Source: Azospirillum sp. TSA2s (lineage in GTDB: Bacteria; Pseudomonadota; Alphaproteobacteria; Azospirillales; Azospirillaceae). From it: DNA of 64,000 nucleotides. A program made the translations under genes and the position numbers. Below are positions 1 through 64,000 of this stretch, piece after piece (the first letter of the stretch is position 1; every line of letters begins with the position of its first letter). Under the pieces are notes generated by a model. The model ran no database searches and was not told the origin of the DNA. It saw nothing but the letters and a program-made list of their open reading frames with translations. The stretch covers positions 186,001 to 250,000 of the forward strand of contig NZ_CP039648.1 in assembly GCF_004923315.1 (NCBI RefSeq), in the 5' to 3' direction.

Positions 1-2
1 AG

Positions 3-89
3 TCGCTGATCGAGGCGCATGGCGGCAGCCTCCGCATCGACAGCCGTCCCGGCCAGGGCAGCCAGATCACCCTGGAATTCGCGGCCTGA
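3..89 (+). CDS. C-terminal end of a sensor histidine kinase (partial)
   Basis: The window opens inside a reading frame that ends at the TGA at 87-89. The 28 visible residues (SLIEAHGGSLRIDSR, then GQGSQITLEF) match the last strands of a HATPase_c domain, where IEAHGG and GxGSxFxxxF follow the G2 box. The protein is therefore probably a two-component sensor kinase, but its sensor and HisKA parts lie outside the window, so its signal and partner are unknown. The next gene starts about 190 bp downstream on the same strand. Confidence 0.65.
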   Translation, partial: SLIEAHGGSLRIDSRPGQGSQITLEFAA

Positions 90-275
90 TCCACAGGTCC
101 GTTGCCGATCCGGCCCGCAACCTGGGCGATCTTCGCGGCGGTGCCGCAAAGCCATGGCGAAACCCCCGCCGCTTGGGCATACTCCGCGCCGGTTTTGTCC
201 AGGTCCGAGCCGACGCCAGGGCTGTCCCCGGCCGTGTGCTTCCGGACCCACCCGCGGAATTGGGGCCTGTCCAGA

Positions 276-3200
276 ATGTTGCGTGCGCTGGCGCGTGTCT
301 GTGCCGTTCTTGTCGCGTGCTCCGGCACGTTCACCGCATCCCAGACCCTCGCCGCCGATCCCCCGGCCGAGCCGGTGCCCTTCGGCGTCTCCAGCGTCGA
401 GGTGGTGGCGGAGCGCGATACGCCGCAGGCCTGCTTCACCTTCACCGACCGGCTGGAGCGCTCGCGCGCCGTCAACTACCGCGACTATGTCGCGGTGGAG
501 CCGGCGGTGGACGGCGCCGCCATCGCCCGCGACCGCACGCTCTGCGTCGAGGGGCTGCACCATGGCGAGACCTACCGCGTCACGCTGAAGGACGGGCTTC
601 CCGGCGCCGACGGCAAGCGGCTGCCGGCCGCCGACACCCGCGAGGTGCAGGTGCCCAACCGCAAGCCCTCGCTCGCCTTCCGCGGCGCCGGCTATATCCT
701 GCCGCGCGTGGGGTCGGACGGCCTGCCGCTGCGCTCGATCAACCTGGACCGGGCGAAGCTGCAGGTGCTGCGCATCGCCGACCGCGCGCTGGTCGAGAAG
801 ATCTATTTCGGCCGCATCACCCAGCAGATGACCGATTACGACATCGGCGAGATCCTGGACAAGTCGGGCCAGGAGGTGTGGCGCGGCGAGATCGGCATCG
901 GCAACCAGCCGAACCGCACCGTCACCACCGCCTTTCCGATCGACGCCGTGCTGGGCAAGCTGGAGCCCGGCGTCTATGTCGCCGTCGCCGGCGCGGACGA
1001 GATCAAGCCGGGCGGCTGGGACCGCAAGGCGACCCAGTGGTTCGTCGTCTCCGACCTCGGCCTCAACACCATCCTCGGCGAGGATTCGCTGGTGGTCTTC
1101 GCCCGCTCGGTCCAGAGCGCCGCGCCGGCCGCCGGGGTGGAACTGCGTCTGGTCGCCCGCAACGGCACGGAGCTGGGCCGCGTCCAGACCGGCGAGGATG
1201 GGCTGGGCCGCTTCGACCTCGCGGCCCTGCGCGCCGCCGGGACGGAGCCGGTGCAGGCGCTGTTCGCCGCGCGCGGCGATGGCGACTTCGCCGTTCTCGA
1301 CCTGACCGCCGGCGGCGCTCCGCCGGCCGACACGCCGGACAAGCCCGCCACCGTCGTCCGCCCGGCGGCCAATGGCCTCGACGCCTATCTCTACACCGAG
1401 CGCGGCATCTACCGGCCGGGCGAGACGGTGCAGCTGACCGCGCTGCTGCGCGACGCCGACCTGAATCCGCCGCCCGCCGGCAAGCAGCTGACCATCCGCG
1501 TCCTGCGCCCCGACGGCTTCGAGGTGGAGCGGCGCGGCCTGACCGACAGCGGGGCCGGCGGCTATGCCACCCGCATCGACCTGCCGATGAACGCCTATCC
1601 TGGCAACTGGATCGTCACCGCCCATGCCGAGCCGGACGGCCCGGCCATCGGCAAGGCCGAGTTCCTGCTGGAGGATTTCGTGCCGCCGCGGCTCGACGTG
1701 GCGCTCGCCTCCCCGACGACGGTGCTGGCGTCCGACGGCGAGGCCGACATCGCGCTCGACAGCCACTATCTCTACGGCGCGCCGGCTTCCGGCCTGCCGG
1801 GCGAGCTGACGGTGACGCTGCGCGCCGCCGCCAACCCCTATCCCAACCTGCCGGGCTATCATTTCGGTCTGGTTCAGGAGGACGTGAAGCCGGCCCGCGC
1901 CGATCTGCCGGGTTTCATCACCGATTCCAACGGCTCGGCCCGCCTGAAGGTCAAGCTGCCGCGCCCGCCCGACAGCACCCGCCCGCTGGAGGCGGTGGTG
2001 CGCGCCACCCTGTTCGACCTCGGCGGCCGTCCGGTCGGCCGTGACTTCGTGCTGCCGGTGCGCCACCAGTCCTTCGCCATCGGCATCAAGCCGCGCTTCG
2101 AGGGCGACGGCGTGCCGGAGGGGGCGACCGCCGGCTTCGACGTCATCGCCGTTGGCCCGGACGGCAAGCCGACCGACCACGCCGACCTCTCCTACGAGCT
2201 GTTCGAGGAGGAGTATGATTACTCCTGGTACGAGGCCAACGGCCGCTGGGACTACAAGGTCACGGTGAAGGACCAGCGGGTGACCGGCGGTTCGCTGTCG
2301 GCCCAGGCCGGCGCGCCCGTCCCGGTCGAAACCCCGGTGACCGCCGGGCGCTACCGGCTGGAGGTGTTCGATCCCAAGACCGGCGTCGCCAGCAGCTTCC
2401 GCTTCGCCGCCGGCTGGTGGATGACCCCGACCGCCGGCGAGCGGCCGGATTCCGTCGACGTCTCGGTGATGATGCCGGCCTACCGCGCCGGGGAAAGCGC
2501 CTGGGTCTTCGTCAAGCCGCCCTATGACAGTCAGGTTCTGGTTGCCGTGGCCGACCGCGGCGTCTCCTATGCCGTCACCCGCGCCATCGGCACCCAGGGC
2601 GCGTTCCTGGAAATCCCGGTTGGGCAGGGCTGGACCAGCGGAGCCCATGTGCTGGCAACCGCCTTCGCCACCTCCGACCCGCAGTCGAAGAAGCCGCCGC
2701 GCCGCGCCGTCGGCCTCGCCTGGCTGGCGATGGACAAGGCGCCGCGGACCCTCGACGTCCGCCTCTCCGTCCCGGCGGAGACGGAGCCGCGTCGCGCAAT
2801 GACCGCCGACATCACGGTGGACGGCGTCGCCGAGGGCAAGCAGGCCTTCGTCACGGTCGCCGCCGTCGACGAATCGGTGATGCAGCTGACCGACCAGCCC
2901 TCGCCCGACCCGGCCCGCCATTATCTGCGCAAGCGTCCGCTCAGGGTGGAGCTGCGCGACTCCTATGGCCGCCTGATCGATCCGGCCAGCCTGGACGCCG
3001 CCCGTCCGCCGGCCCAGCCGACGCCGCGCCTGCGCCAGATCGCCGGGCTGGTGCCGCCCAAGTCGGAACGGGTGGTCTCGCTCTATTCCGGCATCCAGAC
3101 CATCGGGGCCGACGGCAAGATCTCCGTTCCCTTCGATCTTCCCGACTTCCAGGGCCGCCTGCGCCTGATGGCCGTCGCCTGGAGCGAGGGGCGGATGGGC

Positions 3201-5075
3201 CATGCCGAAAGCCAGATGCTGGTCCGCGATCCGGTCGTCGCCGACGCCGTGCTGCCGCGCTTCCTCGCCCCCGGCGACTCGGCGCAGGTCCTGCTGTCGC
3301 TTGACAACCTGAATGGGCCGTCCGGCGATTACACCATGACCCTGACCGCGGAGGGCGCCGTCGCCATCGTCCAGTCTGCGTCCGGGGCCCAGTCGGAGTC
3401 CGGCAATGAGCTGGCCGTTCCAAAGCTGGCGCGCGGCAAGCGGGCGACGGCCGGCCGGGTGCTGACCGCCACCGGGGTCGGGTCGGGCCATGTCACGCTC
3501 GACGTCACCGGTCCGGAGGGCGTCCGCGTCACCCGCCGCTGGGACGTGACCGTCCGCCCGGCCACCCCGCCGGTATGGCGCCGCAACACCGCTGCACTGC
3601 CGACCGACAAGAGCCTGACCATCCCCGCCGACCTCACCGCCGGCCTGCGGCCGGAAACCCTGTCGGTCGGAGCGGTCGTCGCGCCCCTGCCGGACCTCGA
3701 CGTGGCGGGTCTTCTCTTCGCGCTCGACCGTGCGGCGGCGGGCGGGGCGGAGCAGACCGCCAGCCGCATTCTGCCGCTGCTGTCGATGAGCGACGTCGCT
3801 GCCGGCCTCGGCATCGCGCCGGAGGACCGCATCCAGGCCCGTGTCCAGCGCAGCGTCGACCGGCTGCTGACCTTCCAGCGGCTCGATGGCGCCTTCGCCG
3901 CATGGTCGCCGAAGGGGGATCTCGATCCCTGGCTGACCGCCTATGCCGTCGATGTGCTGGGCCGGGCCAAGGCGGCGGGCTACCGCGTCCCCGACCAGCC
4001 CTATCGCAAGGGTCTGGACTGGCTGAAGCAGGCCATCGACAACGCCTGGGTCGAGACCGCCGACCTGCCGGGCCGCGCCTATGCGCTCTATGTGCTGGCG
4101 CGGGCGAAGATGATCGACGCCGGCGCCGTGCGCTATTTCCGCGAGAACTACTGGGACCGGCTGCAGACGGACTTCGGCCGGGCGCAGATCGCCGCCGCCA
4201 CCGCCGTGCTGGGCGACCAGCCGGGGGCGACGGAGGCCTTCTCCAAGCTGACCGGCGCGCGCATGGTCACCGCCAGCCTGCGCGACCAGGGCTCCTCCCT
4301 GCGTGACGAGGCCGGCGTGGTGGTGCTGATGGCCGAAAGCGGGGCGGTGGACCGTGACCGCATCTTCCAGGCGGCTGACCGGGTGGCCAAGACCTTCGCC
4401 GCCGTCCGCACCACCAACCCGCAGGAGCAGGCCTGGCTGCTGTTGGCGTCCAAGGCGCTGATCGACCGCGCGGCGCCGATGAAGCTCGCCATCGGCGACC
4501 AGACGGTGGAGAACGCCAAGCCGCAGATCCTGCCCGTCGATCCGGCCGCCCCGCCGGCCATCCGCAATCTCGGCGGCGAGGTCCGGCAGACGGTGTCGGT
4601 CGCCGGTGTGCCCGACCAGCCGGCCGGCGCGGAGGAGCAGGGGATGACCATCCGCCGCCGCCTGTTCGACATGGCAGGCCGTCCGGTCGATCCGGCCGGC
4701 ATCCGCCACAACGACCTGCTGGTGGTGACCCTGGAGGGCGAGGCCGGCGATCCGCTCGACCATTCGGTGCTGGTCAGCGACCCGCTGCCGGCCGGCTTCG
4801 AGATCGAGAATGTCCGCCTCGCCAACAGCGGCCAGCTCGGCAAGCTGTCCTGGCTGGGCGACCTGTCGGCCGTTCGCAATGTCGAGTTCCGCGACGACCG
4901 CTTCCTGGCGGCTGTGGACTTGCCGAAGGCGGCCCCCCGCTTCCGGCTGGTCTATCTGGTCCGTGCCGTGACCCCCGGCGACTTCGCGGTCCCCGGTGCC
5001 CAGGTTCAGGACCTGCAGCGCCCCCACCTGTCCGCCCGCACCGCCGCATCCCGGCTGCGCGTGCTGCCGGAGTGA
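276..5075 (+). CDS. Alpha-2-macroglobulin family protein (YfaS/YfhM-like), thioester Cys absent
   Basis: Large exported protein of 1599 residues related to bacterial alpha-2-macroglobulins, periplasmic protease traps. I place the start at ATG 276 because it gives a signal peptide (hydrophobic residues about 2-25, ending TLAAD); the open frame reaches upstream to 102 but lacks such a feature. Macroglobulin-like beta domains follow, including the family motif YTERGIYRPGETV near residue 370, and a terpenoid-cyclase-like helical domain in the last third. At the expected thioester CxEQ the protein has G-A-E-Q (Gly1157), so the covalent trapping chemistry of CxEQ members should be lost, as in YfaS-type proteins. 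The usual partner pbpC is not next to it. Function as a non-covalent inhibitor or envelope guard is inferred. Confidence 0.9.
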   Translation: MLRALARVCAVLVACSGTFTASQTLAADPPAEPVPFGVSSVEVVAERDTPQACFTFTDRLERSRAVNYRDYVAVEPAVDGAAIARDRTLCVEGLHHGETYRVTLKDGLPGADGKRLPAADTREVQVPNRKPSLAFRGAGYILPRVGSDGLPLRSINLDRAKLQVLRIADRALVEKIYFGRITQQMTDYDIGEILDKSGQEVWRGEIGIGNQPNRTVTTAFPIDAVLGKLEPGVYVAVAGADEIKPGGWDRKATQWFVVSDLGLNTILGEDSLVVFARSVQSAAPAAGVELRLVARNGTELGRVQTGEDGLGRFDLAALRAAGTEPVQALFAARGDGDFAVLDLTAGGAPPADTPDKPATVVRPAANGLDAYLYTERGIYRPGETVQLTALLRDADLNPPPAGKQLTIRVLRPDGFEVERRGLTDSGAGGYATRIDLPMNAYPGNWIVTAHAEPDGPAIGKAEFLLEDFVPPRLDVALASPTTVLASDGEADIALDSHYLYGAPASGLPGELTVTLRAAANPYPNLPGYHFGLVQEDVKPARADLPGFITDSNGSARLKVKLPRPPDSTRPLEAVVRATLFDLGGRPVGRDFVLPVRHQSFAIGIKPRFEGDGVPEGATAGFDVIAVGPDGKPTDHADLSYELFEEEYDYSWYEANGRWDYKVTVKDQRVTGGSLSAQAGAPVPVETPVTAGRYRLEVFDPKTGVASSFRFAAGWWMTPTAGERPDSVDVSVMMPAYRAGESAWVFVKPPYDSQVLVAVADRGVSYAVTRAIGTQGAFLEIPVGQGWTSGAHVLATAFATSDPQSKKPPRRAVGLAWLAMDKAPRTLDVRLSVPAETEPRRAMTADITVDGVAEGKQAFVTVAAVDESVMQLTDQPSPDPARHYLRKRPLRVELRDSYGRLIDPASLDAARPPAQPTPRLRQIAGLVPPKSERVVSLYSGIQTIGADGKISVPFDLPDFQGRLRLMAVAWSEGRMGHAESQMLVRDPVVADAVLPRFLAPGDSAQVLLSLDNLNGPSGDYTMTLTAEGAVAIVQSASGAQSESGNELAVPKLARGKRATAGRVLTATGVGSGHVTLDVTGPEGVRVTRRWDVTVRPATPPVWRRNTAALPTDKSLTIPADLTAGLRPETLSVGAVVAPLPDLDVAGLLFALDRAAAGGAEQTASRILPLLSMSDVAAGLGIAPEDRIQARVQRSVDRLLTFQRLDGAFAAWSPKGDLDPWLTAYAVDVLGRAKAAGYRVPDQPYRKGLDWLKQAIDNAWVETADLPGRAYALYVLARAKMIDAGAVRYFRENYWDRLQTDFGRAQIAAATAVLGDQPGATEAFSKLTGARMVTASLRDQGSSLRDEAGVVVLMAESGAVDRDRIFQAADRVAKTFAAVRTTNPQEQAWLLLASKALIDRAAPMKLAIGDQTVENAKPQILPVDPAAPPAIRNLGGEVRQTVSVAGVPDQPAGAEEQGMTIRRRLFDMAGRPVDPAGIRHNDLLVVTLEGEAGDPLDHSVLVSDPLPAGFEIENVRLANSGQLGKLSWLGDLSAVRNVEFRDDRFLAAVDLPKAAPRFRLVYLVRAVTPGDFAVPGAQVQDLQRPHLSARTAASRLRVLPE

Positions 5076-5145
5076 CGCAGGCAAGGCGGACGGGGGGCCG
5101 GCAACGGCGCCACCGTCCACCTCAAATGCCTAAAGCCTTGAAAGT

Positions 5146-5334
5146 CTAAAGATAGCTCTGCTCGCCCCGGTGGTGCTCCCGCCGGCGGGCGAGCAGGGTC
5201 AGGGCCGCGACCACCACCGCGAAGCACAGCGTCAGCAGCAGGTAGAAGGCCAATGCAAGGCCGACCGTCATGGTGCCGATCAGCACCATGGCGAGTATCC
5301 AGACGCCCAACGATACGATGGCGCGCGCCGACAT
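5146..5334 (-). CDS. Small membrane protein, 62 aa
   Basis: Short hypothetical protein. I chose ATG 5334 because an AGGAGA ribosome-binding site lies about 7 bases before it and the product is then a clean small membrane protein. Two closely spaced hydrophobic stretches (about residues 5-22 and 25-47) are followed by a charged tail (RRREHHRGEQ). The open frame extends further upstream but that part is Arg/Pro rich and looks non-coding. It faces the macroglobulin gene, so the two are convergent. I do not recognise the family; no function can be assigned. Confidence 0.55.
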   Translation of the reverse strand: MSARAIVSLGVWILAMVLIGTMTVGLALAFYLLLTLCFAVVVAALTLLARRREHHRGEQSYL

Positions 5335-5670
5335 GGGTTGTCTCCTGTCCCCTGTCCCGATCTGCCCGAAACCTTGAAATTTGTCGCGGCCTTCTGGCCG
5401 TCTGTCCGGCGCCGCACCCCATCCCCATATCGACCGGGGAGATGGGCGGATGCGTCCGCTCACCGCAAAGCCTGCCACAGCCGCCACCCGTGCGGGGGCG
5501 TGGCATCCTGTCACTGCGCGGGCGCGCCGCACCCGTTAGTGACTGAACAGTTCCGGCCAACCAGTTTCCCCGCCGGTTCGGCAAACTGGTTTGCATGGTC
5601 AACAAGTCTGTTGACAGCAAGGGGCATCGACCTTACCTTTACGTAAACGTCAGGGAAGGGAGCGGACAGC
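5335..5670. other. Divergent intergenic region with several palindromes
   Basis: About 335 bp between the small membrane protein gene (leftward) and the MerR gene (rightward). The right half is rich in inverted repeats: AACCAGTTT at 5559-5567 with AAACTGGTT at 5583-5591; GCAAAC-TG-GTTTGC at 5581-5594; GTCAACA-AGTC-TGTTGAC at 5598-5615; and TTTACGTAAA at 5638-5647. The last two overlap the predicted -35 and the region just after the -10 of the fatty-acid operon promoter. I see nothing gene-like in 5340-5550. Confidence 0.5.
5611..5652 (+). promoter_or_regulatory. Promoter and MerR/LiuR-type operator of the beta-oxidation operon
   Basis: TTGACA at 5611-5616, a 17-bp spacer and TACCTT at 5634-5639 make a good housekeeping-type promoter. 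A TTTACGTAAACGT element at 5638-5650 overlaps the -10 end and contains the perfect palindrome TTTACGTAAA. It resembles the operators reported for LiuR-type MerR regulators of branched-chain and fatty acyl-CoA breakdown. A second palindrome (GTCAACA-4-TGTTGAC, 5598-5615) covers the -35. Autoregulation by the adjacent MerR gene is inferred. Confidence 0.6.
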
Positions 5671-6162
5671 GTGGATCGGCTTTCGGTCGGCAAGGGCATG
5701 ATGGACGGCGTGGAGGATGCGGGCGACGACCTGATGTCCGGCCCGCGCCTCGCCATCGGCGAACTGGCCGGGGAGTTCGGTCTGACCCACCGCACCATCC
5801 GCCATTACGAGGATGAGGGGCTGCTGTCGCCCGAGCGGATCGGCAGCGCCCCTGGAGGCGCCCGTGTCTACGGCCACCGCGACCGCGCCCGGCTGGCGCT
5901 GATCTGCCGGGGCAAGCGGCTGGGTTTCAGTCTGGCCGAGATCAAGGATTTCCTGAACCTCTACGACACCGACGACGCCCAGATCGAACAGATGCGCTAC
6001 ATGCGCACGATCGCGCGCCGCCGGATTTCCGCGCTTGAACAGCAGCTTGCCGACGTCAAACAGACACTGTCGGAGCTGTGCACCATCGACACCCAGATCT
6101 CCGAGCATCTTCGCCGCAACGGCATCACGGAGACGCAGGACATGGAGGAGAAGCACTCATGA
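5671..6162 (+). CDS. MerR family transcriptional regulator (LiuR-like)
   Basis: Regulator of 163 residues. The N-terminal winged helix of MerR proteins begins near residue 26 (LAIGELAGEFGLTHRTIRHYEDEGLLSP), followed by the second wing (GGARVYGHRDRARL) and a long dimerisation coiled coil at about residues 95-150. There is no C-terminal ligand domain and no conserved metal-binding Cys pair. The start is GTG 5671, preceded by GGGAGCGG; ATG 5698 or ATG 5734 are alternatives. The stop overlaps the thiolase start (ATGA at 6159-6162), so it is translationally coupled to the beta-oxidation genes. It most likely controls that operon, by analogy with LiuR-type regulators that respond to acyl-CoA intermediates; the ligand is not visible from sequence. 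Confidence 0.9.
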   Translation: MDRLSVGKGMMDGVEDAGDDLMSGPRLAIGELAGEFGLTHRTIRHYEDEGLLSPERIGSAPGGARVYGHRDRARLALICRGKRLGFSLAEIKDFLNLYDTDDAQIEQMRYMRTIARRRISALEQQLADVKQTLSELCTIDTQISEHLRRNGITETQDMEEKHS

Positions 6163-7295
6163 AGTCGGTCGTCATCGCCGGTTATGCCCGTTCGCCCTTC
6201 GCCTTCGCCCACAAGGGCGAGCTGACCAAGGTCCGCCCCGACGATCTGCTGGCCCGCGTCATCGCGGCGCTGGTCGAGCGCACCGGCCTGAAGACCGACG
6301 ACATCGAGGATGTCATCGTCGGCTGCTCCTTCCCCGAGGGCGAGCAGGGGCTGAACGTCGCCCGCAGCATCTCCTTCCTGGCCAAGCTGCCGCAGACCGC
6401 GGCGGCCACCACGGTCAACCGCTATTGCGGCTCCTCCATGCAGTCGATCCATCAGGCGGCGGGCGCCATCCAGATGGGCGCCGGCGAGGTGTTCATCTGC
6501 GGCGGCGTCGAGTCGATGACCCGCGTGCCGATCATGGGCTTCAACCCGATGCCGAACCCGGCGCTGAAGGCCTCCTATCCGGAAGCCTACTGCTCCATGG
6601 GCATCACGGCGGAGAATGTCGCCCGCAAATACGCGATCTCCCGCGCTGAGCAGGAGGCGCTGGCCGTCGCGTCCCACGCCAAGGCGGCGGAGGCCCAGGC
6701 CGCCGGCCGCATGGCTGACGAGATCGTCGGCATCCAGACCCCGGCCGGTCTGGTCGACAAGGACGGCTGCATCCGTCCCGGCACCACCGCCGAAGGGCTG
6801 TCGGGCCTGAAGCCGGCCTTCATCGCCGACGGCACGGTGACCGCCGGCACCTCCTCGCCGCTGACCGACGGCGCTTCGGTCGTTCTGGTGACGACGGAGG
6901 AGTATGCCCGCGCCAACGGCCTGCCGATCCTGGCGAAGATCCGCTCGGTCGCGGTCGCCGGCTGCGCGCCGGAGCTGATGGGGCTGGGTCCGGTCCCGGC
7001 GACCCGCAAGGCGCTGGCCCGCGCCGGCCTGTCGATCAACGACATCGACATCATCGAGATCAACGAGGCTTTCTCGTCCCAGGCCATCGCCTGCATGCGC
7101 GACCTCGACATCGACCCGTCCCGCATCAATCCGGACGGCGGCGCGCTGGCGCTCGGCCACCCGCTGGGGGCCACCGGCGCCCGCATCACCGGCAAGGCCG
7201 CGGCCCTGCTGAAGCGCGAAGGCAAGCAGTTCGCGCTGGCCACCCAGTGCATCGGCGGCGGTCAGGGCATCGCCACCATCCTGGAAGCGGTCTGA
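6159..7295 (+). CDS. fadA: Acetyl-CoA C-acyltransferase (3-ketoacyl-CoA thiolase)
   Basis: Thiolase of 378 residues catalysing the CoA-dependent cleavage of 3-ketoacyl-CoA to acetyl-CoA and a shortened acyl-CoA, the last step of beta-oxidation. The nucleophile is Cys90 (NRYCGSSMQS). The His and second Cys lie in GHPLGATGAR (His334) and ATQCIGGGQG (Cys364), and INEAFSSQ is the third family motif. The ATG at 6159 overlaps the regulator stop by four bases. A biosynthetic acetoacetyl-CoA thiolase (PhaA type) is an alternative from fold alone, but the FadN-type and acyl-CoA dehydrogenase neighbours favour degradation. The gene order thiolase / FadN / FadE resembles the Bacillus fadNAE set. Confidence 0.92.
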   Translation: MKSVVIAGYARSPFAFAHKGELTKVRPDDLLARVIAALVERTGLKTDDIEDVIVGCSFPEGEQGLNVARSISFLAKLPQTAAATTVNRYCGSSMQSIHQAAGAIQMGAGEVFICGGVESMTRVPIMGFNPMPNPALKASYPEAYCSMGITAENVARKYAISRAEQEALAVASHAKAAEAQAAGRMADEIVGIQTPAGLVDKDGCIRPGTTAEGLSGLKPAFIADGTVTAGTSSPLTDGASVVLVTTEEYARANGLPILAKIRSVAVAGCAPELMGLGPVPATRKALARAGLSINDIDIIEINEAFSSQAIACMRDLDIDPSRINPDGGALALGHPLGATGARITGKAAALLKREGKQFALATQCIGGGQGIATILEAV

Positions 7296-7321
7296 CGAAC
7301 GGGATCGGGGAGGAAACGACC

Positions 7322-9661
7322 ATGAAGATCGAACGCGCCGCCGTGATCGGTGCGGGCGTGATGGGCGCCGGCATCGCCGCCCATTTCGCCAACGCCGGCA
7401 TCCCCTGCGTCCTGCTCGACATCCCTGCGAAGGAAGGTGCCGACCGCAGCGCCATCGCCAAGGGCGCCGTGGCGAAGATGCTGAAGACCGATCCGGCCCC
7501 CTTCATGCATCCCAAGAATGCCAAGCTGATCACGCCCGGCAATCTCGAGGATGACCTGAACCTGCTGGCCGACGTCGACTGGATCGTCGAGGCCATCGTC
7601 GAGAACCCGGCGATCAAGGCCGATCTGTACAAGCGCATCGACCCGGTGCGCAAGGCAGGCTCGGTGGTGTCGTCCAACACCTCGACCATCCCGCTGGCGG
7701 TGCTGACCGAAGGCCAGAGCGAGCAGTTCGCCAAGGACTTCCTCATCACCCACTTCTTCAACCCGCCGCGCTACATGCGGCTGCTGGAGATCGTCGGCGG
7801 CGCCGACACGCGCGCCGATGCGCTGGCCGCCATCTCCGACGTCGGCGACCGCCGGCTCGGCAAGGGCGTCGTCCACTGCAAGGACACGCCGGGCTTCATC
7901 GCCAACCGCATCGGCGTCTTCTGGATCCAGGCTGCGGTGAATGCCGCGGTCGATCTCGGCCTGACGGTGGAGGAGGCGGACGCCGTCGGCGGCCGTCCGA
8001 TGGGCATCCCCAAGACCGGCGTGTTCGGCCTGATGGACCTCGTCGGGCTGGACCTGATGCCGCACATCGCCAAGAGCATGTCGGCGACCCTGCCGGCCAA
8101 TGACGCCTATCGCGGCCAGATGCGCGAACACCCGGTCATCACCAAGATGATCGCGGAGGGCTACACCGGCCGCAAGGGCAAGGGCGGCTTCTACCGCATC
8201 AACAAGGCCGGCGGCGGCAAGGTGAAGGAGTCGGTCGATCTGCAGACCGGCGAATACGCCCCGTCGGAGAAGGCCCGGCTGGACAGCGTGTCCGCCGCCG
8301 GCCGCGACCTGCGCAAGCTGTGCGATCACCCGGACAAGGGCGGCCGTTTCGCCCGCCGTGTCCTGGCGCAGACGCTGGCCTATGCCGCCAGCCTGGTACC
8401 GGAGATCGCCGACAGCATCGTCGCCGTCGATGAGGGCATGCGCCTCGGCTACAACTGGAAGCAGGGTCCGTTCGAACTGATCGACCGGCTGGGCACCGAG
8501 TGGTTCGCCGAGCTGTGCCGCTCCGAAGGCATCCCGGTCCCGGCGCTGGTGGAGACCGCCGCAGGCCGCCCCTTCTACCGGGTCGAGGACGGCAAGCTCC
8601 AGCACCTGACCACCGCCGGCGTCTACGACACGGTGGTGCGTCCGGACGGCGTGCTGCTGCTGTCCGACATCAAGCGTGCCGCCGGCAAGCCGGTGTGGAA
8701 GAACGGCTCGGCCAGCCTGTGGGACATTGGCGACGGCGTGTTGTGCGTCGAGTTCACCAGCAAGATGAACGCCGTCGATGCCGACATCATGGCCGCCTAC
8801 GAAAAGGCGATGCGCCTGATCGGCGACGGGAAAGGCGACTGGAAGGCGCTGGTCATCCACAACGAGGCCGACAATTTCTCGGTCGGCGCCAATCTGGGCC
8901 TTGCCCTGTTCGCGCTGAACATCGGCCTGTGGCCGCAGATCGAGGAGATGGTGGAGGGCGGCCAGCGCACCTACCGCGCGCTGAAATACGCGCCCTTCCC
9001 GGTGGTGGCGGCGCCCAGCGGCATGGCATTGGGCGGCGGCTGCGAAATCCTGCTGCATTCCGACCATGTCCAGGCCCATGCCGAGACCTATGTCGGCCTC
9101 GTCGAGGTCGGCGTCGGCCTGATCCCGGCCTGGGGCGGCTGCACTGAGATGCTGGCCCGCCATCAGGCCAACCCAAAGGCGCCGCGAGGGCCCATGCCGG
9201 GCATCGCCAAGGCCTTCGAGATCATCAGCACCGCCACCGTCGCCAAGTCGGCGGCCGAGGCCAAGGAGCTGCTGTATTTCCGCGCCACCGACGGCATCAC
9301 CATGAACCGCGACCGCCTGCTGGCCGACGCCAAGGCCAAGGCGCTGGAACTGGCGGCCGCCTATACCCCGCCGGAGAAGACCACGGCCTATGTCCTGCCC
9401 GGCCCCAGCGCCAAGGCGGCGATGGAACTCGCGGTGGAAGGCTTCGCCCTGCAGGGCAAGGTCACGCCGCACGACAAGGTGGTCTGCGCCGCCCTGGCCG
9501 AGGTGCTGAGCGGCGGCGAGGAAGCCGACATCTCCAAGCCGGTCGGCGAGGACCATGTCCTGCGCCTGGAGCGCGAGGCGTTCATGGGTCTGGTGCGCAC
9601 CGGCGGCACCATCGACCGGATCGAGCACATGCTGCTCACCGGCAAGCCGCTGCGGAACTGA
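7322..9661 (+). CDS. fadN: 3-hydroxyacyl-CoA dehydrogenase / enoyl-CoA hydratase fusion (FadN type)
   Basis: Bifunctional beta-oxidation enzyme of 779 residues. The dehydrogenase half comes first: Rossmann motif VIGAGVMGAGIAAHF at residues 8-22, the NTSTIPL segment, and the HFFNPPRYM and DTPGFIANRIG motifs. The crotonase half is C-terminal, with the oxyanion segments FSVGANLG and PSGMALGGGCE. This order is that of Bacillus FadN and the reverse of E. coli FadB. It hydrates enoyl-CoA and oxidises 3-hydroxyacyl-CoA with NAD, feeding the thiolase just upstream. ATG 7322 follows GGGGAGGAAACGACC. The 26-base gap to the thiolase and 16-base gap to the acyl-CoA dehydrogenase indicate one transcript. 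Confidence 0.93.
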   Translation: MKIERAAVIGAGVMGAGIAAHFANAGIPCVLLDIPAKEGADRSAIAKGAVAKMLKTDPAPFMHPKNAKLITPGNLEDDLNLLADVDWIVEAIVENPAIKADLYKRIDPVRKAGSVVSSNTSTIPLAVLTEGQSEQFAKDFLITHFFNPPRYMRLLEIVGGADTRADALAAISDVGDRRLGKGVVHCKDTPGFIANRIGVFWIQAAVNAAVDLGLTVEEADAVGGRPMGIPKTGVFGLMDLVGLDLMPHIAKSMSATLPANDAYRGQMREHPVITKMIAEGYTGRKGKGGFYRINKAGGGKVKESVDLQTGEYAPSEKARLDSVSAAGRDLRKLCDHPDKGGRFARRVLAQTLAYAASLVPEIADSIVAVDEGMRLGYNWKQGPFELIDRLGTEWFAELCRSEGIPVPALVETAAGRPFYRVEDGKLQHLTTAGVYDTVVRPDGVLLLSDIKRAAGKPVWKNGSASLWDIGDGVLCVEFTSKMNAVDADIMAAYEKAMRLIGDGKGDWKALVIHNEADNFSVGANLGLALFALNIGLWPQIEEMVEGGQRTYRALKYAPFPVVAAPSGMALGGGCEILLHSDHVQAHAETYVGLVEVGVGLIPAWGGCTEMLARHQANPKAPRGPMPGIAKAFEIISTATVAKSAAEAKELLYFRATDGITMNRDRLLADAKAKALELAAAYTPPEKTTAYVLPGPSAKAAMELAVEGFALQGKVTPHDKVVCAALAEVLSGGEEADISKPVGEDHVLRLEREAFMGLVRTGGTIDRIEHMLLTGKPLRN

Positions 9662-9677
9662 GGGGGAGGAACGAGAG

Positions 9678-11468
9678 ATGCCGATCTACAAGGCTCCGCT
9701 TGAGGATGTGCGCTTCGTCCTGGACGAGATCGTTGGCCTGGACAAGCTGTCGGCCCTGTCGGGTTACGAGGATGCCACGCCGGAACTCGTCGGCCAGGTG
9801 CTGGAGGAAGGCGCCAAGCTGTGCGAGGAGGTGCTGTTCCCGCTGAACCAGTCCGGCGATGGCGAGGGCTGCCATTTCGAGAATGGCGAGGTCCGTACGC
9901 CCAAGGGCTTCAAGGAGGCGTACAGCACCTATATCGAGGCCGGCTGGCAGGGTTTGGCCTGCGACCCGGCCTATGGCGGGCAGGGGCTGCCGAAGCTGGT
10001 CAACATCATGCTGGAGGAGTTCATCTGCTCCGCCAACCTCAGCTTCGGCATGTATCCCGGCCTGTCGCTCGGCGCCTACAACGCGCTGGCGATGTATGGT
10101 TCGGACGAGCTGAAGCAGCGTTTCCTGCCCAAGCTGGTCGACGGCACCTGGTCCGGCACCATGTGCCTGACCGAGCCGCATTGCGGCACCGACCTTGGCA
10201 TCATCCGCACCAAGGCGGTGCCGGACGGCGAGGGTGCCTACAAGATAACCGGCACCAAGATCTTCATCTCGGCCGGCGAGCATGACCTGACCGAGAACAT
10301 CCTGCATCTGGTGCTGGCCCGCCTGCCGGACGCCCCGGCCGGGACCCGCGGCATCAGCCTGTTCCTGGTGCCGAAGTTCATGCCGAACGCCGACGGCACC
10401 CCGGGCGCGCGCAACGGCGTCGCCTGCGGCTCCATCGAGCACAAGATGGGCATCAAGGCGTCGTCGACCTGCGTCATGAACTTCGAGGACGCGACCGGCT
10501 GGCTGGTTGGCGAGCCGCACAAGGGCATGCGCGCCATGTTCGTGATGATGAACGCGGCCCGTCTGGCCGTGGGCATCCAGGGGCTGGGGCTGTCCGAGGT
10601 CAGCTATCAGAACGCCGTCAACTATGCCCGCGAACGGCTCCAGGGCCGGTCGCTGTCGGGGGTGAAGGCGCCGGACAAGCCGGCCGACCCGATCATCGTC
10701 CATCCGGACGTGCGCAAGAACCTGCTGACCGCCCGTGCCTTTACCGAAGGTGCGCGCGCCCTGGGCGCCCTGACGGCCTACAAGCTCGACGTGGCGGAAA
10801 AGCACGCCGACGCCCGCACCCGCCGCGATGCCGACGAGTTCGTCCAGCTGATGACGCCGGTCGTCAAGGCGCTGTTCACCGACATCGGTTTCGAGTCGGC
10901 CAACATCGCCGTGCAGGTCCATGGCGGCCACGGCTTCATCTGGGAGACCGGCGTCGAGCAGTATGTCCGCGACGCCCGCATCTGCCAGATCTATGAGGGC
11001 ACCAACGGCATCCAGGCGCTCGACCTCGTCGGCCGCAAGCTGCCGCAGGACATCGGCCGCCTGCTGCGCCACTTCTTCCACCCCGTCGGCCGCGACATCG
11101 AGGCGGCGATGGAGAAGGACGAGCTGGGCGAGTTCGTGATGCCGCTGGCCAAGGCCTTCGCCAAGCTGCAGCAGGCCACCGCCCTGATCGCCCAGAAGGG
11201 CCTGAAGGATCCGGAGGAGGCCGGTGCCGCCGCCAGCGACTACCTGCGCCTGTTCGGTCTGGTGGCGCTGGGCTGGAGCTGGCTGACCATGGTGGAGAAG
11301 GCGCAGGCCAAGCTTGCGGCCGGGGAGGGCAACGCCGCCTTCTATGAGGCCAAGATCAAGACCGCCCGCTTCTATATGACCAAGCTGCTGCCGCAGACGA
11401 ACAGCCTGTTCATCACCATCGCCGCCGGCGCCAAGCCGCTGATGGAGCTGGAAGAGGCCGCTTTCTAA
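9678..11468 (+). CDS. Acyl-CoA dehydrogenase (FadE-like)
   Basis: FAD-dependent acyl-CoA dehydrogenase of 596 residues, catalysing the first step of beta-oxidation with electrons passed to ETF. The short N-terminal segment PIYKAPLEDVRFVLDE is typical of the roughly 600-residue class. The middle domain has CLTEPHCGTDLG and TGTKIFISAGEHD; the C-terminal catalytic part has QVHGGHGF and RDARICQIYEGTNGIQALDLVGRKL, followed by an extra helical tail of about 130 residues. The start ATG 9678 has GGGGGAGGAACGAG before it. It is the last gene of the operon, since a strong intrinsic terminator begins 50 bases after the stop. Chain-length preference cannot be read from sequence. Confidence 0.93.
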   Translation: MPIYKAPLEDVRFVLDEIVGLDKLSALSGYEDATPELVGQVLEEGAKLCEEVLFPLNQSGDGEGCHFENGEVRTPKGFKEAYSTYIEAGWQGLACDPAYGGQGLPKLVNIMLEEFICSANLSFGMYPGLSLGAYNALAMYGSDELKQRFLPKLVDGTWSGTMCLTEPHCGTDLGIIRTKAVPDGEGAYKITGTKIFISAGEHDLTENILHLVLARLPDAPAGTRGISLFLVPKFMPNADGTPGARNGVACGSIEHKMGIKASSTCVMNFEDATGWLVGEPHKGMRAMFVMMNAARLAVGIQGLGLSEVSYQNAVNYARERLQGRSLSGVKAPDKPADPIIVHPDVRKNLLTARAFTEGARALGALTAYKLDVAEKHADARTRRDADEFVQLMTPVVKALFTDIGFESANIAVQVHGGHGFIWETGVEQYVRDARICQIYEGTNGIQALDLVGRKLPQDIGRLLRHFFHPVGRDIEAAMEKDELGEFVMPLAKAFAKLQQATALIAQKGLKDPEEAGAAASDYLRLFGLVALGWSWLTMVEKAQAKLAAGEGNAAFYEAKIKTARFYMTKLLPQTNSLFITIAAGAKPLMELEEAAF

Positions 11469-11518
11469 CAGACCTGTCGATCCGCGTCCTATCGTCCTCC
11501 GGGGCGCGCAACTTCAAA

Positions 11519-11560
11519 GCCGGTCCGGTGCCAGAAATTGGTGCCGGCCGGCATTTTTTT
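11519..11560 (+). terminator. Intrinsic terminator of the beta-oxidation operon
   Basis: GCCGGtCCGGTGCC at 11519-11532 pairs with GGTGCCGGCCGGC at 11540-11552 (13 pairs including two G-T, one bulged T, seven-base loop), directly followed by ATTTTTTT. This is a textbook rho-independent terminator for the upstream + strand operon. Confidence 0.88.
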
Positions 11561-11860
11561 AGATATCTCAAGGTCCAGTGACGCATTCGCATATTGACCT
11601 AAAATTGTCATAGCGCTTTAGAAATATCACTCCCGGGAAGTGTTGCCTCCGTCCGCTAGGCCATCGGAGCGGTGACAAAAGTTAATTTCCGGTTGTCGGT
11701 CCTCGTCCCTGCGTGTTACATCTCAATAGAGATTACGTTCGGCCGGTGCCTGCTATATCCTTTGGATTTTAGGGAATATGCGGGTGGCGACAGCCCCCTC
11801 CTTTTCTCAAGCCCTTGGGGCGTCTTTCGGAGGGGCAGGCATGGTGCGGGAGTTTGAGCG
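11561..11860 (+). promoter_or_regulatory. Promoter region of the response regulator gene
   Basis: Three hundred bases of lower GC than the surroundings. A good sigma70-like promoter is visible: TTGACC at 11594-11599, a 17-bp spacer and TTTAGA at 11617-11622. This would give an untranslated leader of roughly 235 bases. A second AT-rich patch (GCTATATCC near 11751) may be a closer promoter. I find no convincing open frame here; the 61-residue frame at 11672-11857 has no ribosome-binding site. Confidence 0.45.
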
Positions 11861-12514
11861 ATGAAGATCCTGATCGGTGATGATCACGTCCTGTTCCGGG
11901 AAGGTCTTCGCCGTCTGCTTGAGCAGCTTCGCGATAATGCTACCTTTGCGGAGGCCAGCAATTTCGACGAGCTTCTGGATATGGCGGCGTCGAAGGATGA
12001 GGCCTATGACCTTGTCCTGACGGACCTGCGCATGCCCGGCTGGCCCGGCTTCTCTGGTATCGGCATGCTGCGCGAGCGGCAGCCGAACGCCAAGGTCGTG
12101 GTCGTGTCGGCGTCGGAGGCACAGGCAGACGTGCGGGAGGCGCTGGAGAACGGCGCCGCCGGCTATATCCCGAAATCGTCCAGCGTGAAGATCATGCTGA
12201 GCGCGCTCGACCTGATCTTCTCCGGCGGCGTCTATGTGCCGGCGACGGTTCTGCGCGAGGGGACCGAGCCCGACCACCGCGGTGCCGGTGGCGTGATCCC
12301 GCCGACCGATCCGCAGCTGGAGCAGCTTCTGACCCAGCGTCAGCGCGAGGTGCTGGACCGCCTGCGCGAAGGCAAGTCGAACAAGCAGATCGCCCATGAA
12401 CTGGGCCTGTCCGAAGGGACGGTGAAGATCCACATGACGGCGATCTTCAAGTCGTTGGGCGTTCGCAACCGTACCCAGGCGGCGATGGCCTTCCCGCAGT
12501 CGCATTCGGCCTGA
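11861..12514 (+). CDS. NarL/FixJ-family DNA-binding response regulator
   Basis: Two-component response regulator of 217 residues. The receiver domain (1-120) has the acidic pair GDDH (8-9), the phospho-acceptor Asp in LVLTDLRMPG (about residue 56) and the conserved Lys in GYIPKSS. A linker leads to a LuxR-type helix-turn-helix with TQRQREVLDRLREGKSNKQIAHELGLSEGTVKIHM, typical of NarL/FixJ regulators. No histidine kinase is adjacent, so it is an orphan whose partner is elsewhere. It has its own promoter region upstream and a bidirectional terminator downstream, so it is probably monocistronic. Target genes are unknown. Confidence 0.93.
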   Translation: MKILIGDDHVLFREGLRRLLEQLRDNATFAEASNFDELLDMAASKDEAYDLVLTDLRMPGWPGFSGIGMLRERQPNAKVVVVSASEAQADVREALENGAAGYIPKSSSVKIMLSALDLIFSGGVYVPATVLREGTEPDHRGAGGVIPPTDPQLEQLLTQRQREVLDRLREGKSNKQIAHELGLSEGTVKIHMTAIFKSLGVRNRTQAAMAFPQSHSA

Positions 12515-12537
12515 CGCCGCTCTTCCCGAACAGAACG

Positions 12538-12572
12538 AAACGACCCGCCGGAGCGCTCCGGCGGGTCGTTTT
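12538..12572. terminator. Bidirectional terminator between the response regulator and CBS protein genes
   Basis: A perfect 14-bp inverted repeat (CGACCCGCCGGAGC with GCTCCGGCGGGTCG, 12541-12568) has AAA on the left and TTTT on the right. It can therefore end transcription from the + strand regulator gene and from the convergent - strand CBS gene. Confidence 0.85.
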
Positions 12573-12596
12573 GCGTTTCAGGCGGTGTGGAACGCC

Positions 12597-13031
12597 TCAC
12601 CCCATGCCGGCGACATAGCCCCGCAGCGACTCGACCTCCAGCTCGGCATCGTCGATGCGGGCCTTCACCACGTCGCCGATGCTGATCACGCCGACGACCC
12701 GGCCGGACTCGACGATGGGCACATGGCGGATGCGCCGCTGGGTCATCACCGCCATCATGTCGGCGACGGTGTCGGTGGGGGTGCCGGTGATCAGCTCCCG
12801 CGTCATCAGGTCTGCCGCCGGCCGGTCCAGCGCGCCGGCACCGTCGCGGGCGACGGCCCGCACCACGTCGCGTTCCGACAGGATGCCGACCGGTTGCCCG
12901 TCTTCATCGATCACCAGCACGGCGCCGATCCGGTGTTCGGTCAGCAGGCGGGTGACGGCGACAACGCTGTCTTCCGGCGCGGCGGAGACGATCCGGTTGC
13001 CCTTGCGCTTCAATACGGCTGCAACATGCAT
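12597..13031 (-). CDS. CBS-domain (Bateman module) protein
   Basis: Stand-alone CBS pair of 144 residues. The first CBS repeat spans about residues 8-65 (IGAVLVIDEDGQPVGILSERDVVRAVA) and the second about 72-130 (MTQRRIRHVPIVESGRVVGVISIGDVVK). Such modules bind adenosyl ligands (AMP, ATP, SAM) and act as energy or redox sensors, sometimes through partner enzymes. No catalytic domain is fused and the neighbours give no clue to a partner. ATG 13031 follows GGGAGG. The gene converges on the response regulator across a shared terminator. Confidence 0.9.
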   Translation of the reverse strand: MHVAAVLKRKGNRIVSAAPEDSVVAVTRLLTEHRIGAVLVIDEDGQPVGILSERDVVRAVARDGAGALDRPAADLMTRELITGTPTDTVADMMAVMTQRRIRHVPIVESGRVVGVISIGDVVKARIDDAELEVESLRGYVAGMG

Positions 13032-13110
13032 GGCGGTACGGCCTCCCTTCCGTTGATCCCCGTAGGGGAATCATGGGGATAACCGTACAATCTGCAAGAC
13101 TGATGGTAAA

Positions 13111-13148
13111 AAGAAAAAGACGGCCTCCCCCGGATGGGGAAGGCCGTC
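13111..13148 (-). terminator. Intrinsic terminator of the OmpW-like gene
   Basis: Read on the - strand, GACGGCCTTCCCC pairs with GGGGAGGCCGTC (one bulge, short loop) and is followed by CTTTTTCTTTTT. It lies just after the porin gene stop. Confidence 0.82.
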
Positions 13149-13183
13149 CTTCCGATGTCCGGAACTGATTCCGGAAACCGGTC

Positions 13184-13891
13184 TTAGAAGCGGTAGCCGA
13201 CGCCGACGCCGACCAGCCACGGGTCCAGCGTGACCTTCGAGGTGACCGGCAGGACGACGTTGCCCAGGCGGGCATTGGCGGTCACGTCGGTCTTCAGGAA
13301 GACCTTCTTGACGTCGAAGTTCAGCGACCAGTTGCCGGTCAGGGCGACGTCGACACCGGCCTGCAGAGCCCAGCCGAAGCGGTTCTTGTAGTTGGTGTCG
13401 GTGATGCGCAGGCCGGCCGCGTTCGGGTTCTCGGCCGCGTCCTCATTGTAGAACAGGGTGTAGTTGACGCCGGCGCCGACATACGGGCTGATACGCTCCT
13501 TCGGCATGAAGTGGTACTGCACGGTCAGGGTCGGCGGCAGCAGCGACACCTTGCCGATTTCCGTGACGCCGCCGGCGCCGGCGATCAGGTTGCCCTTCAC
13601 GCGGTGACGGCTGGTGCCGGCGATCAGCTCGGCGGCAATGTTGTCGGTGAAGAAGTAGGTGAAGTCGACTTCGGGGATGTAGTCGTTGCCGACCTTAGCC
13701 GAGCCGATGTCACCCAGCGTCGTGTTGTTGATCGTGCCCTTTTCCTGCGGCAGCACGGCCAGGCCGCGCGCACGGACGACGATGTCGCCGGCCGACTTGC
13801 CCTTGAAGTCCTGAGCGAGCGACGGAGAAGCGATGGCGACGAGGGCCGAGGTCGCCAGCAGGGCGGCGGCGGCGCGCGACAGGATGGTCAT
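13184..13891 (-). CDS. OmpW family outer-membrane protein
   Basis: Eight-stranded outer-membrane beta barrel of 235 residues. ATG 13891 is chosen because it follows GGAGCAGACCCC and yields a clear signal peptide (about 1-26, ending PSLAQD); an upstream in-frame ATG at 13933 adds only polar residues. The mature protein has OmpW features: VRARGLAVLPQ near its start, ISPYVGAGVNYTLFYNE in the middle, and the terminal GVGVGYRF ending in aromatic Phe, the usual outer-membrane insertion signal. OmpW proteins form narrow hydrophobic channels and are often induced under envelope stress. It is monocistronic, with its own terminator. Confidence 0.93.
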   Translation of the reverse strand: MTILSRAAAALLATSALVAIASPSLAQDFKGKSAGDIVVRARGLAVLPQEKGTINNTTLGDIGSAKVGNDYIPEVDFTYFFTDNIAAELIAGTSRHRVKGNLIAGAGGVTEIGKVSLLPPTLTVQYHFMPKERISPYVGAGVNYTLFYNEDAAENPNAAGLRITDTNYKNRFGWALQAGVDVALTGNWSLNFDVKKVFLKTDVTANARLGNVVLPVTSKVTLDPWLVGVGVGYRF

Positions 13892-14047
13892 GGGGTCTGC
13901 TCCAGGCAATGCGTTGTTGCTGTTCTGTGGCATCAGCCGATGGAGCTATTACCAGACACCGTGTAAGGGTACTAGGGGGGCTACAACCCTTCCTCTCCTT
14001 CTGCAGCAGCTATGCAACAGTGACGAGTTGTCGCATGGACAAGGAAA

Positions 14048-14548
14048 TCAAGGGCTTGGTTTGATTGTTCGTTGCGGGATCAGCGCCATGCAGTTCTGAA
14101 CGATGGCATAGCATTGACCAAGTCGCGCGGAGCCGCCGCTGGCGCCGCCATATACGACGCGCTCGACCACACCGTTTCTCAAACTGAAAGTTGCTTCACA
14201 GTCGAAGCTGTTGACTTCATAACCATAGGACGGCCAGCCATAGCCGTAACCGTAATAAGGCCATCCCCAGCCGCCATAATAGCCGATCGGCGGCGTGCTG
14301 GGGTAGGAGACGATGCGGGAGCTGCGGTAGGTGAAGAACTCCTGGTTGCCGACGGTCGCCTGCCGTTCCGGCACCCCGGCGCAGGACAGCAGCGTCGCCT
14401 TGGACATGCCGATCAGCGCGGTCTGCGCCGCCAGCGCCTCGTCGGCCGCAGGGTTGGCACAGCCGCCAAGCGCTCCGGCAGAAGCCAATGCCAGGACGGC
14501 GAACGCCCTTCGTGCCACAGGTCCCTTCGCCACCAGACGCACAGACAT
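14048..14548 (-). CDS. Putative lipoprotein, Tyr/Gly/Trp-rich
   Basis: Hypothetical protein of 166 residues with a lipoprotein signal peptide: a hydrophobic stretch and the lipobox LGGC, so Cys30 would be lipidated. The middle part is a low-complexity run rich in Tyr, Gly, Trp and Pro (for example GGWGWPYYGYGYGWPSYGY), flanked by a segment with three more Cys. There is no recognised domain. It lies downstream of the DAO-type oxidase on the same strand with a 43-base gap and may be the end of the same transcript. Location at the inner or outer membrane cannot be decided here. Confidence 0.75.
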   Translation of the reverse strand: MSVRLVAKGPVARRAFAVLALASAGALGGCANPAADEALAAQTALIGMSKATLLSCAGVPERQATVGNQEFFTYRSSRIVSYPSTPPIGYYGGWGWPYYGYGYGWPSYGYEVNSFDCEATFSLRNGVVERVVYGGASGGSARLGQCYAIVQNCMALIPQRTIKPSP

Positions 14549-14591
14549 CGCACGCCTCCTCCGCCCTGATGCCGGGCTACCATAGCCTGCC

Positions 14592-15731
14592 TTATCGGGC
14601 TCTTGCCGGCGACAGGTCCGACTCGGCTACTCCCAATGCCCGCACATCCTCCGGCAGGCCGCGGCCGGTGACGAGCCCCGCCGCCACCCGGCCCATGGCC
14701 GGCGCGGTCTGGATGCCGTAACCGCCCTGCGCCGCCAGCCAGAAGAAGCCCTCCGCATCCGGCGCGAAACCCACCACCGGCACCTTGTCGGCGACGAAAC
14801 TGCGCAAGCCTGCCCACCGGTGGGCCAATCTGCGAACGGAGAAGCGCGAGGCCTGCTCCAGCCGGTCCACCGTCACGGCGACGTCGATGTCCTCGGGCTG
14901 CACGTCGCAGGGCTCGATCGGCGTCTGGTCGGCGGGGGAGGCCAGCAGCCGGCCGGCATCCGGCTTCACATAGAAGGTCTCGGCCACGTCCGACACCATC
15001 GGCCAGCCGTCCAGCCCGGTCTTGTCGGCCGGATCCTCGAACACCGGATCGAAGGTGATGGCGGTGCGCCGCTTTGGCACCAGCCCGACGGTGGCGACTC
15101 CGGCCAGCTTCGCCAGCTCGTCCGCCCAGGCGCCGGCGGCGTTCACCACCACCGGCGCGGCAAAGCTGCCGGCGCTGGTTTCGGCCACCCACAGCCCATC
15201 CTGCCGGGTGAGCGTCCGCACCTCGGCATCCGTCACCACCCGGCCGCCGCGCGCCTTCAGCCCGCGCAGATAGCCCTGGTGCAGGGCATGCACGTCGATG
15301 TCGCGGGCGTCCGGCTCCCAAACGCCGCCGGCGACATAGTCCGGGCGCAGGAAGGGCGCGCGGGCCAGAACCTGTTCGCGGTCATAGCGTTCAACCGACG
15401 GGGTCAGGCGGCGGCCCTGCTCGAATTCGGCATCCAGCCGGTCGATCTCGTCGTCGCGGCCGATGATGAGGACGCCGCGCGGCGTCAGCAGGTCGTGCTC
15501 GGCGAAGCCGGCGGGCGGGCTGGTGTAGAAGTCCCAGCTCGCCACCGTCAGGGCGCGGATGGGTGCCGGACCGTAGGTCTGGGTGTAGAGCGCCGCCGAC
15601 CGGCCCGTCGAGTGATAGCCGGGCTGCGACTCGCGCTCCAGCACCAGCACCCGGCCCTGTGCGGCCAGCTCATAGGCGGCGGACGCCCCGGCGATGCCGG
15701 CCCCGACCACCAGAAAATCGACGCGCTCCAC
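14592..15731 (-). CDS. FAD-dependent oxidoreductase (DAO / glycine oxidase family)
   Basis: Flavoprotein of 379 residues. It opens with the dinucleotide-binding motif VDFLVVGAGIAGASAAYELA and the FAD ribose-binding Glu in VLVLERESQ, followed by GRSAALY. The C-terminal FAD motif is present (FFWLAAQGGYGIQTAPAMG). These are typical of D-amino-acid dehydrogenase, glycine oxidase and L-2-hydroxyglutarate-type enzymes; the substrate cannot be assigned. The gene lies 31 bases after the DUF1194 gene on the same strand, so mutY, DUF1194 and this gene may be co-transcribed. Confidence 0.88.
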   Translation of the reverse strand: MERVDFLVVGAGIAGASAAYELAAQGRVLVLERESQPGYHSTGRSAALYTQTYGPAPIRALTVASWDFYTSPPAGFAEHDLLTPRGVLIIGRDDEIDRLDAEFEQGRRLTPSVERYDREQVLARAPFLRPDYVAGGVWEPDARDIDVHALHQGYLRGLKARGGRVVTDAEVRTLTRQDGLWVAETSAGSFAAPVVVNAAGAWADELAKLAGVATVGLVPKRRTAITFDPVFEDPADKTGLDGWPMVSDVAETFYVKPDAGRLLASPADQTPIEPCDVQPEDIDVAVTVDRLEQASRFSVRRLAHRWAGLRSFVADKVPVVGFAPDAEGFFWLAAQGGYGIQTAPAMGRVAAGLVTGRGLPEDVRALGVAESDLSPARAR

Positions 15732-15762
15732 TCGTCCCGCTCCTCAACTTGTTATCGGCCGC

Positions 15763-16482
15763 CTATCGCGTGGCGACGCTTAGGCTTGGCATTTGATCCG
15801 GCAGGGCCACCATTTCAAGGATCAGCTTCTGCCGCAGGGCGGCGACGAAGCTGTCCTTGTCCATGGCGCTCTTCACGAAGCTGCCCGGCCCGCCGATCAC
15901 GCTCTCGTCGAAATACTCCTCCAGCCAGGGGAATTCGTCGAGGATGGCGAGGCCGTTGACGATGATTCCGCGCTTCGTCACCCGGTCGCGGGCGTCGGCC
16001 GGATCGATCCCGCTGTTGGAAAAGCCGTTGGAAACCAGATCGATCACCTGCCGCGGCGCCTTGCCGCCGTGGTCGAACAGCTTCGCCGCCTCCAGGATCG
16101 CGCTGCCGATCGCCGTCGAGTCGCCCTGGAAGCCGCGGGGCAGGGCGTCGATCCGGTCGGCGAAGCGCCCGGCATCCTCCGGCTTGTCCAGCGCCGTCCA
16201 GGGGATCAGCACCCGCAGGCTGTTCGGACCGGAATAGGCGGCCAGCGTCACCCGCGTCCCGGCCGAAGCCAGCGCATCGGCCACCGCGGGATCGCGGAAG
16301 GCGGCGGCATGGCCCTGCAACTGGAACTCCAGGTCGCCGGTGGTGATGGAGGCGGAGCCGTCGAGCGCCAGAACCAGCGCCACCCCCGCCTTCTTCTCCG
16401 CCGTTCTCTCCGGCGGCGCGGCCAGCACCTCGCCGCACAGCGCCAGCAGGACGAACAGGACGGCGATCACGGCACGCAGCAT
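15763..16482 (-). CDS. DUF1194 (von Willebrand factor A-like) exported protein
   Basis: Exported VWA-like protein of 239 residues. ATG 16482 gives a signal peptide (MLRAVIAVLFVLLALCGEVLAA); GTG 16494 upstream in frame is an alternative. The mature part has the MIDAS-like start ALDGSASI, a later Thr (FQGDSTAIGSAI) and an acidic segment, as in the DUF1194 family of alphaproteobacteria. It probably binds a divalent cation and a protein ligand in the periplasm; no precise function is known. It starts about 33 bases after the mutY stop on the same strand. Confidence 0.85.
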   Translation of the reverse strand: MLRAVIAVLFVLLALCGEVLAAPPERTAEKKAGVALVLALDGSASITTGDLEFQLQGHAAAFRDPAVADALASAGTRVTLAAYSGPNSLRVLIPWTALDKPEDAGRFADRIDALPRGFQGDSTAIGSAILEAAKLFDHGGKAPRQVIDLVSNGFSNSGIDPADARDRVTKRGIIVNGLAILDEFPWLEEYFDESVIGGPGSFVKSAMDKDSFVAALRQKLILEMVALPDQMPSLSVATR

Positions 16483-16515
16483 TCTTATCGGCACTCCATC
16501 CTGCGCGAGCCCTTC

Positions 16516-17574
16516 TCACACGTTGGAAAGGGCGTGGCGCACCACCTTCACCATCACCGACGGCAGGGCATGATCGCCCAGCCGGTCGACCGGCACCCAG
16601 GTTCCGTCGGCCTGCCGCCAGTCGGTCCCGGCCTGCGCCGCGACCACCTCAAGCTCCAGGTGAAAATGGGTGAATGTATGGCGGACCAGACCGGGCAGCC
16701 GGCGCCAGCGGGCGGGCAGGGGCTGCTGCGCCGCCACCGCGGCCTCGCCGGGCAACTCCGGTCCCCAGGATGTCGAGGGCACCTCCGCCATGCCGCCCAG
16801 GAGCCCTTCCTCCGCCCGGCGGCGCAGCAGGACGGCGCCGTCGGGGTTCAGCAGCCAATAGGCGACGCCGCGCCGGGTCGGCTTCTCCGCCTTGGCCACC
16901 TTGCGCGGCAGGCTTTCGGCGATGCCGGCGGCGCGCGCCTCGCAATACTCCGCCCACGGGCACAGCATGCATTTCGGCTTGCGCGGGGTGCAGATGGTGG
17001 CGCCGAGGTCCATCATCGCCTGGGCATAGTCGCCGGGACGGAACTCCGGCGTCAGGGTTGCGGCCAGCCGGCGCAGGGTCGGCTTGGCATTGGGCAGCGG
17101 ATCCTCCACCGCGAAGATGCGGGCGATCACCCGCTCGACATTGCCGTCCACCACGGTGGCCTTGCGGCCGAAGGCGATGGCGGTGATGGCTGCGGCGGTG
17201 TAGGCGCCGATTCCCGGCAGTTCCAGCAGCGCCGCCTCGTTGTCCGGAAAAATTCCGCCATGAACGTCCGCCACCACGCGGGCGCATTTGTGCAGGTTGC
17301 GCGCCCGCGCGTAGTAGCCGAGCCCGGCCCAGGCCACCAGCAGATCGTCCAGCGGCGATTCCGCCAGATCGCGCACGGTCGGCCAGCGTTCGGTGAAGTT
17401 GCGGAAATAGGGCGCTGCGGCGGGGACCGTTGTCTGCTGCAGCATGATCTCCGACAGCCAGACCCGGTAGGGATCGGCGGTCTCGTCCGGCTTGGCGCGC
17501 CAGGGCAGGTCGCGGCGGTGGCGGTCGTACCAGGACAACAGCCGCCGGGCGGCCTCGGTGGAATCTGGAATCAT
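16516..17574 (-). CDS. mutY: A/G-specific adenine DNA glycosylase MutY
   Basis: Base-excision repair enzyme of 352 residues that removes adenine mispaired with 8-oxoguanine. The start at ATG 17574 gives the normal MutY N-terminus (WYDRHRRDLPWR); the longer upstream frame is Ser/Arg-rich and runs into the promoter of the divergent DUF721 gene. Key features: WLSEIMLQQT with Glu42, a helix-hairpin-helix LPGIGAYTAAAI (119-130), the catalytic Asp in VVDGNVERVIAR (Asp143), a [4Fe-4S] cluster (Cys195, 202, 205, 211) and a C-terminal NUDIX-like domain for 8-oxoG recognition. It is divergent from DUF721 / dsbA-like / smc, a common alphaproteobacterial arrangement. Confidence 0.96.
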   Translation of the reverse strand: MIPDSTEAARRLLSWYDRHRRDLPWRAKPDETADPYRVWLSEIMLQQTTVPAAAPYFRNFTERWPTVRDLAESPLDDLLVAWAGLGYYARARNLHKCARVVADVHGGIFPDNEAALLELPGIGAYTAAAITAIAFGRKATVVDGNVERVIARIFAVEDPLPNAKPTLRRLAATLTPEFRPGDYAQAMMDLGATICTPRKPKCMLCPWAEYCEARAAGIAESLPRKVAKAEKPTRRGVAYWLLNPDGAVLLRRRAEEGLLGGMAEVPSTSWGPELPGEAAVAAQQPLPARWRRLPGLVRHTFTHFHLELEVVAAQAGTDWRQADGTWVPVDRLGDHALPSVMVKVVRHALSNV

Positions 17575-17734
17575 GATGGGAAGAAATAGAGGGTCCGGAG
17601 CGTCTGGGGAAGGGAGCCGGTCCGGTCTCTGGTCGGAAGCTGGGCATCGGCCCACGCTTGCGCTAGGGTGCCGGCATCCCACATGACCCGGAACCGGTGC
17701 CTGAACCGGGGCCGTACAGGAGTGATTGCAGAGC

Positions 17735-18208
17735 ATGACCGGACCGCGTCGCATCGGCCAATCCGTTCCGGAGGTCGCCGGCAAGGTGCTGGGCAAGCGC
17801 GGGCTTGCCTTCGGCGCGCTGATCACCGACTGGCCGTCCATCGTCGGCCACCAACTGTCGCTGCGCACCGCCCCCGACAAGCTCAGCTTCCCCCGCGGCA
17901 AGCGCGAGGAGGCGACCCTGCACATCCGCGCCATGGGCGCCATCGCGCTGGAACTGCAGCATCTGGAACCGCAGATCATCGAGCGCATCAACAGCTTCTT
18001 CGGCTATCGCGCGGTGGCGAAGATCAAGCTGATCCACGCGGCCCTGCCGTCCACGCCATCCCCGGTGGTGCGTCCGCGCGCCCTGACGATGGACGAGGAG
18101 ATCGGCATCACCACCACCACCGCGGCCATCGAGGACGAGGAACTGCGCGCCACCCTGGAACGCTTCGGCCGCTCGCTGATGGCGCGGCCGAAACGGGCGG
18201 TGCGCTAG
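17735..18208 (+). CDS. DUF721 (DciA-like) protein
   Basis: Protein of 157 residues with a DUF721 domain over about residues 8-100 (the segment WPSIVG and the later LHIRAMGAIALELQHLEPQIIERIN are typical). DUF721 includes DciA, the loader or operator of the replicative helicase DnaB in bacteria that lack DnaC; the fold resembles a KH domain. The assignment to helicase loading is by family, not by anything unique in this sequence. ATG 17735 follows AGGAG at about 12 bases; TTG 17726 is an alternative. It is divergent from mutY and upstream of the DsbA-like gene. Confidence 0.82.
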   Translation: MTGPRRIGQSVPEVAGKVLGKRGLAFGALITDWPSIVGHQLSLRTAPDKLSFPRGKREEATLHIRAMGAIALELQHLEPQIIERINSFFGYRAVAKIKLIHAALPSTPSPVVRPRALTMDEEIGITTTTAAIEDEELRATLERFGRSLMARPKRAVR

Positions 18209-18274
18209 CCGGCCTGCTGGACGCGCCGGGGCCTGATTGTCTATACGTCAACATCTGGTAGGAACGAGGGCAAA

Positions 18275-18934
18275 GTGAACCGCAAAATTTTGAGACGCAG
18301 GTACTTCGGGCTGGCCGGCCTTCTGGCCATCGGCTTCACCGCCGCCATTGGCGCCGCCGTGACGGCTCCGTCGGCCGCCCGCGCCGCCGCCACCCTGCCG
18401 CCGGTGTCGGAGATGATGGCCGACCGCGTCATGGGCGATCCCAAGGCGCCGGTGACGATCCTCGACTATTCGTCGATGACCTGCCCGCACTGCGCCCACT
18501 TCCACACCGACATCCTGCCGAAGATCAAGGAAGCCTACATCGACACCGGCAAGGCCAAGCTGATCTTCCGCGACTTCCCCTTCGATCAGGCGGCGCTCAG
18601 CGCCAGCATGCTGGCACACTGCGCGCCTGCCGAGCGCTACTATCCGCTGACCGACGTGCTGTTCAAGAGCCAGTCGACTTGGAGCCGCGCCGCCGACCCG
18701 ACCAAGGCGCTGGCCCAGTACGGCAAGCTGGCCGGCATGAGCCAGGAGACCATCGACGCCTGCTTCGCCAACAAGGAGCTGGCCGACGCCATCCTGAACA
18801 GCCGCCTGACCGGCCAGAACCAGCACAAGGTCGAGGCCACCCCGACCTTCATCCTCAACGACGGCAAGGCCCGCATCGAAGGCGCCCAGTCGTTCGAGGA
18901 GTTCTCCAAGGCGATCGACAAGCTGCTGAAGTAA
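18275..18934 (+). CDS. DsbA family thiol:disulfide oxidoreductase
   Basis: Exported thioredoxin-fold protein of 219 residues. It starts at GTG 18275 after AGGAACGAGGG. The N-terminus carries the twin Arg in LRRRYFGLAG and a hydrophobic stretch ending ARAAA, so export is likely, perhaps by Tat. The active site is CPHC in SSMTCPHCAHFH, and the cis-Pro loop is EATPTFILN. This is the thioredoxin_4 type of DsbA-like proteins that oxidise or isomerise periplasmic disulfides; two further Cys (AHCAP, DACFAN) may form a structural pair. It sits in the conserved block between the DUF721 gene and smc. Confidence 0.92.
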   Translation: MNRKILRRRYFGLAGLLAIGFTAAIGAAVTAPSAARAAATLPPVSEMMADRVMGDPKAPVTILDYSSMTCPHCAHFHTDILPKIKEAYIDTGKAKLIFRDFPFDQAALSASMLAHCAPAERYYPLTDVLFKSQSTWSRAADPTKALAQYGKLAGMSQETIDACFANKELADAILNSRLTGQNQHKVEATPTFILNDGKARIEGAQSFEEFSKAIDKLLK

Positions 18935-18949
18935 GCGACGGCCGTTTGC

Positions 18950-19053
18950 CCCTACCTTAATCCTCCCCCGCTGGGCGGGGGAGGAGACTAGTGCTGATAC
19001 GAAAGAGTTGCGGCAGTCCCTCCCCCGCCCAGCGGGGGAGGATAGGTGGGGGC
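18950..19053. repeat. REP-like palindromic element, copy A
   Basis: Two arms of about 36 bases (18950-18985 and 19017-19053) are near-perfect reverse complements of each other, and each arm is itself a hairpin built on CCTCCCCCGC / GCGGGGGAGG. A 31-base loop between them holds TGATACGAAAGAGTTGCGGC. A related element occurs at 31473-31604. It lies between the dsbA-like gene and smc and would act as a strong RNA hairpin. Confidence 0.75.
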
Positions 19054-19123
19054 ATCGCCAGCCGACACTTTGCCGATCAAAGCCAGTACCTTAAAGCCCA
19101 AGTACACCAAAGGTTCTTTCCCA

Positions 19124-22100
19124 GTGCAGTTCACGCGTCTCCGCCTGTCGGGTTTCAAGTCTTTCGTCGATGCCACGGATCTGGTCATCGAACCCGGCAT
19201 GACCGGCATCGTCGGTCCCAACGGCTGCGGCAAGTCCAATCTGGTGGAGGCGCTGCGCTGGGTGATGGGCGAGACGTCGGCCAAGCGCATGCGCGGCGAC
19301 GACATGGACGACGTCATCTTCGGCGGCACCTCCAGCCGCCCGGCGCGCAATCTGGGCGAGGTGACGCTGGCGGTCGACAACCGGTCGCGCACCGCGCCGG
19401 CCGGTTTCAACGAGCATGACGAGCTGGAGATCACCCGCCGGATCGAGCGCGGCTCCGGCTCCGACTACCGCATCAACGGCAAGCTGGTGCGGGCGCGGGA
19501 CGTCCAGCTGCTGTTTGCCGACAATGCCTCGGGCGCCAGTTCCCCGGCGCTGGTCAGCCAGGGCAAGGTGGCGCAGATCATCTCCGCCAAGCCGCAGGAC
19601 CGCCGCGCCCTGCTGGAGGAGGCCGCCGGTATCACCGGCCTGCATTCCCGCCGGCACGAGGCCGAATTGCGGCTGAAAGCGGCGGAGACCAACCTGACCC
19701 GCCTCGACGACGTGATCGGGGCGATGGACACCCAGCTGCAAAGCCTGAAGAAGCAGGCGCGGCAAGCTGCCCGCTACCGCAACCTGTCCGACCAGATCCG
19801 CAGGGCGGAGGCCGCGCTGTGGCACCTGCGCTGGCTCGCCGCGCAGGAGGAGCGCGCCCGCGCCCACGCCGCCTTCGCGACCGCCGAGGCCGAGGTGCGC
19901 GACCGCATGCTGGCCGTCAACCAGCTGACCGCCCGCCGCACCGAGGCCGCCGCCGGCCTGCCCGACAAGCGCCAGGACGAGGCGCGGGCGGCATCCGCCC
20001 TGCAACGGCTGGTGATCGCCCGCGAACAGCTCGACGCCGAGGAAAAGCGTGTCGCCGATCAGCGGCGCGCGCTGGAGGCCCGGCTGCGTCAGATCGCCGG
20101 CGACCTCGGCCGCGAGGAGGCTCTTGCCGCCGACGCCGGCGAGGCGCTGGCACGTCTGGTAGCCGAACGCGACCGGCTGATCGCGGCGCAGGCCGACGAG
20201 GAGATGCTGGAGGAAGCTGCGGGCGACGCTCTGGCCGAGGCGCGCGAACAGGTCGATGCGCTCGACCGCGAATTGACCCGCCTGACCGAAGCCGTCGCCA
20301 CCGACGAGGCCCGCCGCGCCGCCACCCAGCGTCAGGCCGCCGAGCTGGAAACCCGCGCCGCCGGTCTCGCCAAGCGGCTGGCCGAGCAGCAGGCCCAGCG
20401 CGCTGCGCTGGAGGCGGAGATCGCCGCCCGTGCCGACCTGTCGGAAGCCGAATTGGCGGTCGAACTGGCCGAACAGCGGCTGGAGCAGGCCCGCGACGCC
20501 ACCGAGGCCGCCGAACAGGCGAAGGCGGAGGCGGAACCGGCACAGTCCCGCGCCCGCGATGCACTGTCCGCCGCCGATTCCGCCTGCGCCAAGCTGCGCG
20601 CCGAGGAACGGGCATTGGCCGAACTGCTGGAGGCCGGGGCGGGAGGGCAGTTTCCCCCGCTGGTCGATGCGGTGACGGTGTCGCCCGGCTATGAGGGGGC
20701 GCTCGCCGCCGCGCTCGGCGATGCGTTGACCGCTCCGCTCGACATGGCGGCACCGGTGCATTGGCGCATGCTGCCCGTTTATGAGGCCGTGGCGCCGCTG
20801 CCGGCCGGGGCTGAGCCGCTGTCGAACCATGTGCAGGGGCCGCCGGCCGCCGCCCGTGCGCTCGCCCATATCGGGGTGGTCGCCGATGCCGGGACCGGGG
20901 TGGCGCTGGCCGCGACCCTGGCGCCCGGGCAGGTGCTGGTCAGCCGCGACGGCGGGGCGTGGCGTTGGGACGGGTTGACCGTCCAGGCCGGCGCCCCGAC
21001 CGCCGCCGCCATCCGCTTGAAGCAGCGCAACCGTTTGGCCGAACTGCGCGGCGAACTGGAGCTTGCCGAGGAGCAGGTCGAGCTGGCGCGCGAGGCGCTC
21101 GACGCCGCCAAGCTGGCGGTGGAGGCGGCGGCCCAGGCTGACCGCCGCGCCCGCGACTCCGTGCGCGAGGGCTTTGCCGCGCTGAACGCCGCCCGCGACC
21201 GCCACGCCAAGCTGGCACGCGAGGCCGACGCCGCCTCGTCCCGCCTTGCCGCCCTGGTGGAGGCGGTGGAGCGGCTTGCCGCCGACGAACGCGAGGCCGC
21301 GGCCCGCCGGGACGAGGCGCTGGAACTGCTCGAGTCGTTGCCCGACCCGCGCGAAGGGCGGGAGCGGGTGAACGACCAGCGCGCCGCCTTGGCCGAACGC
21401 CGCGCGGTTCAGGCCGAACGGCAGAACGCGTTGGACCGCCTGACCCGCGAGGCGCAGGCGCGGCGCCAGCGTCTGGCCGCCATCCTGTCCGAAACCGCCT
21501 CCTGGGACACCCGCTCTGCCGGGGCCGGGGGCCGTGTGGCGGAACTGCGTCAGCGCGCAGAAGAGGCGGAGGGCGAGATCGCCGCGCTGTCCGGCCGTCC
21601 GGCCGAGATCGCGGCGGAACGCCAGGAGCTTCTCGACCGCATCGCCATGGCCGAGCGCGACCGCAAGCGTGCCGCCGACGCGCTGGCGGAGGCCGAGTCC
21701 CGGCTGGCCGGGACCGAACAGGCCCTGCATGACGCGGAAGCGGCGTTGGCCGATGGCCGCGAAGCCCGTGCCCGTGCCGAGGCCGCGGTTTCGGCCGCCC
21801 AGCAGCAGGAACGCACCCTGACGGAGCGCATCGCCGAACGGCTGGACTGCCGGCCGGAGGACACCCGCGCCGCCGCCGACCTCGACCCCGCCGAACCGAT
21901 GCCCGACGCGACGGCGGTGGAGGCCCGGCTCGACAAGCTGACCCGCGAGCGCGAGAACATGGGGCCGGTCAATCTGCGCGCCGAGATCGAGGCGGAGGAG
22001 CTGGAGGCCCAGATCACCGGCCTGCATGGCGAGCGCGAGGACCTGACCGCCGCCATCGCCCGTCTGCGCCAGGGCATCTCCAGCCTGAATCGCGAGGCGC

Positions 22101-22585
22101 GCGAGCGTCTGGTCGCCAGCTTCGACGTGGTGAACCGCGACTTCCAGGAGCTGTTCACCCGCCTGTTCGGCGGCGGCAAAGCCTATCTGGAACTGGTCAA
22201 CGCCGAGGATCCGCTGAACGCCGGCCTGGAGATCTACGCCAGCCCGCCGGGCAAGAAGCTACAGGTTCTCTCCCTGTTGTCGGGCGGTGAGCAGGCGTTG
22301 ACGGCGCTGTCGCTGCTGTTCGCCGTCTTCCGCTCGAACCCGGCGCCGATCTGCGTGCTGGACGAGGTCGACGCCCCGCTGGACGAGGCGAATGTCGGCC
22401 GCTTCTGCGATCTGGTGGAGGACATCGCGCGGCAGGGCGACACCCGCTTCCTCATCATCACCCACCACCGCCTGACCATGGCGCGGGTGGACCGCCTGTT
22501 CGGCGTGACGATGGTGGAGCGCGGCGTCTCGCAGCTGGTCAGCGTCGATCTCAGCCGCGCCGAAGAGCTGCGCGGGGTGGCGTGA
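19124..22585 (+). CDS. smc: Chromosome segregation ATPase SMC
   Basis: Structural maintenance of chromosomes protein of 1153 residues that compacts and aligns sister chromosomes with ScpA/ScpB. It begins QFTRLRLSGFKSFVDAT; Walker A is GPNGCGKS (31-38), followed by the head segment RMRGDDMDDVIFGG. Two very long Ala/Arg/Glu-rich coiled coils flank a hinge at about residues 505-640 (VDAVTVSPGYEGALAAALGDAL). The C-terminal head has the ABC signature LLSGGEQALTALSLLFA and Walker B CVLDEVDAPLDEANV. The start is GTG 19124, matching family N-termini; the upstream open frame runs through the palindromic repeat and is not coding. scpA/scpB are not in the window. Confidence 0.97.
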   Translation: MQFTRLRLSGFKSFVDATDLVIEPGMTGIVGPNGCGKSNLVEALRWVMGETSAKRMRGDDMDDVIFGGTSSRPARNLGEVTLAVDNRSRTAPAGFNEHDELEITRRIERGSGSDYRINGKLVRARDVQLLFADNASGASSPALVSQGKVAQIISAKPQDRRALLEEAAGITGLHSRRHEAELRLKAAETNLTRLDDVIGAMDTQLQSLKKQARQAARYRNLSDQIRRAEAALWHLRWLAAQEERARAHAAFATAEAEVRDRMLAVNQLTARRTEAAAGLPDKRQDEARAASALQRLVIAREQLDAEEKRVADQRRALEARLRQIAGDLGREEALAADAGEALARLVAERDRLIAAQADEEMLEEAAGDALAEAREQVDALDRELTRLTEAVATDEARRAATQRQAAELETRAAGLAKRLAEQQAQRAALEAEIAARADLSEAELAVELAEQRLEQARDATEAAEQAKAEAEPAQSRARDALSAADSACAKLRAEERALAELLEAGAGGQFPPLVDAVTVSPGYEGALAAALGDALTAPLDMAAPVHWRMLPVYEAVAPLPAGAEPLSNHVQGPPAAARALAHIGVVADAGTGVALAATLAPGQVLVSRDGGAWRWDGLTVQAGAPTAAAIRLKQRNRLAELRGELELAEEQVELAREALDAAKLAVEAAAQADRRARDSVREGFAALNAARDRHAKLAREADAASSRLAALVEAVERLAADEREAAARRDEALELLESLPDPREGRERVNDQRAALAERRAVQAERQNALDRLTREAQARRQRLAAILSETASWDTRSAGAGGRVAELRQRAEEAEGEIAALSGRPAEIAAERQELLDRIAMAERDRKRAADALAEAESRLAGTEQALHDAEAALADGREARARAEAAVSAAQQQERTLTERIAERLDCRPEDTRAAADLDPAEPMPDATAVEARLDKLTRERENMGPVNLRAEIEAEELEAQITGLHGEREDLTAAIARLRQGISSLNREARERLVASFDVVNRDFQELFTRLFGGGKAYLELVNAEDPLNAGLEIYASPPGKKLQVLSLLSGGEQALTALSLLFAVFRSNPAPICVLDEVDAPLDEANVGRFCDLVEDIARQGDTRFLIITHHRLTMARVDRLFGVTMVERGVSQLVSVDLSRAEELRGVA

Positions 22586-22634
22586 CGCCCCGCCCCCTCC
22601 CGCCATGGAACGCGGAAGGGGGCGACGGGGGTGG

Positions 22635-23102
22635 TTACGCCGTGACCGGCATCCGGCCGTCCCGCGTGCGCATCAGCAGCCAGACCACCGAAACGCCCAG
22701 CAGCTTCGACGCGAAGCTGGCGGCCCAGACGGTGGGATCCCAGACGTCGAGCATGCCGAAGAAGATGGCGGTGTCGACCGGCACCGACAGGGCGGCGCTG
22801 ATCCACAGCCGGTCGCGCAGGGGGCGGCGGGTGATGGTGAAGACCGCCCAGTCGATCATCTCCGACACCGCGAAGGCGACGACGCTGGCGGTGGCGACGA
22901 ACGGATCGGTCAGCAGATAGGACAGCACGGTGCCGCCCAGCATGGCGGCGAGCGCCCAATGGCCGAAGCGCACCTGCACCATGTCGCGCAGGATGAAGAT
23001 CAGGCCGGCCCAGCAGGACCAGACCAGATCCAGATGCGGAAACAGGCTGAAGGCGTAGTTGATGGCAAGAATGCTGCCGATATAGGCGGCGAGCCAGAGC
23101 AT
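22635..23102 (-). CDS. VUT family (YhhQ-like) queuosine-precursor transporter
   Basis: Integral membrane protein of 155 residues of the VUT/DUF165 family, whose E. coli member YhhQ imports the queuosine precursor preQ0. About five hydrophobic helices are visible, with the conserved FILRDMVQVRFGH and AFAVSEMIDWAVFT segments. ATG 23102 follows GGAGGAACATCGCC; the frame upstream (MPRVRSRRNIA) overlaps that ribosome-binding site, so it is not used. Substrate specificity is by family. The leader carries a long-range inverted repeat that includes the start codon (see the separate entry). Confidence 0.88.
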   Translation of the reverse strand: MLWLAAYIGSILAINYAFSLFPHLDLVWSCWAGLIFILRDMVQVRFGHWALAAMLGGTVLSYLLTDPFVATASVVAFAVSEMIDWAVFTITRRPLRDRLWISAALSVPVDTAIFFGMLDVWDPTVWAASFASKLLGVSVVWLLMRTRDGRMPVTA

Positions 23103-23215
23103 GGCGATGTTCCTCCGAGAGCGGACCCGCGGCAATACGGGCGCAGATGACCGGAGCCGACCCCGCGTGAATGCGAGCGCCCCGAAACCGCTTTAGCTAA
23201 CAGAACATCGCCATG
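23100..23215 (-). promoter_or_regulatory. Leader with start-codon-sequestering inverted repeat, upstream of the VUT gene
   Basis: A 13-base sequence at 23203-23215 is the exact reverse complement of 23100-23112. In the - strand mRNA the upstream arm CATGGCGATGTTC can pair with GAACATCGCCATG, which covers the end of the ribosome-binding site and the ATG. About 90 bases of GC-rich sequence separate the arms. This would form an off-state for translation. It does not obviously fit the known preQ1 riboswitch consensus as far as I can judge by eye. Confidence 0.45.
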
Positions 23216-23234
23216 GTGGGAAGTCCGTAAGGCT

Positions 23235-23257
23235 CCCTCTCCCGGGGCGGGAGAGGG
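23235..23257. terminator. Hairpin after cimA
   Basis: CCCTCTCCC and GGGAGAGGG (9-bp perfect stem, 5-base loop GGGGC) lie about 10 bases beyond the cimA stop on the - strand. No T run follows, so it is a likely but not classical terminator or mRNA-protecting hairpin. Confidence 0.5.
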
Positions 23258-23266
23258 CAAATTCCC

Positions 23267-24868
23267 TCACACCGGCGTCGCGTCGCTCTTCATCAGGGCG
23301 TAGGTGTAGCTGTCCACCAGCGCTTCCATCGAGGCCTCGATGATGTTGGTGGACACGCCCAGCGTCGACCATTCGCTGCCGTCGGTGCGGGCGCTGCGGA
23401 TCAGCACGCGCGGCATGGCGCCGGTGCCGTCCTTGGCCGCCAGGATGCGGACGCGGTAGTCAGACAGGCTGACCTTGGCCAGCGCCGGATAGACCGGCTC
23501 CAGAGCCTTGCGCATGGCGACGTCCAGCGCATGCACCGGGCCGTTGCCGTCCGCCACCTCCAGCCGCACGGTGTCGCCGACGCGCACGCGCACCACCGCC
23601 TCCGACTCCACCACCAGCTTGCCGACGGCGTTGTAGCGGCGCTCGTCGGTGACGTGGAAGCGCAGCAGTTCGAAAAAGTGCGGCACCTCGCCCAGCTCGC
23701 GCCGGACCAGCAGCTCGAAGCTGGCCTCCGCCGTGTCATAGGCATAGCCGTCGCTGTCGCGCTGCTTCACCAGATCGAGCAGGCTGGCCAGACGCTCGTC
23801 CTTCGCGTCCACCGCCATGCCGATGTCGCGCAGCCGCACGATCAGGTTGGAGCGGCCGGCCTGATCGGACATGACGATCTGGCGGCGGTTGCCGATGGCC
23901 TCCGGCGCCACATGCTCGTAGGAGGACGGGTCCTTCTCCACCGCCGAGACATGCAGCCCGCCCTTATGGGCGAAGGCGCTGGCGCCGACGTAAGGGGCGT
24001 GGCGGTTGGGGGCGCGGTTCAGCCGGTCGTCGAAGGCGCGGCTCAATTGGGTCAGGAGATGCAGATCCTCGCGCCGGATGCCGGTCTCGTAGCCCAGCTT
24101 CAGCATCAGCGTCGGGATCAGCGAGACGAGGTTAGCGTTGCCGCAGCGCTCGCCCAGACCGTTGATGGTGCCCTGGACCATACGGGCACCGGCCCGCACC
24201 GCCGCCAGCGAGTTGGCAACGGCGTTCTCGGTGTCGTTGTGGCAGTGGATGCCGAGATTGTCGCCAGGGATGCCGTGCCTTTCCACCACTTCGCGGACGA
24301 TGGCGTCGACCTCGTGCGGCAGGGTGCCGCCGTTGGTGTCGCACAGCACGATCCAGCGCGCCCCGGCGTCATGGGCAGCCTTGATGCAGGACACCGCATA
24401 GGCCGGATTGCGCTTGTAGCCGTCGAAGAAATGCTCCGCGTCGAACAGCGCCTCGCCCTTGGCGGCATGCAGCGCGGCGATGCTGTCGCGGATCAGGTCG
24501 AGATTTTCCTCGCGCGGGATGTTCAGCGCGACGTCGACATGGAAGTCCCAGGTCTTGCCGACCATGCACACCGCCTTGGCGCGCGACTGCGCCAGCGCCG
24601 TCAGCTGCGGGTCGTTGGCGGCGCTGCGGCCGGGGCGGCGGGTCATGCCGAAGGCGGTGAAGGTGGCGCGGGTCAGCTCCGGCGCCTCGGCGAAGAACTG
24701 GTCGTCGGTCGGATTGGCGCCCGGCCAGCCGCCTTCGATGTAGTCGATGCCCAGCCGGTCGAGGTCCTTGGCAATCGCAATCTTGTCGGCGACCGAGAAA
24801 TCCACATCCTGGGTCTGCGCCCCGTCGCGCAACGTGGTGTCGTAGAGAAAGATGCGCTCGCCCGTCAT
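23267..24868 (-). CDS. cimA: (R)-citramalate synthase CimA
   Basis: Enzyme of 533 residues that condenses pyruvate and acetyl-CoA to (R)-citramalate, the first step of threonine-independent isoleucine synthesis. The N-terminal TIM barrel has DTTLRDGAQTQ (catalytic Arg and metal Asp), DTNGGTLP, the metal-binding GIHCHNDT and the GLGERCGNANL motif. A LeuA-type dimer/allosteric domain occupies about residues 400-525 and would carry isoleucine feedback. The length and the DGAQT (rather than DGEQ) motif fit the CimA branch better than 2-isopropylmalate or homocitrate synthase. It is flanked by unrelated genes and probably has its own promoter in 24869-25013. Confidence 0.93.
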   Translation of the reverse strand: MTGERIFLYDTTLRDGAQTQDVDFSVADKIAIAKDLDRLGIDYIEGGWPGANPTDDQFFAEAPELTRATFTAFGMTRRPGRSAANDPQLTALAQSRAKAVCMVGKTWDFHVDVALNIPREENLDLIRDSIAALHAAKGEALFDAEHFFDGYKRNPAYAVSCIKAAHDAGARWIVLCDTNGGTLPHEVDAIVREVVERHGIPGDNLGIHCHNDTENAVANSLAAVRAGARMVQGTINGLGERCGNANLVSLIPTLMLKLGYETGIRREDLHLLTQLSRAFDDRLNRAPNRHAPYVGASAFAHKGGLHVSAVEKDPSSYEHVAPEAIGNRRQIVMSDQAGRSNLIVRLRDIGMAVDAKDERLASLLDLVKQRDSDGYAYDTAEASFELLVRRELGEVPHFFELLRFHVTDERRYNAVGKLVVESEAVVRVRVGDTVRLEVADGNGPVHALDVAMRKALEPVYPALAKVSLSDYRVRILAAKDGTGAMPRVLIRSARTDGSEWSTLGVSTNIIEASMEALVDSYTYALMKSDATPV

Positions 24869-25013
24869 CGCCGCCTGACCTGTAAATACAAGGGGACCGG
24901 CAGAGTTTTGCCGCCCTGTGGAAAGCCGGGAGAATGGACGATGCGACGCTTATCCTCAACCGTTTTGACAAGAAACTTGCGGAAAGCAGGCTTTCGCCGC
25001 AACGGAAGGGAAC

Positions 25014-25034
25014 GGCGGAGCGATACGCTCCGCC
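25014..25034. terminator. Hairpin after the beta-hydroxyacid dehydrogenase gene
   Basis: GGCGGAGCG and CGCTCCGCC (9-bp perfect stem, loop ATA) lie a few bases past the - strand stop at 25043. There is no T run. It is a probable transcription end for the 26.4-25.0 kb leftward gene pair. Confidence 0.5.
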
Positions 25035-25042
25035 TTCCGGGG

Positions 25043-25930
25043 TCAGCGCGCGAAGAGGCGGTAGAGGGCGGAATGGTCCAGCCCGCCGTCGCCCTGGTCC
25101 ACCAGCATCTCGAACAGCTCCAGCGACAGGCCGAGCGTCGGCAGGTCGATGCCGGACTGCTGGGCCAGTTCCTCCGCCTGCCGCAGGTCCTTGACCTGGG
25201 TGGTAACGCGGCCGCCGGGGGTGAAGTCGCCGCTGACCATGCGGCCGCCATGCAGGTCGAGGATGCGGGATTCGGCGAAGCCGCCGCGAATGGCGTCGCG
25301 CACCTTGGCCGGATCGGCGCCGGCCGCCTTGGCGAGCGCCAACGCTTCCGCCACCGCGCCGATGGTCAGGGCGACGATGACCTGATTGGCGGACTTGGCG
25401 ATTTGGCCGGCGCCGCTGGCCCCGACATGGGTGATGCGGCGGCCCATCGCCTGCAGCACCGGCAGGGCGCGGGCGAAGGCGGTCTCCGACCCGCCGGCCA
25501 TGATGGTCAGGATCGCCCCCTCCGCCGCCACGGTTCCGCCGGAGACGGGCGCGTCGAGCCACTCCGCCCCGGCGGCGGCGACACGCTGCGCCAGCGCGCG
25601 GGTGGCGGCGACGGCGGTGGTGCCCATGTCGATCACCAGATGGCCGGGGCGCAGGACCGGCAGCAGCGCCTCGGCCACCGTTTCCACCGCCGCAGTGTCG
25701 GTCAGCATCAGGATGATGGTCCCGGCCTGTCCGGCGACGGCGGCGGGGCCGGTGGCGGCGATCATGCCTTCCGCCGCCATCTCGGCGACCGGGCCGGGGC
25801 TGCGGCTGGAAACCACCAACTCCGCGCCGGCACGGGCGAGCGCGCGGGCCATCGGCTTGCCCATCAGGCCAAGCCCGATGAAGCCGATGCGCTGGCCGGC
25901 GAGGTCGGGGCGGAGGGTCTCTTCGGTCAT
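25043..25930 (-). CDS. NAD(P)-dependent beta-hydroxyacid dehydrogenase (3-hydroxyisobutyrate dehydrogenase family)
   Basis: Oxidoreductase of 295 residues. It shows the Rossmann start IGFIGLGLMGKPMARAL (residues 15-31), the substrate segment DAPVSGGTVAAEGAILTIMAGG and the catalytic Lys in GASGAGQIAKSANQ, all hallmarks of the family that includes 3-hydroxyisobutyrate, tartronate-semialdehyde and 6-phosphogluconate-like dehydrogenases. The exact substrate (3-hydroxyisobutyrate, tartronate semialdehyde, or a succinic-semialdehyde-type reduction) cannot be chosen from these motifs. The TerB-like gene lies 31 bases upstream on the same strand. Confidence 0.88.
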   Translation of the reverse strand: MTEETLRPDLAGQRIGFIGLGLMGKPMARALARAGAELVVSSRSPGPVAEMAAEGMIAATGPAAVAGQAGTIILMLTDTAAVETVAEALLPVLRPGHLVIDMGTTAVAATRALAQRVAAAGAEWLDAPVSGGTVAAEGAILTIMAGGSETAFARALPVLQAMGRRITHVGASGAGQIAKSANQVIVALTIGAVAEALALAKAAGADPAKVRDAIRGGFAESRILDLHGGRMVSGDFTPGGRVTTQVKDLRQAEELAQQSGIDLPTLGLSLELFEMLVDQGDGGLDHSALYRLFAR

Positions 25931-25961
25931 GTCAAAGCTTTCAGCAAAGAATGGAAGACGG

Positions 25962-26387
25962 TCACAGGCGCATGTGGCGGGCGCGGGCGCCGCGTTCGAT
26001 GGCGGCGGCGCACAGCCGGTCGACCCCCAGCCGGTGGCGGATCAGCTCCAGCATCCGCAGCTCCTCCTGCGAGGCCTTGGGATCGGCGGCGGCGATGTCG
26101 CAGGCCACCGCATAGGCGGTCTCGCGCAGCTTGGACGGCAGCGCCTGCTCGACGATGGTCAGCACCGTGTCCAGCCCGTCGTTGTCGGACAGCATGGCAG
26201 TGCATTCGCGCGTCGCGGCCATCACCTGATCGCCGCTGTAATCCTTGAAGATCGGCAGGTAGCGCACATTCTCGCCGATGGCTTCCAGCTCAGGGTCGGT
26301 CATGTCGCCATCGCAGGCGGACACCAGGACCATGATGTAGATGAGCGCGCTGTGGTGGTCGATCATGGCGTCGGTCGGCTTTCTCAT
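25962..26387 (-). CDS. TerB-like helical domain protein
   Basis: Protein of 141 residues resembling the TerB/DjlA N-terminal helical domain: HHSALIYIMVLVSACDGDMTDPELEAIGENV contains the usual acidic D-x-D-x-x turn seen in TerB, and AYAVACDIAAADPKASQEELRMLELIRHRLG is the second repeat half. TerB domains bind metals and occur in stress-response and phage-resistance contexts, but as a single small gene the role is unknown. ATG 26387 follows GGGGGAGACC; the frame upstream adds ten residues without a better start. It is probably co-transcribed with the dehydrogenase downstream and divergent from the AEC transporter. Confidence 0.75.
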   Translation of the reverse strand: MRKPTDAMIDHHSALIYIMVLVSACDGDMTDPELEAIGENVRYLPIFKDYSGDQVMAATRECTAMLSDNDGLDTVLTIVEQALPSKLRETAYAVACDIAAADPKASQEELRMLELIRHRLGVDRLCAAAIERGARARHMRL

Positions 26388-26561
26388 GAGGCGGTCTCCC
26401 CCGGGGAGTGGTCGCAAGTCGGGTCGGCAATCTCGAACGCCGCCTGCGCGGCGTCAAGCTTTGGCGTCCGACGCCGCTTTCGCGCCGTCAAGGGTGCCAT
26501 GCTTGGCGCGGAGAGGTCGGCCGCTCGACGCGACGGTTGGGTCTGCCTATTGTCGCGCACC

Positions 26562-27509
26562 ATGAACGTCGTCCTCAATGTCGCATTTCCCGTATTCGCC
26601 ATCATTCTGGCCGGATTCCTGTCCGGGAAGTCGAAGCTGCTCGGCGCCGCCTCGTCGGAGGCGCTGAACAAGTTCGTCTATTGGATGGCGCTGCCGCCGG
26701 TGCTGTTCCTGGGCACCGCGCGCCGGTCGATCCCGGAAATCTTCAACGGCCCCTTCATCGGCGCCTTCCTGGGGTCGATGCTGATGGTCTATGCGCTGGG
26801 CGCGATCATCGGCCGGCTTCTGCGGCGGGAGCGCACACAGATCCAATGCATGCAGGGCCTGAACTCGGCCTTTTCCAACACCGGCTACATGGGCATCCCG
26901 CTGTTCCTGGCCGCCTTCGGCCCGGACCATCTCGCCCCCACCATCCTGGCGACTGTCATCATGAGCGCCATCATGGTCGGCATCGCCGTGATCTGGATGG
27001 AGTTCGCCAACAGCCACGGCGGCGGGCTGGGCAAGGCCCTGCGCGACGTCGGCCGGGCGCTGGCGAAAAACCCGCTGATCCTGTCCACCGCCGCCGGCCT
27101 CGCCTGGTCGGCGCTGCTGCCCGGCGTGGCGGTGCCGAAGCCGATCGCCACCTTCTGCGAGCTGATGGGCTCCCCCGCCGGTCCCTGCGCGCTGTTCGCC
27201 ATCGGCCTGTTCCTGGCCTCGCAACGGCTGACCGCCGGGTTGGCGGAGGCGGGGTGGATCAGCGCGCTGAAGCTGCTGGTCCACCCGGCGCTGGCCTGGG
27301 TGCTGACGCAGACGCTGTTCCCGATGGACCCCTTCTGGACCGGCAGCGCGGTGATCCTGGCGGCCTTGCCGACCGGCGCGCTCACCTTCGTGGTGGCGAG
27401 CCAGTACCAGACCTATGTCGAGCGCACCTCCTCGGCCATCCTGGTCTCGACGGTGCTGAGCGTGGTCACGCTGTCGGCGCTGCTGGCGGTTTATGCGCCT
27501 GGGGGGTGA
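26562..27509 (+). CDS. AEC family transporter (auxin efflux carrier-like permease)
   Basis: Integral membrane protein of 315 residues with about ten hydrophobic helices, two five-helix repeats as in the AEC/BART superfamily. Recognisable segments are the first helix VLNVAFPVFAIILAGFLSGK, the core QGLNSAFSNTGYMGIPLFLA and the late AALPTGALTFVVASQY. Bacterial members move malate, malonate or other organic anions; plant-type auxin transport should not be assumed. ATG 26562 has a weak ribosome-binding site. It is divergent from the TerB-like gene. Confidence 0.9.
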   Translation: MNVVLNVAFPVFAIILAGFLSGKSKLLGAASSEALNKFVYWMALPPVLFLGTARRSIPEIFNGPFIGAFLGSMLMVYALGAIIGRLLRRERTQIQCMQGLNSAFSNTGYMGIPLFLAAFGPDHLAPTILATVIMSAIMVGIAVIWMEFANSHGGGLGKALRDVGRALAKNPLILSTAAGLAWSALLPGVAVPKPIATFCELMGSPAGPCALFAIGLFLASQRLTAGLAEAGWISALKLLVHPALAWVLTQTLFPMDPFWTGSAVILAALPTGALTFVVASQYQTYVERTSSAILVSTVLSVVTLSALLAVYAPGG

Positions 27510-27590
27510 GGAGCGCAGCTTCCCCCATTGCGCGTGACCGATTTCTTCTGCACGATTTTTCGTATCAGCCATCCAGTGCGGAGAAATGTC

Positions 27591-27887
27591 ATGCCGTCGA
27601 GCCGCGTGCGAGAGTGGGTTCTGTTGAATGACTTTTTCGAGCACAAGGTCCGGCAGGGAAATGACGTGTTCGTTCCGGACACATCCTATCCCCACATACA
27701 CATCGGCAAGGGCTTCGTCGTTTTCTCCAGGACTTCGAACGACCATCCGGACCTGATCCGCGGCGACATCGTTTCGACGGCGCGGGCGCAGTCACTGGTC
27801 ATTGATCTGCAAGGCACTAAAGATCCCCGCAAAGAGCGGTTTGCCGACATCCTTCAGATCTGCCGCTTCATCGCCCATCAGTTCTGA
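27591..27887 (+). CDS. Hypothetical protein, 98 aa
   Basis: I do not recognise this protein. ATG 27591 is preceded by GGAGAAATGTC, a good ribosome-binding site, while the longer frame from 27528 has none. The product is soluble and mixed alpha/beta: residues about 8-20 hydrophobic/aromatic (EWVLLNDFFEHK), then a His-containing segment YPHIHIGKGFVVFS and a C-terminal helix. Its codon use is visibly less GC-biased than neighbours (more T and A at third positions), which may mean recent acquisition. The next gene converges from the other strand ten bases away. Confidence 0.6.
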   Translation: MPSSRVREWVLLNDFFEHKVRQGNDVFVPDTSYPHIHIGKGFVVFSRTSNDHPDLIRGDIVSTARAQSLVIDLQGTKDPRKERFADILQICRFIAHQF

Positions 27888-27897
27888 GCGGACGCCC

Positions 27898-30663
27898 TCA
27901 CCACCCCCGCAGGAACTCCGCCGTCTCCTCCACCGCCTGCTTCAGCCCGACGCGCCGCATCTCCACCCCCTCGGGGAAGGCGCCGGCCAGCCGGCTCGGC
28001 ATCATCGGGTCGAGCAGTACGAAGACGCCGGTGTCGTCGGCGCGGCGGACCAGACGGCCGAAGGCCTGTTTCAGGCGCAGTCGGGTGATCATGTCCTCGT
28101 AGCGCCGGCGGCCGAAGGCCTCGCGGCGGGCACGGTGCAGGATGTCGGGGCGCGGCCAGGGGACGCGGTCGAAAACGATCAGGCGCAAGGACCGGCCCGG
28201 CACGTCCACCCCGTCGCGCACCGCGTCGGTGCCCAGCAGGCAGGCGTGCTCCTCGTTGCGGAAGATGTCGATCAGGGTGGACACGTCCAGCGGATCGACA
28301 TGCTGGGCATAGAGCGGGATGCCGACCTGATCCAGTGGCTCGGCGATGCGGTCGCGCACCGCGCGCAGGCGGCTGATCGCGGTGAACAGTCCCAACCCGC
28401 CGCCGCCGGCCGCCAGGAACAGCGATTTGTAGGCCGCCGACACCTGCCCGAGGTCGTCCTTGCGCACGTCGTTGACCACGAAAACGCGGGTGCGGTTCGG
28501 ATAGTCGAAGGGCGAGGGGACCTGCGCCCGGATCGCCGGGGCCGGCAGGTGGCTGGCCCCGCAGCGGTCCTCCGCCGCGCGCCAGTCCTGGCCGACATCG
28601 CCAGTGCCGTCGGTCAGCGTGGCGCTGGTCACCACCAAGCCATGGGCGGGACCGGCCAGCGCCTCGGCGAAGGGAACGGTCGGGTCGACCCAGTGGCGGT
28701 ACAGCCCGACATCGACGTCGCGGCCGTCGATCCGCTCCACGGCGAACCAGTCCACGAAGTGGGACGGCGTTTCGGTCGGCAGGGTGCGCAGCATGGCGCG
28801 CCACGCCTCCACCGTCAGGGTGCCGCGGCGGTGCAGGCTGCGCGACAGCGCGTCGATGCGGCGGCGCTGGTCGGAATCCAGTTCGGCGCTCTCGTCCTCC
28901 AGCCGCTGGGCCAGCCGCCGGGCCAGCGCCTCCACCGGTTCGGACAGGCGGACCAATGCCTGCTCCAGTTCCGCCGCCGCGTCCAGCAGTCCGTCAACCG
29001 GGTAAGCCTTGTCGGCCTCCAGGCTGTAGGGACCGCCCTGGCCGGCGGTGCGGGCATAGACCTGCTGGCGGGCGAGCAGAAGGAAGCGCTCGGTCGGCCC
29101 CTGCGGGTTGTCGGCGGCCAGACGCGCCGACCAGCCATCGCCGGGCAGCACGCGGGCGCCCATCAGGATGTCGTCGAGATGGCGCAGAGCCTCCTCGTCC
29201 CCGGCGACGATGTCCTCCAGCCGGCGCTTCAGCCCGCGGGCGCGGCTGCGGCCGGTCTCCTCGGCACCCAACAGCCAACGCCGCAGCTCCTGTGTCTCGC
29301 GGCAGGTCAGATGGCCGGCGAAGGCGCTGTCGGCGGCGTCGAAGACATGGTGTCCCTCGTCGAAGACATAGCGGCTGGGCAGCGTCGGCTCCTCGCCGCC
29401 GCCGAGCGCCGCCTGCACCATCACCAGCGCGTGGTTGGCGATGACGATGTCGGCGCGGCGGGCGCGGCGGACGCTCTTCTCGATGTAGCAGCGGGCGTAA
29501 TGATCGCAGGCTGAATAGATGCACTCGCCGCGGCGGTCGGCCAGCCCCATGGTCGGGCCGCGCCCGGCGATGTCGACCAGCCAGCCGGGGAAGTCGCCGC
29601 CGGTCATGTCGCCGTCGCGCGTCGCCGCCGCCCAGCGCGCCATCAGCCCGACGCCGATGGCGTTGTGCGGCTGGAAGGGCATGGCGCGCACCGCCTCTTC
29701 CAGGTTCAGCAGGCACAGATAATTCTCGCGCCCCTTGCGCAGAACCACCTTGCGCGCCTTGGTCGCCGGGTCGGCATAGAGCCGGTCCAGTTCCCCGTCG
29801 ATCTGGTGCTGGAGGTTGCGGGTGTAGGTGGAAATCCACACCGTCCCGCCATTCTTCTCCGCCCACACGGTCGCCGGCGCCAGATAGCCCAGCGTCTTGC
29901 CGACGCCGGTTCCGGCCTCCGCCAGCACGACATTCGGGGTGTCGGGCAACTGGCGGGGCGCGAAGGCGGCCGACACCGCGCTGGAATAATCGGCCTGCTG
30001 GGGCCGCGGCTCCGCCACCTTGCCCAGCACATTGGCCGACAGCATGGCGGCGAGGCGGCGGCGCGCCTCCTCCGGATCAACCGGGTTCTGAGCGGGTGGC
30101 GGCGGGGGTGCGCCTTCCTCCCACTCCTTGATGCGGGTCCAGACGCGCAGGCCCGAGCGGGCGGCCCCCTTTTCCGGCCCGTCGGGCTTGCCCAGCGCCG
30201 CCAGAACAGCCGGCGCCCAGGGCCACCCGGCACGCCCCATCTCCCAGGCGAAGGCGACGGGGTCGGACGACTCCTCCCGCCCGGCGGCACCCAGGTCACC
30301 CAGCAGCCGGCGCACGGCGCGTTGCAGGGCCAGCGCCTCCGCCTCGTGGCCGTCGGGGGTGGGCAGGTCGAGCGCCTCGGCGATGCCGCGCGGGGTGGGA
30401 ACGCAGAAGCGGGCGGGGTGGACGAAGGCGAACAGCTCCAGCACGTCGAAGGCCGGGAAGCCGTCGATCCCCAGCCGGCGGGCGAAGGCGCGGGCATGGC
30501 AGACCAGCGGCGGCTGGCGGCGCACCTTCGATGCGGCGGCGGCCAGCGACAGCTCCTCCACCTCGCCGTCGAGGGTCAGCGACACGACGCGGCGCGCGCC
30601 GGCCACCATGGCGGGCGCGTCGTCAAGGCTGTGGAGCGGGGTGGGATCGGCGGTCAGGTCCAT
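27898..30663 (-). CDS. DinG/XPD-like ATP-dependent DNA helicase
   Basis: Superfamily 2 helicase of 921 residues. Walker A is AEAGTGVGKT (about 248-257); the DEAH-type box is YVFDEGHHVFD; four Cys typical of the XPD/DinG Fe-S domain lie between them (YLCLLN, GECIYSACDHYARCY). The C-terminal motor domain has LLGTDAVRDGVDVPG and RLKQAFGRLVRRADDTGVFVLLDPM. The first 110 residues resemble a degenerate DnaQ-like exonuclease fold (VVSLTLDGEVEEL, FDVLELFAFVHP), as in Gram-positive DinG, but lack clear catalytic acids. It probably unwinds 5'-to-3' in repair or R-loop removal. ATG 30663 is preferred over GTG 30672; both have weak ribosome-binding sites. Confidence 0.9.
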   Translation of the reverse strand: MDLTADPTPLHSLDDAPAMVAGARRVVSLTLDGEVEELSLAAAASKVRRQPPLVCHARAFARRLGIDGFPAFDVLELFAFVHPARFCVPTPRGIAEALDLPTPDGHEAEALALQRAVRRLLGDLGAAGREESSDPVAFAWEMGRAGWPWAPAVLAALGKPDGPEKGAARSGLRVWTRIKEWEEGAPPPPPAQNPVDPEEARRRLAAMLSANVLGKVAEPRPQQADYSSAVSAAFAPRQLPDTPNVVLAEAGTGVGKTLGYLAPATVWAEKNGGTVWISTYTRNLQHQIDGELDRLYADPATKARKVVLRKGRENYLCLLNLEEAVRAMPFQPHNAIGVGLMARWAAATRDGDMTGGDFPGWLVDIAGRGPTMGLADRRGECIYSACDHYARCYIEKSVRRARRADIVIANHALVMVQAALGGGEEPTLPSRYVFDEGHHVFDAADSAFAGHLTCRETQELRRWLLGAEETGRSRARGLKRRLEDIVAGDEEALRHLDDILMGARVLPGDGWSARLAADNPQGPTERFLLLARQQVYARTAGQGGPYSLEADKAYPVDGLLDAAAELEQALVRLSEPVEALARRLAQRLEDESAELDSDQRRRIDALSRSLHRRGTLTVEAWRAMLRTLPTETPSHFVDWFAVERIDGRDVDVGLYRHWVDPTVPFAEALAGPAHGLVVTSATLTDGTGDVGQDWRAAEDRCGASHLPAPAIRAQVPSPFDYPNRTRVFVVNDVRKDDLGQVSAAYKSLFLAAGGGGLGLFTAISRLRAVRDRIAEPLDQVGIPLYAQHVDPLDVSTLIDIFRNEEHACLLGTDAVRDGVDVPGRSLRLIVFDRVPWPRPDILHRARREAFGRRRYEDMITRLRLKQAFGRLVRRADDTGVFVLLDPMMPSRLAGAFPEGVEMRRVGLKQAVEETAEFLRGW

Positions 30664-30775
30664 CGGCGGCACTATATGGCGGCGACGTGCTGCAAAGCGA
30701 GTGCCGGATGTTGACGGGCCGCCGCTTCACCCCCATTGAGGGAAGTCCGGGGGAGCCAGGCGGAGACGGGACCTT

Positions 30776-31450
30776 ATGCGGAAACTGCTGCGCTGGGCGC
30801 TGATCGGGGCGGCGGGGCTGATGGCCTTCACCATTCTATGGGCGGCGCTCTACCGGATCGTGCCGCCGCCGGCCACGCCGCTGATGCTGATCCGGGCGCT
30901 GGGCGGCTCCGGCCTGTCGCGCGACTGGGAGCCGCTGGAGCGCATTTCGCCTGCCCTGGCAGAGGCGGTGATCGCGTCGGAGGATACCGGCTTCTGCGGC
31001 CACGGCGGCTTCGACTGGGCGGCCATCGAGGACGCCTTCGAGGACAACGAGGAAGGCAAGCGCCTGCGCGGCGGCAGCACGATCAGCCAGCAGACCGCCA
31101 AGAACGCTTTCCTCTGGCCCGACCGCAGCTGGACCCGCAAGGGGGCGGAGACCTGGTTCACCCTGCTGATCGAAAGCCTGTGGAGCAAGCGCCGCATCCT
31201 GGAGGTCTATATGAACGTCGTGGAGTGGGACGACGGCGTCTATGGCGCCGAAGCCGCCGCGCGGCATCATTTCCACAAATCCGCGGCGGCTCTGACCCGG
31301 CGCGAGGCGGCGCTGCTGGCCGTGGTGCTGCCCAACCCGCGCAACTGGTCGCCGTCCCGCCCCGGCCCCTATGTCGCCCGCCGGGCGGGAGTGATCGAGC
31401 GGCGGATGGCGGTCGTGCGGCGGGATGGGCTGGCGGACTGCGTGTGGTGA
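30776..31450 (+). CDS. mtgA: Monofunctional peptidoglycan glycosyltransferase MtgA
   Basis: Membrane-anchored GT51 enzyme of 224 residues that polymerises lipid II into glycan strands. A single N-terminal helix (about 5-28) anchors it; the catalytic domain begins with the Glu motif [15 protein letters not shown], then [30 protein letters not shown] and [25 protein letters not shown]. The usual Gln of EDQ is Thr here. There is no transpeptidase domain and the length fits MtgA. ATG 30776 follows GGCGGAGACGGGACC. It is divergent from the helicase gene, with about 110 bases between them. Confidence 0.95.
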
Positions 31451-31472
31451 GCACTTTGGCGGCAAACACTTG

Positions 31473-31604
31473 CCCCCACCCCGACCCTCCCCCGCTCTCA
31501 GCGGACCTACGGTCCGCTGAGAGCGGGGGAGGGGGATAAGTGCTTGTTCGGAAAGACAGCGGCAGTCTCCTCCCCCGCCCAGCGGGGGAGGATTAAGGTG
31601 GGGG
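31473..31604. repeat. REP-like palindromic element, copy B
   Basis: Related to the element at 18950-19053. It shares the right arm (TCCTCCCCCGCCCAGCGGGG and the following AGGAT-AAGGTGGGGG) and parts of the loop (AAGTGCTTGTTCGGAAAG, GCGGCAGTC). Its left arm is enlarged by an inner perfect hairpin, CTCTCAGCGGACC with GGTCCGCTGAGAG (around 31495-31523). It lies after mtgA and would form a strong structure at the transcript end. Confidence 0.75.
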
Positions 31605-31702
31605 TCTAACCTGTCCAAAGCAGAGATTCCACCCTCCACCGAATCTTAACCCCCACCGCGTTACCATCCATGATGCCCCCGCCGCTCCGGAGGAGGCCGA
31701 CC

Positions 31703-32227
31703 ATGGCCACGCGTCGCACGCTGCACGGAACGCCGTACCCGACACCGCCTCCCGCCCCGATGCGCGAGGAGTTGGTGCCGCACCATGCCTCGGAGCCGGA
31801 AGCGGCCCATCCCACCCGCCTGCTGATCATCGTCCTGATCTCGCTGCTGACCCTGGCCGGGCTGGCCTATGGCGGCGGCATCGCGGTGGACCGCATCCTC
31901 GAACAGCGGCGGATCGAGGCGCGGATGGGGCCGAAACCGCATCTTGCGCAACTGCCGGCGATGGAACTGCCGCTGGGCGGGTCGCGGGCGGTGGAGATGC
32001 AGGTCTCCCTGGTGCTGGCGCCGAAGGTGACCGCCGACCGGGTGCTGCGCTACCAGGACCGCATCGCCGACCGCCTGTTCCAGACCGTCGGCCAAACCGA
32101 CAGCGAAATCCTGACCGGCCCCGGCTCTGCCGCCTTCCTGAAGGCGCGCATTCGGGACGCCGTCAACCGCGAGGCGGGGACCGGCCTGATCCGCGACATC
32201 TACATCGAACGCATGGTCGTCAAGTGA
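31703..32227 (+). CDS. FliL-like single-pass membrane protein
   Basis: Protein of 174 residues. ATG 31703 follows a perfect AGGAGG. A Pro-rich cytosolic N-terminus leads to one membrane helix (about residues 37-62, LLIIVLISLLTLAGLAYGGG) and an extracytoplasmic domain whose ending (AFLKARIRDAVNREAGTGLIRDIYIERMVVK) matches the FliL pattern of a final helix plus beta strand. FliL proteins form stomatin-like rings around flagellar stators. No other flagellar genes are near, so the role may be flagellar or an unrelated FliL-like scaffold. Confidence 0.72.
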   Translation: MATRRTLHGTPYPTPPPAPMREELVPHHASEPEAAHPTRLLIIVLISLLTLAGLAYGGGIAVDRILEQRRIEARMGPKPHLAQLPAMELPLGGSRAVEMQVSLVLAPKVTADRVLRYQDRIADRLFQTVGQTDSEILTGPGSAAFLKARIRDAVNREAGTGLIRDIYIERMVVK

Positions 32228-32309
32228 CGCACGCGGGGCTCGTTCGGCGATCCCCCTTGTCTTGTGCGGCGCAATAGCTTATGTAGGGCGTCTTGATCGC
32301 TGGAGGCTC

Positions 32310-32333
32310 GCGCGTCTCTTGAGCGAGACGCGC
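32310..32333 (+). other. Hairpin in the leader of the DEAD-box helicase gene
   Basis: GCGCGTCTC (32310-32318) and GAGACGCGC (32325-32333) form a perfect 9-bp stem with a six-base loop, about 190 bases before the helicase start. DEAD-box RNA helicase genes often have long structured leaders used in cold-shock control; whether this hairpin is in the transcript is not known. The rest of the 293-base gap (32228-32520) shows no gene. Confidence 0.4.
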
Positions 32334-32520
32334 TGTGATTGCGCAACGGCAGCTCCTTCGGGGGCAAACGTCCCAGGGTTCTAGGGACGCTCTGGCCGCT
32401 GCATCGGATAGACGCCTCTCCCTCTATCGACCTCCTCCCGGCGAGTCCGCCGGTATGTCCCACGCCCGCCATCGGGGCGCGCGGGGCCGTGCCGTGTTGC
32501 TTTGAGAAGGTTGTTACGAC

Positions 32521-33891
32521 TTGACGTTTTCCGAACTCGGCCTGCACCCGCTCGTCCTGAAGGCCCTCGAGGCGTTCGAATACACCGTTCCCACCCCGGT
32601 CCAGCTCGCCGCCATTCCGCCGGCGCTCCAGGGCCGCGACATCCTCGCCACTGCCGAGACCGGCACCGGCAAGACCGCCGCCTTCATGCTGCCGGCGCTG
32701 ACCCGCACCGCCGAGCTGCCGCTGAACGGCGCCGCTACCCCGCGCGTGCTGGTTTTGGCTCCGACCCGCGAGCTGGCCAAGCAGGTCACCGACGCCGCCC
32801 GCAAGTACGCGAAGTTCATGAAGCTGAACATCGTGGACGTGGTCGGCGGCATGCCCTACCGCGAGCAGCTGCGCCTGCTGTCGCGCCCGGTCGACGTTCT
32901 CGTCGCCACCCCGGGCCGCCTGCTGGACCATGTCGCCCGCCGCCGCATCGCGCTGGACGAGGTCGAGGTGCTGATCCTCGACGAGGCCGACCGCATGCTG
33001 GACATGGGCTTCCTCGACGATGTCGAGACCATCGCCAAGTGCTGCCCGCCGACGCGCCAGACCCTGCTGTTCACCGCCACGCTGGACCGCCGCATGGCGC
33101 AGCTGGCCGGCAACCTGCTGCGCAACCCGGAGCGTGTGGCCGTCGAGAGCCAGGCGACCGCGATCAACGTGGAACAGCGTCTGCATCATGCCGACGATCT
33201 GGACCACAAGCGCCGCCTGCTGCAGCATTTCGCTGCCCAGGAAGAGGTCGGCAAGGCGATCATCTTCGCCGCCACCAAGCGTGATGCCGACACGCTGGCC
33301 GAGGAGCTGAGCGCCGCCGGCCATGCCGCCGCCGCCCTGCACGGCGACATGGACCAGACCAAGCGCAACCGCACGCTCCAGCGCCTGCGGTCCGGTCAGG
33401 TCCGCCTGCTGGTCGCCACCGACGTCGCCGCCCGCGGCATCGACGTGCGCGACATCACCCACGTCATCAACTTCGACCTGCCGCGTTCGGCGGAGGACTA
33501 TGTCCACCGCATCGGCCGCACCGGCCGCGCCGGCGCCTCGGGCGTTGCGATCTCCTTCGCCGCCCGCGCCGACCGCGAGACGCTGGTTCGCATCGAGCGC
33601 TACACGAAGGCGACGCTCGAGGTGCATGTGGTGCCCGGCCTGGAGCCGACGCGCCCCTTCACCACCGGTGGTGCCGGCCGTCCGGCCGGTCGCAACGGCC
33701 GTCCGGGTGGCGGCGCCGGCAAGCCGTGGCACCGCAACGGCGAGTCCAAGGGTCCGCACGCCCCGCGCGGCCCGCGTCCGGACTATGGCCGCAACGACAA
33801 CCACCGCGGCGACGCCCGTCCGGACCATGGCCATGCCCGTCGTGAAGCCCACGGCAACGGCAAGCCGGCGGCCCGTGCCAAGAGCTGGTAA
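32521..33891 (+). CDS. DEAD-box ATP-dependent RNA helicase (RhlE-like)
   Basis: RNA helicase of 456 residues. It starts at TTG 32521: the N-terminus (TFSELGLHPLVLKAL) then aligns with the F-x-x-LGL Q-motif region of RhlE proteins, and no ATG fits. Motifs in order: Q motif PTPVQ, Walker A AETGTGKT, APTRELA, TPGRLLD, DEAD (LILDEADRMLDMGF), TAT, and in the second lobe VATDVAARGIDV and HRIGRTGRAG. The last ~80 residues are a Gly/Arg/His/Asn-rich disordered tail that would bind RNA. Likely roles are ribosome assembly and mRNA decay at low temperature. A terminator follows at 33928. Confidence 0.94.
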   Translation: MTFSELGLHPLVLKALEAFEYTVPTPVQLAAIPPALQGRDILATAETGTGKTAAFMLPALTRTAELPLNGAATPRVLVLAPTRELAKQVTDAARKYAKFMKLNIVDVVGGMPYREQLRLLSRPVDVLVATPGRLLDHVARRRIALDEVEVLILDEADRMLDMGFLDDVETIAKCCPPTRQTLLFTATLDRRMAQLAGNLLRNPERVAVESQATAINVEQRLHHADDLDHKRRLLQHFAAQEEVGKAIIFAATKRDADTLAEELSAAGHAAAALHGDMDQTKRNRTLQRLRSGQVRLLVATDVAARGIDVRDITHVINFDLPRSAEDYVHRIGRTGRAGASGVAISFAARADRETLVRIERYTKATLEVHVVPGLEPTRPFTTGGAGRPAGRNGRPGGGAGKPWHRNGESKGPHAPRGPRPDYGRNDNHRGDARPDHGHARREAHGNGKPAARAKSW

Positions 33892-33927
33892 AAGATAGCT
33901 GGTAAGTCTTGTTCTTGAAGTGACCGA

Positions 33928-33960
33928 GGGGGCGTCGCCGGCTGGCGGCGCCCCTTTCGT
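33928..33960. terminator. Terminator between the helicase and the convergent unknown gene
   Basis: GGGGGCGTCGCC and GGCGGCGCCCC form a GC-rich stem around a short loop, followed by TTTCGTTT on the + strand. It probably ends the helicase transcript. Confidence 0.7.
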
Positions 33961-34995
33961 TTATCCGCCCCGCTTCCACACCGTCGTTTCGATGTAGCGG
34001 CTTGCCAGGAACCGGTAGGTCTGCTTCTGCAACGCCTCCACCTTCGGCGAGCGTTCCATCGTGATCTCGTCCCAGCCATGCAGCAGGTCTTCCCACTCCA
34101 GCAGCTTCGCGCGCAGGTCGTCGCGGATCTTGCGGATGAACTGGATGGTGGGGTGGAAGTTGCGCAATGCGCCGACGATGTCGCCGGTCTGGGCGTCGGC
34201 CTGATCGAAGATCATGTCGTATTCGCGCACCGGCTTGCGGATCAGCCCCTGCATGCGGTTCAGCTCGCTGCAGAAGGTGCGGTCGGTGCGATAGATGGTG
34301 GCCAGCTTCGCCATCGCCTGATCGATGCGGCGGATGTGCCTGAAGCGGTCGCGCAGCGCCTCGATGTAGGACAGTTCCTGCGCAAGGTCATCGATGCGGT
34401 CGGTCAGATACTGTTCGGCGTTGGTGGTCAGCTTCAGCCGCTCGGCGATCTTGGCGAAGGCGGCCTTCATCTTCTCCTTGGTCTGCGGATCCTCGACGAG
34501 CTGTTCCAGTTCCGACTGGTCGGAAACGATGATCTCGTTGCCGGTGAAGGACGAGACGATCTGAACGGTCAACCGGCCCTTGGCGATGATGCGGTGCTTG
34601 TCCTCCACCGACCAGGAGGCGCGGCCGTCCAGCAATTCGCCCGGAATTTCCTCGCCCGGCCGGATCTGCTTCACGAAGGCCAGCCCCTGTTCGATGATCT
34701 CCAGCAGGCGGGCGTCATGGCTGCCCTCCTCGATCTGGAAGGACTCCATCAGGGTGGGAAAGGCGAGCGCCGCCTTCAGGTCGCCCAGCAGGATGTTCAG
34801 CACCGCTTCCTTGCTGTTCGGCTCCTGGCAGAAGAAGGCGCCGGGCAGGCTGAAGACCTTGTGCTGGAAATCGAAATGCGTGTCCCGCATCGGCTGGACC
34901 AGAACATTCTCCTGCGCGGCCTTTTCGGCGATGCCGGAGTCCGGAGCGCCGTCCGGGGAGGGAGTGGTCTCGTCGCTGCTGGGGGTATCGGTCAT
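33961..34995 (-). CDS. Conserved-looking protein of unknown function, 344 aa
   Basis: I do not recognise this protein. It is soluble, acidic at the N-terminus (residues 1-30 Ser/Thr/Pro/Asp-rich and probably disordered), then a globular segment with DFQHKVFSLPGAFFCQEPNSKEAVLNILLGDLKAAL, and a long helical second half (about 170-340) with strong coiled-coil character (LTDRIDDLAQELSYIEALRDRFRHIRR and following). Overall codon use is like the neighbours, so it is a genuine resident gene. No signal peptide or membrane helix. It is monocistronic: convergent with the helicase gene and separated from puuB by 54 bases on the same strand. Confidence 0.8.
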   Translation of the reverse strand: MTDTPSSDETTPSPDGAPDSGIAEKAAQENVLVQPMRDTHFDFQHKVFSLPGAFFCQEPNSKEAVLNILLGDLKAALAFPTLMESFQIEEGSHDARLLEIIEQGLAFVKQIRPGEEIPGELLDGRASWSVEDKHRIIAKGRLTVQIVSSFTGNEIIVSDQSELEQLVEDPQTKEKMKAAFAKIAERLKLTTNAEQYLTDRIDDLAQELSYIEALRDRFRHIRRIDQAMAKLATIYRTDRTFCSELNRMQGLIRKPVREYDMIFDQADAQTGDIVGALRNFHPTIQFIRKIRDDLRAKLLEWEDLLHGWDEITMERSPKVEALQKQTYRFLASRYIETTVWKRGG

Positions 34996-35049
34996 GGGCG
35001 GGGAGGGGACTCAAGGCCGGAGGAGGGGACTGTCGATTGCTTGCGCAGC

Positions 35050-36330
35050 CTACAGCAGATCGCGCAGACGGAACCACATCATTGCGAGGACCAGTGCCGG
35101 CGTGCGGAATCGCCTCCCGCCGGGGAACGGCATGTGCGGGATGCGGGCGAACACGTCGAAGCGCCCGGCGGTGCCGCTCACCGTCTCCGCCATCAGCCGC
35201 CCGGCCATGCCGGCCAGCGCCACGCCATGGCCGGAATAGCCGTGGGCGTACAGCGTCGTCGGCGACAGCCGGCCCAGATGCGGCATGCGGTTCATGGTGA
35301 TGGCGACCCGCCCGCCCCAGAAATACTCGACACGGGCGTCCTTCAGCTCCGGATAGATCGCCAGCATCTTCAGCCGCATCGCCTGCTTCAGCCCCGGCGC
35401 GTCCACCCCCGAATAGCTGACGCCGCCGCCGAACAGCAGCCGGTGGTCGGCGGAGCGGCGGAAGTAATCGAGCGAGAACTTCATGTCCGACACCGCGATG
35501 TTCGTCGGCAGCAGCGCGGCGGCCCGCTCCGCCCCCAGCGGCTCGGTGGCGATCATATAGGTGGCGACCGGCATGATGGTGCGGTCCAGCGCCGGGGCCA
35601 GCCCGCCGAGATAGGCGTTGCCGGCCAGGATCAGGTGCTTCGCCGTCACCCGGCCGCGTTCGGTGCGGACCCAGGGTGCGGCGCCGCTGTCCATGGCGAG
35701 GGCGCGGCTGTTCTCGAAGATGCGCACCCCGGCGGCATCTGCGGCGCGGGCGAGGCCGAGGGCATAGTTCAGCGGATGCAGATGGCCGCTGCCCTCGTCC
35801 AGAAGGCCGCCGATATAGGCCTCGCTGCCGACATGGGCGCGGATGCCGGCGCAGTCCAGCCGCTGCACCCGGTCATAGCCATAGCCGTCGCGCATTTCCC
35901 GCTCCAGCGCCGCCACGTCCTGCATGTGGCGCGGCTTCAGCGCGGCATAGGCGAAGCCCCAGGTCAGGTCGCAGGCGATGGCGTGGCGTTCCACCCGCTC
36001 GGCCAGCTGGGCCTTGGCCTCCTCGCCGAACTCCCACAGGCGCCGGGCATCCTCCTTGCCGATCCAGCCCTCGACGGCCGCCATCGGCTTGTTGTAGCCG
36101 GTGATGATCTGCCCGCCGTTGCGGCCCGATGCCCCCCAGCCGCAACGCTCCGCTTCCAGCAGGACGACGTCGAAGCCGCGCTCCGCCAGTTCCAGCGCCG
36201 CGGTCAGACCGGTGTAGCCGCCGCCGACGATGCAGACGTCGCAGGCGACCTCCCCCTCCAGGGTCGGGCGGTCGACACGGGGCGCGGCGGAGGCCGCGTA
36301 CCAGCTGTTCAGGTATGAGGCTTTCGGCAT
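35050..36330 (-). CDS. puuB: Gamma-glutamylputrescine oxidase-like FAD oxidoreductase
   Basis: Flavin oxidoreductase of 426 residues of the DAO superfamily. It follows E. coli PuuB closely in pattern: SYYAAS-like start (SWYAASAAP), CDVCIVGGGYTGLTAALELAERGFDVVLLEA, ASGRNGGQIITGYN, the segment GGHLHPLNLA-like (SGHLHPLNYALGLA), AGNAYLGG and GYSGHGVALAGMAGRL. PuuB oxidises gamma-glutamylputrescine to the aldehyde in the Puu putrescine-degradation pathway. The divergent puuA-like gene supports this, as do pot transport and agmatine deiminase genes in the window. ATG 36330 fits the family N-terminus; TTG 36366 is unlikely. Other amine substrates remain possible. Confidence 0.82.
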   Translation of the reverse strand: MPKASYLNSWYAASAAPRVDRPTLEGEVACDVCIVGGGYTGLTAALELAERGFDVVLLEAERCGWGASGRNGGQIITGYNKPMAAVEGWIGKEDARRLWEFGEEAKAQLAERVERHAIACDLTWGFAYAALKPRHMQDVAALEREMRDGYGYDRVQRLDCAGIRAHVGSEAYIGGLLDEGSGHLHPLNYALGLARAADAAGVRIFENSRALAMDSGAAPWVRTERGRVTAKHLILAGNAYLGGLAPALDRTIMPVATYMIATEPLGAERAAALLPTNIAVSDMKFSLDYFRRSADHRLLFGGGVSYSGVDAPGLKQAMRLKMLAIYPELKDARVEYFWGGRVAITMNRMPHLGRLSPTTLYAHGYSGHGVALAGMAGRLMAETVSGTAGRFDVFARIPHMPFPGGRRFRTPALVLAMMWFRLRDLL

Positions 36331-36498
36331 GGCGGCAGTTAAGTCCCAGCCGATGGGGGAGGTCAACGGAAAGGCGGATGTTTCACCAAAGCATCATGCG
36401 GAACCCTCTGGCGCGTCCCGCCGGAACGGCGTCATAGTGTCGCTGTCGTTCACAGCACGGAGGGGGCTGCCCATCGCCCGGAGCGGTCCGCCATACCC

Positions 36499-37842
36499 AT
36501 GGGTTTTATGGAAGACTTCATCAAGAAGAACCGCATTACCGAAGTCGAATGCCTTGTGCCCGACATGTCGGGCATCGCGCGGGGAAAGATCGTCCCCGCC
36601 GAGAAGTTCCTCCGCATCCTGCGCGACCGCGGCCTGCGCCTGCCCGAGGCGATCTTCGTCCAGACCGTGACCGGTGAATTCCCCGAGGACGAGGACATCA
36701 CCTCGGACGAGAATTCCGACATCTACATGATCCCGGACGAACGCACGATCCGCTTCGTCCCCTGGTACAACGAGCCGACGGCCCAGGTCATCACCGACTG
36801 CGTCTATGCCGACGGCAAGCCGGTCGACGTCTCGCCCCGCCATGTCCTGAAGCGCGTGCTGTCGCTGTACGAGGAGCGCGGCTGGAAGCCGCTGGTGGCA
36901 CCGGAGCTGGAATTCTTCCTGGTCCAGGTCAACAAGGACCCCGACTATCCGCTGGTGCCGCCGGTCGGGCGCAACGGCCGGATGGAAAGCGGGCGGCAGG
37001 CCTTCGGCATCGACGCCGTCAACGAATTCGATCCGATCTTCGAGGCCGTCTATGATTTCTGCGAGAAGCAGGACATCGACATCGACACGCTGACCCACGA
37101 GGCCGGCGCCGCCCAGATCGAGATCAACTTCAACCACGGCGACGCCCTGGAATTGGCCGACCAGGCCTTCCTGTTCAAGCGCACGGCGCGCGAGGCGGCG
37201 ATGCGCCACAATATCTACGCCACCTTCATGGCGAAGCCGATGCAGGGCGAACCGGGCAGCGCCATGCACATCCACCAATCGGTGGTGGACACCGACAGCG
37301 GCCGCAACCTGTTCGCCAATCCCGACGGCACCGACAGCGCCCTGTTCATGTCGCACATCGCCGGGCTGCAGAAATACCTGCCCTATGCGATGCCGCTGCT
37401 GGCGCCGAACGTCAACAGCTACCGCCGGCTGGTTCCCAACTCCGATGCGCCGATCAACGTGCATTGGGGCCGTGACAACCGCACCACCGGCCTGCGCGTT
37501 CCGGTCTCCCAGCCCGACGCCCGCCGGGTGGAGAACCGGGTGGCCGGCGCCGACGCCAACCCCTATCTCGCCATCGCCGCGTCGCTGGCCTGCGGCTATA
37601 TCGGCATGATCCAGGGACTGGAGCCGAACGACCCGATCAAGGGCTCGGCCTACCGCCTCGCCTTCACCCTGCCGCGCCACCAGTCGGAGGCGCTGACCAA
37701 GTTCAACGCCTGCAAGCCGCTGAAGGAAATCCTCGGCGAACGCTTCATCGACGCCGTCGCCTGCGTCAAGGAGGCGGAATACGAGGCCTACAACCGCGTC
37801 ATCAGCTCGTGGGAACGGGAAAACCTGCTGCTGAACGTCTGA
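36499..37842 (+). CDS. puuA: Glutamine synthetase family protein (gamma-glutamylputrescine synthetase-like)
   Basis: Glutamine-synthetase-fold ligase of 447 residues. Motifs: an early KNRITEVECLVPDMSGIARGK, the metal site PELEFFL, the second metal segment EAGAAQIEINFNHGD, and NSYRRLVPNSDAPINVHWGRDNRTTGLRVP around the ATP site. It lacks the adenylylation Tyr loop of housekeeping GlnA, and the sequence type is that of PuuA/GlnT-like enzymes that ligate glutamate to amines. With the divergent PuuB-like gene it most likely glutamylates putrescine. ATG 36499 is used; ATG 36508 is an alternative. The 168-base gap to puuB probably holds both promoters. A hairpin terminator follows the stop. Confidence 0.85.
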   Translation: MGFMEDFIKKNRITEVECLVPDMSGIARGKIVPAEKFLRILRDRGLRLPEAIFVQTVTGEFPEDEDITSDENSDIYMIPDERTIRFVPWYNEPTAQVITDCVYADGKPVDVSPRHVLKRVLSLYEERGWKPLVAPELEFFLVQVNKDPDYPLVPPVGRNGRMESGRQAFGIDAVNEFDPIFEAVYDFCEKQDIDIDTLTHEAGAAQIEINFNHGDALELADQAFLFKRTAREAAMRHNIYATFMAKPMQGEPGSAMHIHQSVVDTDSGRNLFANPDGTDSALFMSHIAGLQKYLPYAMPLLAPNVNSYRRLVPNSDAPINVHWGRDNRTTGLRVPVSQPDARRVENRVAGADANPYLAIAASLACGYIGMIQGLEPNDPIKGSAYRLAFTLPRHQSEALTKFNACKPLKEILGERFIDAVACVKEAEYEAYNRVISSWERENLLLNV

Positions 37843-37860
37843 AATCTTAAGCTGACGAAC

Positions 37861-37903
37861 AAAAGGGGCGGCCCGCGGAGACATCCGTCGGCCGCCCTTT
37901 TAC
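37861..37903 (+). terminator. Intrinsic terminator of the puuA-like gene
   Basis: AAAAGGGGCGGCC on the left pairs with GGCCGCCCTTTT on the right (loop about 16 bases, itself partly paired), ending in a short T run on the + strand. Confidence 0.75.
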
Positions 37904-38475
37904 GTGTTTGGTTCCCTGTTCCTGCGCGGGGGCCGGCAGTCCGGCACCTGCCCGGCGCTTAGCGGATCGCGCCGGCCGGCACCCCGTTCGTGCGCCGATC
38001 CGCCACGGAATTTCGCAAGTTCGGCCAGGAAGACCGGCCGTGTGCTGGCAATGGCCGCCTGTCCTACCCCGACCGGTCCGCAGCCCCACCCCGATCGATC
38101 GCCGGTCGTCGTTCCATGCCACGACCGCGCTGATCGGCCGTGTCGGCACAGCCGTAAATTTCAAAGCTGGCGTTAATCCGCTTATGGCCGCCCGAACACG
38201 AAATCGAAGACTTTCAAAGCAAAGCCGCAGTGTATTTTCGGCTGTGTCAGAGGAGGCGGAAGGAGATGCGGACGCTGCATGGCGTTTCGGCATCGCTGCA
38301 CTTTGTTATCTCCTTTGAAAATAGTCAACACACGTAACCGTTTTTCGCGGAGACGGCGACCCCTGCCGCCGCGCTGTGCCTTCGATTGCCTATTCGGATA
38401 ATCCAGGCGAGCGGCCGGACCGGCGCACGGGCACTGTCTCCACACAATCGATGGGCAACCGATGGATGGCCAAGC
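37904..38475. other. Gene-poor spacer before the glycosyltransferase gene
   Basis: About 570 bases. Open frames exist on both strands but have no ribosome-binding sites or recognisable protein pattern. GC content falls towards the right (around 38280-38345), where the promoter of the GT87 gene is expected, but I cannot point to a clear -35/-10 pair. Confidence 0.4.
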
Positions 38476-39729
38476 ATGAGCATGCAACCTGCGATCCCGT
38501 CCCTTCGGACCGGCCTCCACAGCGTTGGCTGGGTCCAGCGCAGCATCATCCTGGCGTCATTGTTCATCGTGCTGACGACGGGGCTGCTCGGGCTGGCGCT
38601 GCACCGCGGCGGCCATGCCAGCAACCTGACCGACATCCAGAACCTGTTCGTGCTGGAAAACCAGGACCTGATTCCGGTCGACAGCTGGGATCCGATGATC
38701 GCGGCGCTCAACTGGCTGCACGAGCGGCCCGGCGAGAACGTCTATGAAGGGGTGTTCTTCCAGCAGCACATCAAGTTCCAGTATCCGGTGACCTCGCTGT
38801 TGCCGCTGGAGGCGATGAAGGCGCTGGGTGTGCTGAACCTCGTGGCCTTCGAGCGGGTCAACCTGCTGTTCGTGCTGGCGACCGCGGCCGGCATGGCGAT
38901 CCTGGTGCTGGAGATGGCCGCCCGTTTGCGGGTGCCGGGTGCCCGTGACGACCGCATGACCCAGGTGCTGCTCGGCGGCTTCGGCTTCGTCGCGACCCTG
39001 TGCTTCTACCCGGTGCTGAAGGCCTTCTCGCTGGGGCAGGTGCAGGTCTGGCTGAATGCAGCCTTCGTCTTCGCGTGCATCGCCCTGTTGCGGGATCGCC
39101 GCGCCCTGTGCGGCGCCCTGCTCGGCGCATCGACGCTGATGAAGCCGCAGATGTCGCTGTTCCTCGTCTGGGCGGTTCTGCGCGGCGACTGGCGGATGGC
39201 GGCGGGCTGGGCGGCCGTGGTGGTGCCGGGCGTGGCGCTGGCGACCTTGTTCTACGGCTTCGCCCCGATGATCGATTATCTCGACGTGCTGCTGTTCATC
39301 GGCCGCCATGGCGAGAGCTATCACGTCAACCAGACCGTCAACGGGCTGGTCAACCGCCTGCTGCACAACGGCAACAACCTCGACTGGTCGGCGGAGGCCT
39401 TCGCCCCCTACCATCCGGCGGTTCACATTGCGACGCAGATCTCCGGCCTTGCCTTCGTCGCCCTCGGCCTGCTGTGGCGCCGGCGCGACCGGGGGGCCGA
39501 GCGGATCCTGCCCTTCGTCGTCGCCGGCATCTGCTTCACCGTCGGCTCGCCGGTCGCCTGGGTGCATCATTACGGCATCCTGCTGCCGGCCTTCGCGCTG
39601 GCCTTCCTGATCCTGCTGGAGCCCGGCCTGCGGCGTCCGGCCGGGGGGCGGCGTTGCTGGCCGTGGCCTATCTCCTGGCCGGCAACCTGCTGTTCTGGCC
39701 GGTCAACGCGCTGGCCGACACGCCGCTGA
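38476..39729 (+). CDS. GT87-like membrane glycosyltransferase, apparently frameshifted at its C-terminus
   Basis: Polytopic membrane protein resembling GT87/DUF2029 polyprenyl-phosphate-sugar mannosyltransferases: a first helix (about 20-40), an extracytoplasmic segment with SWDPMIAALNWLHERPGENVYEGVFF, then LKAFSLGQVQVWLNAAFV, and GASTLMKPQMSLFLVWAVLRGDW. Hydrophobic coding quality continues in this frame to LLEPGLRRPAGG, then switches to the next frame at a run of six G (39643-39648): the next frame reads AALLAVAYLLAGNLLFWPVN and another membrane helix. In this frame translation ends at 39729 after an Arg/Trp/Pro-rich tail that looks wrong. Either a real frameshift, a programmed slip or a base-calling error. 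ATG 38476 or 38482 is the start. Confidence 0.75.
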   Translation: MSMQPAIPSLRTGLHSVGWVQRSIILASLFIVLTTGLLGLALHRGGHASNLTDIQNLFVLENQDLIPVDSWDPMIAALNWLHERPGENVYEGVFFQQHIKFQYPVTSLLPLEAMKALGVLNLVAFERVNLLFVLATAAGMAILVLEMAARLRVPGARDDRMTQVLLGGFGFVATLCFYPVLKAFSLGQVQVWLNAAFVFACIALLRDRRALCGALLGASTLMKPQMSLFLVWAVLRGDWRMAAGWAAVVVPGVALATLFYGFAPMIDYLDVLLFIGRHGESYHVNQTVNGLVNRLLHNGNNLDWSAEAFAPYHPAVHIATQISGLAFVALGLLWRRRDRGAERILPFVVAGICFTVGSPVAWVHHYGILLPAFALAFLILLEPGLRRPAGGRRCWPWPISWPATCCSGRSTRWPTRR

Positions 39730-39896
39730 ACGTCCTGCAATCCTATCTGTTCTTTGCCACCCTGATGCTGTTGGGGCTGACGGTCGTGCTGGCAGGGCGG
39801 CACGACCGCGCCGCTTTGGTCTGGGGCGGGGCGGACGCCGGCGACCGCAGGGACCGCGTTCCGCATGCGGGCGCTCCCGGCCTGACCGCGACCACG

Positions 39897-41372
39897 GTGG
39901 CGCTTCCCCGCGCCGCCGCGGCCGAAACGCCGGTCCCGCCGCCCGCCGCGGAGGAGCCGCCGCTGTTCGTCGATCTCGACGGCACGCTGCTGAAGACCGA
40001 CCTTCTCTATGAATCGCTGTTCGGCCTGATCAAGGCCCGGCCCTGGGCGGCGCTGCTCGTGCCGGTCTGGCTGGCGGGGGGCAAGGCGCGGCTGAAGGCG
40101 GAGTTGGCCCGGCGTGTCGACATCGATCCAACCGGCCTCGTCTACAATCCCGCCGTCCTGGAACGGCTGGAGGCCGAGCGCAAGCGCGGGCGCCGGCTGG
40201 TGCTGGCCACCGCCGCCCACCACCGCTATGCCGACGCCATCGCCCGCCATCTCGGCCTGTTCGATCAGGTCCTCGCCAGCAATGACGGCGTGAACCTGAA
40301 GAGCGAGCGCAAATACGAGGCGATCCGCGCGCAGGTGCCGTCCGGCGTCTTCGATTACATGGGCAACGACGAGGCCGATTATGCGATCTGGCGCGGCGCC
40401 CGCCGCGGCATCGCGGTGGATGCGCCGGCCGCCGTGCTGCGCCATGCCACCACCCTCTGCCCGCTGGAGACCATCACGACCCCCCGCCGGCCGCGCCTGC
40501 TGCTGATCCTCAAGGCGCTGCGCCTGCACCAGTGGCTGAAGAACCTGCTTGTCTTCGTGCCCCTGCTGGCCGGCCAGAAGCTGGGCGAGGTCGGCCCGAC
40601 GCTGCAGGCGGCGGCGGCTTTCCTCGCCTTCGGGCTGTGCGCGTCGAGCATCTATGTGCTGAACGACCTGCTCGACCTGCCGGCTGACCGGCGGCACCCG
40701 CGCAAGCGCCGCCGTCCCTTCGCCGCCGGCGACCTGCCGCTCGACCTCGGCCTGACGCTGATCCCCGGCCTGCTGCTGGCCAGTCTCGTCCTGTCGCTGG
40801 TGGCGTTGCCGCCGCTGTTCCTGGCGGCGCTGGCGACCTACGCCGCCTCGTCGCTGTTCTACAACCTGTTCGCCAAGAACCGGGTGATCTGGGACGTGAT
40901 GCTGCTGGCCGGTCTCTATTCGCTGCGGGTGCTGGGTGGCGCCACGGCGACCGCCATCGTCCCGTCCTTCTGGCTGCTGGCCTTCTCGATGTTCCTGTTC
41001 CTCAGCCTCGCCATGGTGAAGCGCTATTCCGAGATGGACAGCATGATGAAGCTCGGGTTGGAGCAGGCGGAGGGGCGCGGCTATGTGACCGCCGACATGC
41101 CGGTCCTGCAATCCATCGGCGTGTCGGCCGGTTTCCTCTCGGTGCTGGTGATGGCGCTCTACATCAACAGCCCGGAGGTCGGGCGCGTCTATGACCAGCC
41201 GCAGGCGCTGTGGATCATCTGTCCGCTTCTGCTCTTCTGGATCGGGCGGGTGTGGCTGCAGACCCACCGCGGGCTGATGCACGACGATCCGGTGGTGTTC
41301 GCCGCCCGCGACAAGTGGAGCCTCGCCATCGGTGCGGTCTGCGGCGCCGCCCTTCTCTTCGGCCGGACCTGA
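39897..41372 (+). CDS. HAD phosphatase - UbiA prenyltransferase fusion
   Basis: Two-domain protein of about 491 residues. The first part is a HAD-like phosphatase: FVDLDGTLLKTD (nucleophile Asp), LVLATAAHH, LKSERKYEAI (Lys) and MGNDEAD. The second part is a UbiA-type membrane prenyltransferase with LKALRLHQWLKNLLVFVPL, the Mg-binding NDLLDLPADRRHPRKRRRPFAAG and about eight helices. HAD-UbiA fusions resemble decaprenyl-phosphate phosphoribosyltransferases, where the HAD part removes the phosphate left on the ribose. The start is uncertain: GTG 39897 is used, but CTG 39882 overlaps a TGA (CTGA) in the neighbouring frame as coupled genes do, and the frame is open back into the GT87 gene. Confidence 0.82.
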   Translation: MALPRAAAAETPVPPPAAEEPPLFVDLDGTLLKTDLLYESLFGLIKARPWAALLVPVWLAGGKARLKAELARRVDIDPTGLVYNPAVLERLEAERKRGRRLVLATAAHHRYADAIARHLGLFDQVLASNDGVNLKSERKYEAIRAQVPSGVFDYMGNDEADYAIWRGARRGIAVDAPAAVLRHATTLCPLETITTPRRPRLLLILKALRLHQWLKNLLVFVPLLAGQKLGEVGPTLQAAAAFLAFGLCASSIYVLNDLLDLPADRRHPRKRRRPFAAGDLPLDLGLTLIPGLLLASLVLSLVALPPLFLAALATYAASSLFYNLFAKNRVIWDVMLLAGLYSLRVLGGATATAIVPSFWLLAFSMFLFLSLAMVKRYSEMDSMMKLGLEQAEGRGYVTADMPVLQSIGVSAGFLSVLVMALYINSPEVGRVYDQPQALWIICPLLLFWIGRVWLQTHRGLMHDDPVVFAARDKWSLAIGAVCGAALLFGRT

Positions 41373-41413
41373 GCCGCCGTCCTCCACCATTCCGCCTTTA
41401 GCCGGGAGTCCCC

Positions 41414-41788
41414 ATGCCCATCGCCGTCGTCGGATTGATCCTGCTGAGCGTCACCCTGTCCGCCATCGCCCAGATCTCGCTGAAGATCGGCATGTCCAGC
41501 CCGGCGGTATCGACCGCGCTGGCGCGGGGGGAGGCCGGGCAGATCGCCCTGTCGGTCGTCGCCACGCCGCACATCCTGACCGGGCTCGCCTGCTATGGGC
41601 TGGGCATGGTGGTGTGGCTGGCGGTGCTGGCGAAGGTCGAGGTCACCATGGCCTATCCCTTCGTCGGGCTGGGATTTCTGGTCACGCTGGCGCTCGGCGT
41701 CCTGCTGCTGGGCGAGACCATGAGCCTGACCCGCGTCATCGGCACCCTGCTGGTGGTGCTGGGCGTCGTTCTGACCGCACAGAGCTGA
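41414..41788 (+). CDS. SMR/EamA-like small membrane transporter
   Basis: Four-helix membrane protein of 124 residues of the small multidrug resistance / EamA fold, close in type to ArnE/ArnF subunits that flip polyprenyl-phosphate sugars. The helices are about 3-22, 48-68, 75-97 and 102-122; the conserved Glu of EmrE near residue 14 is not present as Glu in helix 1 (AIAQISLKIG), which fits a lipid-carrier rather than drug role. ATG 41414 follows GGGAG. It is 41 bases after the UbiA stop, so it is likely the last gene of this sugar-lipid module. Confidence 0.8.
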   Translation: MPIAVVGLILLSVTLSAIAQISLKIGMSSPAVSTALARGEAGQIALSVVATPHILTGLACYGLGMVVWLAVLAKVEVTMAYPFVGLGFLVTLALGVLLLGETMSLTRVIGTLLVVLGVVLTAQS

Positions 41789-41841
41789 AGCCTCCGCCAA
41801 ACCCACATCCAAGGCCCCGGCCGCCACCGGCGGGGGACGAT

Positions 41842-41879
41842 GAAGGCGCCGCGGCAGCAGTCGCGGCGCTTTCATTTTG
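41842..41879 (+). terminator. Intrinsic terminator after the SMR-like gene
   Basis: GAAgGCGCCGCG pairs with CGCGGCGCTTTC around an 8-base loop (one bulged G), followed by ATTTTGCG on the + strand. Confidence 0.8.
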
Positions 41880-42056
41880 CGCTGCACAAACACTGCGGCA
41901 ACGCGACTGTCGGCAACTTAGTGAATACCCCGTTATGGAAACGATTTTCATCACTGAATCTTTCAGTTTCAAAATCAAATGTCATGATTCCGGCATTGAC
42001 CGGAATCCCCTGATGGATATAACTGACGGCATATTCGCGAGCGAAAATATCAGCGT

Positions 42057-42296
42057 ATGCAATTTCAACGACAGGAGGTCCGGGCGCCGGCCGTCAGGCC
42101 GTTGCCTGGAAAGAGGGATCTCTTCGCCGGTCGCGACACCAAACGCACGGGATTTTCGCCCCCTGCGGTCGCGACCGGCCTCCCTCCTGCCGCTCTACCG
42201 TTGACGATCGCCAGCGCCGCGAAACCAACCACATCTTGAAGACCGAAATCGCCGAGGTCGAAACCGGCCCTCTGGCACCGCTTTGCGCTGAAGCAG
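42057..42296 (+). pseudogene. Possible remnant of a fourth GDL-type peptide gene
   Basis: A stretch upstream of the peptide array and just before a strong terminator. One frame has LKTEIAEVETG (encoded near 42234-42266), which resembles the conserved peptide ending LK(I/V)EIAKAE. A second frame upstream has LPLTIASAAKP (near 42195-42230), faintly like the PxY-AI-SGD start. They are in different frames with no intact reading frame, so if real it is decayed. The match is short and could be chance. An alternative is that the region encodes a small non-coding RNA ended by the terminator at 42297. Confidence 0.25.
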
Positions 42297-42332
42297 GGAC
42301 GCCGTCCGAATGGTGCGGCGTCCTTTTTCTTT
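42297..42332 (+). terminator. Intrinsic terminator without an obvious upstream gene
   Basis: GGACGCCG (42297-42304) and CGGCGTCC (42316-42323) form a perfect 8-bp stem with an 11-base loop, directly followed by TTTTTCTTT. It is a good rho-independent terminator, yet no intact gene lies between it and the previous terminator at 41879, implying a short RNA or a relic gene. Confidence 0.8.
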
Positions 42333-42714
42333 GCATTTGGTGTGAATGATTTCCCGCGCACCGGCGCCGGATGGAGCGCCAGTCGCCTACGGCGAAACAC
42401 AATAATCAGTTACAAAAGCATTCTTTCAAAAACAAAATTAAAAATAACATATTAACAATTGACCTCTACCAGAACGTGGATATAGCTTTCTGAAAATAAG
42501 GTGCGGAGTTCACACAATAGTATGAAAACCTGCGGCGATTGGCGTTTATGTTTTAAAAAGGTCGTTCTCTGATCTTGCATAGATTTGCCGATTTTCAGCT
42601 GTCGTCCATTCAATCAGGAATTTCGTCAGTTTCAAACATCGGCATCAAGCTGCGCATTGAAAGCGCATTTCTCCAATCATGTCTTGCCAATCATCTCTTG
42701 AAGGAGATCATCGG
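42333..42714 (+). promoter_or_regulatory. AT-rich promoter region of the peptide / radical SAM cluster
   Basis: About 320 bases (42400-42714) are strikingly AT-rich compared with the rest of the window. A candidate promoter is TTGACC at 42459-42464, a 16-bp spacer and TATAGC at 42481-42486. That would leave a leader of about 220 bases before the first peptide gene. A-tract rich sequence at 42414-42458 could be an UP element or a nucleoid-protein (H-NS/MucR-like) binding area. The open frame starting at 42575 or 42679 runs through this leader but lacks a ribosome-binding site. Confidence 0.55.
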
Positions 42715-42900
42715 ATGTCCACCGCTCCCATTCGCATGCTCTACGGCGGCGCCATGACCGAGGCGATCGTCAGCGGCGACCTGTCCAAGATGAAGGAGGC
42801 CGCTGCGGCCGCCGAGACGCACCTCGCCGAGCATGGCGACGTCGGCTCGATGCTGCAGATGCTGAAGATCGAGATCGCGAAAGCGGAATCGAAGGGCTGA
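42715..42900 (+). CDS. GDL-motif peptide 1 (DUF1843-like RiPP precursor candidate)
   Basis: Small acidic/amphipathic peptide of 61 residues. ATG 42715 has AAGGAGATCATCGG before it. It shares with the two following peptides the block AI-x-(S/G)GDL-x-x-MK (here AIVSGDLSKMK), then an Ala/Glu-rich helix, HLAEHGDV, and the ending LKIEIAKAE. There is no Cys. The family looks like DUF1843, for which GDL-motif peptides are associated with radical SAM/SPASM maturases. Three tandem paralogues directly before such an enzyme suggest that these are modification substrates. Modified residues and any cleavage site are unknown; the shared part is long, so it is not a simple leader/core peptide. Confidence 0.85.
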   Translation: MSTAPIRMLYGGAMTEAIVSGDLSKMKEAAAAAETHLAEHGDVGSMLQMLKIEIAKAESKG

Positions 42901-42947
42901 TCGGGCGCGCAGTCGCTTTTCCATTTTTCCTGCGGAGCAGTCTCCAC

Positions 42948-43139
42948 ATGTCCGAAGCACCCATGCGCTCCATCAAGCCTTACGGCGTGGCGATCTCCGA
43001 CGCCATCGCCGGCGGCGATCTGGCGAAGATGAAGGAAGTGGCCGCGGCCGCCGAGCAGCATCTCGCCGAACATGGTGACGTGGCCGGCATCCTCAACCTG
43101 CTGAAGGTCGAGATCGCCAAGGCCGAAGCCGGTCTCTGA
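42948..43139 (+). CDS. GDL-motif peptide 2 (DUF1843-like RiPP precursor candidate)
   Basis: Peptide of 63 residues, the best match to the common pattern: PYGVAISDAIAGGDLAKMK near residues 11-29, then AAAAEQHLAEHGDV, and LLKVEIAKAEAGL at the end. ATG 42948 has GCGGAGCAG about ten bases before it. It lies 47 bases after peptide 1 and 61 bases before peptide 3, each gene with its own ribosome-binding site, so all three are probably made in similar amounts from one mRNA. The variable parts are the N-terminal ten residues and the last two or three residues, the places to look for product-specific sequence. Confidence 0.86.
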   Translation: MSEAPMRSIKPYGVAISDAIAGGDLAKMKEVAAAAEQHLAEHGDVAGILNLLKVEIAKAEAGL

Positions 43140-43200
43140 CTCTGATTTTCAATCCACCGATTTCCAACCTCCCCGCCATTCAAAACCGAGGAACCGACAG

Positions 43201-43395
43201 ATGTCCAAATCGCACCTTCCCCATCCCCGTCCGATGTACATGGCCACCATGACCCAGGCCATCGCCGGCGGCGATCTGGCGACGATGAAGCAGGTCGCGG
43301 CCGAGGCCGAGGAGCATCTCGCCACCTACGGCGACGTCCCGGGGCTGCTGCAGCTCCTGAAGGTCGAGATCGCCAAGGCCGAGGCGAACGGCTGA
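43201..43395 (+). CDS. GDL-motif peptide 3 (DUF1843-like RiPP precursor candidate)
   Basis: Peptide of 64 residues, the most divergent in its N-terminus (His/Pro/Met-rich, HLPHPRPMYMATM) but with the same core: AIAGGDLATMK, AEEHLATYGDV and LLKVEIAKAEANG. It has Tyr-Gly-Asp where the others have His-Gly-Asp. ATG 43201 follows GAGGAACCGACAG. The radical SAM gene begins 131 bases downstream on the same strand with no terminator visible between, so co-transcription is likely. Confidence 0.85.
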   Translation: MSKSHLPHPRPMYMATMTQAIAGGDLATMKQVAAEAEEHLATYGDVPGLLQLLKVEIAKAEANG

Positions 43396-43526
43396 TCGGC
43401 TTCGGCCGGGGTGCTGCGGCCGGGGTGCGGCGTCCATGCCGTCCGCACCCCGGCGGCGCCGCGCCGCCGATATACGGAGCCGCCGATATTCAGAGCCAGT
43501 GCCATTCCGAGGAAGATACCGGAACC

Positions 43527-45089
43527 ATGGACCAGCCGCTTCCCTGCCCCGACCTTTCGGCCCGCTCCCCGGATCAGCCCCCGGATCAGCCCCCGGATCA
43601 GTCGGCGTCCGTGCCGGCGCGCTATTGTTTTGAGGACGATTTCCGCAAGCTGGTCCCGGTCCTGGTGGTCTGGGAAACCACGCTCGCCTGCAATCTGAAA
43701 TGCCAGCATTGCGGATCGCGCGCCGGCCGGCCGCGGCCGGACGAGCTGAGCACCGAGGAGGCGCTGGACCTCGTCGACCGTCTGGCCGCGCTCGGCACCC
43801 GCGAGATTTCGCTGATCGGCGGCGAGGCCTATCTGCGCAAGGACTGGGTGGAGATCATCCGGCGCTGCCGCAGCCATGGCATCAGGACCGCCGTGCAGAC
43901 CGGCGGCCGCAACCTGACCGACCGCCGGCTGGACGAGGCGGTGGAGGCCGGGCTCCAGGCCATCGGCGTCTCGATCGACGGGCTGCCCGACCTGCACGAC
44001 CGGGTGCGCGGCGTTCCCGGCTCCTACGATCAGGCAATGAGCGCCCTGCGCCGCGCCAAGGAGCGCGGGCTGGCGGTGTCGGTCAACACCCAGATCGGAC
44101 CCGAAACCCCCGACCATCTGCCGGAGCTGATGAACCGGATCATCGAGGCCGGGGCCACCCACTGGCAGATCCAGTTCACCGTCGCGATGGGCAACGCCGT
44201 CGACAATCCGGACCTGCTGCTGCAGCCCCACCGCCTTCTCGACGTCATGCCGCTGCTGGCCCGCCTCTACCGCGAGGGGCTGGAGCGCGGGCTGCTGATG
44301 GTGGTCGGCAACAATGTCGGCTATTACGGCCCCTACGAGCATATCTGGCGCGGCCTGGGCGACGACCGGATGCATTGGTCCGGCTGCGCCGCCGGGCAGA
44401 TCGGCATCGGCATCGAAGCGGACGGTACCCTGAAGGGCTGCCCGTCGCTGGCGACCTCCCTCTATGCCGCCGGCAACATCCGCGAGATGAGCGTGGAGGA
44501 CATCTGGCGCCATGCCGACCGGATGCAGTTCGGCCGCCTGCGGTCGGTGGACGAGCTGTGGGGCTATTGCCGCACCTGCTATTACGCCGACATCTGCCGC
44601 GCCGGCTGCACCTGGACCTCCGAATCGCTGCTGGGCAAGCGCGGCAACAACCCCTACTGCCATCACCGGGTGCTCGACCTTGCCAAGCATGGCCTGCGCG
44701 AGCGGGTGGTGAAGATCAAGGACGCGCCGAACGAGGCCTTCGCCATCGGCGAGTTCGCGCTCATCACCGAGCCGATCCCCGGCGCCGAATCCCCCGGCCT
44801 GCCGGAGCGCGACCCGGCCACGGTGCATCGCCACGCCTACGAACGCTCCCCCGAAGGCGGCGTGGTGCCGCCCAGCCTGACGCTCTGCCGCGGCTGCAAC
44901 CAGTATATCTGGCCGCACGAGGCCGACTGCCCCCATTGCGGCGCCGACGTCGCGGCGGCGGCAGTGCAGCACGAGATCGACAGCGCGCGCCGCCGCGCCT
45001 TGATCCTCGAGACCCAACGCCTGCTGGACGAGGCCCGGGCGCAGAGGCAATCCGCGGCCAAGCAATCCGCGGCGGCGCTCCCCGGATAG
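43527..45089 (+). CDS. Radical SAM/SPASM peptide maturase (GDL-peptide associated)
   Basis: Enzyme of 520 residues. The SAM-binding [4Fe-4S] motif is ACNLKCQHCGS (Cys55, 59, 62), followed by SLIGGEAYLRKDW and SIDGLPDLHDRVRG, the usual radical SAM barrel motifs. A SPASM-type region with seven Cys (287, 305, 348, 351, 357, 361, 378) would hold auxiliary Fe-S clusters, as in RiPP maturases such as AlbA, SuiB and anSME. The last 70 residues add CRGC-x10-CPHC (Cys454, 457, 468, 471), a zinc-ribbon-like unit, then a helix. It most likely modifies the three peptides encoded upstream; the chemistry (thioether, C-C or C-O link, epimerisation) cannot be told. ATG 43527 follows GAGGAAG. Residues 15-25 are a DQPP tandem repeat. 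Confidence 0.88.
   Translation: MDQPLPCPDLSARSPDQPPDQPPDQSASVPARYCFEDDFRKLVPVLVVWETTLACNLKCQHCGSRAGRPRPDELSTEEALDLVDRLAALGTREISLIGGEAYLRKDWVEIIRRCRSHGIRTAVQTGGRNLTDRRLDEAVEAGLQAIGVSIDGLPDLHDRVRGVPGSYDQAMSALRRAKERGLAVSVNTQIGPETPDHLPELMNRIIEAGATHWQIQFTVAMGNAVDNPDLLLQPHRLLDVMPLLARLYREGLERGLLMVVGNNVGYYGPYEHIWRGLGDDRMHWSGCAAGQIGIGIEADGTLKGCPSLATSLYAAGNIREMSVEDIWRHADRMQFGRLRSVDELWGYCRTCYYADICRAGCTWTSESLLGKRGNNPYCHHRVLDLAKHGLRERVVKIKDAPNEAFAIGEFALITEPIPGAESPGLPERDPATVHRHAYERSPEGGVVPPSLTLCRGCNQYIWPHEADCPHCGADVAAAAVQHEIDSARRRALILETQRLLDEARAQRQSAAKQSAAALPG
43569..43601 (+). repeat. 12-bp perfect tandem repeat in the maturase gene
   Basis: CCGGATCAGCCC is repeated 2.75 times without a mismatch, in frame, encoding Pro-Asp-Gln-Pro units in the disordered N-terminus before the radical SAM domain. 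Such repeats vary in copy number by slippage without changing the frame. Confidence 0.8.
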
Positions 45090-45161
45090 TCGGTTGATCG
45101 GGCACGGCTTCGGGCAGATGGCCGCCGCCCGGAAACCGGCTCCCGACCTCGACCCAAACCG

Positions 45162-45190
45162 TTGACAACATGCCCGGCCGTGGGTGCAAT
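45162..45190 (+). promoter_or_regulatory. Promoter of the pot operon
   Basis: TTGACA at 45162-45167, a 17-bp spacer and TGCAAT at 45185-45190 (four of six bases of TATAAT) lie about 75 bases before the potF start. It indicates that the transporter operon is transcribed separately from the radical SAM gene. Confidence 0.55.
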
Positions 45191-45263
45191 AGCGCCCGCG
45201 AGCCGGGTATGCCGTTGGGATGTGGCGGCGCCCGCAACACTCACGAACAGGTCGGGGCAAATC

Positions 45264-46361
45264 ATGAAAAAACTCGCTCTCAGCCTCATCGGCGCGGTCG
45301 CGGCGATTGCCATCGCCGGCCCGGCGATGGCCCAGGCCAAGAAGCCGGTCAACATCTACATCTGGAACGATTATCTGGGTGAAACGACCCTCGCCGACTT
45401 CACCAAGGCCACGGGCGCTGAGACGAAGGTCGACCTGTACGACAGCCTGGAACTGCTGGAGCAGAAGGTGCTCGTCGGCAAGTCCGGCTATGACGTGATC
45501 GTGCCGACCGCCGAGCCGACCCTGTCCCGCCTGATCCAGGCCAAGGTTGTGGGTCCGCTCGACAAGTCGAAGATCCCCAACTACAAGAACGTCGACCCGA
45601 AGGTCCTGAAGCTGCTGGAGAATTCGGACCCCGGCAACAAGTACGCCGTGCCCTATCTCGGCGGAACCGTCGGCATCGCCATCATCCCGGAAAAGATCAA
45701 GGCCGTCGCCCCCGACGTGGCGCTCGACAGCTGGGACCTGATCTTCAAGCCGGAAGTGGCGAAGAAGGTTTCGGCCTGCGGCATCACCGTGATGGATTCG
45801 GCCATCGACGTCATCCCGTCGGTGCTGAACTACCTCGGCCTCGATCCGAACTCCGAGAAGAAGGAGGATCTGGAGAAGGTCGAGAAGACGCTGATGGCGG
45901 TCCGCCCCTACATCAAGCGGTTCGTCACCGGTGAGAACATCAACATCCTGGCCGGCGGCGACGCCTGCGTCGTGATGGCCTACAACGGCGACGCCATCCA
46001 GGGCGCCGCCCGCGCCGCCGAGGCCAAGAGCGCCAAGGTCGAATACATCACGCCGAAGGAAGGCGTGCAGGTCTGGTGGGACACGCTGGCGATCCCGGCC
46101 GACGCGCCGAACAAGGAGGGCGCGTACGAGTTCATCAACTTCGTGCTCGACCCGGCCAACATGGCCAACATCTCCAACAAGGTCAGCTACGCCAACGCGG
46201 TGCCGGCCTCGCTGCCGATGGTGGCCGACGACATCAAGTCGAACCCCGGCATCTTCCTGCCGGCCGACAGCAAGGTGAAGCTGTTCTCGCTGAAGCAGAT
46301 CAAGCAGACCACCGACCGCGCCCGCACCCGCGTGTGGACCAAGGTCAAGACCGGCAAGTAA
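45264..46361 (+). CDS. potF: Putrescine/polyamine ABC transporter, substrate-binding protein
   Basis: Periplasmic binding protein of 365 residues, the length of E. coli PotF (putrescine). Signal peptide is residues 1-23 (ending PAMAQA). The mature part starts VNIYIWNDYLGETTLADFTKATG, as in PotD/PotF, and has GYDVIVPTAEPTLSRLIQA, VPYLGGTVGIAI, SWDLIFKPE, LAGGDACVVMAYNGDA and QVWWDTLAIPADA, where the aromatic and acidic residues that cage the polyamine lie. ATG 45264 follows CGGGGC. It is the first gene of a potFGHI-type operon. Whether it prefers putrescine or spermidine is not settled by sequence. Confidence 0.93.
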   Translation: MKKLALSLIGAVAAIAIAGPAMAQAKKPVNIYIWNDYLGETTLADFTKATGAETKVDLYDSLELLEQKVLVGKSGYDVIVPTAEPTLSRLIQAKVVGPLDKSKIPNYKNVDPKVLKLLENSDPGNKYAVPYLGGTVGIAIIPEKIKAVAPDVALDSWDLIFKPEVAKKVSACGITVMDSAIDVIPSVLNYLGLDPNSEKKEDLEKVEKTLMAVRPYIKRFVTGENINILAGGDACVVMAYNGDAIQGAARAAEAKSAKVEYITPKEGVQVWWDTLAIPADAPNKEGAYEFINFVLDPANMANISNKVSYANAVPASLPMVADDIKSNPGIFLPADSKVKLFSLKQIKQTTDRARTRVWTKVKTGK

Positions 46362-46460
46362 GCCGCTCCCAACGAGGCGCCGATCTGTGGCGCTGGCCCG
46401 CCCCGGCCGATCCCCAGCGATGGGGAGCGGCCGGGGCGTCGTCATGAAAGAGGAACCCGG

Positions 46461-47612
46461 ATGGCCGGTCAGCCGATTCGCAAACCCACCCGTCTGGAAC
46501 CGTGGCAGGACGCGGGCCAGACGCCGTATGTCCGAATCGAGAAGGTGACGAAGACCTTCGGCGACTTCGTCGCGGTGGACGAGGTCAGCCTGTCGATCTA
46601 TCGCAACGAGTTCTTCGCTCTGCTCGGCGGTTCCGGCTCCGGCAAGACGACTCTGCTGCGCATGCTGGCGGGGTTCGAGCAGCCGACCGAAGGCAAGATC
46701 TTCATCGACGGCGTCGACATGGCCGGCATCCCGCCCTATGAGCGGCCGGTCAACATGATGTTCCAGTCCTACGCCCTGTTCCCGCACATGACGGTGGAGC
46801 AGAACGTCGCCTTCGGCCTGAAACAGGACGGGGTGGCGAAGGCGGAGATCCGCGACCGCGTGGCGGAGATGCTGGGGATGGTCCAGCTGTCGGCCTTCGG
46901 CAAGCGCCGTCCGCACCAGCTGTCCGGCGGCCAGCGCCAGCGCGTGGCGCTCGCCCGCTCGCTGGTCAAGCGGCCGAAACTGCTGCTGCTGGACGAGCCG
47001 CTGGGCGCGCTGGACAAGAAGCTGCGCGAACGCACGCAGTTCGAACTGGTCAACATCCAGGAAAAGCTGGGCGTCACCTTCATCGTCGTCACCCACGACC
47101 AGGAAGAGGCGATGACCATGTCCTCGCGCATCGCCGTGATGAACCACGGCGTCATCGCGCAGGTGGGCACGCCGACCGAGATCTACGAATATCCGCACAG
47201 CCGTTTCGTCGCCGAATTCATCGGCTCCATCAACATGTTCGACGGCCGCGTCGTTTCCACCGACGGCGATCAGGTCATCGTCGCGTCGGAGGAGGCCGGC
47301 TGTGAGCTGCTGATCGCCCACGCCACCCCGGCGCCGGCCGGCTCCCCCGTCTCCGTCGCCATCCGGCCGGAGAAGATCGCCCTGTCGAAGGACCCGGTTG
47401 CCGGCGGTGACGGCCGCAACCAGACCACCGGCATCGTGCGCGAGATCGCCTATCTCGGCGACGTGTCGATCTATCTGGTGCAGCTGCCGACCGGCAAGAC
47501 GGTGCGGGTCACCGCCCCCAACGTCACCCGCCGCACCGAAATGCCGATCACCTGGGAGGACGAGGTGACCCTGACCTGGCGCCCCTTCGCCGGCGTGGTG
47601 CTGACCCAATGA
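46461..47612 (+). CDS. potG: Polyamine ABC transporter, ATP-binding protein
   Basis: ABC ATPase of 383 residues. Walker A is GGSGSGKTT, the Q-loop MMFQSYALFPHMTV, the signature LSGGQRQRVALARSL, Walker B LLLLDEPLGALD, and the switch His in VVTHDQEEAMTMS. A C-terminal TOBE-type regulatory domain (about 260-383; IRPEKIALS) is typical of PotA/PotG. ATG 46461 follows AGAGGAACCCGG. Its stop overlaps the potH start (ATGA at 47609-47612), so the two are translationally coupled. Confidence 0.94.
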   Translation: MAGQPIRKPTRLEPWQDAGQTPYVRIEKVTKTFGDFVAVDEVSLSIYRNEFFALLGGSGSGKTTLLRMLAGFEQPTEGKIFIDGVDMAGIPPYERPVNMMFQSYALFPHMTVEQNVAFGLKQDGVAKAEIRDRVAEMLGMVQLSAFGKRRPHQLSGGQRQRVALARSLVKRPKLLLLDEPLGALDKKLRERTQFELVNIQEKLGVTFIVVTHDQEEAMTMSSRIAVMNHGVIAQVGTPTEIYEYPHSRFVAEFIGSINMFDGRVVSTDGDQVIVASEEAGCELLIAHATPAPAGSPVSVAIRPEKIALSKDPVAGGDGRNQTTGIVREIAYLGDVSIYLVQLPTGKTVRVTAPNVTRRTEMPITWEDEVTLTWRPFAGVVLTQ

Positions 47613-48553
47613 GGGCGGTCGTCGCCATTCTCGTTTCTGGCCTCAGCCGGATCGGGCTGTGGGGCCGCGGCGTGGTCGTCGCCGTCCCCTATCTGTGGCT
47701 GATGCTGTTCTTCCTGGTGCCCTTCCTGATCGTCTTCGGCATCAGCTTCTCCGAATCGATCATCGCCCAGCCGCCCTATTCCTCGCTGGTGGAGTGGCTG
47801 ACCGACGAGGATGCCGGCACCTCGAAGCTGCAGATCCTGCTGAACATCAGCAATTACTTCCGGCTGGGCGGGGACGACCTCTACATCCTCGCCTACCTGA
47901 ACTCGCTGAAGATCGCGGCGGTCACCACGCTGCTGTGCCTGCTCATCGGCTATCCCATGGCCTACGCCATCGCCAAGGCCGACCCGGCGCGGCGCGGGCC
48001 GCTGATGATGCTGGTGATCCTGCCCTTCTGGACCAGTTTCCTGATCCGCATCTATGCCTGGATCGGCATCCTCAAGGGCAACGGCGTCATCAGCAACCTG
48101 CTGGAATGGGCGGGCATCACCAGCGGTCCGGTGGAGATCCTCTATTCCGACTGGGCGGTCTATATCGGCATGACCTACTGCTACCTGCCCTTCATGGTGC
48201 TGCCGCTCTATTCCACCCTGGAGAAGATGGACCCCAGCCTTCTGGAGGCGGCGGCCGATCTCGGCTCCCGCCCCTTCAAGTCCTTCCTGCAGATCACGCT
48301 GCCGCTGTCTCTGCCGGGAATCATCGCCGGGTCACTGCTGGTCTTCATCCCGGCAGTGGGTGAGTTCGTGACGCCGGAACTGCTGGGCGGTCCCGACACG
48401 CTGATGATCGGCCGCGTGCTGTGGAACGAGTTCTTCGCCAACCGCGACTGGCCGGTGGCGTCGGCCGTCGCCATCGCCCTGCTTCTGGTCCTGGTGGTGC
48501 CGATCATGATCTTCCAGCATGTGCAGGGCAAACAGGCGGAGGCCGGGCGATGA
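47609..48553 (+). CDS. potH: Polyamine ABC transporter, permease
   Basis: Inner-membrane permease of 314 residues with six helices in the MetI-like fold. The EAA loop that contacts the ATPase is LLEAAADLGSRPFKSFLQITLPLSLPGI. The first helix (YLWLMLFFLVPFLIVFGISFSES) and the long periplasmic segment before helix 2 are typical of PotB/PotH. It overlaps potG by four bases and potI by four bases. It would pair with PotI to form the channel. Confidence 0.93.
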   Translation: MRAVVAILVSGLSRIGLWGRGVVVAVPYLWLMLFFLVPFLIVFGISFSESIIAQPPYSSLVEWLTDEDAGTSKLQILLNISNYFRLGGDDLYILAYLNSLKIAAVTTLLCLLIGYPMAYAIAKADPARRGPLMMLVILPFWTSFLIRIYAWIGILKGNGVISNLLEWAGITSGPVEILYSDWAVYIGMTYCYLPFMVLPLYSTLEKMDPSLLEAAADLGSRPFKSFLQITLPLSLPGIIAGSLLVFIPAVGEFVTPELLGGPDTLMIGRVLWNEFFANRDWPVASAVAIALLLVLVVPIMIFQHVQGKQAEAGR

Positions 48554-49383
48554 AACGGTTCGGCTTCCTGTCCTGGGCGCTGCTGTTCGGCTATGCCTTC
48601 CTCTATGTCCCCATCGCGCTGCTGATCGTCTTCAGCTTCAACGAGTCGCGGCTGGTGACGGTGTGGGCCGGCTTCTCGACCAAATGGTATGCGGAGCTGA
48701 TCCACAACGACACGCTGCTGGACGCCGCCCTGCTGTCCTTCCAGGTGGCGGCGGTGTCGGCGACGCTGGCGGTGCTGCTGGGCACCTGCGCCGGGCTGGC
48801 TTTGACCCGCTTCGGGCGGTTCCGCGGCCGGACGCTGTTCGGCGGCATGATCACCGCGCCGCTGGTCATGCCGGAGGTCATCACCGGCCTGTCGCTGCTG
48901 CTGCTGTTCGTGGCGATGGAGCAATGGGTGGGCTGGCCCGACGGGCGCGGCGTCACCACCATCACCATCGCCCACACCACCTTCACCATGTCCTACGTCG
49001 CGGTGGTCATCCAGTCGCGGCTGGCCGGCATGGACGGCAGCCTGGAGGAGGCGGCGATGGATCTGGGCGCCCGCCCGGCCAAGGTCTTCTTCGTCATCAC
49101 CCTGCCGCTGATCGCCCCGGCGCTGGTCGCCGGCTGGCTGCTGGCCTTCACCCTGTCGCTGGACGACGTGGTGGTGGCGAGCTTCGTCTCCGGCCCCGGA
49201 TCGACGACGCTGCCGATGGTGATCTTCTCCAGCGTGAAGTTCGGCATCAGCCCGCAGATCAACGCGCTGGCCACCCTGATGGTGCTGGTGGTGGCGACCG
49301 GCATCTTCGTCGCCAGCATCGTCATGGCCCGCCAGGAACGCCAGCGCAAACGCGACGAGCAGATGGCGATTCAGAACGGCTGA
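48550..49383 (+). CDS. potI: Polyamine ABC transporter, permease
   Basis: Second MetI-like permease, 277 residues, PotC/PotI type. Helix 1 is residues about 5-28 with the characteristic YVPIALLIVFSFNES; the EAA loop is LEEAAMDLGARPAKVFFVITLPLIAPAL; SLDDVVVASFVSGPGSTTLPMVIFS is a strongly conserved PotC/PotI segment. ATG 48550 overlaps the potH stop (ATGA). A perfect 14-bp hairpin follows the stop, marking the end of the operon. Confidence 0.94.
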   Translation: MKRFGFLSWALLFGYAFLYVPIALLIVFSFNESRLVTVWAGFSTKWYAELIHNDTLLDAALLSFQVAAVSATLAVLLGTCAGLALTRFGRFRGRTLFGGMITAPLVMPEVITGLSLLLLFVAMEQWVGWPDGRGVTTITIAHTTFTMSYVAVVIQSRLAGMDGSLEEAAMDLGARPAKVFFVITLPLIAPALVAGWLLAFTLSLDDVVVASFVSGPGSTTLPMVIFSSVKFGISPQINALATLMVLVVATGIFVASIVMARQERQRKRDEQMAIQNG

Positions 49384-49391
49384 TGGAGTTT

Positions 49392-49429
49392 TATGGACCG
49401 GCCGGACGCCATAGCCCGGCCGGTCCATA
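49392..49429 (+). terminator. Hairpin after the pot operon
   Basis: TATGGACCGGCCGG (49392-49405) and its exact complement CCGGCCGGTCCATA (49416-49429) flank a ten-base loop. No T run follows, so it may stabilise the mRNA end or work with Rho. Confidence 0.6.
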
Positions 49430-49922
49430 GACGATCCCGGCACCCCATCCGTCCGCGCAGAGGAGAAACCTGCCGCCATGGATGGCAATTGCCTGCTTCT
49501 TTTGCTATGTTGAAGCCATCTGCAACAGCGAAAGAGGCCGTGCCATGCGCGCGCTCCTGTGGTTCCCCTTGTTGAGACTCGGATTTTTCAATCCCGTTTC
49601 CAGTGCTTATTCGACCACCCGTACGGTCACCGCCCGCCGCGCCCTGCGCCCGCCGTCCGGCGCCTGATCGGCCGCCGATGGCCCTCATGCCGGCCCCCTC
49701 CCGGCATGCCGACGCGACCCGATGTCGCGTTCTTTCAAAAGTTCCTCTGCCATAAGGCCAAGTGCCGGCTGCCGTGGACGCGATTGCCAAACGCGCGCTC
49801 CCGTGGTTAGGGTGGACCGGGACGGAAAATGTCCCAGTCTTGCGGTTTGAGGCTCGCGGTTTCCAGTCACGCGGCCGCCGCGACGGGCAGGGACTTTTAA
49901 AAAAGGGTAGGGGGATCGACGC
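49430..49922. other. Intergenic region between pot operon and agmatine deiminase
   Basis: About 490 bases with below-average GC. A 40-codon frame at 49545-49667 (MRALLWFPLLRLGFFNP start) has AGAGG eight bases before its ATG and could be a leader peptide, but nothing else supports it. AGTCGGGAC-type motifs are absent. The right end (TTTTAAAAAAGGGTAGGGGG near 49895-49915) holds the ribosome-binding site of aguA. No clear -35/-10 pair is seen. Confidence 0.35.
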
Positions 49923-50954
49923 ATGACGACACCGAACGCCCCGATGCCGACGGGCCAAGGCTTCCACATGCCCGGCGAATGGGCACGCCACAGCGGCTGC
50001 TGGATGGCGTGGCCGTGCCGGCCGGAAACCTGGCCGGAGGGTGCCTTCGACGCCGCGTGCGACGCCTACGCCGAGGTCGCGCAGGCCATCTCCCGCTTCG
50101 AGCCGGTGACGATGGTGTGCGACCCGGCGGATGTGGCGGAGGCCTCGCTCGCCTGCGGTGCCGGCATCCAGATCCTGCCGCTGCCGATCAGCGATTCCTG
50201 GATCCGCGACACCGGCCCCAGCTTCGTTATCGACGGCAAGGGCGGGCTGGCCGGCGTCCATTGGGGCTTCAACGCCTGGGGCGGCAATTACGAGGGCTGC
50301 GAGAAGGACCAGCAGGTCGGCCGCCTGATCCTCGACCACCTCAAGCTCCCCTGCTTCTCCGCTCCGCTGGTGATGGAGGGCGGCTCCTTCCATGTGGACG
50401 GGGAGGGGACGCTGATCACCACCGAGCAATGCCTGCTCAACCCCAACCGCAATCCCGGCCTGTCGCGCGAGGAGATCGAGCGGCAGCTGAAGGACCATCT
50501 CGGCGTCGAGACGGTGATCTGGCTGGGGCAGGGCTATCAGGACGACGAGACCGACGGCCACATCGACGAGATCGCGCTGTTCGTGCGTCCCGGCGTGGTG
50601 ATGGCGATCACCACCGACGATCCCGGCGATCCCAACTTCAAGATCTTCCAGGACAATCTCGACCGGCTGAAGCGTGCCCGCGACGCGAAGGGCCGCGCGC
50701 TGGAGGTCATCCCGATCCAGCAGCCGGCCCGCCGCGACGTGAGCGGCGTGCGCCTGACCCTGTCCTACACCAACCTCTACATCGCCAACGGCGGCATCGT
50801 CATGCCGGCCTTCGAGGACCCGGCCGACGACGAAGCCTTCCGCGTCGTCCGCAAGGCCTTCCCCGACCGCGAGGTGGTGCAGATCGCGGCATTGGACATC
50901 GTGCGCGGCGGCGGCGGCATCCACTGCATTACCCAGCAGCAGCCGCTTCCCTGA
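49923..50954 (+). CDS. aguA: Agmatine deiminase
   Basis: Enzyme of 343 residues of the guanidino-group-modifying superfamily that converts agmatine to N-carbamoylputrescine and ammonia. Signature segments: WARHSGCWMAWPCRPETWP near the N-terminus, DSWIRDTGPSFV, NAWGGNYEGC, MEGGSFHVDGEGTLITTEQCLLNPNRNP, DETDGHIDEIALF (catalytic His) and GGGGIHCITQQQP with the catalytic Cys near residue 337. ATG 49923 follows AGGGGGATC. N-carbamoylputrescine amidase (aguB) is not in the window, so the second step must be encoded elsewhere. It fits the polyamine theme of the pot and puu genes. Confidence 0.96.
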   Translation: MTTPNAPMPTGQGFHMPGEWARHSGCWMAWPCRPETWPEGAFDAACDAYAEVAQAISRFEPVTMVCDPADVAEASLACGAGIQILPLPISDSWIRDTGPSFVIDGKGGLAGVHWGFNAWGGNYEGCEKDQQVGRLILDHLKLPCFSAPLVMEGGSFHVDGEGTLITTEQCLLNPNRNPGLSREEIERQLKDHLGVETVIWLGQGYQDDETDGHIDEIALFVRPGVVMAITTDDPGDPNFKIFQDNLDRLKRARDAKGRALEVIPIQQPARRDVSGVRLTLSYTNLYIANGGIVMPAFEDPADDEAFRVVRKAFPDREVVQIAALDIVRGGGGIHCITQQQPLP

Positions 50955-50977
50955 AACCGGCGCTCTGATCCGGCCCG

Positions 50978-52168
50978 TCAGGCCGCCATGGCGGGGGACG
51001 GCCGCAACGCCCGGCGTGCCAGTTCGAACGGGATCAGACCGACGGCGACCAGCGCCAGCAGCGCGCAGCCGAACTCGACGGTGACGAGGTCGCTGCCGGT
51101 CCGGTCGCGGATCAGGCCGGCCAGCATCTGGATGAGCGTCATCAGGATATAGAAGACGGTCATGAACCAGCCCAGCGACCATGCCGTCTCGCCCGGGGCG
51201 GAGTGGCGGGCGGGCAGGGCCAGGATGCCGCCGGCCGGCAGGCCGAGGAACAGGCCGGCGGCGATGCAGCTCGCCACCGGCGGCGCCCCCAGGCTGAAGG
51301 CCATCCCCGCCGCCGCGGCACCCAGCGATCCGACCGCCACCGGCATCAGCGGCCGGCCGCAACGGTCGGTCAGCAGGCCGCCCAGCGGCATGGTCGCCAT
51401 GGTCACCCACACGGTCAGGCTGACGGTGCGCGACGCCTCGGTCACCGACATGCCGGTGGAGGCCAGCAGGGCCGGCGCATAGGTCAGGAAAATCACCTGT
51501 CCGACATTGTAGGCGGTCCAGATGATGCCGGCCAGGGTCGGAAGAATGCTCTGCCGCCGGGCGATCAGGCGCAGGCTGGGCATGCTCCGCCGCCCTATGG
51601 CGGTGCCCGCGGCGATGCCGGCGGGCGAGCGGTAGGTCAGCCCCACCAGAACCGCCACCGTCATGCAGACCAGGGTCGTCAGATGGCAGGCCCAACGCCA
51701 GGACGCCGCCTCCGCGATCGCCGGGAACACCGCCAGCGCGACGGCGAGGCCGAATTGCCAGCTGATGAACACGATGGACAGCGCCGTCGACAGATCGCGG
51801 TCACGGAACCATTCGGCCACCATCGCCGACACCAGCACGCTGAGCACCGCGTTGCCGGCCCCGCCGACCAGACGCCCGGCCAGGGCGGTGCCATAATCGT
51901 GACTGACCGAGAACAGCGCGCTGCCGCCGGCCAGCAAAAGCAGGCTGAAGACCGCCAGCCGCTTCAGCCCGAATCGGCTGCTCAGCATGCCCGCCGGCAA
52001 GGCCAGCACGATGCCCGGCAGCATGAACAGGCCCATCAACTGGCCCATGGCGGCATAGTCGCTGTCCAAATCCACCCGCGCGAACGGCATCACGGCGCCG
52101 AGGATCTGGAATTCCAGCGCCATGCAGGTGCGGGCGATGAACAGGATGGCAAGAATGAACCAGCGCAT
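50978..52168 (-). CDS. MFS transporter
   Basis: Twelve-helix major facilitator protein of 396 residues. The loop 2-3 motif is GMLSSRFGLKRLAVF and the symmetric one is GGLLTDRCGRPLM. ATG 52168 starts at the first helix (RWFILAILFIARTCMALEFQILGAV). The first helices resemble the CynX/NimT-like and cyanate/nitrate-type branch, but substrate cannot be assigned. It is convergent with aguA, with 23 bases between, and divergent from the AI-2E family gene. Confidence 0.88.
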   Translation of the reverse strand: MRWFILAILFIARTCMALEFQILGAVMPFARVDLDSDYAAMGQLMGLFMLPGIVLALPAGMLSSRFGLKRLAVFSLLLLAGGSALFSVSHDYGTALAGRLVGGAGNAVLSVLVSAMVAEWFRDRDLSTALSIVFISWQFGLAVALAVFPAIAEAASWRWACHLTTLVCMTVAVLVGLTYRSPAGIAAGTAIGRRSMPSLRLIARRQSILPTLAGIIWTAYNVGQVIFLTYAPALLASTGMSVTEASRTVSLTVWVTMATMPLGGLLTDRCGRPLMPVAVGSLGAAAAGMAFSLGAPPVASCIAAGLFLGLPAGGILALPARHSAPGETAWSLGWFMTVFYILMTLIQMLAGLIRDRTGSDLVTVEFGCALLALVAVGLIPFELARRALRPSPAMAA

Positions 52169-52372
52169 GGACTTCGCTTTCCCCTGTCCACCCAAATTGT
52201 CCGCGTGCCCGTGCCGAAGATGACACCGAAACGCGCCTTGTCCAGAGCCCTACCGGACCGGTGTCTTTCCACGCGGAAATGTCTGCGCCTCCTCGAAAAG
52301 CGGCAACAGGGAACGTGGCGGCACGGCCGGTGTTCCTGTCGGGCATTCTCCCTTCCGGAAAGCCCGACGATC

Positions 52373-54271
52373 ATGGCCGAGGACACCGCCCGCCGGCTGC
52401 AGGCACGCCCCATCGCGGTGACGAAGGCCGCTCCCCCCGTTTCCACCCAGACCATCCTGCTGATCATCACGCTGATCGTGGTGACGCTGTATCTGGCGGC
52501 GGACATCCTGATGCCGATCGCCTTGGCGGTGCTGCTCGGCTTCGTGCTGACGCCCATCGTCAGCCGGCTGGAGCGCTGGCGCCTCGGCCGCGTGCCGTCG
52601 GTGCTGGCGGTGGTGGTCCTGCTGTTCCTCGCCATCATCGGCTTCGGCGCGGTGGTGGGCAGCCAGCTTGGCGATCTGGCCGACAATCTGCCGACCTACC
52701 AGCGCAACATCCACACCAAGATCGAATCCCTGCGCAGCGCCACCGCATCGACCGGCGACCGCGGCGCCATCAAGCAGGCGACCGAGGCCTTCCGCGACCT
52801 CAAGCAGGAGCTGGAGAACGCCACCGGCAGCGCGCCGCCGGCGCAGCAGGGCACCACGGCCGCGCCCACGCCGCAGGCCGGCCCCGCCGCCACCCCGCCG
52901 CGCCGCGAACCCGTGCCGGTGCGCATCGACCAGTCCGACACCGGCGTGTTCGACCTCGCCAGCCGGTTTCTCGGTCCGGCGATGACGCCCATCGCCACCG
53001 CCGGCATGGTGCTGGTCTTCACCATCTTCATGCTGCTGCAGCGGGAGGATCTGCGCGACCGCCTGATCCGTTTGGTCGGGTCCGGCGACCTCAGCCGCAC
53101 GACGGAGGCGATGAACGACGCCGGCGAGCGGGTCAGCCGCTATCTGCTGATGCAGGTGGTGGTGAACGTCACCTACGGCATTCCCATCGGCGTCGGCCTC
53201 TGGCTGCTGGGCGTGCCGAACCCGCTGCTGTGGGGATTGCTGGCGACGGTTCTGCGCTTCATCCCCTTCCTGGGGCCGGTGATCGCGTCGGCCTTTCCGA
53301 TCCTGCTCTCCTTCGCGGTCGACACCGGCTGGACCCTGCCGCTGCTGTGCATCGCCCTGTTCGTGGCGGTGGAGCTGTTTTCCAACAATGTGGTGGAACC
53401 CTGGCTCTACGGCACGGCGACCGGCCTGTCCTCTCTCGCCATCATCGTCGCGGCGGTGGTGTGGACGACGCTGTGGGGACCGGTCGGCCTGCTGCTGGCG
53501 ACGCCGCTGACGGTGTGCCTCGTCGTGCTGGGCCGCCATGTGCCGCAACTGCATTTCCTGGAGGTGATGCTGGGCGACCGCCCCGTCCTGCCCGACGAGG
53601 CGAAGGTTTACCAGCGTCTGCTCGCCCGCGACCCCACCGAGGCGACGGAGCTTGCCGAGGAGCGGCTCGGCGCCTGCAGCCCGGTCGAACTGGCCGACGG
53701 CCTGTTGCTTCCCGCCCTGTCGCTGGCCGAGCAGGACCGCCAGCGCGGCACCCTGAACCCGGACGGCAGGCAGGCGGTGGCCGAGGGCATGGCGAGCCTG
53801 CTGGACGAGTTGAGCGACAGCGTGTCCCCGGCCGCCGACGCGCCCCATGTGCTCTGTGTCGGTGCCCGCAACAATCTGGACGAGGCGGCGGCCGGGCTTC
53901 TGGCCTATCTGCTGACCGGCCGCGGCATCCGGACCGATGTCGTGCCGTGCGAGAAGGTGTCATCGCGCACCATCGCCAGCCTGGGAACCGCCGGGGTGGA
54001 TGCGGTGGTGCTGTCCTCCCTCAACCCGTCCGCCCTCGGCCACAGCCGGCGGCTGGTGCGCCGCCTGCGCCTGCATTTCGGTCCGCACGTGCCGATTCTG
54101 CTCTGCCTGTGGAGCGCCCATCCGGAGGCCGAGGTGCCGGAGCGCGCCAGCGCCGAGACCGACGCCAATCTGGTCGCCACCGGCATGGCCGGCGCCCTGG
54201 CGGAGTTGGAGGAACTGGACATCGGCGTGGTTGCGGCCCCCGCTGCCGAGCCGACGTCTCCGCAGCCTTAG
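52373..54271 (+). CDS. AI-2E family transporter with extra C-terminal cytosolic domain
   Basis: Membrane protein of 632 residues. The AI-2E/PerM core has eight helices with the conserved segments LAVLLGFVLTPIVSRLER and RFIPFLGPVIASAFPILLSF, and a Pro/Ala-rich insertion (about 150-190) after the amphipathic region. After residue about 390 a cytosolic domain follows (about 240 residues) with HVLCVGARNNLDEAAAGLLAYLLTGRGI, like a Rossmann/cobalamin-binding-type fold, and VDAVVLSSLNPS. The family includes autoinducer-2 exporters and Na/H antiporters; the tail may sense a ligand. ATG 52373 has a weak ribosome-binding site. The gene converges on siaD (overlap at 54268). Confidence 0.85.
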   Translation: MAEDTARRLQARPIAVTKAAPPVSTQTILLIITLIVVTLYLAADILMPIALAVLLGFVLTPIVSRLERWRLGRVPSVLAVVVLLFLAIIGFGAVVGSQLGDLADNLPTYQRNIHTKIESLRSATASTGDRGAIKQATEAFRDLKQELENATGSAPPAQQGTTAAPTPQAGPAATPPRREPVPVRIDQSDTGVFDLASRFLGPAMTPIATAGMVLVFTIFMLLQREDLRDRLIRLVGSGDLSRTTEAMNDAGERVSRYLLMQVVVNVTYGIPIGVGLWLLGVPNPLLWGLLATVLRFIPFLGPVIASAFPILLSFAVDTGWTLPLLCIALFVAVELFSNNVVEPWLYGTATGLSSLAIIVAAVVWTTLWGPVGLLLATPLTVCLVVLGRHVPQLHFLEVMLGDRPVLPDEAKVYQRLLARDPTEATELAEERLGACSPVELADGLLLPALSLAEQDRQRGTLNPDGRQAVAEGMASLLDELSDSVSPAADAPHVLCVGARNNLDEAAAGLLAYLLTGRGIRTDVVPCEKVSSRTIASLGTAGVDAVVLSSLNPSALGHSRRLVRRLRLHFGPHVPILLCLWSAHPEAEVPERASAETDANLVATGMAGALAELEELDIGVVAAPAAEPTSPQP

Positions 54272-55080
54272 GCCGCTGCCGCCCACCGGTTGCGCCCGGC
54301 GCGCTTGGCGATGTACAGCGCATCGTCGGCCGCCTGGATGCAGGCATCGGCCGTCCGCCCGTCGCGGTAGGTGGCGACGCCCAGGCTCAGAGTCACGACG
54401 ATGTCGTGGTCCTGATGCGCGATCGGATGGCGGGCGATGATCTCCCGCAGCTTTTCCGCCACCGCTTCGGCCTGGATCTGATCGGTGTCGGGCAACAGGA
54501 TCAGGAACTCCTCGCCGCCCCAGCGGGCGCACAGATCGTGCCCGCGCAGGTTCCGCCTCAGCAGGCCGGCGGTTTCCACCAGCACATGGTCGCCGGCGGC
54601 ATGACCGAAGGCGTCGTTCACTTCCTTGAAATGGTCGATGTCCAGCATGATGAGCGCGAAGCCGCCACCGTTGCGGCCGACGCGGCACAGCTCCGCCTCC
54701 AACCGTTCGATCATCTGGCGGCGGTTGGGCAGCTCGGTCAGCGGATCGGTCTGCGAGGCGGCGTGCAGCGCCCGCGCCATCTGGCGGGTGTCGGTCTGCA
54801 TGCGGTCGCTGATCTTGGCGATCTTGGTCAACTGCCGCATCAGCTTCAGATGCTCGTCGGCGAGCGCGCGGAATTCCCCCATCAGCGGATGGGCGGCGTA
54901 ATCCGGGTTCTCCGCAAGGCGGGCGAGCCAGTCCTGGATCTTCTGCTCCTGCAGCATCATGCCCACCGTTCCCCGCCGCAAGGCCCAGCGCCTGGGCAAA
55001 CCCGTCACCGTCGCGCCCTCAAGCCCGGTGCCAAGCCCGGTGCCAAGCCCGGTGTCGGCGGATTTGGTGTCGCCGGTCAT
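54268..55080 (-). CDS. siaD: Biofilm-type diguanylate cyclase (SiaD-like)
   Basis: Cytosolic diguanylate cyclase of 270 residues. GGDEF domain with active site GGEEF and an inhibitory site RxxD (RGHD) five residues before it; LIMLDIDHFKEVND is the metal/nucleotide segment. The N-terminal helical stalk (about 43-100) contains HPLMGEFRALADEHLKLMRQLTK and KISDRMQT, the region by which SiaD binds SiaC in Pseudomonas. The start ATG 55080 overlaps the histidine kinase stop (ATGA). The 40-residue extension before ATG 54960 includes a GTGL tandem repeat. It is the last gene of the siaA-siaB-siaC-kinase-siaD operon and would make c-di-GMP when SiaC activates it. Confidence 0.9.
   Translation of the reverse strand: MTGDTKSADTGLGTGLGTGLEGATVTGLPRRWALRRGTVGMMLQEQKIQDWLARLAENPDYAAHPLMGEFRALADEHLKLMRQLTKIAKISDRMQTDTRQMARALHAASQTDPLTELPNRRQMIERLEAELCRVGRNGGGFALIMLDIDHFKEVNDAFGHAAGDHVLVETAGLLRRNLRGHDLCARWGGEEFLILLPDTDQIQAEAVAEKLREIIARHPIAHQDHDIVVTLSLGVATYRDGRTADACIQAADDALYIAKRAGRNRWAAAA
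55021..55053 (-). repeat. 12-bp perfect tandem repeat in the siaD-like gene
   Basis: AAGCCCGGTGCC (as read on +) is repeated 2.75 times without mismatch, in frame, encoding Gly-Thr-Gly-Leu units just after the start codon. Copy number may vary by slippage. Confidence 0.75.
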
Positions 55081-55979
55081 GATGCCTCCTCTGCCACCGG
55101 GGCGATAGCGGTCGCCCGAAGCGTGGCCCGCGGCACCGGCAGCCGGACGGTGAAGGCCGACCCCCGCCCCAGTTCGCTCGTCACCGAAATGCCGCCGCCG
55201 TGGGTGTCCACGATGCAGCGGGCAAGGTGGAGCCCAAGCCCGGCGCCGGTCGTGCCGGCGGCGTTGGACGCGCGGAAATACTTGTCGAACAGCCGCGCCG
55301 CGTCGGCAGCATTGACGCCGATTCCCTCGTCCGTGATCCGCACCGTGACCTGACCCTCACCGGCCGAGAGGTCGACACGGACCGTCCCCCCGTTCGGCGA
55401 GTATTTGACAGCGTTCTCCAGCAGGTTGGAAAACACAATCGCCAAAAGGTCGCGGTCGCCGGGGATCGGGAGCGGACGATCGGCGCCATGCAGCTCGACC
55501 CGGTGGCCGCAGGCCGACGCCCCCACCTCGCCCACCAGCGCGGTCAGCATCGCCGCAAGGTCGAAGGCCATCGGCCGTGCCGCCACGGTGCCCAGCCGGT
55601 CGTTGGTCAGGCAGCGTTCGATCAGGTGCAGCATTCGCTGGACCGCGTTGCGGATCTTTCCCACCCGCGGCATCGCCGAAACCGGCAGCTTCGGCTCAAG
55701 CTCCAGCATCTGCGAGGCGCTGTCGATGATCGCCAGCGGCGTGCGGAATTCGTGGCTGACCATCAGCACGAACTGGCGCTGCTGGAGCGCCATCTCCTTG
55801 GTCTCGGTCTGCAGGCGGTCGCTGATCTTGGCGATCTTGCGGAACTGGCGCAAAAGCTTGCCGTGCCGTTCCGCCAGCGTCTGGAATTCCGCCAGCAGCG
55901 GGTTGTCGGCATTGGCCGGATCCTCGGCCAGCCGCTGAACCCACTGACGAAGCTCCTGTTCCTGCGACCGCATCGTCAT
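55077..55979 (-). CDS. Sensor-less histidine kinase inserted in the sia operon
   Basis: Soluble histidine kinase of 300 residues without a membrane or PAS domain. The phosphoacceptor is in MVSHEFRTPLAIID (His about 74), the N box is NLLENAVKYSPNGG, G1 DEGIGV and G2 TTGAGLGLHLARCI. Its first 65 residues closely match the stalk of the neighbouring diguanylate cyclase: EQELRQWVQRLAEDP, NPLLAEFQTLAERHGKLLRQ and KIAKISDRLQT. That stalk is the SiaC-binding part of SiaD proteins, so this kinase probably also answers to SiaC. No dedicated response regulator is adjacent; an OmpR-type regulator lies 4 kb away at 60058. Confidence 0.9.
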   Translation of the reverse strand: MTMRSQEQELRQWVQRLAEDPANADNPLLAEFQTLAERHGKLLRQFRKIAKISDRLQTETKEMALQQRQFVLMVSHEFRTPLAIIDSASQMLELEPKLPVSAMPRVGKIRNAVQRMLHLIERCLTNDRLGTVAARPMAFDLAAMLTALVGEVGASACGHRVELHGADRPLPIPGDRDLLAIVFSNLLENAVKYSPNGGTVRVDLSAGEGQVTVRITDEGIGVNAADAARLFDKYFRASNAAGTTGAGLGLHLARCIVDTHGGGISVTSELGRGSAFTVRLPVPRATLRATAIAPVAEEAS

Positions 55980-55999
55980 CCCGGGTGCTCAGTGCGCGA

Positions 56000-56374
56000 T
56001 CAGTGCGCCAGAATTTCGAAACGCAGCGACACGTCCTCGGCAAATTCCTCGGCCATGTCGAGCGCGCGGTCGTTGTCGCTGTCGTAATGCCAGCGCACCG
56101 ACACCGTCTGACCCTTCTGGTGGGCGCCGTCCAGCATCTCCAGCACGTCGATCATGCATTTGATGCTGCTGGTGTTGAGATAGCTCAGCCCGATGTCCAG
56201 CACCACCGCCGGGGCGGGGGCCTTCAGATACTCCTCCAGCCAGCTGAACACCGGCGCGTAGAAGTCGAAGGAGTTCTCCGGATAGGATTCCCCTTCGATG
56301 CGCAGCAGCCCGGCCGCCGGATCGAAATCGATCAGGGGCGAGCAGGAGGTTGCCTCGATCCGCAAACTGTCCAT
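56000..56374 (-). CDS. siaC: SiaC family regulatory phosphoprotein (DUF1987)
   Basis: Protein of 124 residues with the DUF1987 pattern: IEATSCSPLIDFDPAAGLLRIEGESYPENSFDFYAPVFSWLEEYL then LDIGLSYLNTSSIKCMIDVLEML and VSVRWHYDSDNDRALDMAEEFAE. The fold is like an anti-sigma antagonist (STAS-type). Thr68 in NTSS matches the residue phosphorylated by SiaB and dephosphorylated by SiaA in Pseudomonas; the unphosphorylated form activates the cyclase SiaD. ATG 56374 has GGAACACGC before it. It lies 20 bases upstream of the kinase gene. Confidence 0.92.
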   Translation of the reverse strand: MDSLRIEATSCSPLIDFDPAAGLLRIEGESYPENSFDFYAPVFSWLEEYLKAPAPAVVLDIGLSYLNTSSIKCMIDVLEMLDGAHQKGQTVSVRWHYDSDNDRALDMAEEFAEDVSLRFEILAH

Positions 56375-56394
56375 TATGCGTGTTCCGTGATTTC

Positions 56395-56940
56395 TTATAG
56401 CTGGACTTCAAGGCTGAAGAAGAAATAGGCGTCGTCCACCGCGCGCAGCGAGTATTCCAGCGGCCGGGTGGCCTTGCGCGCCATGTCGATCAGCCCCAGC
56501 CCGGCGCCGCTGGCGCCCGGCTCGCGCGGCTTGCGCGACTGCTCCTTGTAGACCGCCTTGAGGCCGGCCTTGTCCAGCCCGCGCAGCTTTTCCAGCATCG
56601 CCGACAGACCGGGCACGTCGTCCGCCTCCACCAGATTGCCGGAGCTGACGGCGTAATGGTCGCCTTCCTTGCCGATCACCACGATGCCGCTGTTGGCCGG
56701 GATCGGCCGGCCCAGCGCTTCGCGCGATGCCGTGTAATTGCGGACATTCTGCGCCTGCTCCACATAGACGGAGAAGACGTCCATGATCGCCGACTTTTCG
56801 ATCCGCTCATTTTCCAGATGGTTGCGGACCGCCTTGCCCAGCTCCTCGATGACGCTGTGGCTGAAGGGGCCGCTGAAGCAGATCAGCAGCTTCTGCCGCG
56901 ACAGCAGCTCCTGCAGGTTGAAGAGTTCGTTGCCTTTCAT
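56395..56940 (-). CDS. siaB: SiaB family protein kinase
   Basis: Protein of 181 residues. It is related to anti-sigma-factor-type Ser/Thr kinases (GHKL fold) that phosphorylate SiaC; visible segments are ICFSGPFSHSVIEELGKAVRNHLENE, the helix with SVYVEQAQNVRNY, and the glycine-rich ATP lid ASGAGLGLIDMARKATRPLEYSL. In Pseudomonas SiaB opposes the phosphatase SiaA. ATG 56940 is the family-like start (MKGNELFNLQEL); the frame upstream belongs to the siaA end. It lies 20 bases after the siaA stop. Confidence 0.9.
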   Translation of the reverse strand: MKGNELFNLQELLSRQKLLICFSGPFSHSVIEELGKAVRNHLENERIEKSAIMDVFSVYVEQAQNVRNYTASREALGRPIPANSGIVVIGKEGDHYAVSSGNLVEADDVPGLSAMLEKLRGLDKAGLKAVYKEQSRKPREPGASGAGLGLIDMARKATRPLEYSLRAVDDAYFFFSLEVQL

Positions 56941-56959
56941 CGTACTTTGACGACCTGCC

Positions 56960-58627
56960 TTACGGGTGGACGGGGTGGGAGGAGGATGCGTCGGCCGCGG
57001 ACACCGCCGCAAGTGCCGGCGAAACGGTGAAGCCGACCAGGGTGATGTCGTCGCGCTGGGCCCGCTCGCCCTGATGCTCGGCCAGGGACTGCGCGAAGGC
57101 GGTCCTGCGCTCCGCCATCGGGATCGCGTCGTGCTCCAGCAGCATGGTGCTGAAGCGGCGGTTGCCGAAGCCGAAGCCGCGGGCGCCGCCGGCCTGATCG
57201 AGGAAACCGTCGGTGGTCAGGTAGAAACTGCGGCCCGGCGCCAGTTCCACCCGGTGGGTGGTGAAGCGATGGCCGATGTCGGAGCGGCGATAGCCCAGGC
57301 TCTGCGGGTCGCCCTTCACCTCGTCGACCTTGTCGGTACCGGGATCGACGATGTGCAGGCCGATCCGCCCGCCGGCGAACAGCAGGTCGCCGCGATCCGG
57401 CCGCACCAGGCACAGCCCGATGTCCAGCCCGTTGTCGAAGCGCGGGTTGTCGCGTCCGCGGGCCAGCGCCGCGCGCACCATGCGGTTCAGCCCGCCCAGG
57501 ATCGCCGCCGGATCGCTGTCCGGCGTTTCCGACAGCACATGGTCGAGGATGGCCGACACCGTCATCGTCATGAAGGCGCCCGGCACGCCATGGCCGGAAC
57601 AGTCGGCGACGCCGATCAGGAAGCGGCCGTCCTCCAACTCGCGGAAGATGTGGAAATCGCCGCCCACCACGTCGCGCGGACGCCACAGCACGCAGACGCC
57701 GTCCAGATGCCGCGCCATCTCGCGCTCGTCCGGTAGGATGGCCGACTGCAGGAGGCTTGCATACTGGATGCTGTCCATCACCTGCCGGTTGACGACCGCC
57801 AGCTGCTCATTGGACTGGCGCAGTTCCTCCGTCCGTTCGGCGACGCGCTGTTCCAGCCGTTCGGTATAGTCGTGGACGGTTTCCGCCATATGGTTGAAGG
57901 CGACGGTCAGTTGGCCGATCTCGTCGGCGCGGGTGTTGCGCAGGCGCACGCGATAGTCGCCGGCGGCGATGGCGCCCGCCGACCGCGTCAGCCTGGCGAG
58001 CGGCGCCAGCACCAGCCGGTTCAGCAGCACGCTGATCATGCCGATGACCGCCAGAAGCGAGAAGATGACGAGACCCGCCATCGGCGCCAGCGCCGTCAGG
58101 GTGGCGCTTTCCGCCTCCTCCAGCGAATAGGTCATGCGCAGCAGGCCGACCATCGTGCGCTCGCCGTTGCTGCCTGACATGACGATCTGCCGTTCGACGG
58201 TCGCCAGCTCCGCCCGCCCGGCAGGACGGTCCAGCTCCACCAACGGTTCGCCATGGCCGCCGCGTCCGCCGGTCGCCGCCCACACCTTGACGCTGCGCAC
58301 CGCCGGATCCTCGGCCATCAGGCCGCGGATCATCGCCTCCACCGCGCGGGTGTCGAACTCCCAAACCGCCTGCCCCATGGCCGAAGCCTGGAGCGTGCCG
58401 ACCAGCGTCGCGCGGTGGGTCAGCGCGTCGCGCTGCTGCCGGCCGACCAGCACGGACGACACGCCCATGGCGATCAGCCCGACCAGCAGGGTGCAGCCGA
58501 CGATCATCAGAATGACGCGGGTCAGCAGAGACGATCCGCCGGCGCGGGCGACCTCGTCACCCGATCCACGGGGGCCGGCGCCGCGAAGCGTATAGGATTC
58601 GGTGTCGTCCCATCCCGTGACGCTCAT
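56960..58627 (-). CDS. siaA: SiaA-like membrane PP2C phosphatase with HAMP domain
   Basis: Membrane sensor-phosphatase of 555 residues. One helix (about 35-60), a periplasmic domain (60-178), a second helix (180-208), a HAMP domain (210-262), a coiled coil and a SpoIIE-type PP2C domain: RPRDVVGGDFHIF (320-330), GVADCSGHGVPGAFMTM (339-355) and LTTDGFLDQAG, containing the Mn-binding Asp residues. It would dephosphorylate SiaC on sensing an envelope signal. ATG 58627 has AGGAGG at ideal distance; ATG 58633 lies too close to it. The long frame upstream runs through non-coding DNA. It is the first gene of the sia operon. Confidence 0.92.
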   Translation of the reverse strand: MSVTGWDDTESYTLRGAGPRGSGDEVARAGGSSLLTRVILMIVGCTLLVGLIAMGVSSVLVGRQQRDALTHRATLVGTLQASAMGQAVWEFDTRAVEAMIRGLMAEDPAVRSVKVWAATGGRGGHGEPLVELDRPAGRAELATVERQIVMSGSNGERTMVGLLRMTYSLEEAESATLTALAPMAGLVIFSLLAVIGMISVLLNRLVLAPLARLTRSAGAIAAGDYRVRLRNTRADEIGQLTVAFNHMAETVHDYTERLEQRVAERTEELRQSNEQLAVVNRQVMDSIQYASLLQSAILPDEREMARHLDGVCVLWRPRDVVGGDFHIFRELEDGRFLIGVADCSGHGVPGAFMTMTVSAILDHVLSETPDSDPAAILGGLNRMVRAALARGRDNPRFDNGLDIGLCLVRPDRGDLLFAGGRIGLHIVDPGTDKVDEVKGDPQSLGYRRSDIGHRFTTHRVELAPGRSFYLTTDGFLDQAGGARGFGFGNRRFSTMLLEHDAIPMAERRTAFAQSLAEHQGERAQRDDITLVGFTVSPALAAVSAADASSSHPVHP

Positions 58628-59103
58628 CCACATCCTCCTGACCCGGCCGATCGGGGCCTCTGCATTCATGGCGGGTTTCATGCCAACCCCGTCCCGGAGG
58701 TTCGGGGGTGCGGTAGTCCCATTTCCATCAGTAAATCCACCCTCGCGTGCAACATGCCGACAGTCATCGAGCCAGCCGGCGGGCATCATGCGAGTGGCCG
58801 ATGAGCCTATCCATAGCACGACCGGTTTACTCAGTCCTGAAATAACATCTGGCAAAGGAGTGTTCATTGTCGGAGTAGCCGACAAAATGGGAACGACCGG
58901 CAACGGCCGGCGACCAATCCCAACCAATTGCGACGAACTGTAACATACGCCCCGTTCAAGTCGCCGAAGCCTTTGCCGGACGCGGGAATTTCCGTGGACG
59001 GCGGCGCCGTCGCCCATGCTACTTTCCGGGGCCGTCGCCTCCTGGCCGGACGCGGCGGTTGCGGCGGACTTGAGCTGAGGCTGGCAAGGACGGAGTGCGA
59101 AGG
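58628..59103. promoter_or_regulatory. Divergent control region between siaA and the solute-binding protein gene
   Basis: About 475 bases. The middle (58795-58935) is AT-richer than the flanks. A clean inverted repeat TTGTCGG-AGTAG-CCGACAA is at 58867-58885 and could be an operator for either direction. I could not settle on a -35/-10 pair. No gene is seen. Confidence 0.4.
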
Positions 59104-59940
59104 ATGGCGTTCGGTGTTCGTGCATTCGCTGCCACAGGGGGAGTCGCGGCCCGCCTGGCCCTCTGCATCGGCCTCGCTTCCGCGGCGCTGCCCGCGGCGG
59201 CCCGCCCGGTGACCATCCTGGCGCCGGAACTGCCGCCGATGATGACCGCCGACGGCTCCGGGCGCGAGGCCTCCATCATCAAGGAAACCCTGGCCACCTG
59301 CGGGCATGAGGCGCATTTCAAGGTTGTCCCCTTCGGCCGCCACTGGAACGACTATCGCGACGGTGTCCAGGCGGGCGGGCCGGTGGATGCCGTCACCACC
59401 GTTCCGGCGGGAATGGAGATGCCGGGGTCCCGCTCCGTCCCCTATATCCATTACCAGAACGGCGCCTCGGTGCTGAAAAGCAGCGGCCTGACGGTGCGGT
59501 CGCTGGCCGATCTGGCGGGCAAGCGGGTCATCACCTTTTCCGGCGCGCCCGACGTGCTGCCGGGCCTGCGCGCCGCGATCCCCAGCTTCGGCGATTTCCG
59601 CGAGCGCGCCGACCAGATGGTGCATTCCAACCTGCTGTTCGCCGGCCGGGTGGACGCGGTGCTGGCCGACGGCCTGATCTTCGCCGAATACAACCGCCAG
59701 CTTCAGGAGAAGGCGAAATCGGCCGGCGGGCTGCCGTTCGATCCGGCCCAGCCGGTGCAGTTCACCGCCATTTTCCCGCCGACGCCCTACAGCATGGTTT
59801 TCCATGACGAGTCGCTGCGCGCCGACTTCGACCGCTGCTTTGCCGAGTTGAAGGCGAAGGGGCGTATCGACGCCATCGACCGCGAGTGGGTGGCCCGCTA
59901 TGCCGCGACGGTCGGCGACCGCTACCTATCCAATCGGTAA
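59104..59940 (+). CDS. Periplasmic substrate-binding (SBP_bac_3-like) protein
   Basis: Exported protein of 278 residues. ATG 59104 is favoured (GGAG eight bases before); GTG 59095 is an alternative. Signal peptide is about 1-33 (ending LPAAARP). The mature part follows the amino-acid-type solute-binding fold: VTILAPELPPMMTADGSGREASIIKETLA, VVPFGRHWNDYRDGV, VRSLADLAGKRVITFSG, ADQMVHSNLLFAGRVDAVLADGLIF and YSMVFHDESLRADFDRCFAELKAKGRID. No permease or ATPase gene is beside it, so it may feed a signalling partner (for example the nearby SiaA) rather than a transporter. Ligand unknown. Confidence 0.85.
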   Translation: MAFGVRAFAATGGVAARLALCIGLASAALPAAARPVTILAPELPPMMTADGSGREASIIKETLATCGHEAHFKVVPFGRHWNDYRDGVQAGGPVDAVTTVPAGMEMPGSRSVPYIHYQNGASVLKSSGLTVRSLADLAGKRVITFSGAPDVLPGLRAAIPSFGDFRERADQMVHSNLLFAGRVDAVLADGLIFAEYNRQLQEKAKSAGGLPFDPAQPVQFTAIFPPTPYSMVFHDESLRADFDRCFAELKAKGRIDAIDREWVARYAATVGDRYLSNR

Positions 59941-60057
59941 GGCAGCGGAACCGATGGTACGGGGTCTCGTTTACTCCATTCGTCCGATAGGGTTTGCGTA
60001 ACTCGTTCGGGCGTTTAAGATAACCTCATACGAATGTGAATGGGGGCGTGAGGCGTC

Positions 60058-60825
60058 GTGGCCCGGATCATTGTGGTCGAAGACGAAGCCGACCTTCGTG
60101 ACGATCTTGTCGAATATCTCGATCGCTGCGGCTTCGAGGTGCGGGGGGCGTCGCGCGGTGCGGAGCTGGACCGGCTGCTGGACGCAGGACCGGCCGACGT
60201 CATCGTGCTCGACATCAACCTGCCCGACGAGGATGGCTTTTCGGTCGCCCGCCGCGTCCGCGCCAGTTCCTCGGCAGCCATCATCATGCTGACGGCGCGG
60301 TCCAGCCTGATCGACCGCGTCATCGGGCTGGAACTGGGCGCCGACGTCTATCTGGTCAAGCCGGTCGATTTCCGCGAGGTGGAGGCGCAGATCAAGGCGC
60401 TGATGCGCCGGATGCAGAAGGGCGCCGATTCGCCGCCTGCCGCAGACCATGTCCAGGCGCCGCCCGCCGCTCCCGCCGGCGCACCGCCTGCGGACCTGCG
60501 CAAGGCCTGGCTGTTCGACGACATCGAATGGCGCATCCAGCCGCCGAGCGGCGCCGCCGTTCCGCTGACCGCGACGGAGTACAAGTTCCTCTCACTGCTG
60601 GTCACCGCGCCCGGCGAAGCGGTGAGCCGTCAGGACATCTCCCTGGCGCTGACGGGCCGCGACTGGGACCCCTACAGCCGCTCCATCGACTCGCTGGTCC
60701 GCCGCCTGCGCATCAAGGTGGAGGAGCGCAGCGGCTGCGCCCTGCCGGTCCAGGCGGTGCACGGCGTCGGCTACGCCTTCGTCGGCCCGGTGGTGACCAG
60801 CGCAGTGGAGGACAGCGCCGGCTGA
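60058..60825 (+). CDS. OmpR-family DNA-binding response regulator
   Basis: Response regulator of 255 residues. Receiver domain 1-120: acidic residues VVEDEADL (8-9), phospho-acceptor in IVLDINLPDEDG (Asp about 52), the Thr in MLTAR and Lys in YLVKPVD. A Pro/Ala-rich linker (125-150) is unusually long. The winged-helix domain has LTATEYKFLSLLVTAPGEAVSRQDI and YSRSIDSLVRRLRIKVEE. GTG 60058 follows TGAGGCGTC. It has no adjacent kinase; the sensor-less histidine kinase in the sia operon is a possible but unproven partner. Confidence 0.9.
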   Translation: MARIIVVEDEADLRDDLVEYLDRCGFEVRGASRGAELDRLLDAGPADVIVLDINLPDEDGFSVARRVRASSSAAIIMLTARSSLIDRVIGLELGADVYLVKPVDFREVEAQIKALMRRMQKGADSPPAADHVQAPPAAPAGAPPADLRKAWLFDDIEWRIQPPSGAAVPLTATEYKFLSLLVTAPGEAVSRQDISLALTGRDWDPYSRSIDSLVRRLRIKVEERSGCALPVQAVHGVGYAFVGPVVTSAVEDSAG

Positions 60826-60910
60826 GGGCGCTCTACCCCGGTCTCGGCACTCGACTCCCGGCCTTCCTTCGGCGATGGTAGCGCCCGCAAGGAAGGGACG
60901 AGAGACCACC

Positions 60911-63823
60911 ATGACCGCCGAGACCGCTGGCGCCACCGCCTCCGAGAACACCGCGACCGATGCCAAGGCCACCACCGGCGGCGACGGCAGCGGCCTGTAT
61001 CTGGTCGACGGGTCGGGCTTCATCTTCCGCGCCTTCCACGCGCTGCCGATGCTGACGCGGCCGGACGGCACGCCGGTCAATGCGGTGCTGGGCTTCTCCA
61101 ACATGCTGCTGAAGCTGCTGGCCGACGCCAAGGCGGAAGCCGTGGCGGTGGTCTTCGACAGCAAGCGGCTGAATTTCCGCAACGAGTTCTACCCCGACTA
61201 CAAGGCCCACCGCCCGGAGCCGCCGGAGGAGCTGAAGCCGCAGTTCGCCCTGATCCGCGAGGCGACGGAAGCCTTCTGCCTGCCCTGTCTGGAGCTGGAG
61301 GGCTTCGAGGCCGACGACCTGATCGCCACCTACGCCCGTCTGGCGCAGGAGGCCGGCCGTCAGGTCACCATCGTGTCGTCGGACAAGGACCTGATGCAGC
61401 TGGTCCGCCCCGGCGTCGGCATGTTCGACCCGATGAAGAACAAGTCCATCGGCCCCGACGAGGTGTTCGAGAAGTTCGGCGTCCCGCCGGAAAAGGTGGT
61501 GGATGTCCAGGCGCTGGCCGGCGACAGCGTCGACAATGTCCCCGGCGTGCCCGGCATCGGCGTGAAGACCGCCGCCCAGCTCATCACCGAATATGGCGAC
61601 CTGGAAGCCCTGCTGGCGAACGCCGAGAAGATCAAGCAGCCGGCCCGCCGCCAGAAGCTGATCGAGTTCGCCGATCTCGCCCGCGTCTCCCGTCGTCTGG
61701 TCCTGCTGGACGATCAGGTGCCGCCGCCCAAGCCGCTGGACGAGCTGCGCGTGCGCGAGCCCGACCACCAGAAGCTGATCGATTTCCTGCGCGCCCAGGG
61801 CTTCCGCAGCATCGTCTCGCGCGTCGAGATGGAGATGCAGAAGGACGGCCGCATCGCCGACGGCGCCGCCGGCGGTGCCGCTCCCACCGCCGCCGCCGCT
61901 CCCGTATCGAAGTCCCCGGCGCCTGCCGAAAGCACGGCTGCGGAAGACCGCCCGGCCCGCAAGACGGTGCTGCATGTGCCGGAGGTGCGCTATGAGCTGG
62001 TGCAGGACGCCGACGCGCTGCGCCGCTGGGTCGAGCGGGCGCGCGAGACCGGCGTGCTGGCGGTCGATACCGAGACCGACAGCCTGACCCCGGCCACCGC
62101 CACGTTGGTCGGCGTCTCGCTGTCCACCGAGCCCGGCATCGCCTGCTACATCCCGCTCGCCCATGGCGCCTCGACCGCCGCCGCCGGGCAGCTGGACTTC
62201 GACGCCCCGCCGCCGCCCAAGCAGATCCCGACGGCGGAGGCGATGGCGATCCTGAAGGACGTGCTGGAGGACCCGTCGGTCCTCAAAGTCGGCCACAACT
62301 TCAAGTTCGACCACCAGCTGTTCGCCCGCAACGGCATCACCGTGTCGCCGGTGGACGACAGCATGCTGATCTCCTACGTGCTGGAGGGCGGTTCGCATGG
62401 CCACGGCATGGACGAGCTGGCGGAGCTGCATCTCGCCTACACGCCGATCCCCTTCAAGGAGGTCTGCGGCACCGGCAAGAACCAGATCACCTTCGACCGC
62501 GTGCCGCTGGACAAGGCGCTGGCCTATGCCGCCGAGGACGCCGACATCACGCTGCGCCTGTGGACCCTGCTGAAGCCGCGGCTGGTCGACGACCGCATGG
62601 TCACCGTGTACGAGACGCTGGACCGCCCGCTGGTCCCGGTGGTGGCGGACATGGAGCGGGCGGGCGTGCGCATCGACAAGAAGGCGCTGTCCGACCTGTC
62701 GCAGAGCCTGTCCGTCCGCCTCGCCGAGATCGAGAAGGACGTCCACCTGCTCGCCGGCCAGACCTTCAACATCGGCTCGCCCAAGCAGCTTGGCGAAATC
62801 CTGTTCGACACGATGAAGCTCGGCACCGGCAAGAAGGGCAAGACCGGCGCCTATTCCACCGACAGCAGCGTGTTGGAGGAACTGGCGGAGCAGGGCCACA
62901 CCATCGCCCAGCGCGTGCTCGACTGGCGCCAGCTCGCCAAGCTGAAAAGCACCTACACCGACGCGTTGCAGGAGAAGATTTCCCCGGTCACCGGCCGCGT
63001 CCACACCGCCTTCGCGCTGGCGGCGACCAACACCGGCCGCCTGTCCTCCACCGACCCCAACCTGCAGAACATCCCGGTGCGGACGGAGGAGGGCAAGAAG
63101 ATCCGCCGCGCCTTCGTGGCCGCGCCCGGCCACAAGCTGCTGAGCGTCGACTATTCGCAGATCGAGCTGCGTCTGGTGGCGGAGATGGCGAACATCCAGG
63201 CGCTGAAGGACGCCTTCCGCGACGGTCTGGACATTCACGCCGCCACCGCCGCCCAGGTCTTCGGCATTCCGTTGGAGCAGATGACGCCTGACATCCGCCG
63301 CAAGGCCAAGGCGATCAACTTCGGCATCATCTACGGCATCTCCGGCTTCGGCCTCGGCCGCCAGCTCGGCATCGCGCCCGGCGAGGCCAACACCTTCATC
63401 AAGACCTATCTGGAGCGCTTCCACGAGTTGAAGGTGTGGATGGAGTCGATAAAGACCTTCGCCCGTCAGCACGGCTATGTTGTGACGCTGTTCGGCCGCC
63501 GCTGCTACATGCCCGGCATCCAGGAAAAGAACGCCGCCCGCCGCGCCTTCGCCGAGCGTCAGGCGATCAACGCCCCGATCCAGGGCACCGCCGCCGACAT
63601 CATGAAGCGCGCGATGAACCGCATGCCGGGTGCGCTGGCGGCCGCAGGCTCCAACGCCCGCATGCTGCTGCAGGTGCACGACGAACTGCTGTTCGAGGTG
63701 CCGGAAGCGGAGGTAGAGGACGCCGCGCGGATCGTGCGCGAGGTGATGGAGGGGGCGGCGCATCTCGGCGTTCCGCTGGTGGCTGAAGCGGGGATTGGGG
63801 ACAATTGGGAAGAGGCGCACTGA
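60911..63823 (+). CDS. polA: DNA polymerase I
   Basis: Full-length Pol I of 970 residues for gap repair and Okazaki-fragment processing. A 27-residue N-terminal extension precedes the 5'-3' exonuclease (GLYLVDGSGFIFRAFHALP to about residue 300; ELEGFEADDLIATYA, SSDKDLMQL, GDSVDNVPGVPGIG). After an Ala/Pro linker the 3'-5' proofreading domain keeps its acids (AVDTETDSLTP, VGHNFKFD, YAAEDADITLRL), so it should be active. The polymerase domain has TNTGRLSSTDPNLQNIP, SVDYSQIELRL, KAKAINFGIIYGIS and LQVHDELLFEVP. ATG 60911 has AGGAAGGGACGAGAG before it. It is 85 bases after the response regulator. Confidence 0.97.
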   Translation: MTAETAGATASENTATDAKATTGGDGSGLYLVDGSGFIFRAFHALPMLTRPDGTPVNAVLGFSNMLLKLLADAKAEAVAVVFDSKRLNFRNEFYPDYKAHRPEPPEELKPQFALIREATEAFCLPCLELEGFEADDLIATYARLAQEAGRQVTIVSSDKDLMQLVRPGVGMFDPMKNKSIGPDEVFEKFGVPPEKVVDVQALAGDSVDNVPGVPGIGVKTAAQLITEYGDLEALLANAEKIKQPARRQKLIEFADLARVSRRLVLLDDQVPPPKPLDELRVREPDHQKLIDFLRAQGFRSIVSRVEMEMQKDGRIADGAAGGAAPTAAAAPVSKSPAPAESTAAEDRPARKTVLHVPEVRYELVQDADALRRWVERARETGVLAVDTETDSLTPATATLVGVSLSTEPGIACYIPLAHGASTAAAGQLDFDAPPPPKQIPTAEAMAILKDVLEDPSVLKVGHNFKFDHQLFARNGITVSPVDDSMLISYVLEGGSHGHGMDELAELHLAYTPIPFKEVCGTGKNQITFDRVPLDKALAYAAEDADITLRLWTLLKPRLVDDRMVTVYETLDRPLVPVVADMERAGVRIDKKALSDLSQSLSVRLAEIEKDVHLLAGQTFNIGSPKQLGEILFDTMKLGTGKKGKTGAYSTDSSVLEELAEQGHTIAQRVLDWRQLAKLKSTYTDALQEKISPVTGRVHTAFALAATNTGRLSSTDPNLQNIPVRTEEGKKIRRAFVAAPGHKLLSVDYSQIELRLVAEMANIQALKDAFRDGLDIHAATAAQVFGIPLEQMTPDIRRKAKAINFGIIYGISGFGLGRQLGIAPGEANTFIKTYLERFHELKVWMESIKTFARQHGYVVTLFGRRCYMPGIQEKNAARRAFAERQAINAPIQGTAADIMKRAMNRMPGALAAAGSNARMLLQVHDELLFEVPEAEVEDAARIVREVMEGAAHLGVPLVAEAGIGDNWEEAH

Positions 63824-63956
63824 GGGGGCCTTGACGCGGCCGGGGGGCGGCGGCCGTCATCCGTCGCCCCTGACGCGCGCAACATATTGAGTCTGCATAG
63901 TTATGTGTGTTAGCCCGGACGGACCGAAAATATCCCTTTGATTGGGAGGGGTTATC

Positions 63957-64000
63957 GTGACGTCCGTTGCCCAGAAGATCGCCTTCGCTCCGGCGGAGAC
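63957..64000 (+). CDS. Start of a gene of unknown function (partial)
   Basis: GTG 63957 has GGGAGGGG five bases upstream and opens a frame reading TSVAQKIAFAPAE to the window end. Too short to identify. The preceding AT-rich stretch (63880-63950) probably holds its promoter. Confidence 0.5.
   Translation, partial: MTSVAQKIAFAPAE

Follow-up and report, generated by a model that had tools for sequence, protein, structure and literature searches.

The splicease PlpX removes tyramine at X-Tyr-Gly, with MYG and LYG as its natural sites (PMC10533398, PMC11002830). PlpXY works without a leader, and the published splice tag reads PIRPLYGLPI (PMC10533398). Scott et al. 2022, as quoted in PMC10533398, list a further 27 splicease systems as characterised and 939 as predicted, and splicease products inhibit proteases (PMC10373908, citing Scott et al.). 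In Chromobacterium subtsugae, quorum sensing controls DUF1842/DUF1843 genes together with a GDL maturase expressed alongside them (log2 about 5; PMC12114271), and in stationary-phase Burkholderia thailandensis DUF1842/DUF1843 genes are among those strongly induced (PMC12322963). The only PDB entries for the peptide family are the DUF1842-DUF1843 structures 8t0b, 8t1m and 8t1n, in which, according to PMC10994174, the DUF1843 portion is not resolved; an earlier suspicion was that DUF1843 builds a protein shell. No paper examined here assigns a chemistry to DUF1843 or to the enzyme family TIGR03913, and the list of Scott et al. 2022 may include the family.

The peptide locus and its distribution

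The 8.1-Mb genome of Azospirillum sp. TSA2s carries, within the 64,000-nucleotide stretch of DNA that we analysed (the window), a compact set of three DUF1843 peptides and one TIGR03913 radical SAM/SPASM enzyme, all on the + strand. The peptides, predicted to be the substrates, are encoded at 42715..42900 (peptide 1, 61 aa; PF08898 E=1.7e-17, 64.2 bits), 42948..43139 (peptide 2, 63 aa; E=1.2e-19, 71.1 bits) and 43201..43395 (peptide 3, 64 aa; E=3e-19, 69.8 bits), each with a purine-rich stretch upstream of its ATG, and all three pass the PF08898 cut-off of 23.3 bits. The enzyme (43527..45089, 520 aa) matches TIGR03913 at 770.6 bits, above the curated cut-off of 591.75 bits, and its closest kin by sequence are found in A. 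oryzae and A. lipoferum. These lengths and positions agree with an earlier note on this DNA, which had described three paralogous short peptides, each with its own ribosome-binding site, followed by a 520-residue enzyme and had recognised the peptides as DUF1843-like. PF08898 is the sole Pfam match in each peptide, no Nif11 or NHLP leader was found in them, and no DUF1843 gene occurs elsewhere in the genome, so the three peptides are its full complement. None contains Cys, which upholds the prior exclusion of thioether chemistry on that residue.

The radical SAM cluster motif CNLKCQHC lies at enzyme residues 55-62 (43689..43712), and the SPASM region (PF13186, E=3.5e-8) at residues 287-378 (44385..44660), with seven cysteines (C287, C305, C348, C351, C357, C361 and C378). 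Both had been correctly described before; that account omitted a C-terminal zinc ribbon, CxxC...CxxC (C454, C457, C468 and C471; 44886..44939), and the long predicted helix that follows it. Apparent polyamine genes flank the peptide system at 35050-37842 and 45264-50954 of the window (amine oxidase-like, glutamine synthetase-like, polyamine ABC transporter and agmatine deiminase-like). In Azospirillum plasmids polyamine transporter genes invariably lie downstream, but they are not neighbours elsewhere, and a functional tie to polyamine genes was rejected on the grounds that the adjacency is absent beyond Azospirillum. A 1427-codon open frame on the - strand (43326-47609), antisense to the enzyme and transporter genes, is most likely a by-product of high G+C codon use.

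Pairing of the peptides with the enzyme was complete in two genome surveys. Full-length DUF1843 units were present in 3 of 398 phylum-wide genomes, and strong TIGR03913 matches in exactly those three (1042, 771 and 497 bits, with the next at 119); weak partial DUF1843 matches within 750-residue frames in three further genomes were taken as unrelated. In the family survey both were present in 12 of 82 genomes and neither in the other 70. The pairing with a SPASM enzyme put forward in the earlier note is therefore obligate, and the converse that it had considered, DUF1843 occurring mostly without a radical SAM gene, does not describe these genomes, which carry both. Given this complete co-occurrence, chance or orphan peptides were rejected as an explanation. 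Occurrence within the genus is patchy (6/45), as expected for an accessory system. A DUF1843 trio with LYA, MYA and PYG motifs, together with a maturase, is also found on plasmid pAT1 of Aureibacter tunicatorum (L043; Bacteroidota), which suggests horizontal spread. More broadly, genome annotations place DUF1843 and its GDL maturase in many bacteria of soil or plants and in some pathogens, with examples in Azospirillum, Caulobacter, Pseudomonas, Burkholderia, Chromobacterium and Acidobacteria.

In 80 loci found via the enzyme and in additional plasmid records, with 16 genera surveyed, the only genes that recurred over many genera within 5 kb were the enzyme, DUF1843 and, in beta- and gammaproteobacteria, DUF1842. 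No protease, exporter, leader peptidase or RRE protein was conserved within this distance over the 16 genera, which extends the initial remark that no protease or exporter gene is adjacent, and export or leader processing was rejected on this basis. A folded DUF1842 domain is fused to the same DUF1843 unit in Pseudomonas, Burkholderia and Chromobacterium. As the locus has neither a recognisable leader nor a leader peptidase or exporter, and such fusions exist in some genera, the label of RiPP system first given to this locus fits only loosely.

Kinship of the enzyme

No nameable chemistry had been proposed for the enzyme, but it proves to be sister to the PlpX-type spliceases. Its second-best family is TIGR04103, 'nif11-class peptide radical SAM maturase 3', at 440 bits, with the third family at 171; the TIGR04103 cut-off is 725, placing the enzyme outside that family. 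In the reverse scan, a Nostoc TIGR04103 enzyme scored 853 against its own family, 414 against TIGR03913 and 154 against the next. TIGR03913, TIGR04103 and intermediates formed one clade apart from other SPASM proteins (SH-aLRT 99, stem 1.57) in a tree of 59 enzymes, which was built quickly and has some long outgroup branches. Identity between the two families averages 45%, compared to 25-27% with other SPASM enzymes, and they have in common 50 conserved signature positions that are rare outside them. These include a post-SPASM stretch (residues 381-415), in which residues 389-415 (44691..44771, + strand) are conserved only in TIGR03913 and TIGR04103 and appear as the strands of a beta-hairpin in a low-confidence structure model (mean pLDDT 60, built with 7 sequences). 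We take PlpX itself to be a TIGR04103 member by way of the InterPro entry that PMC11002830 names, and the TIGR04103 loci described below agree with this. The PDB held no close relative of the enzyme, the best match being SkfB at 91 bits.

In all 12 TIGR04103 loci examined, Nif11-type precursors with LYG, MYG, IYG or AYG cores adjoin the enzyme, and a PlpY-like gene follows it. The TIGR03913 loci yielded no PlpY-like gene, and neither did the TSA2s genome, where the search had no positive control. At one further locus (L203; G399:C41, 1-3199), an intermediate TIGR04103-like enzyme adjoins a 201-residue protein with repeated QPKYGLPMP units, which is probably a multi-core splicease substrate. 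Both TIGR04103 and intermediate loci carry X-Tyr-Gly proteins, and X-Tyr-Gly thus tracks the clade. The placement of the zinc ribbon varies among relatives. In one alphaproteobacterium it is a separate 86-residue gene (L211:6845-7105, + strand) overlapping the end of the enzyme gene. On Tropicibacter oceani plasmid NZ_CP124618.1 (L042), an enzyme relative bears it at the N-terminus, not the C-terminus; its cluster also encodes another radical SAM protein and two peptidases, one trypsin-like and one of the M23 type, and no DUF1843 gene was seen there.

The invariant tyrosine and the mixed motif sets

A single Tyr is the only invariant residue of DUF1843, found in 59/59 clusters (70% identity) and 227/227 distinct units from four phyla, all of them from enzyme-bearing loci. 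It lies just N-terminal to the helical bundle, in a Leu/Pro/Met-Tyr-Gly/Ala/Met motif. The G, D and L that give the GDL motif its name are conserved at 88, 81 and 78%, respectively, in the 59-cluster alignment, and the Met, Tyr, His, Asp and Lys positions once listed as equal candidates for modification reduce to this Tyr alone. When the search was repeated with the helical part, a model that carries no information on the Tyr, 214 distinct units were recovered and all had Tyr at the expected place. The residue before it is L (53%), P (37%), M (8%) or V (2%), and the residue after it G (59%), A (34%), M (5%) or D (2%); Gly follows Pro-Tyr in 22/22 clusters compared to 13/37 for other preceding residues.

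In the TSA2s peptides, where the Tyr stands at residue 10-13, the predicted splice motifs are Leu9-Tyr10-Gly11 in peptide 1 (42739..42747), Pro11-Tyr12-Gly13 in peptide 2 (42978..42986) and Met12-Tyr13-Met14 in peptide 3 (43234..43242), the last departing from X-Tyr-Gly. Peptide 1 reads APIRMLYGGAM, similar to the published PlpA splice tag (PMC10533398). Structure prediction for the peptide places residues 1-9 in a disordered segment and the Tyr at the beginning of helix 1, a hint only at a mean pLDDT of 67, and Foldseek returned no match to this model at E <= 0.001. A second candidate, the loop 'YGD' of peptide 3, was rejected because Tyr is only 24% conserved there. The alphaproteobacterial locus L211 has a single DUF1843 peptide, with VYD, and what by eye is a PqqD-like gene upstream on the opposite strand (3713-4141, - strand).

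By analogy with PlpX, we consider it probable that the TIGR03913 enzyme acts as a splicease on leaderless small DUF1843 proteins. In favour of this are the enzyme's placement as sister to spliceases, its pairing with DUF1843, the invariance of the Tyr, the tracking of X-Tyr-Gly with the clade and the position of the Tyr where helix 1 begins. The enzyme would cut most of one Tyr, as tyramine, from the X-Tyr motif of each peptide and the chain would be rejoined, leaving a reactive alpha-keto-beta-amino acid; the three products would differ in X, the residue before the Tyr. This reading predicts a loss of 135.07 Da at one Tyr per protein. Against it stand the Ala at +1 in a third of units, the Met in peptide 3, the absence of PlpY, for which we conjecture that the zinc ribbon might stand in, and a score that falls short of the TIGR04103 cut-off. 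Chemistry can also vary between sister families of SPASM enzymes, the invariant Tyr might have a structural role where the helix begins, and the DUF1843 units that show it all come from loci with the enzyme.

The enzyme might instead act on the Tyr by another reaction, such as a C-C or C-O cross-link, beta-hydroxylation, dehydrogenation or epimerisation, with no excision of tyramine. SPASM enzymes are chemically diverse, and although the Tyr alone is invariant, Ala or Met at +1 and the missing PlpY differ from known splicease substrates. We nonetheless regard this as unlikely, given that the sister family consists of spliceases acting in the same X-Tyr-Gly context and sharing 50 signature residues, and that a cross-link would want a partner where there is no second invariant residue. 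It is less likely again that no chemistry occurs at the Tyr. In this case the invariant Tyr would be a structural helix cap, in keeping with the low-confidence model in which it begins helix 1; DUF1843 would then be a self-assembling or adaptor protein, with the enzyme modifying it elsewhere or acting on another target. The repeated paralogues in each operon prompted a microcompartment-like proposal (PMC10994174), but the same paper found no higher-order assembly. Moreover, the Tyr is better conserved than every core residue, which is unusual for a cap, and the presence of DUF1843 is locked to the radical SAM enzyme.

The splice reading also predicts that operons keep Pro-type and Leu/Met-type products together. 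The earlier note had seen in three different precursors a hint of a mixed product, and this turns out to be a conserved rule, as all 81 loci with at least two units hold both Pro-Tyr-Gly and Leu/Met-Tyr units. When labels were shuffled over these loci, mixed loci averaged 54 with a maximum of 66, in shuffles that ignore kinship and with Pseudomonas contributing 41 of the 81. The rule spans Alpha-, Beta- and Gammaproteobacteria, Acidobacteria and one Bacteroidota plasmid. Three-unit loci have exactly one Pro unit (69/69), at the first, second or third position. On a tree of the helical part, the Pro label changes about 10 times (9-11 in bootstraps, with at least 6 changes forced by well-supported branches), and units from one locus are often each other's nearest. 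The motif types may have emerged several times, or homogenisation may have acted on the helical parts and left the motifs distinct, and each of these origins suggests a mixture under selection; from these sequence patterns, the mixed set appears to be selected. The idea that the peptide is a scaffold for a tyramine-derived fragment or small cofactor, with the spliced protein a by-product or carrier, draws on the lack of an exporter or leader protease, on the PQQ and mycofactocin enzymes being SPASM proteins that act on Tyr and on the amine uptake genes adjoining the locus in Azospirillum, but it is very improbable, as selection on the residue before the Tyr would be pointless if only the Tyr mattered and amine genes are not neighbours outside Azospirillum.

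Possible role and comparison with known systems

If the peptides are spliced as we propose, their likely use, less certain than the splicing itself, would be as a set of proteinaceous protease inhibitors that act covalently but reversibly, with the alpha-ketoamide as warhead and X as the P1 residue. When made in E. coli, apparently without the maturase, a DUF1842-DUF1843 protein from Burkholderia was cleaved near the start of DUF1843 (PMC10994174), and this is the place of the X-Tyr motif. Since splicease products inhibit proteases and this protein is cut near the motif, an inhibitor set with Leu, Pro or Met at P1 is the most economical guess. We therefore offer, tentatively and with rather more doubt than confidence, the combined proposal, again by analogy, that DUF1843 proteins would be leaderless, PlpY-independent splicease substrates and that each operon would encode a matched panel of ketoamide protease inhibitors, one Pro and one or two Leu/Met, induced by quorum sensing or in stationary phase in some hosts. 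The splice reading, if right, would assign a function to a gene family that is widespread. It would also mean that backbone beta-residues occur in bacterial proteins that are not secreted and have no leader, and a single-enzyme splicease that works without PlpY and accepts X-Tyr-Ala as well would be a useful labelling tool.

Among known systems, the DUF1843/DUF1842 operons of Burkholderia, Chromobacterium and Pseudomonas share the same enzyme and peptide families, and the present locus is an ordinary member of this group. Its units are all free peptides, whereas two of three are fused to DUF1842 in the beta- and gammaproteobacterial operons, and its motif set is LYG/PYG/MYM where those operons have mostly PYG/LYA/LYA. 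Sactipeptide and ranthipeptide maturases, such as SkfB, have the same radical SAM and SPASM architecture, but the present substrates lack Cys and similarity to the enzyme is far lower (94.5 bits for SkfB). PqqE and mycofactocin MftC are likewise SPASM enzymes acting on the Tyr of a small peptide, an action that is predicted here; similarity to them is low (103 and 124 bits), no PqqD-like partner adjoins the present locus, and the substrate Tyr is near the N-terminus, not C-terminal. A classical RiPP cluster includes a leader peptidase and an exporter, neither of which is present in the conserved neighbourhood here. The closest comparison is with the PlpXY spliceotides of Pleurocapsa, with which the locus shares a sister enzyme family at about 45% identity, signature residues and X-Tyr-Gly in the substrate (LYG and PYG). 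In contrast with those systems, it has no Nif11/NHLP leader, GG site, PlpY or exporter/protease, its +1 residue may be Ala or Met, X-Tyr-Gly not being universal given the MYM of peptide 3, its enzyme bears a C-terminal zinc ribbon and its substrate is a folded helical protein or domain. The leader independence of PlpXY fits a leaderless relative. With several defining features differing, the system should not be filed as a PlpXY spliceotide; our claim is that it probably works like one.
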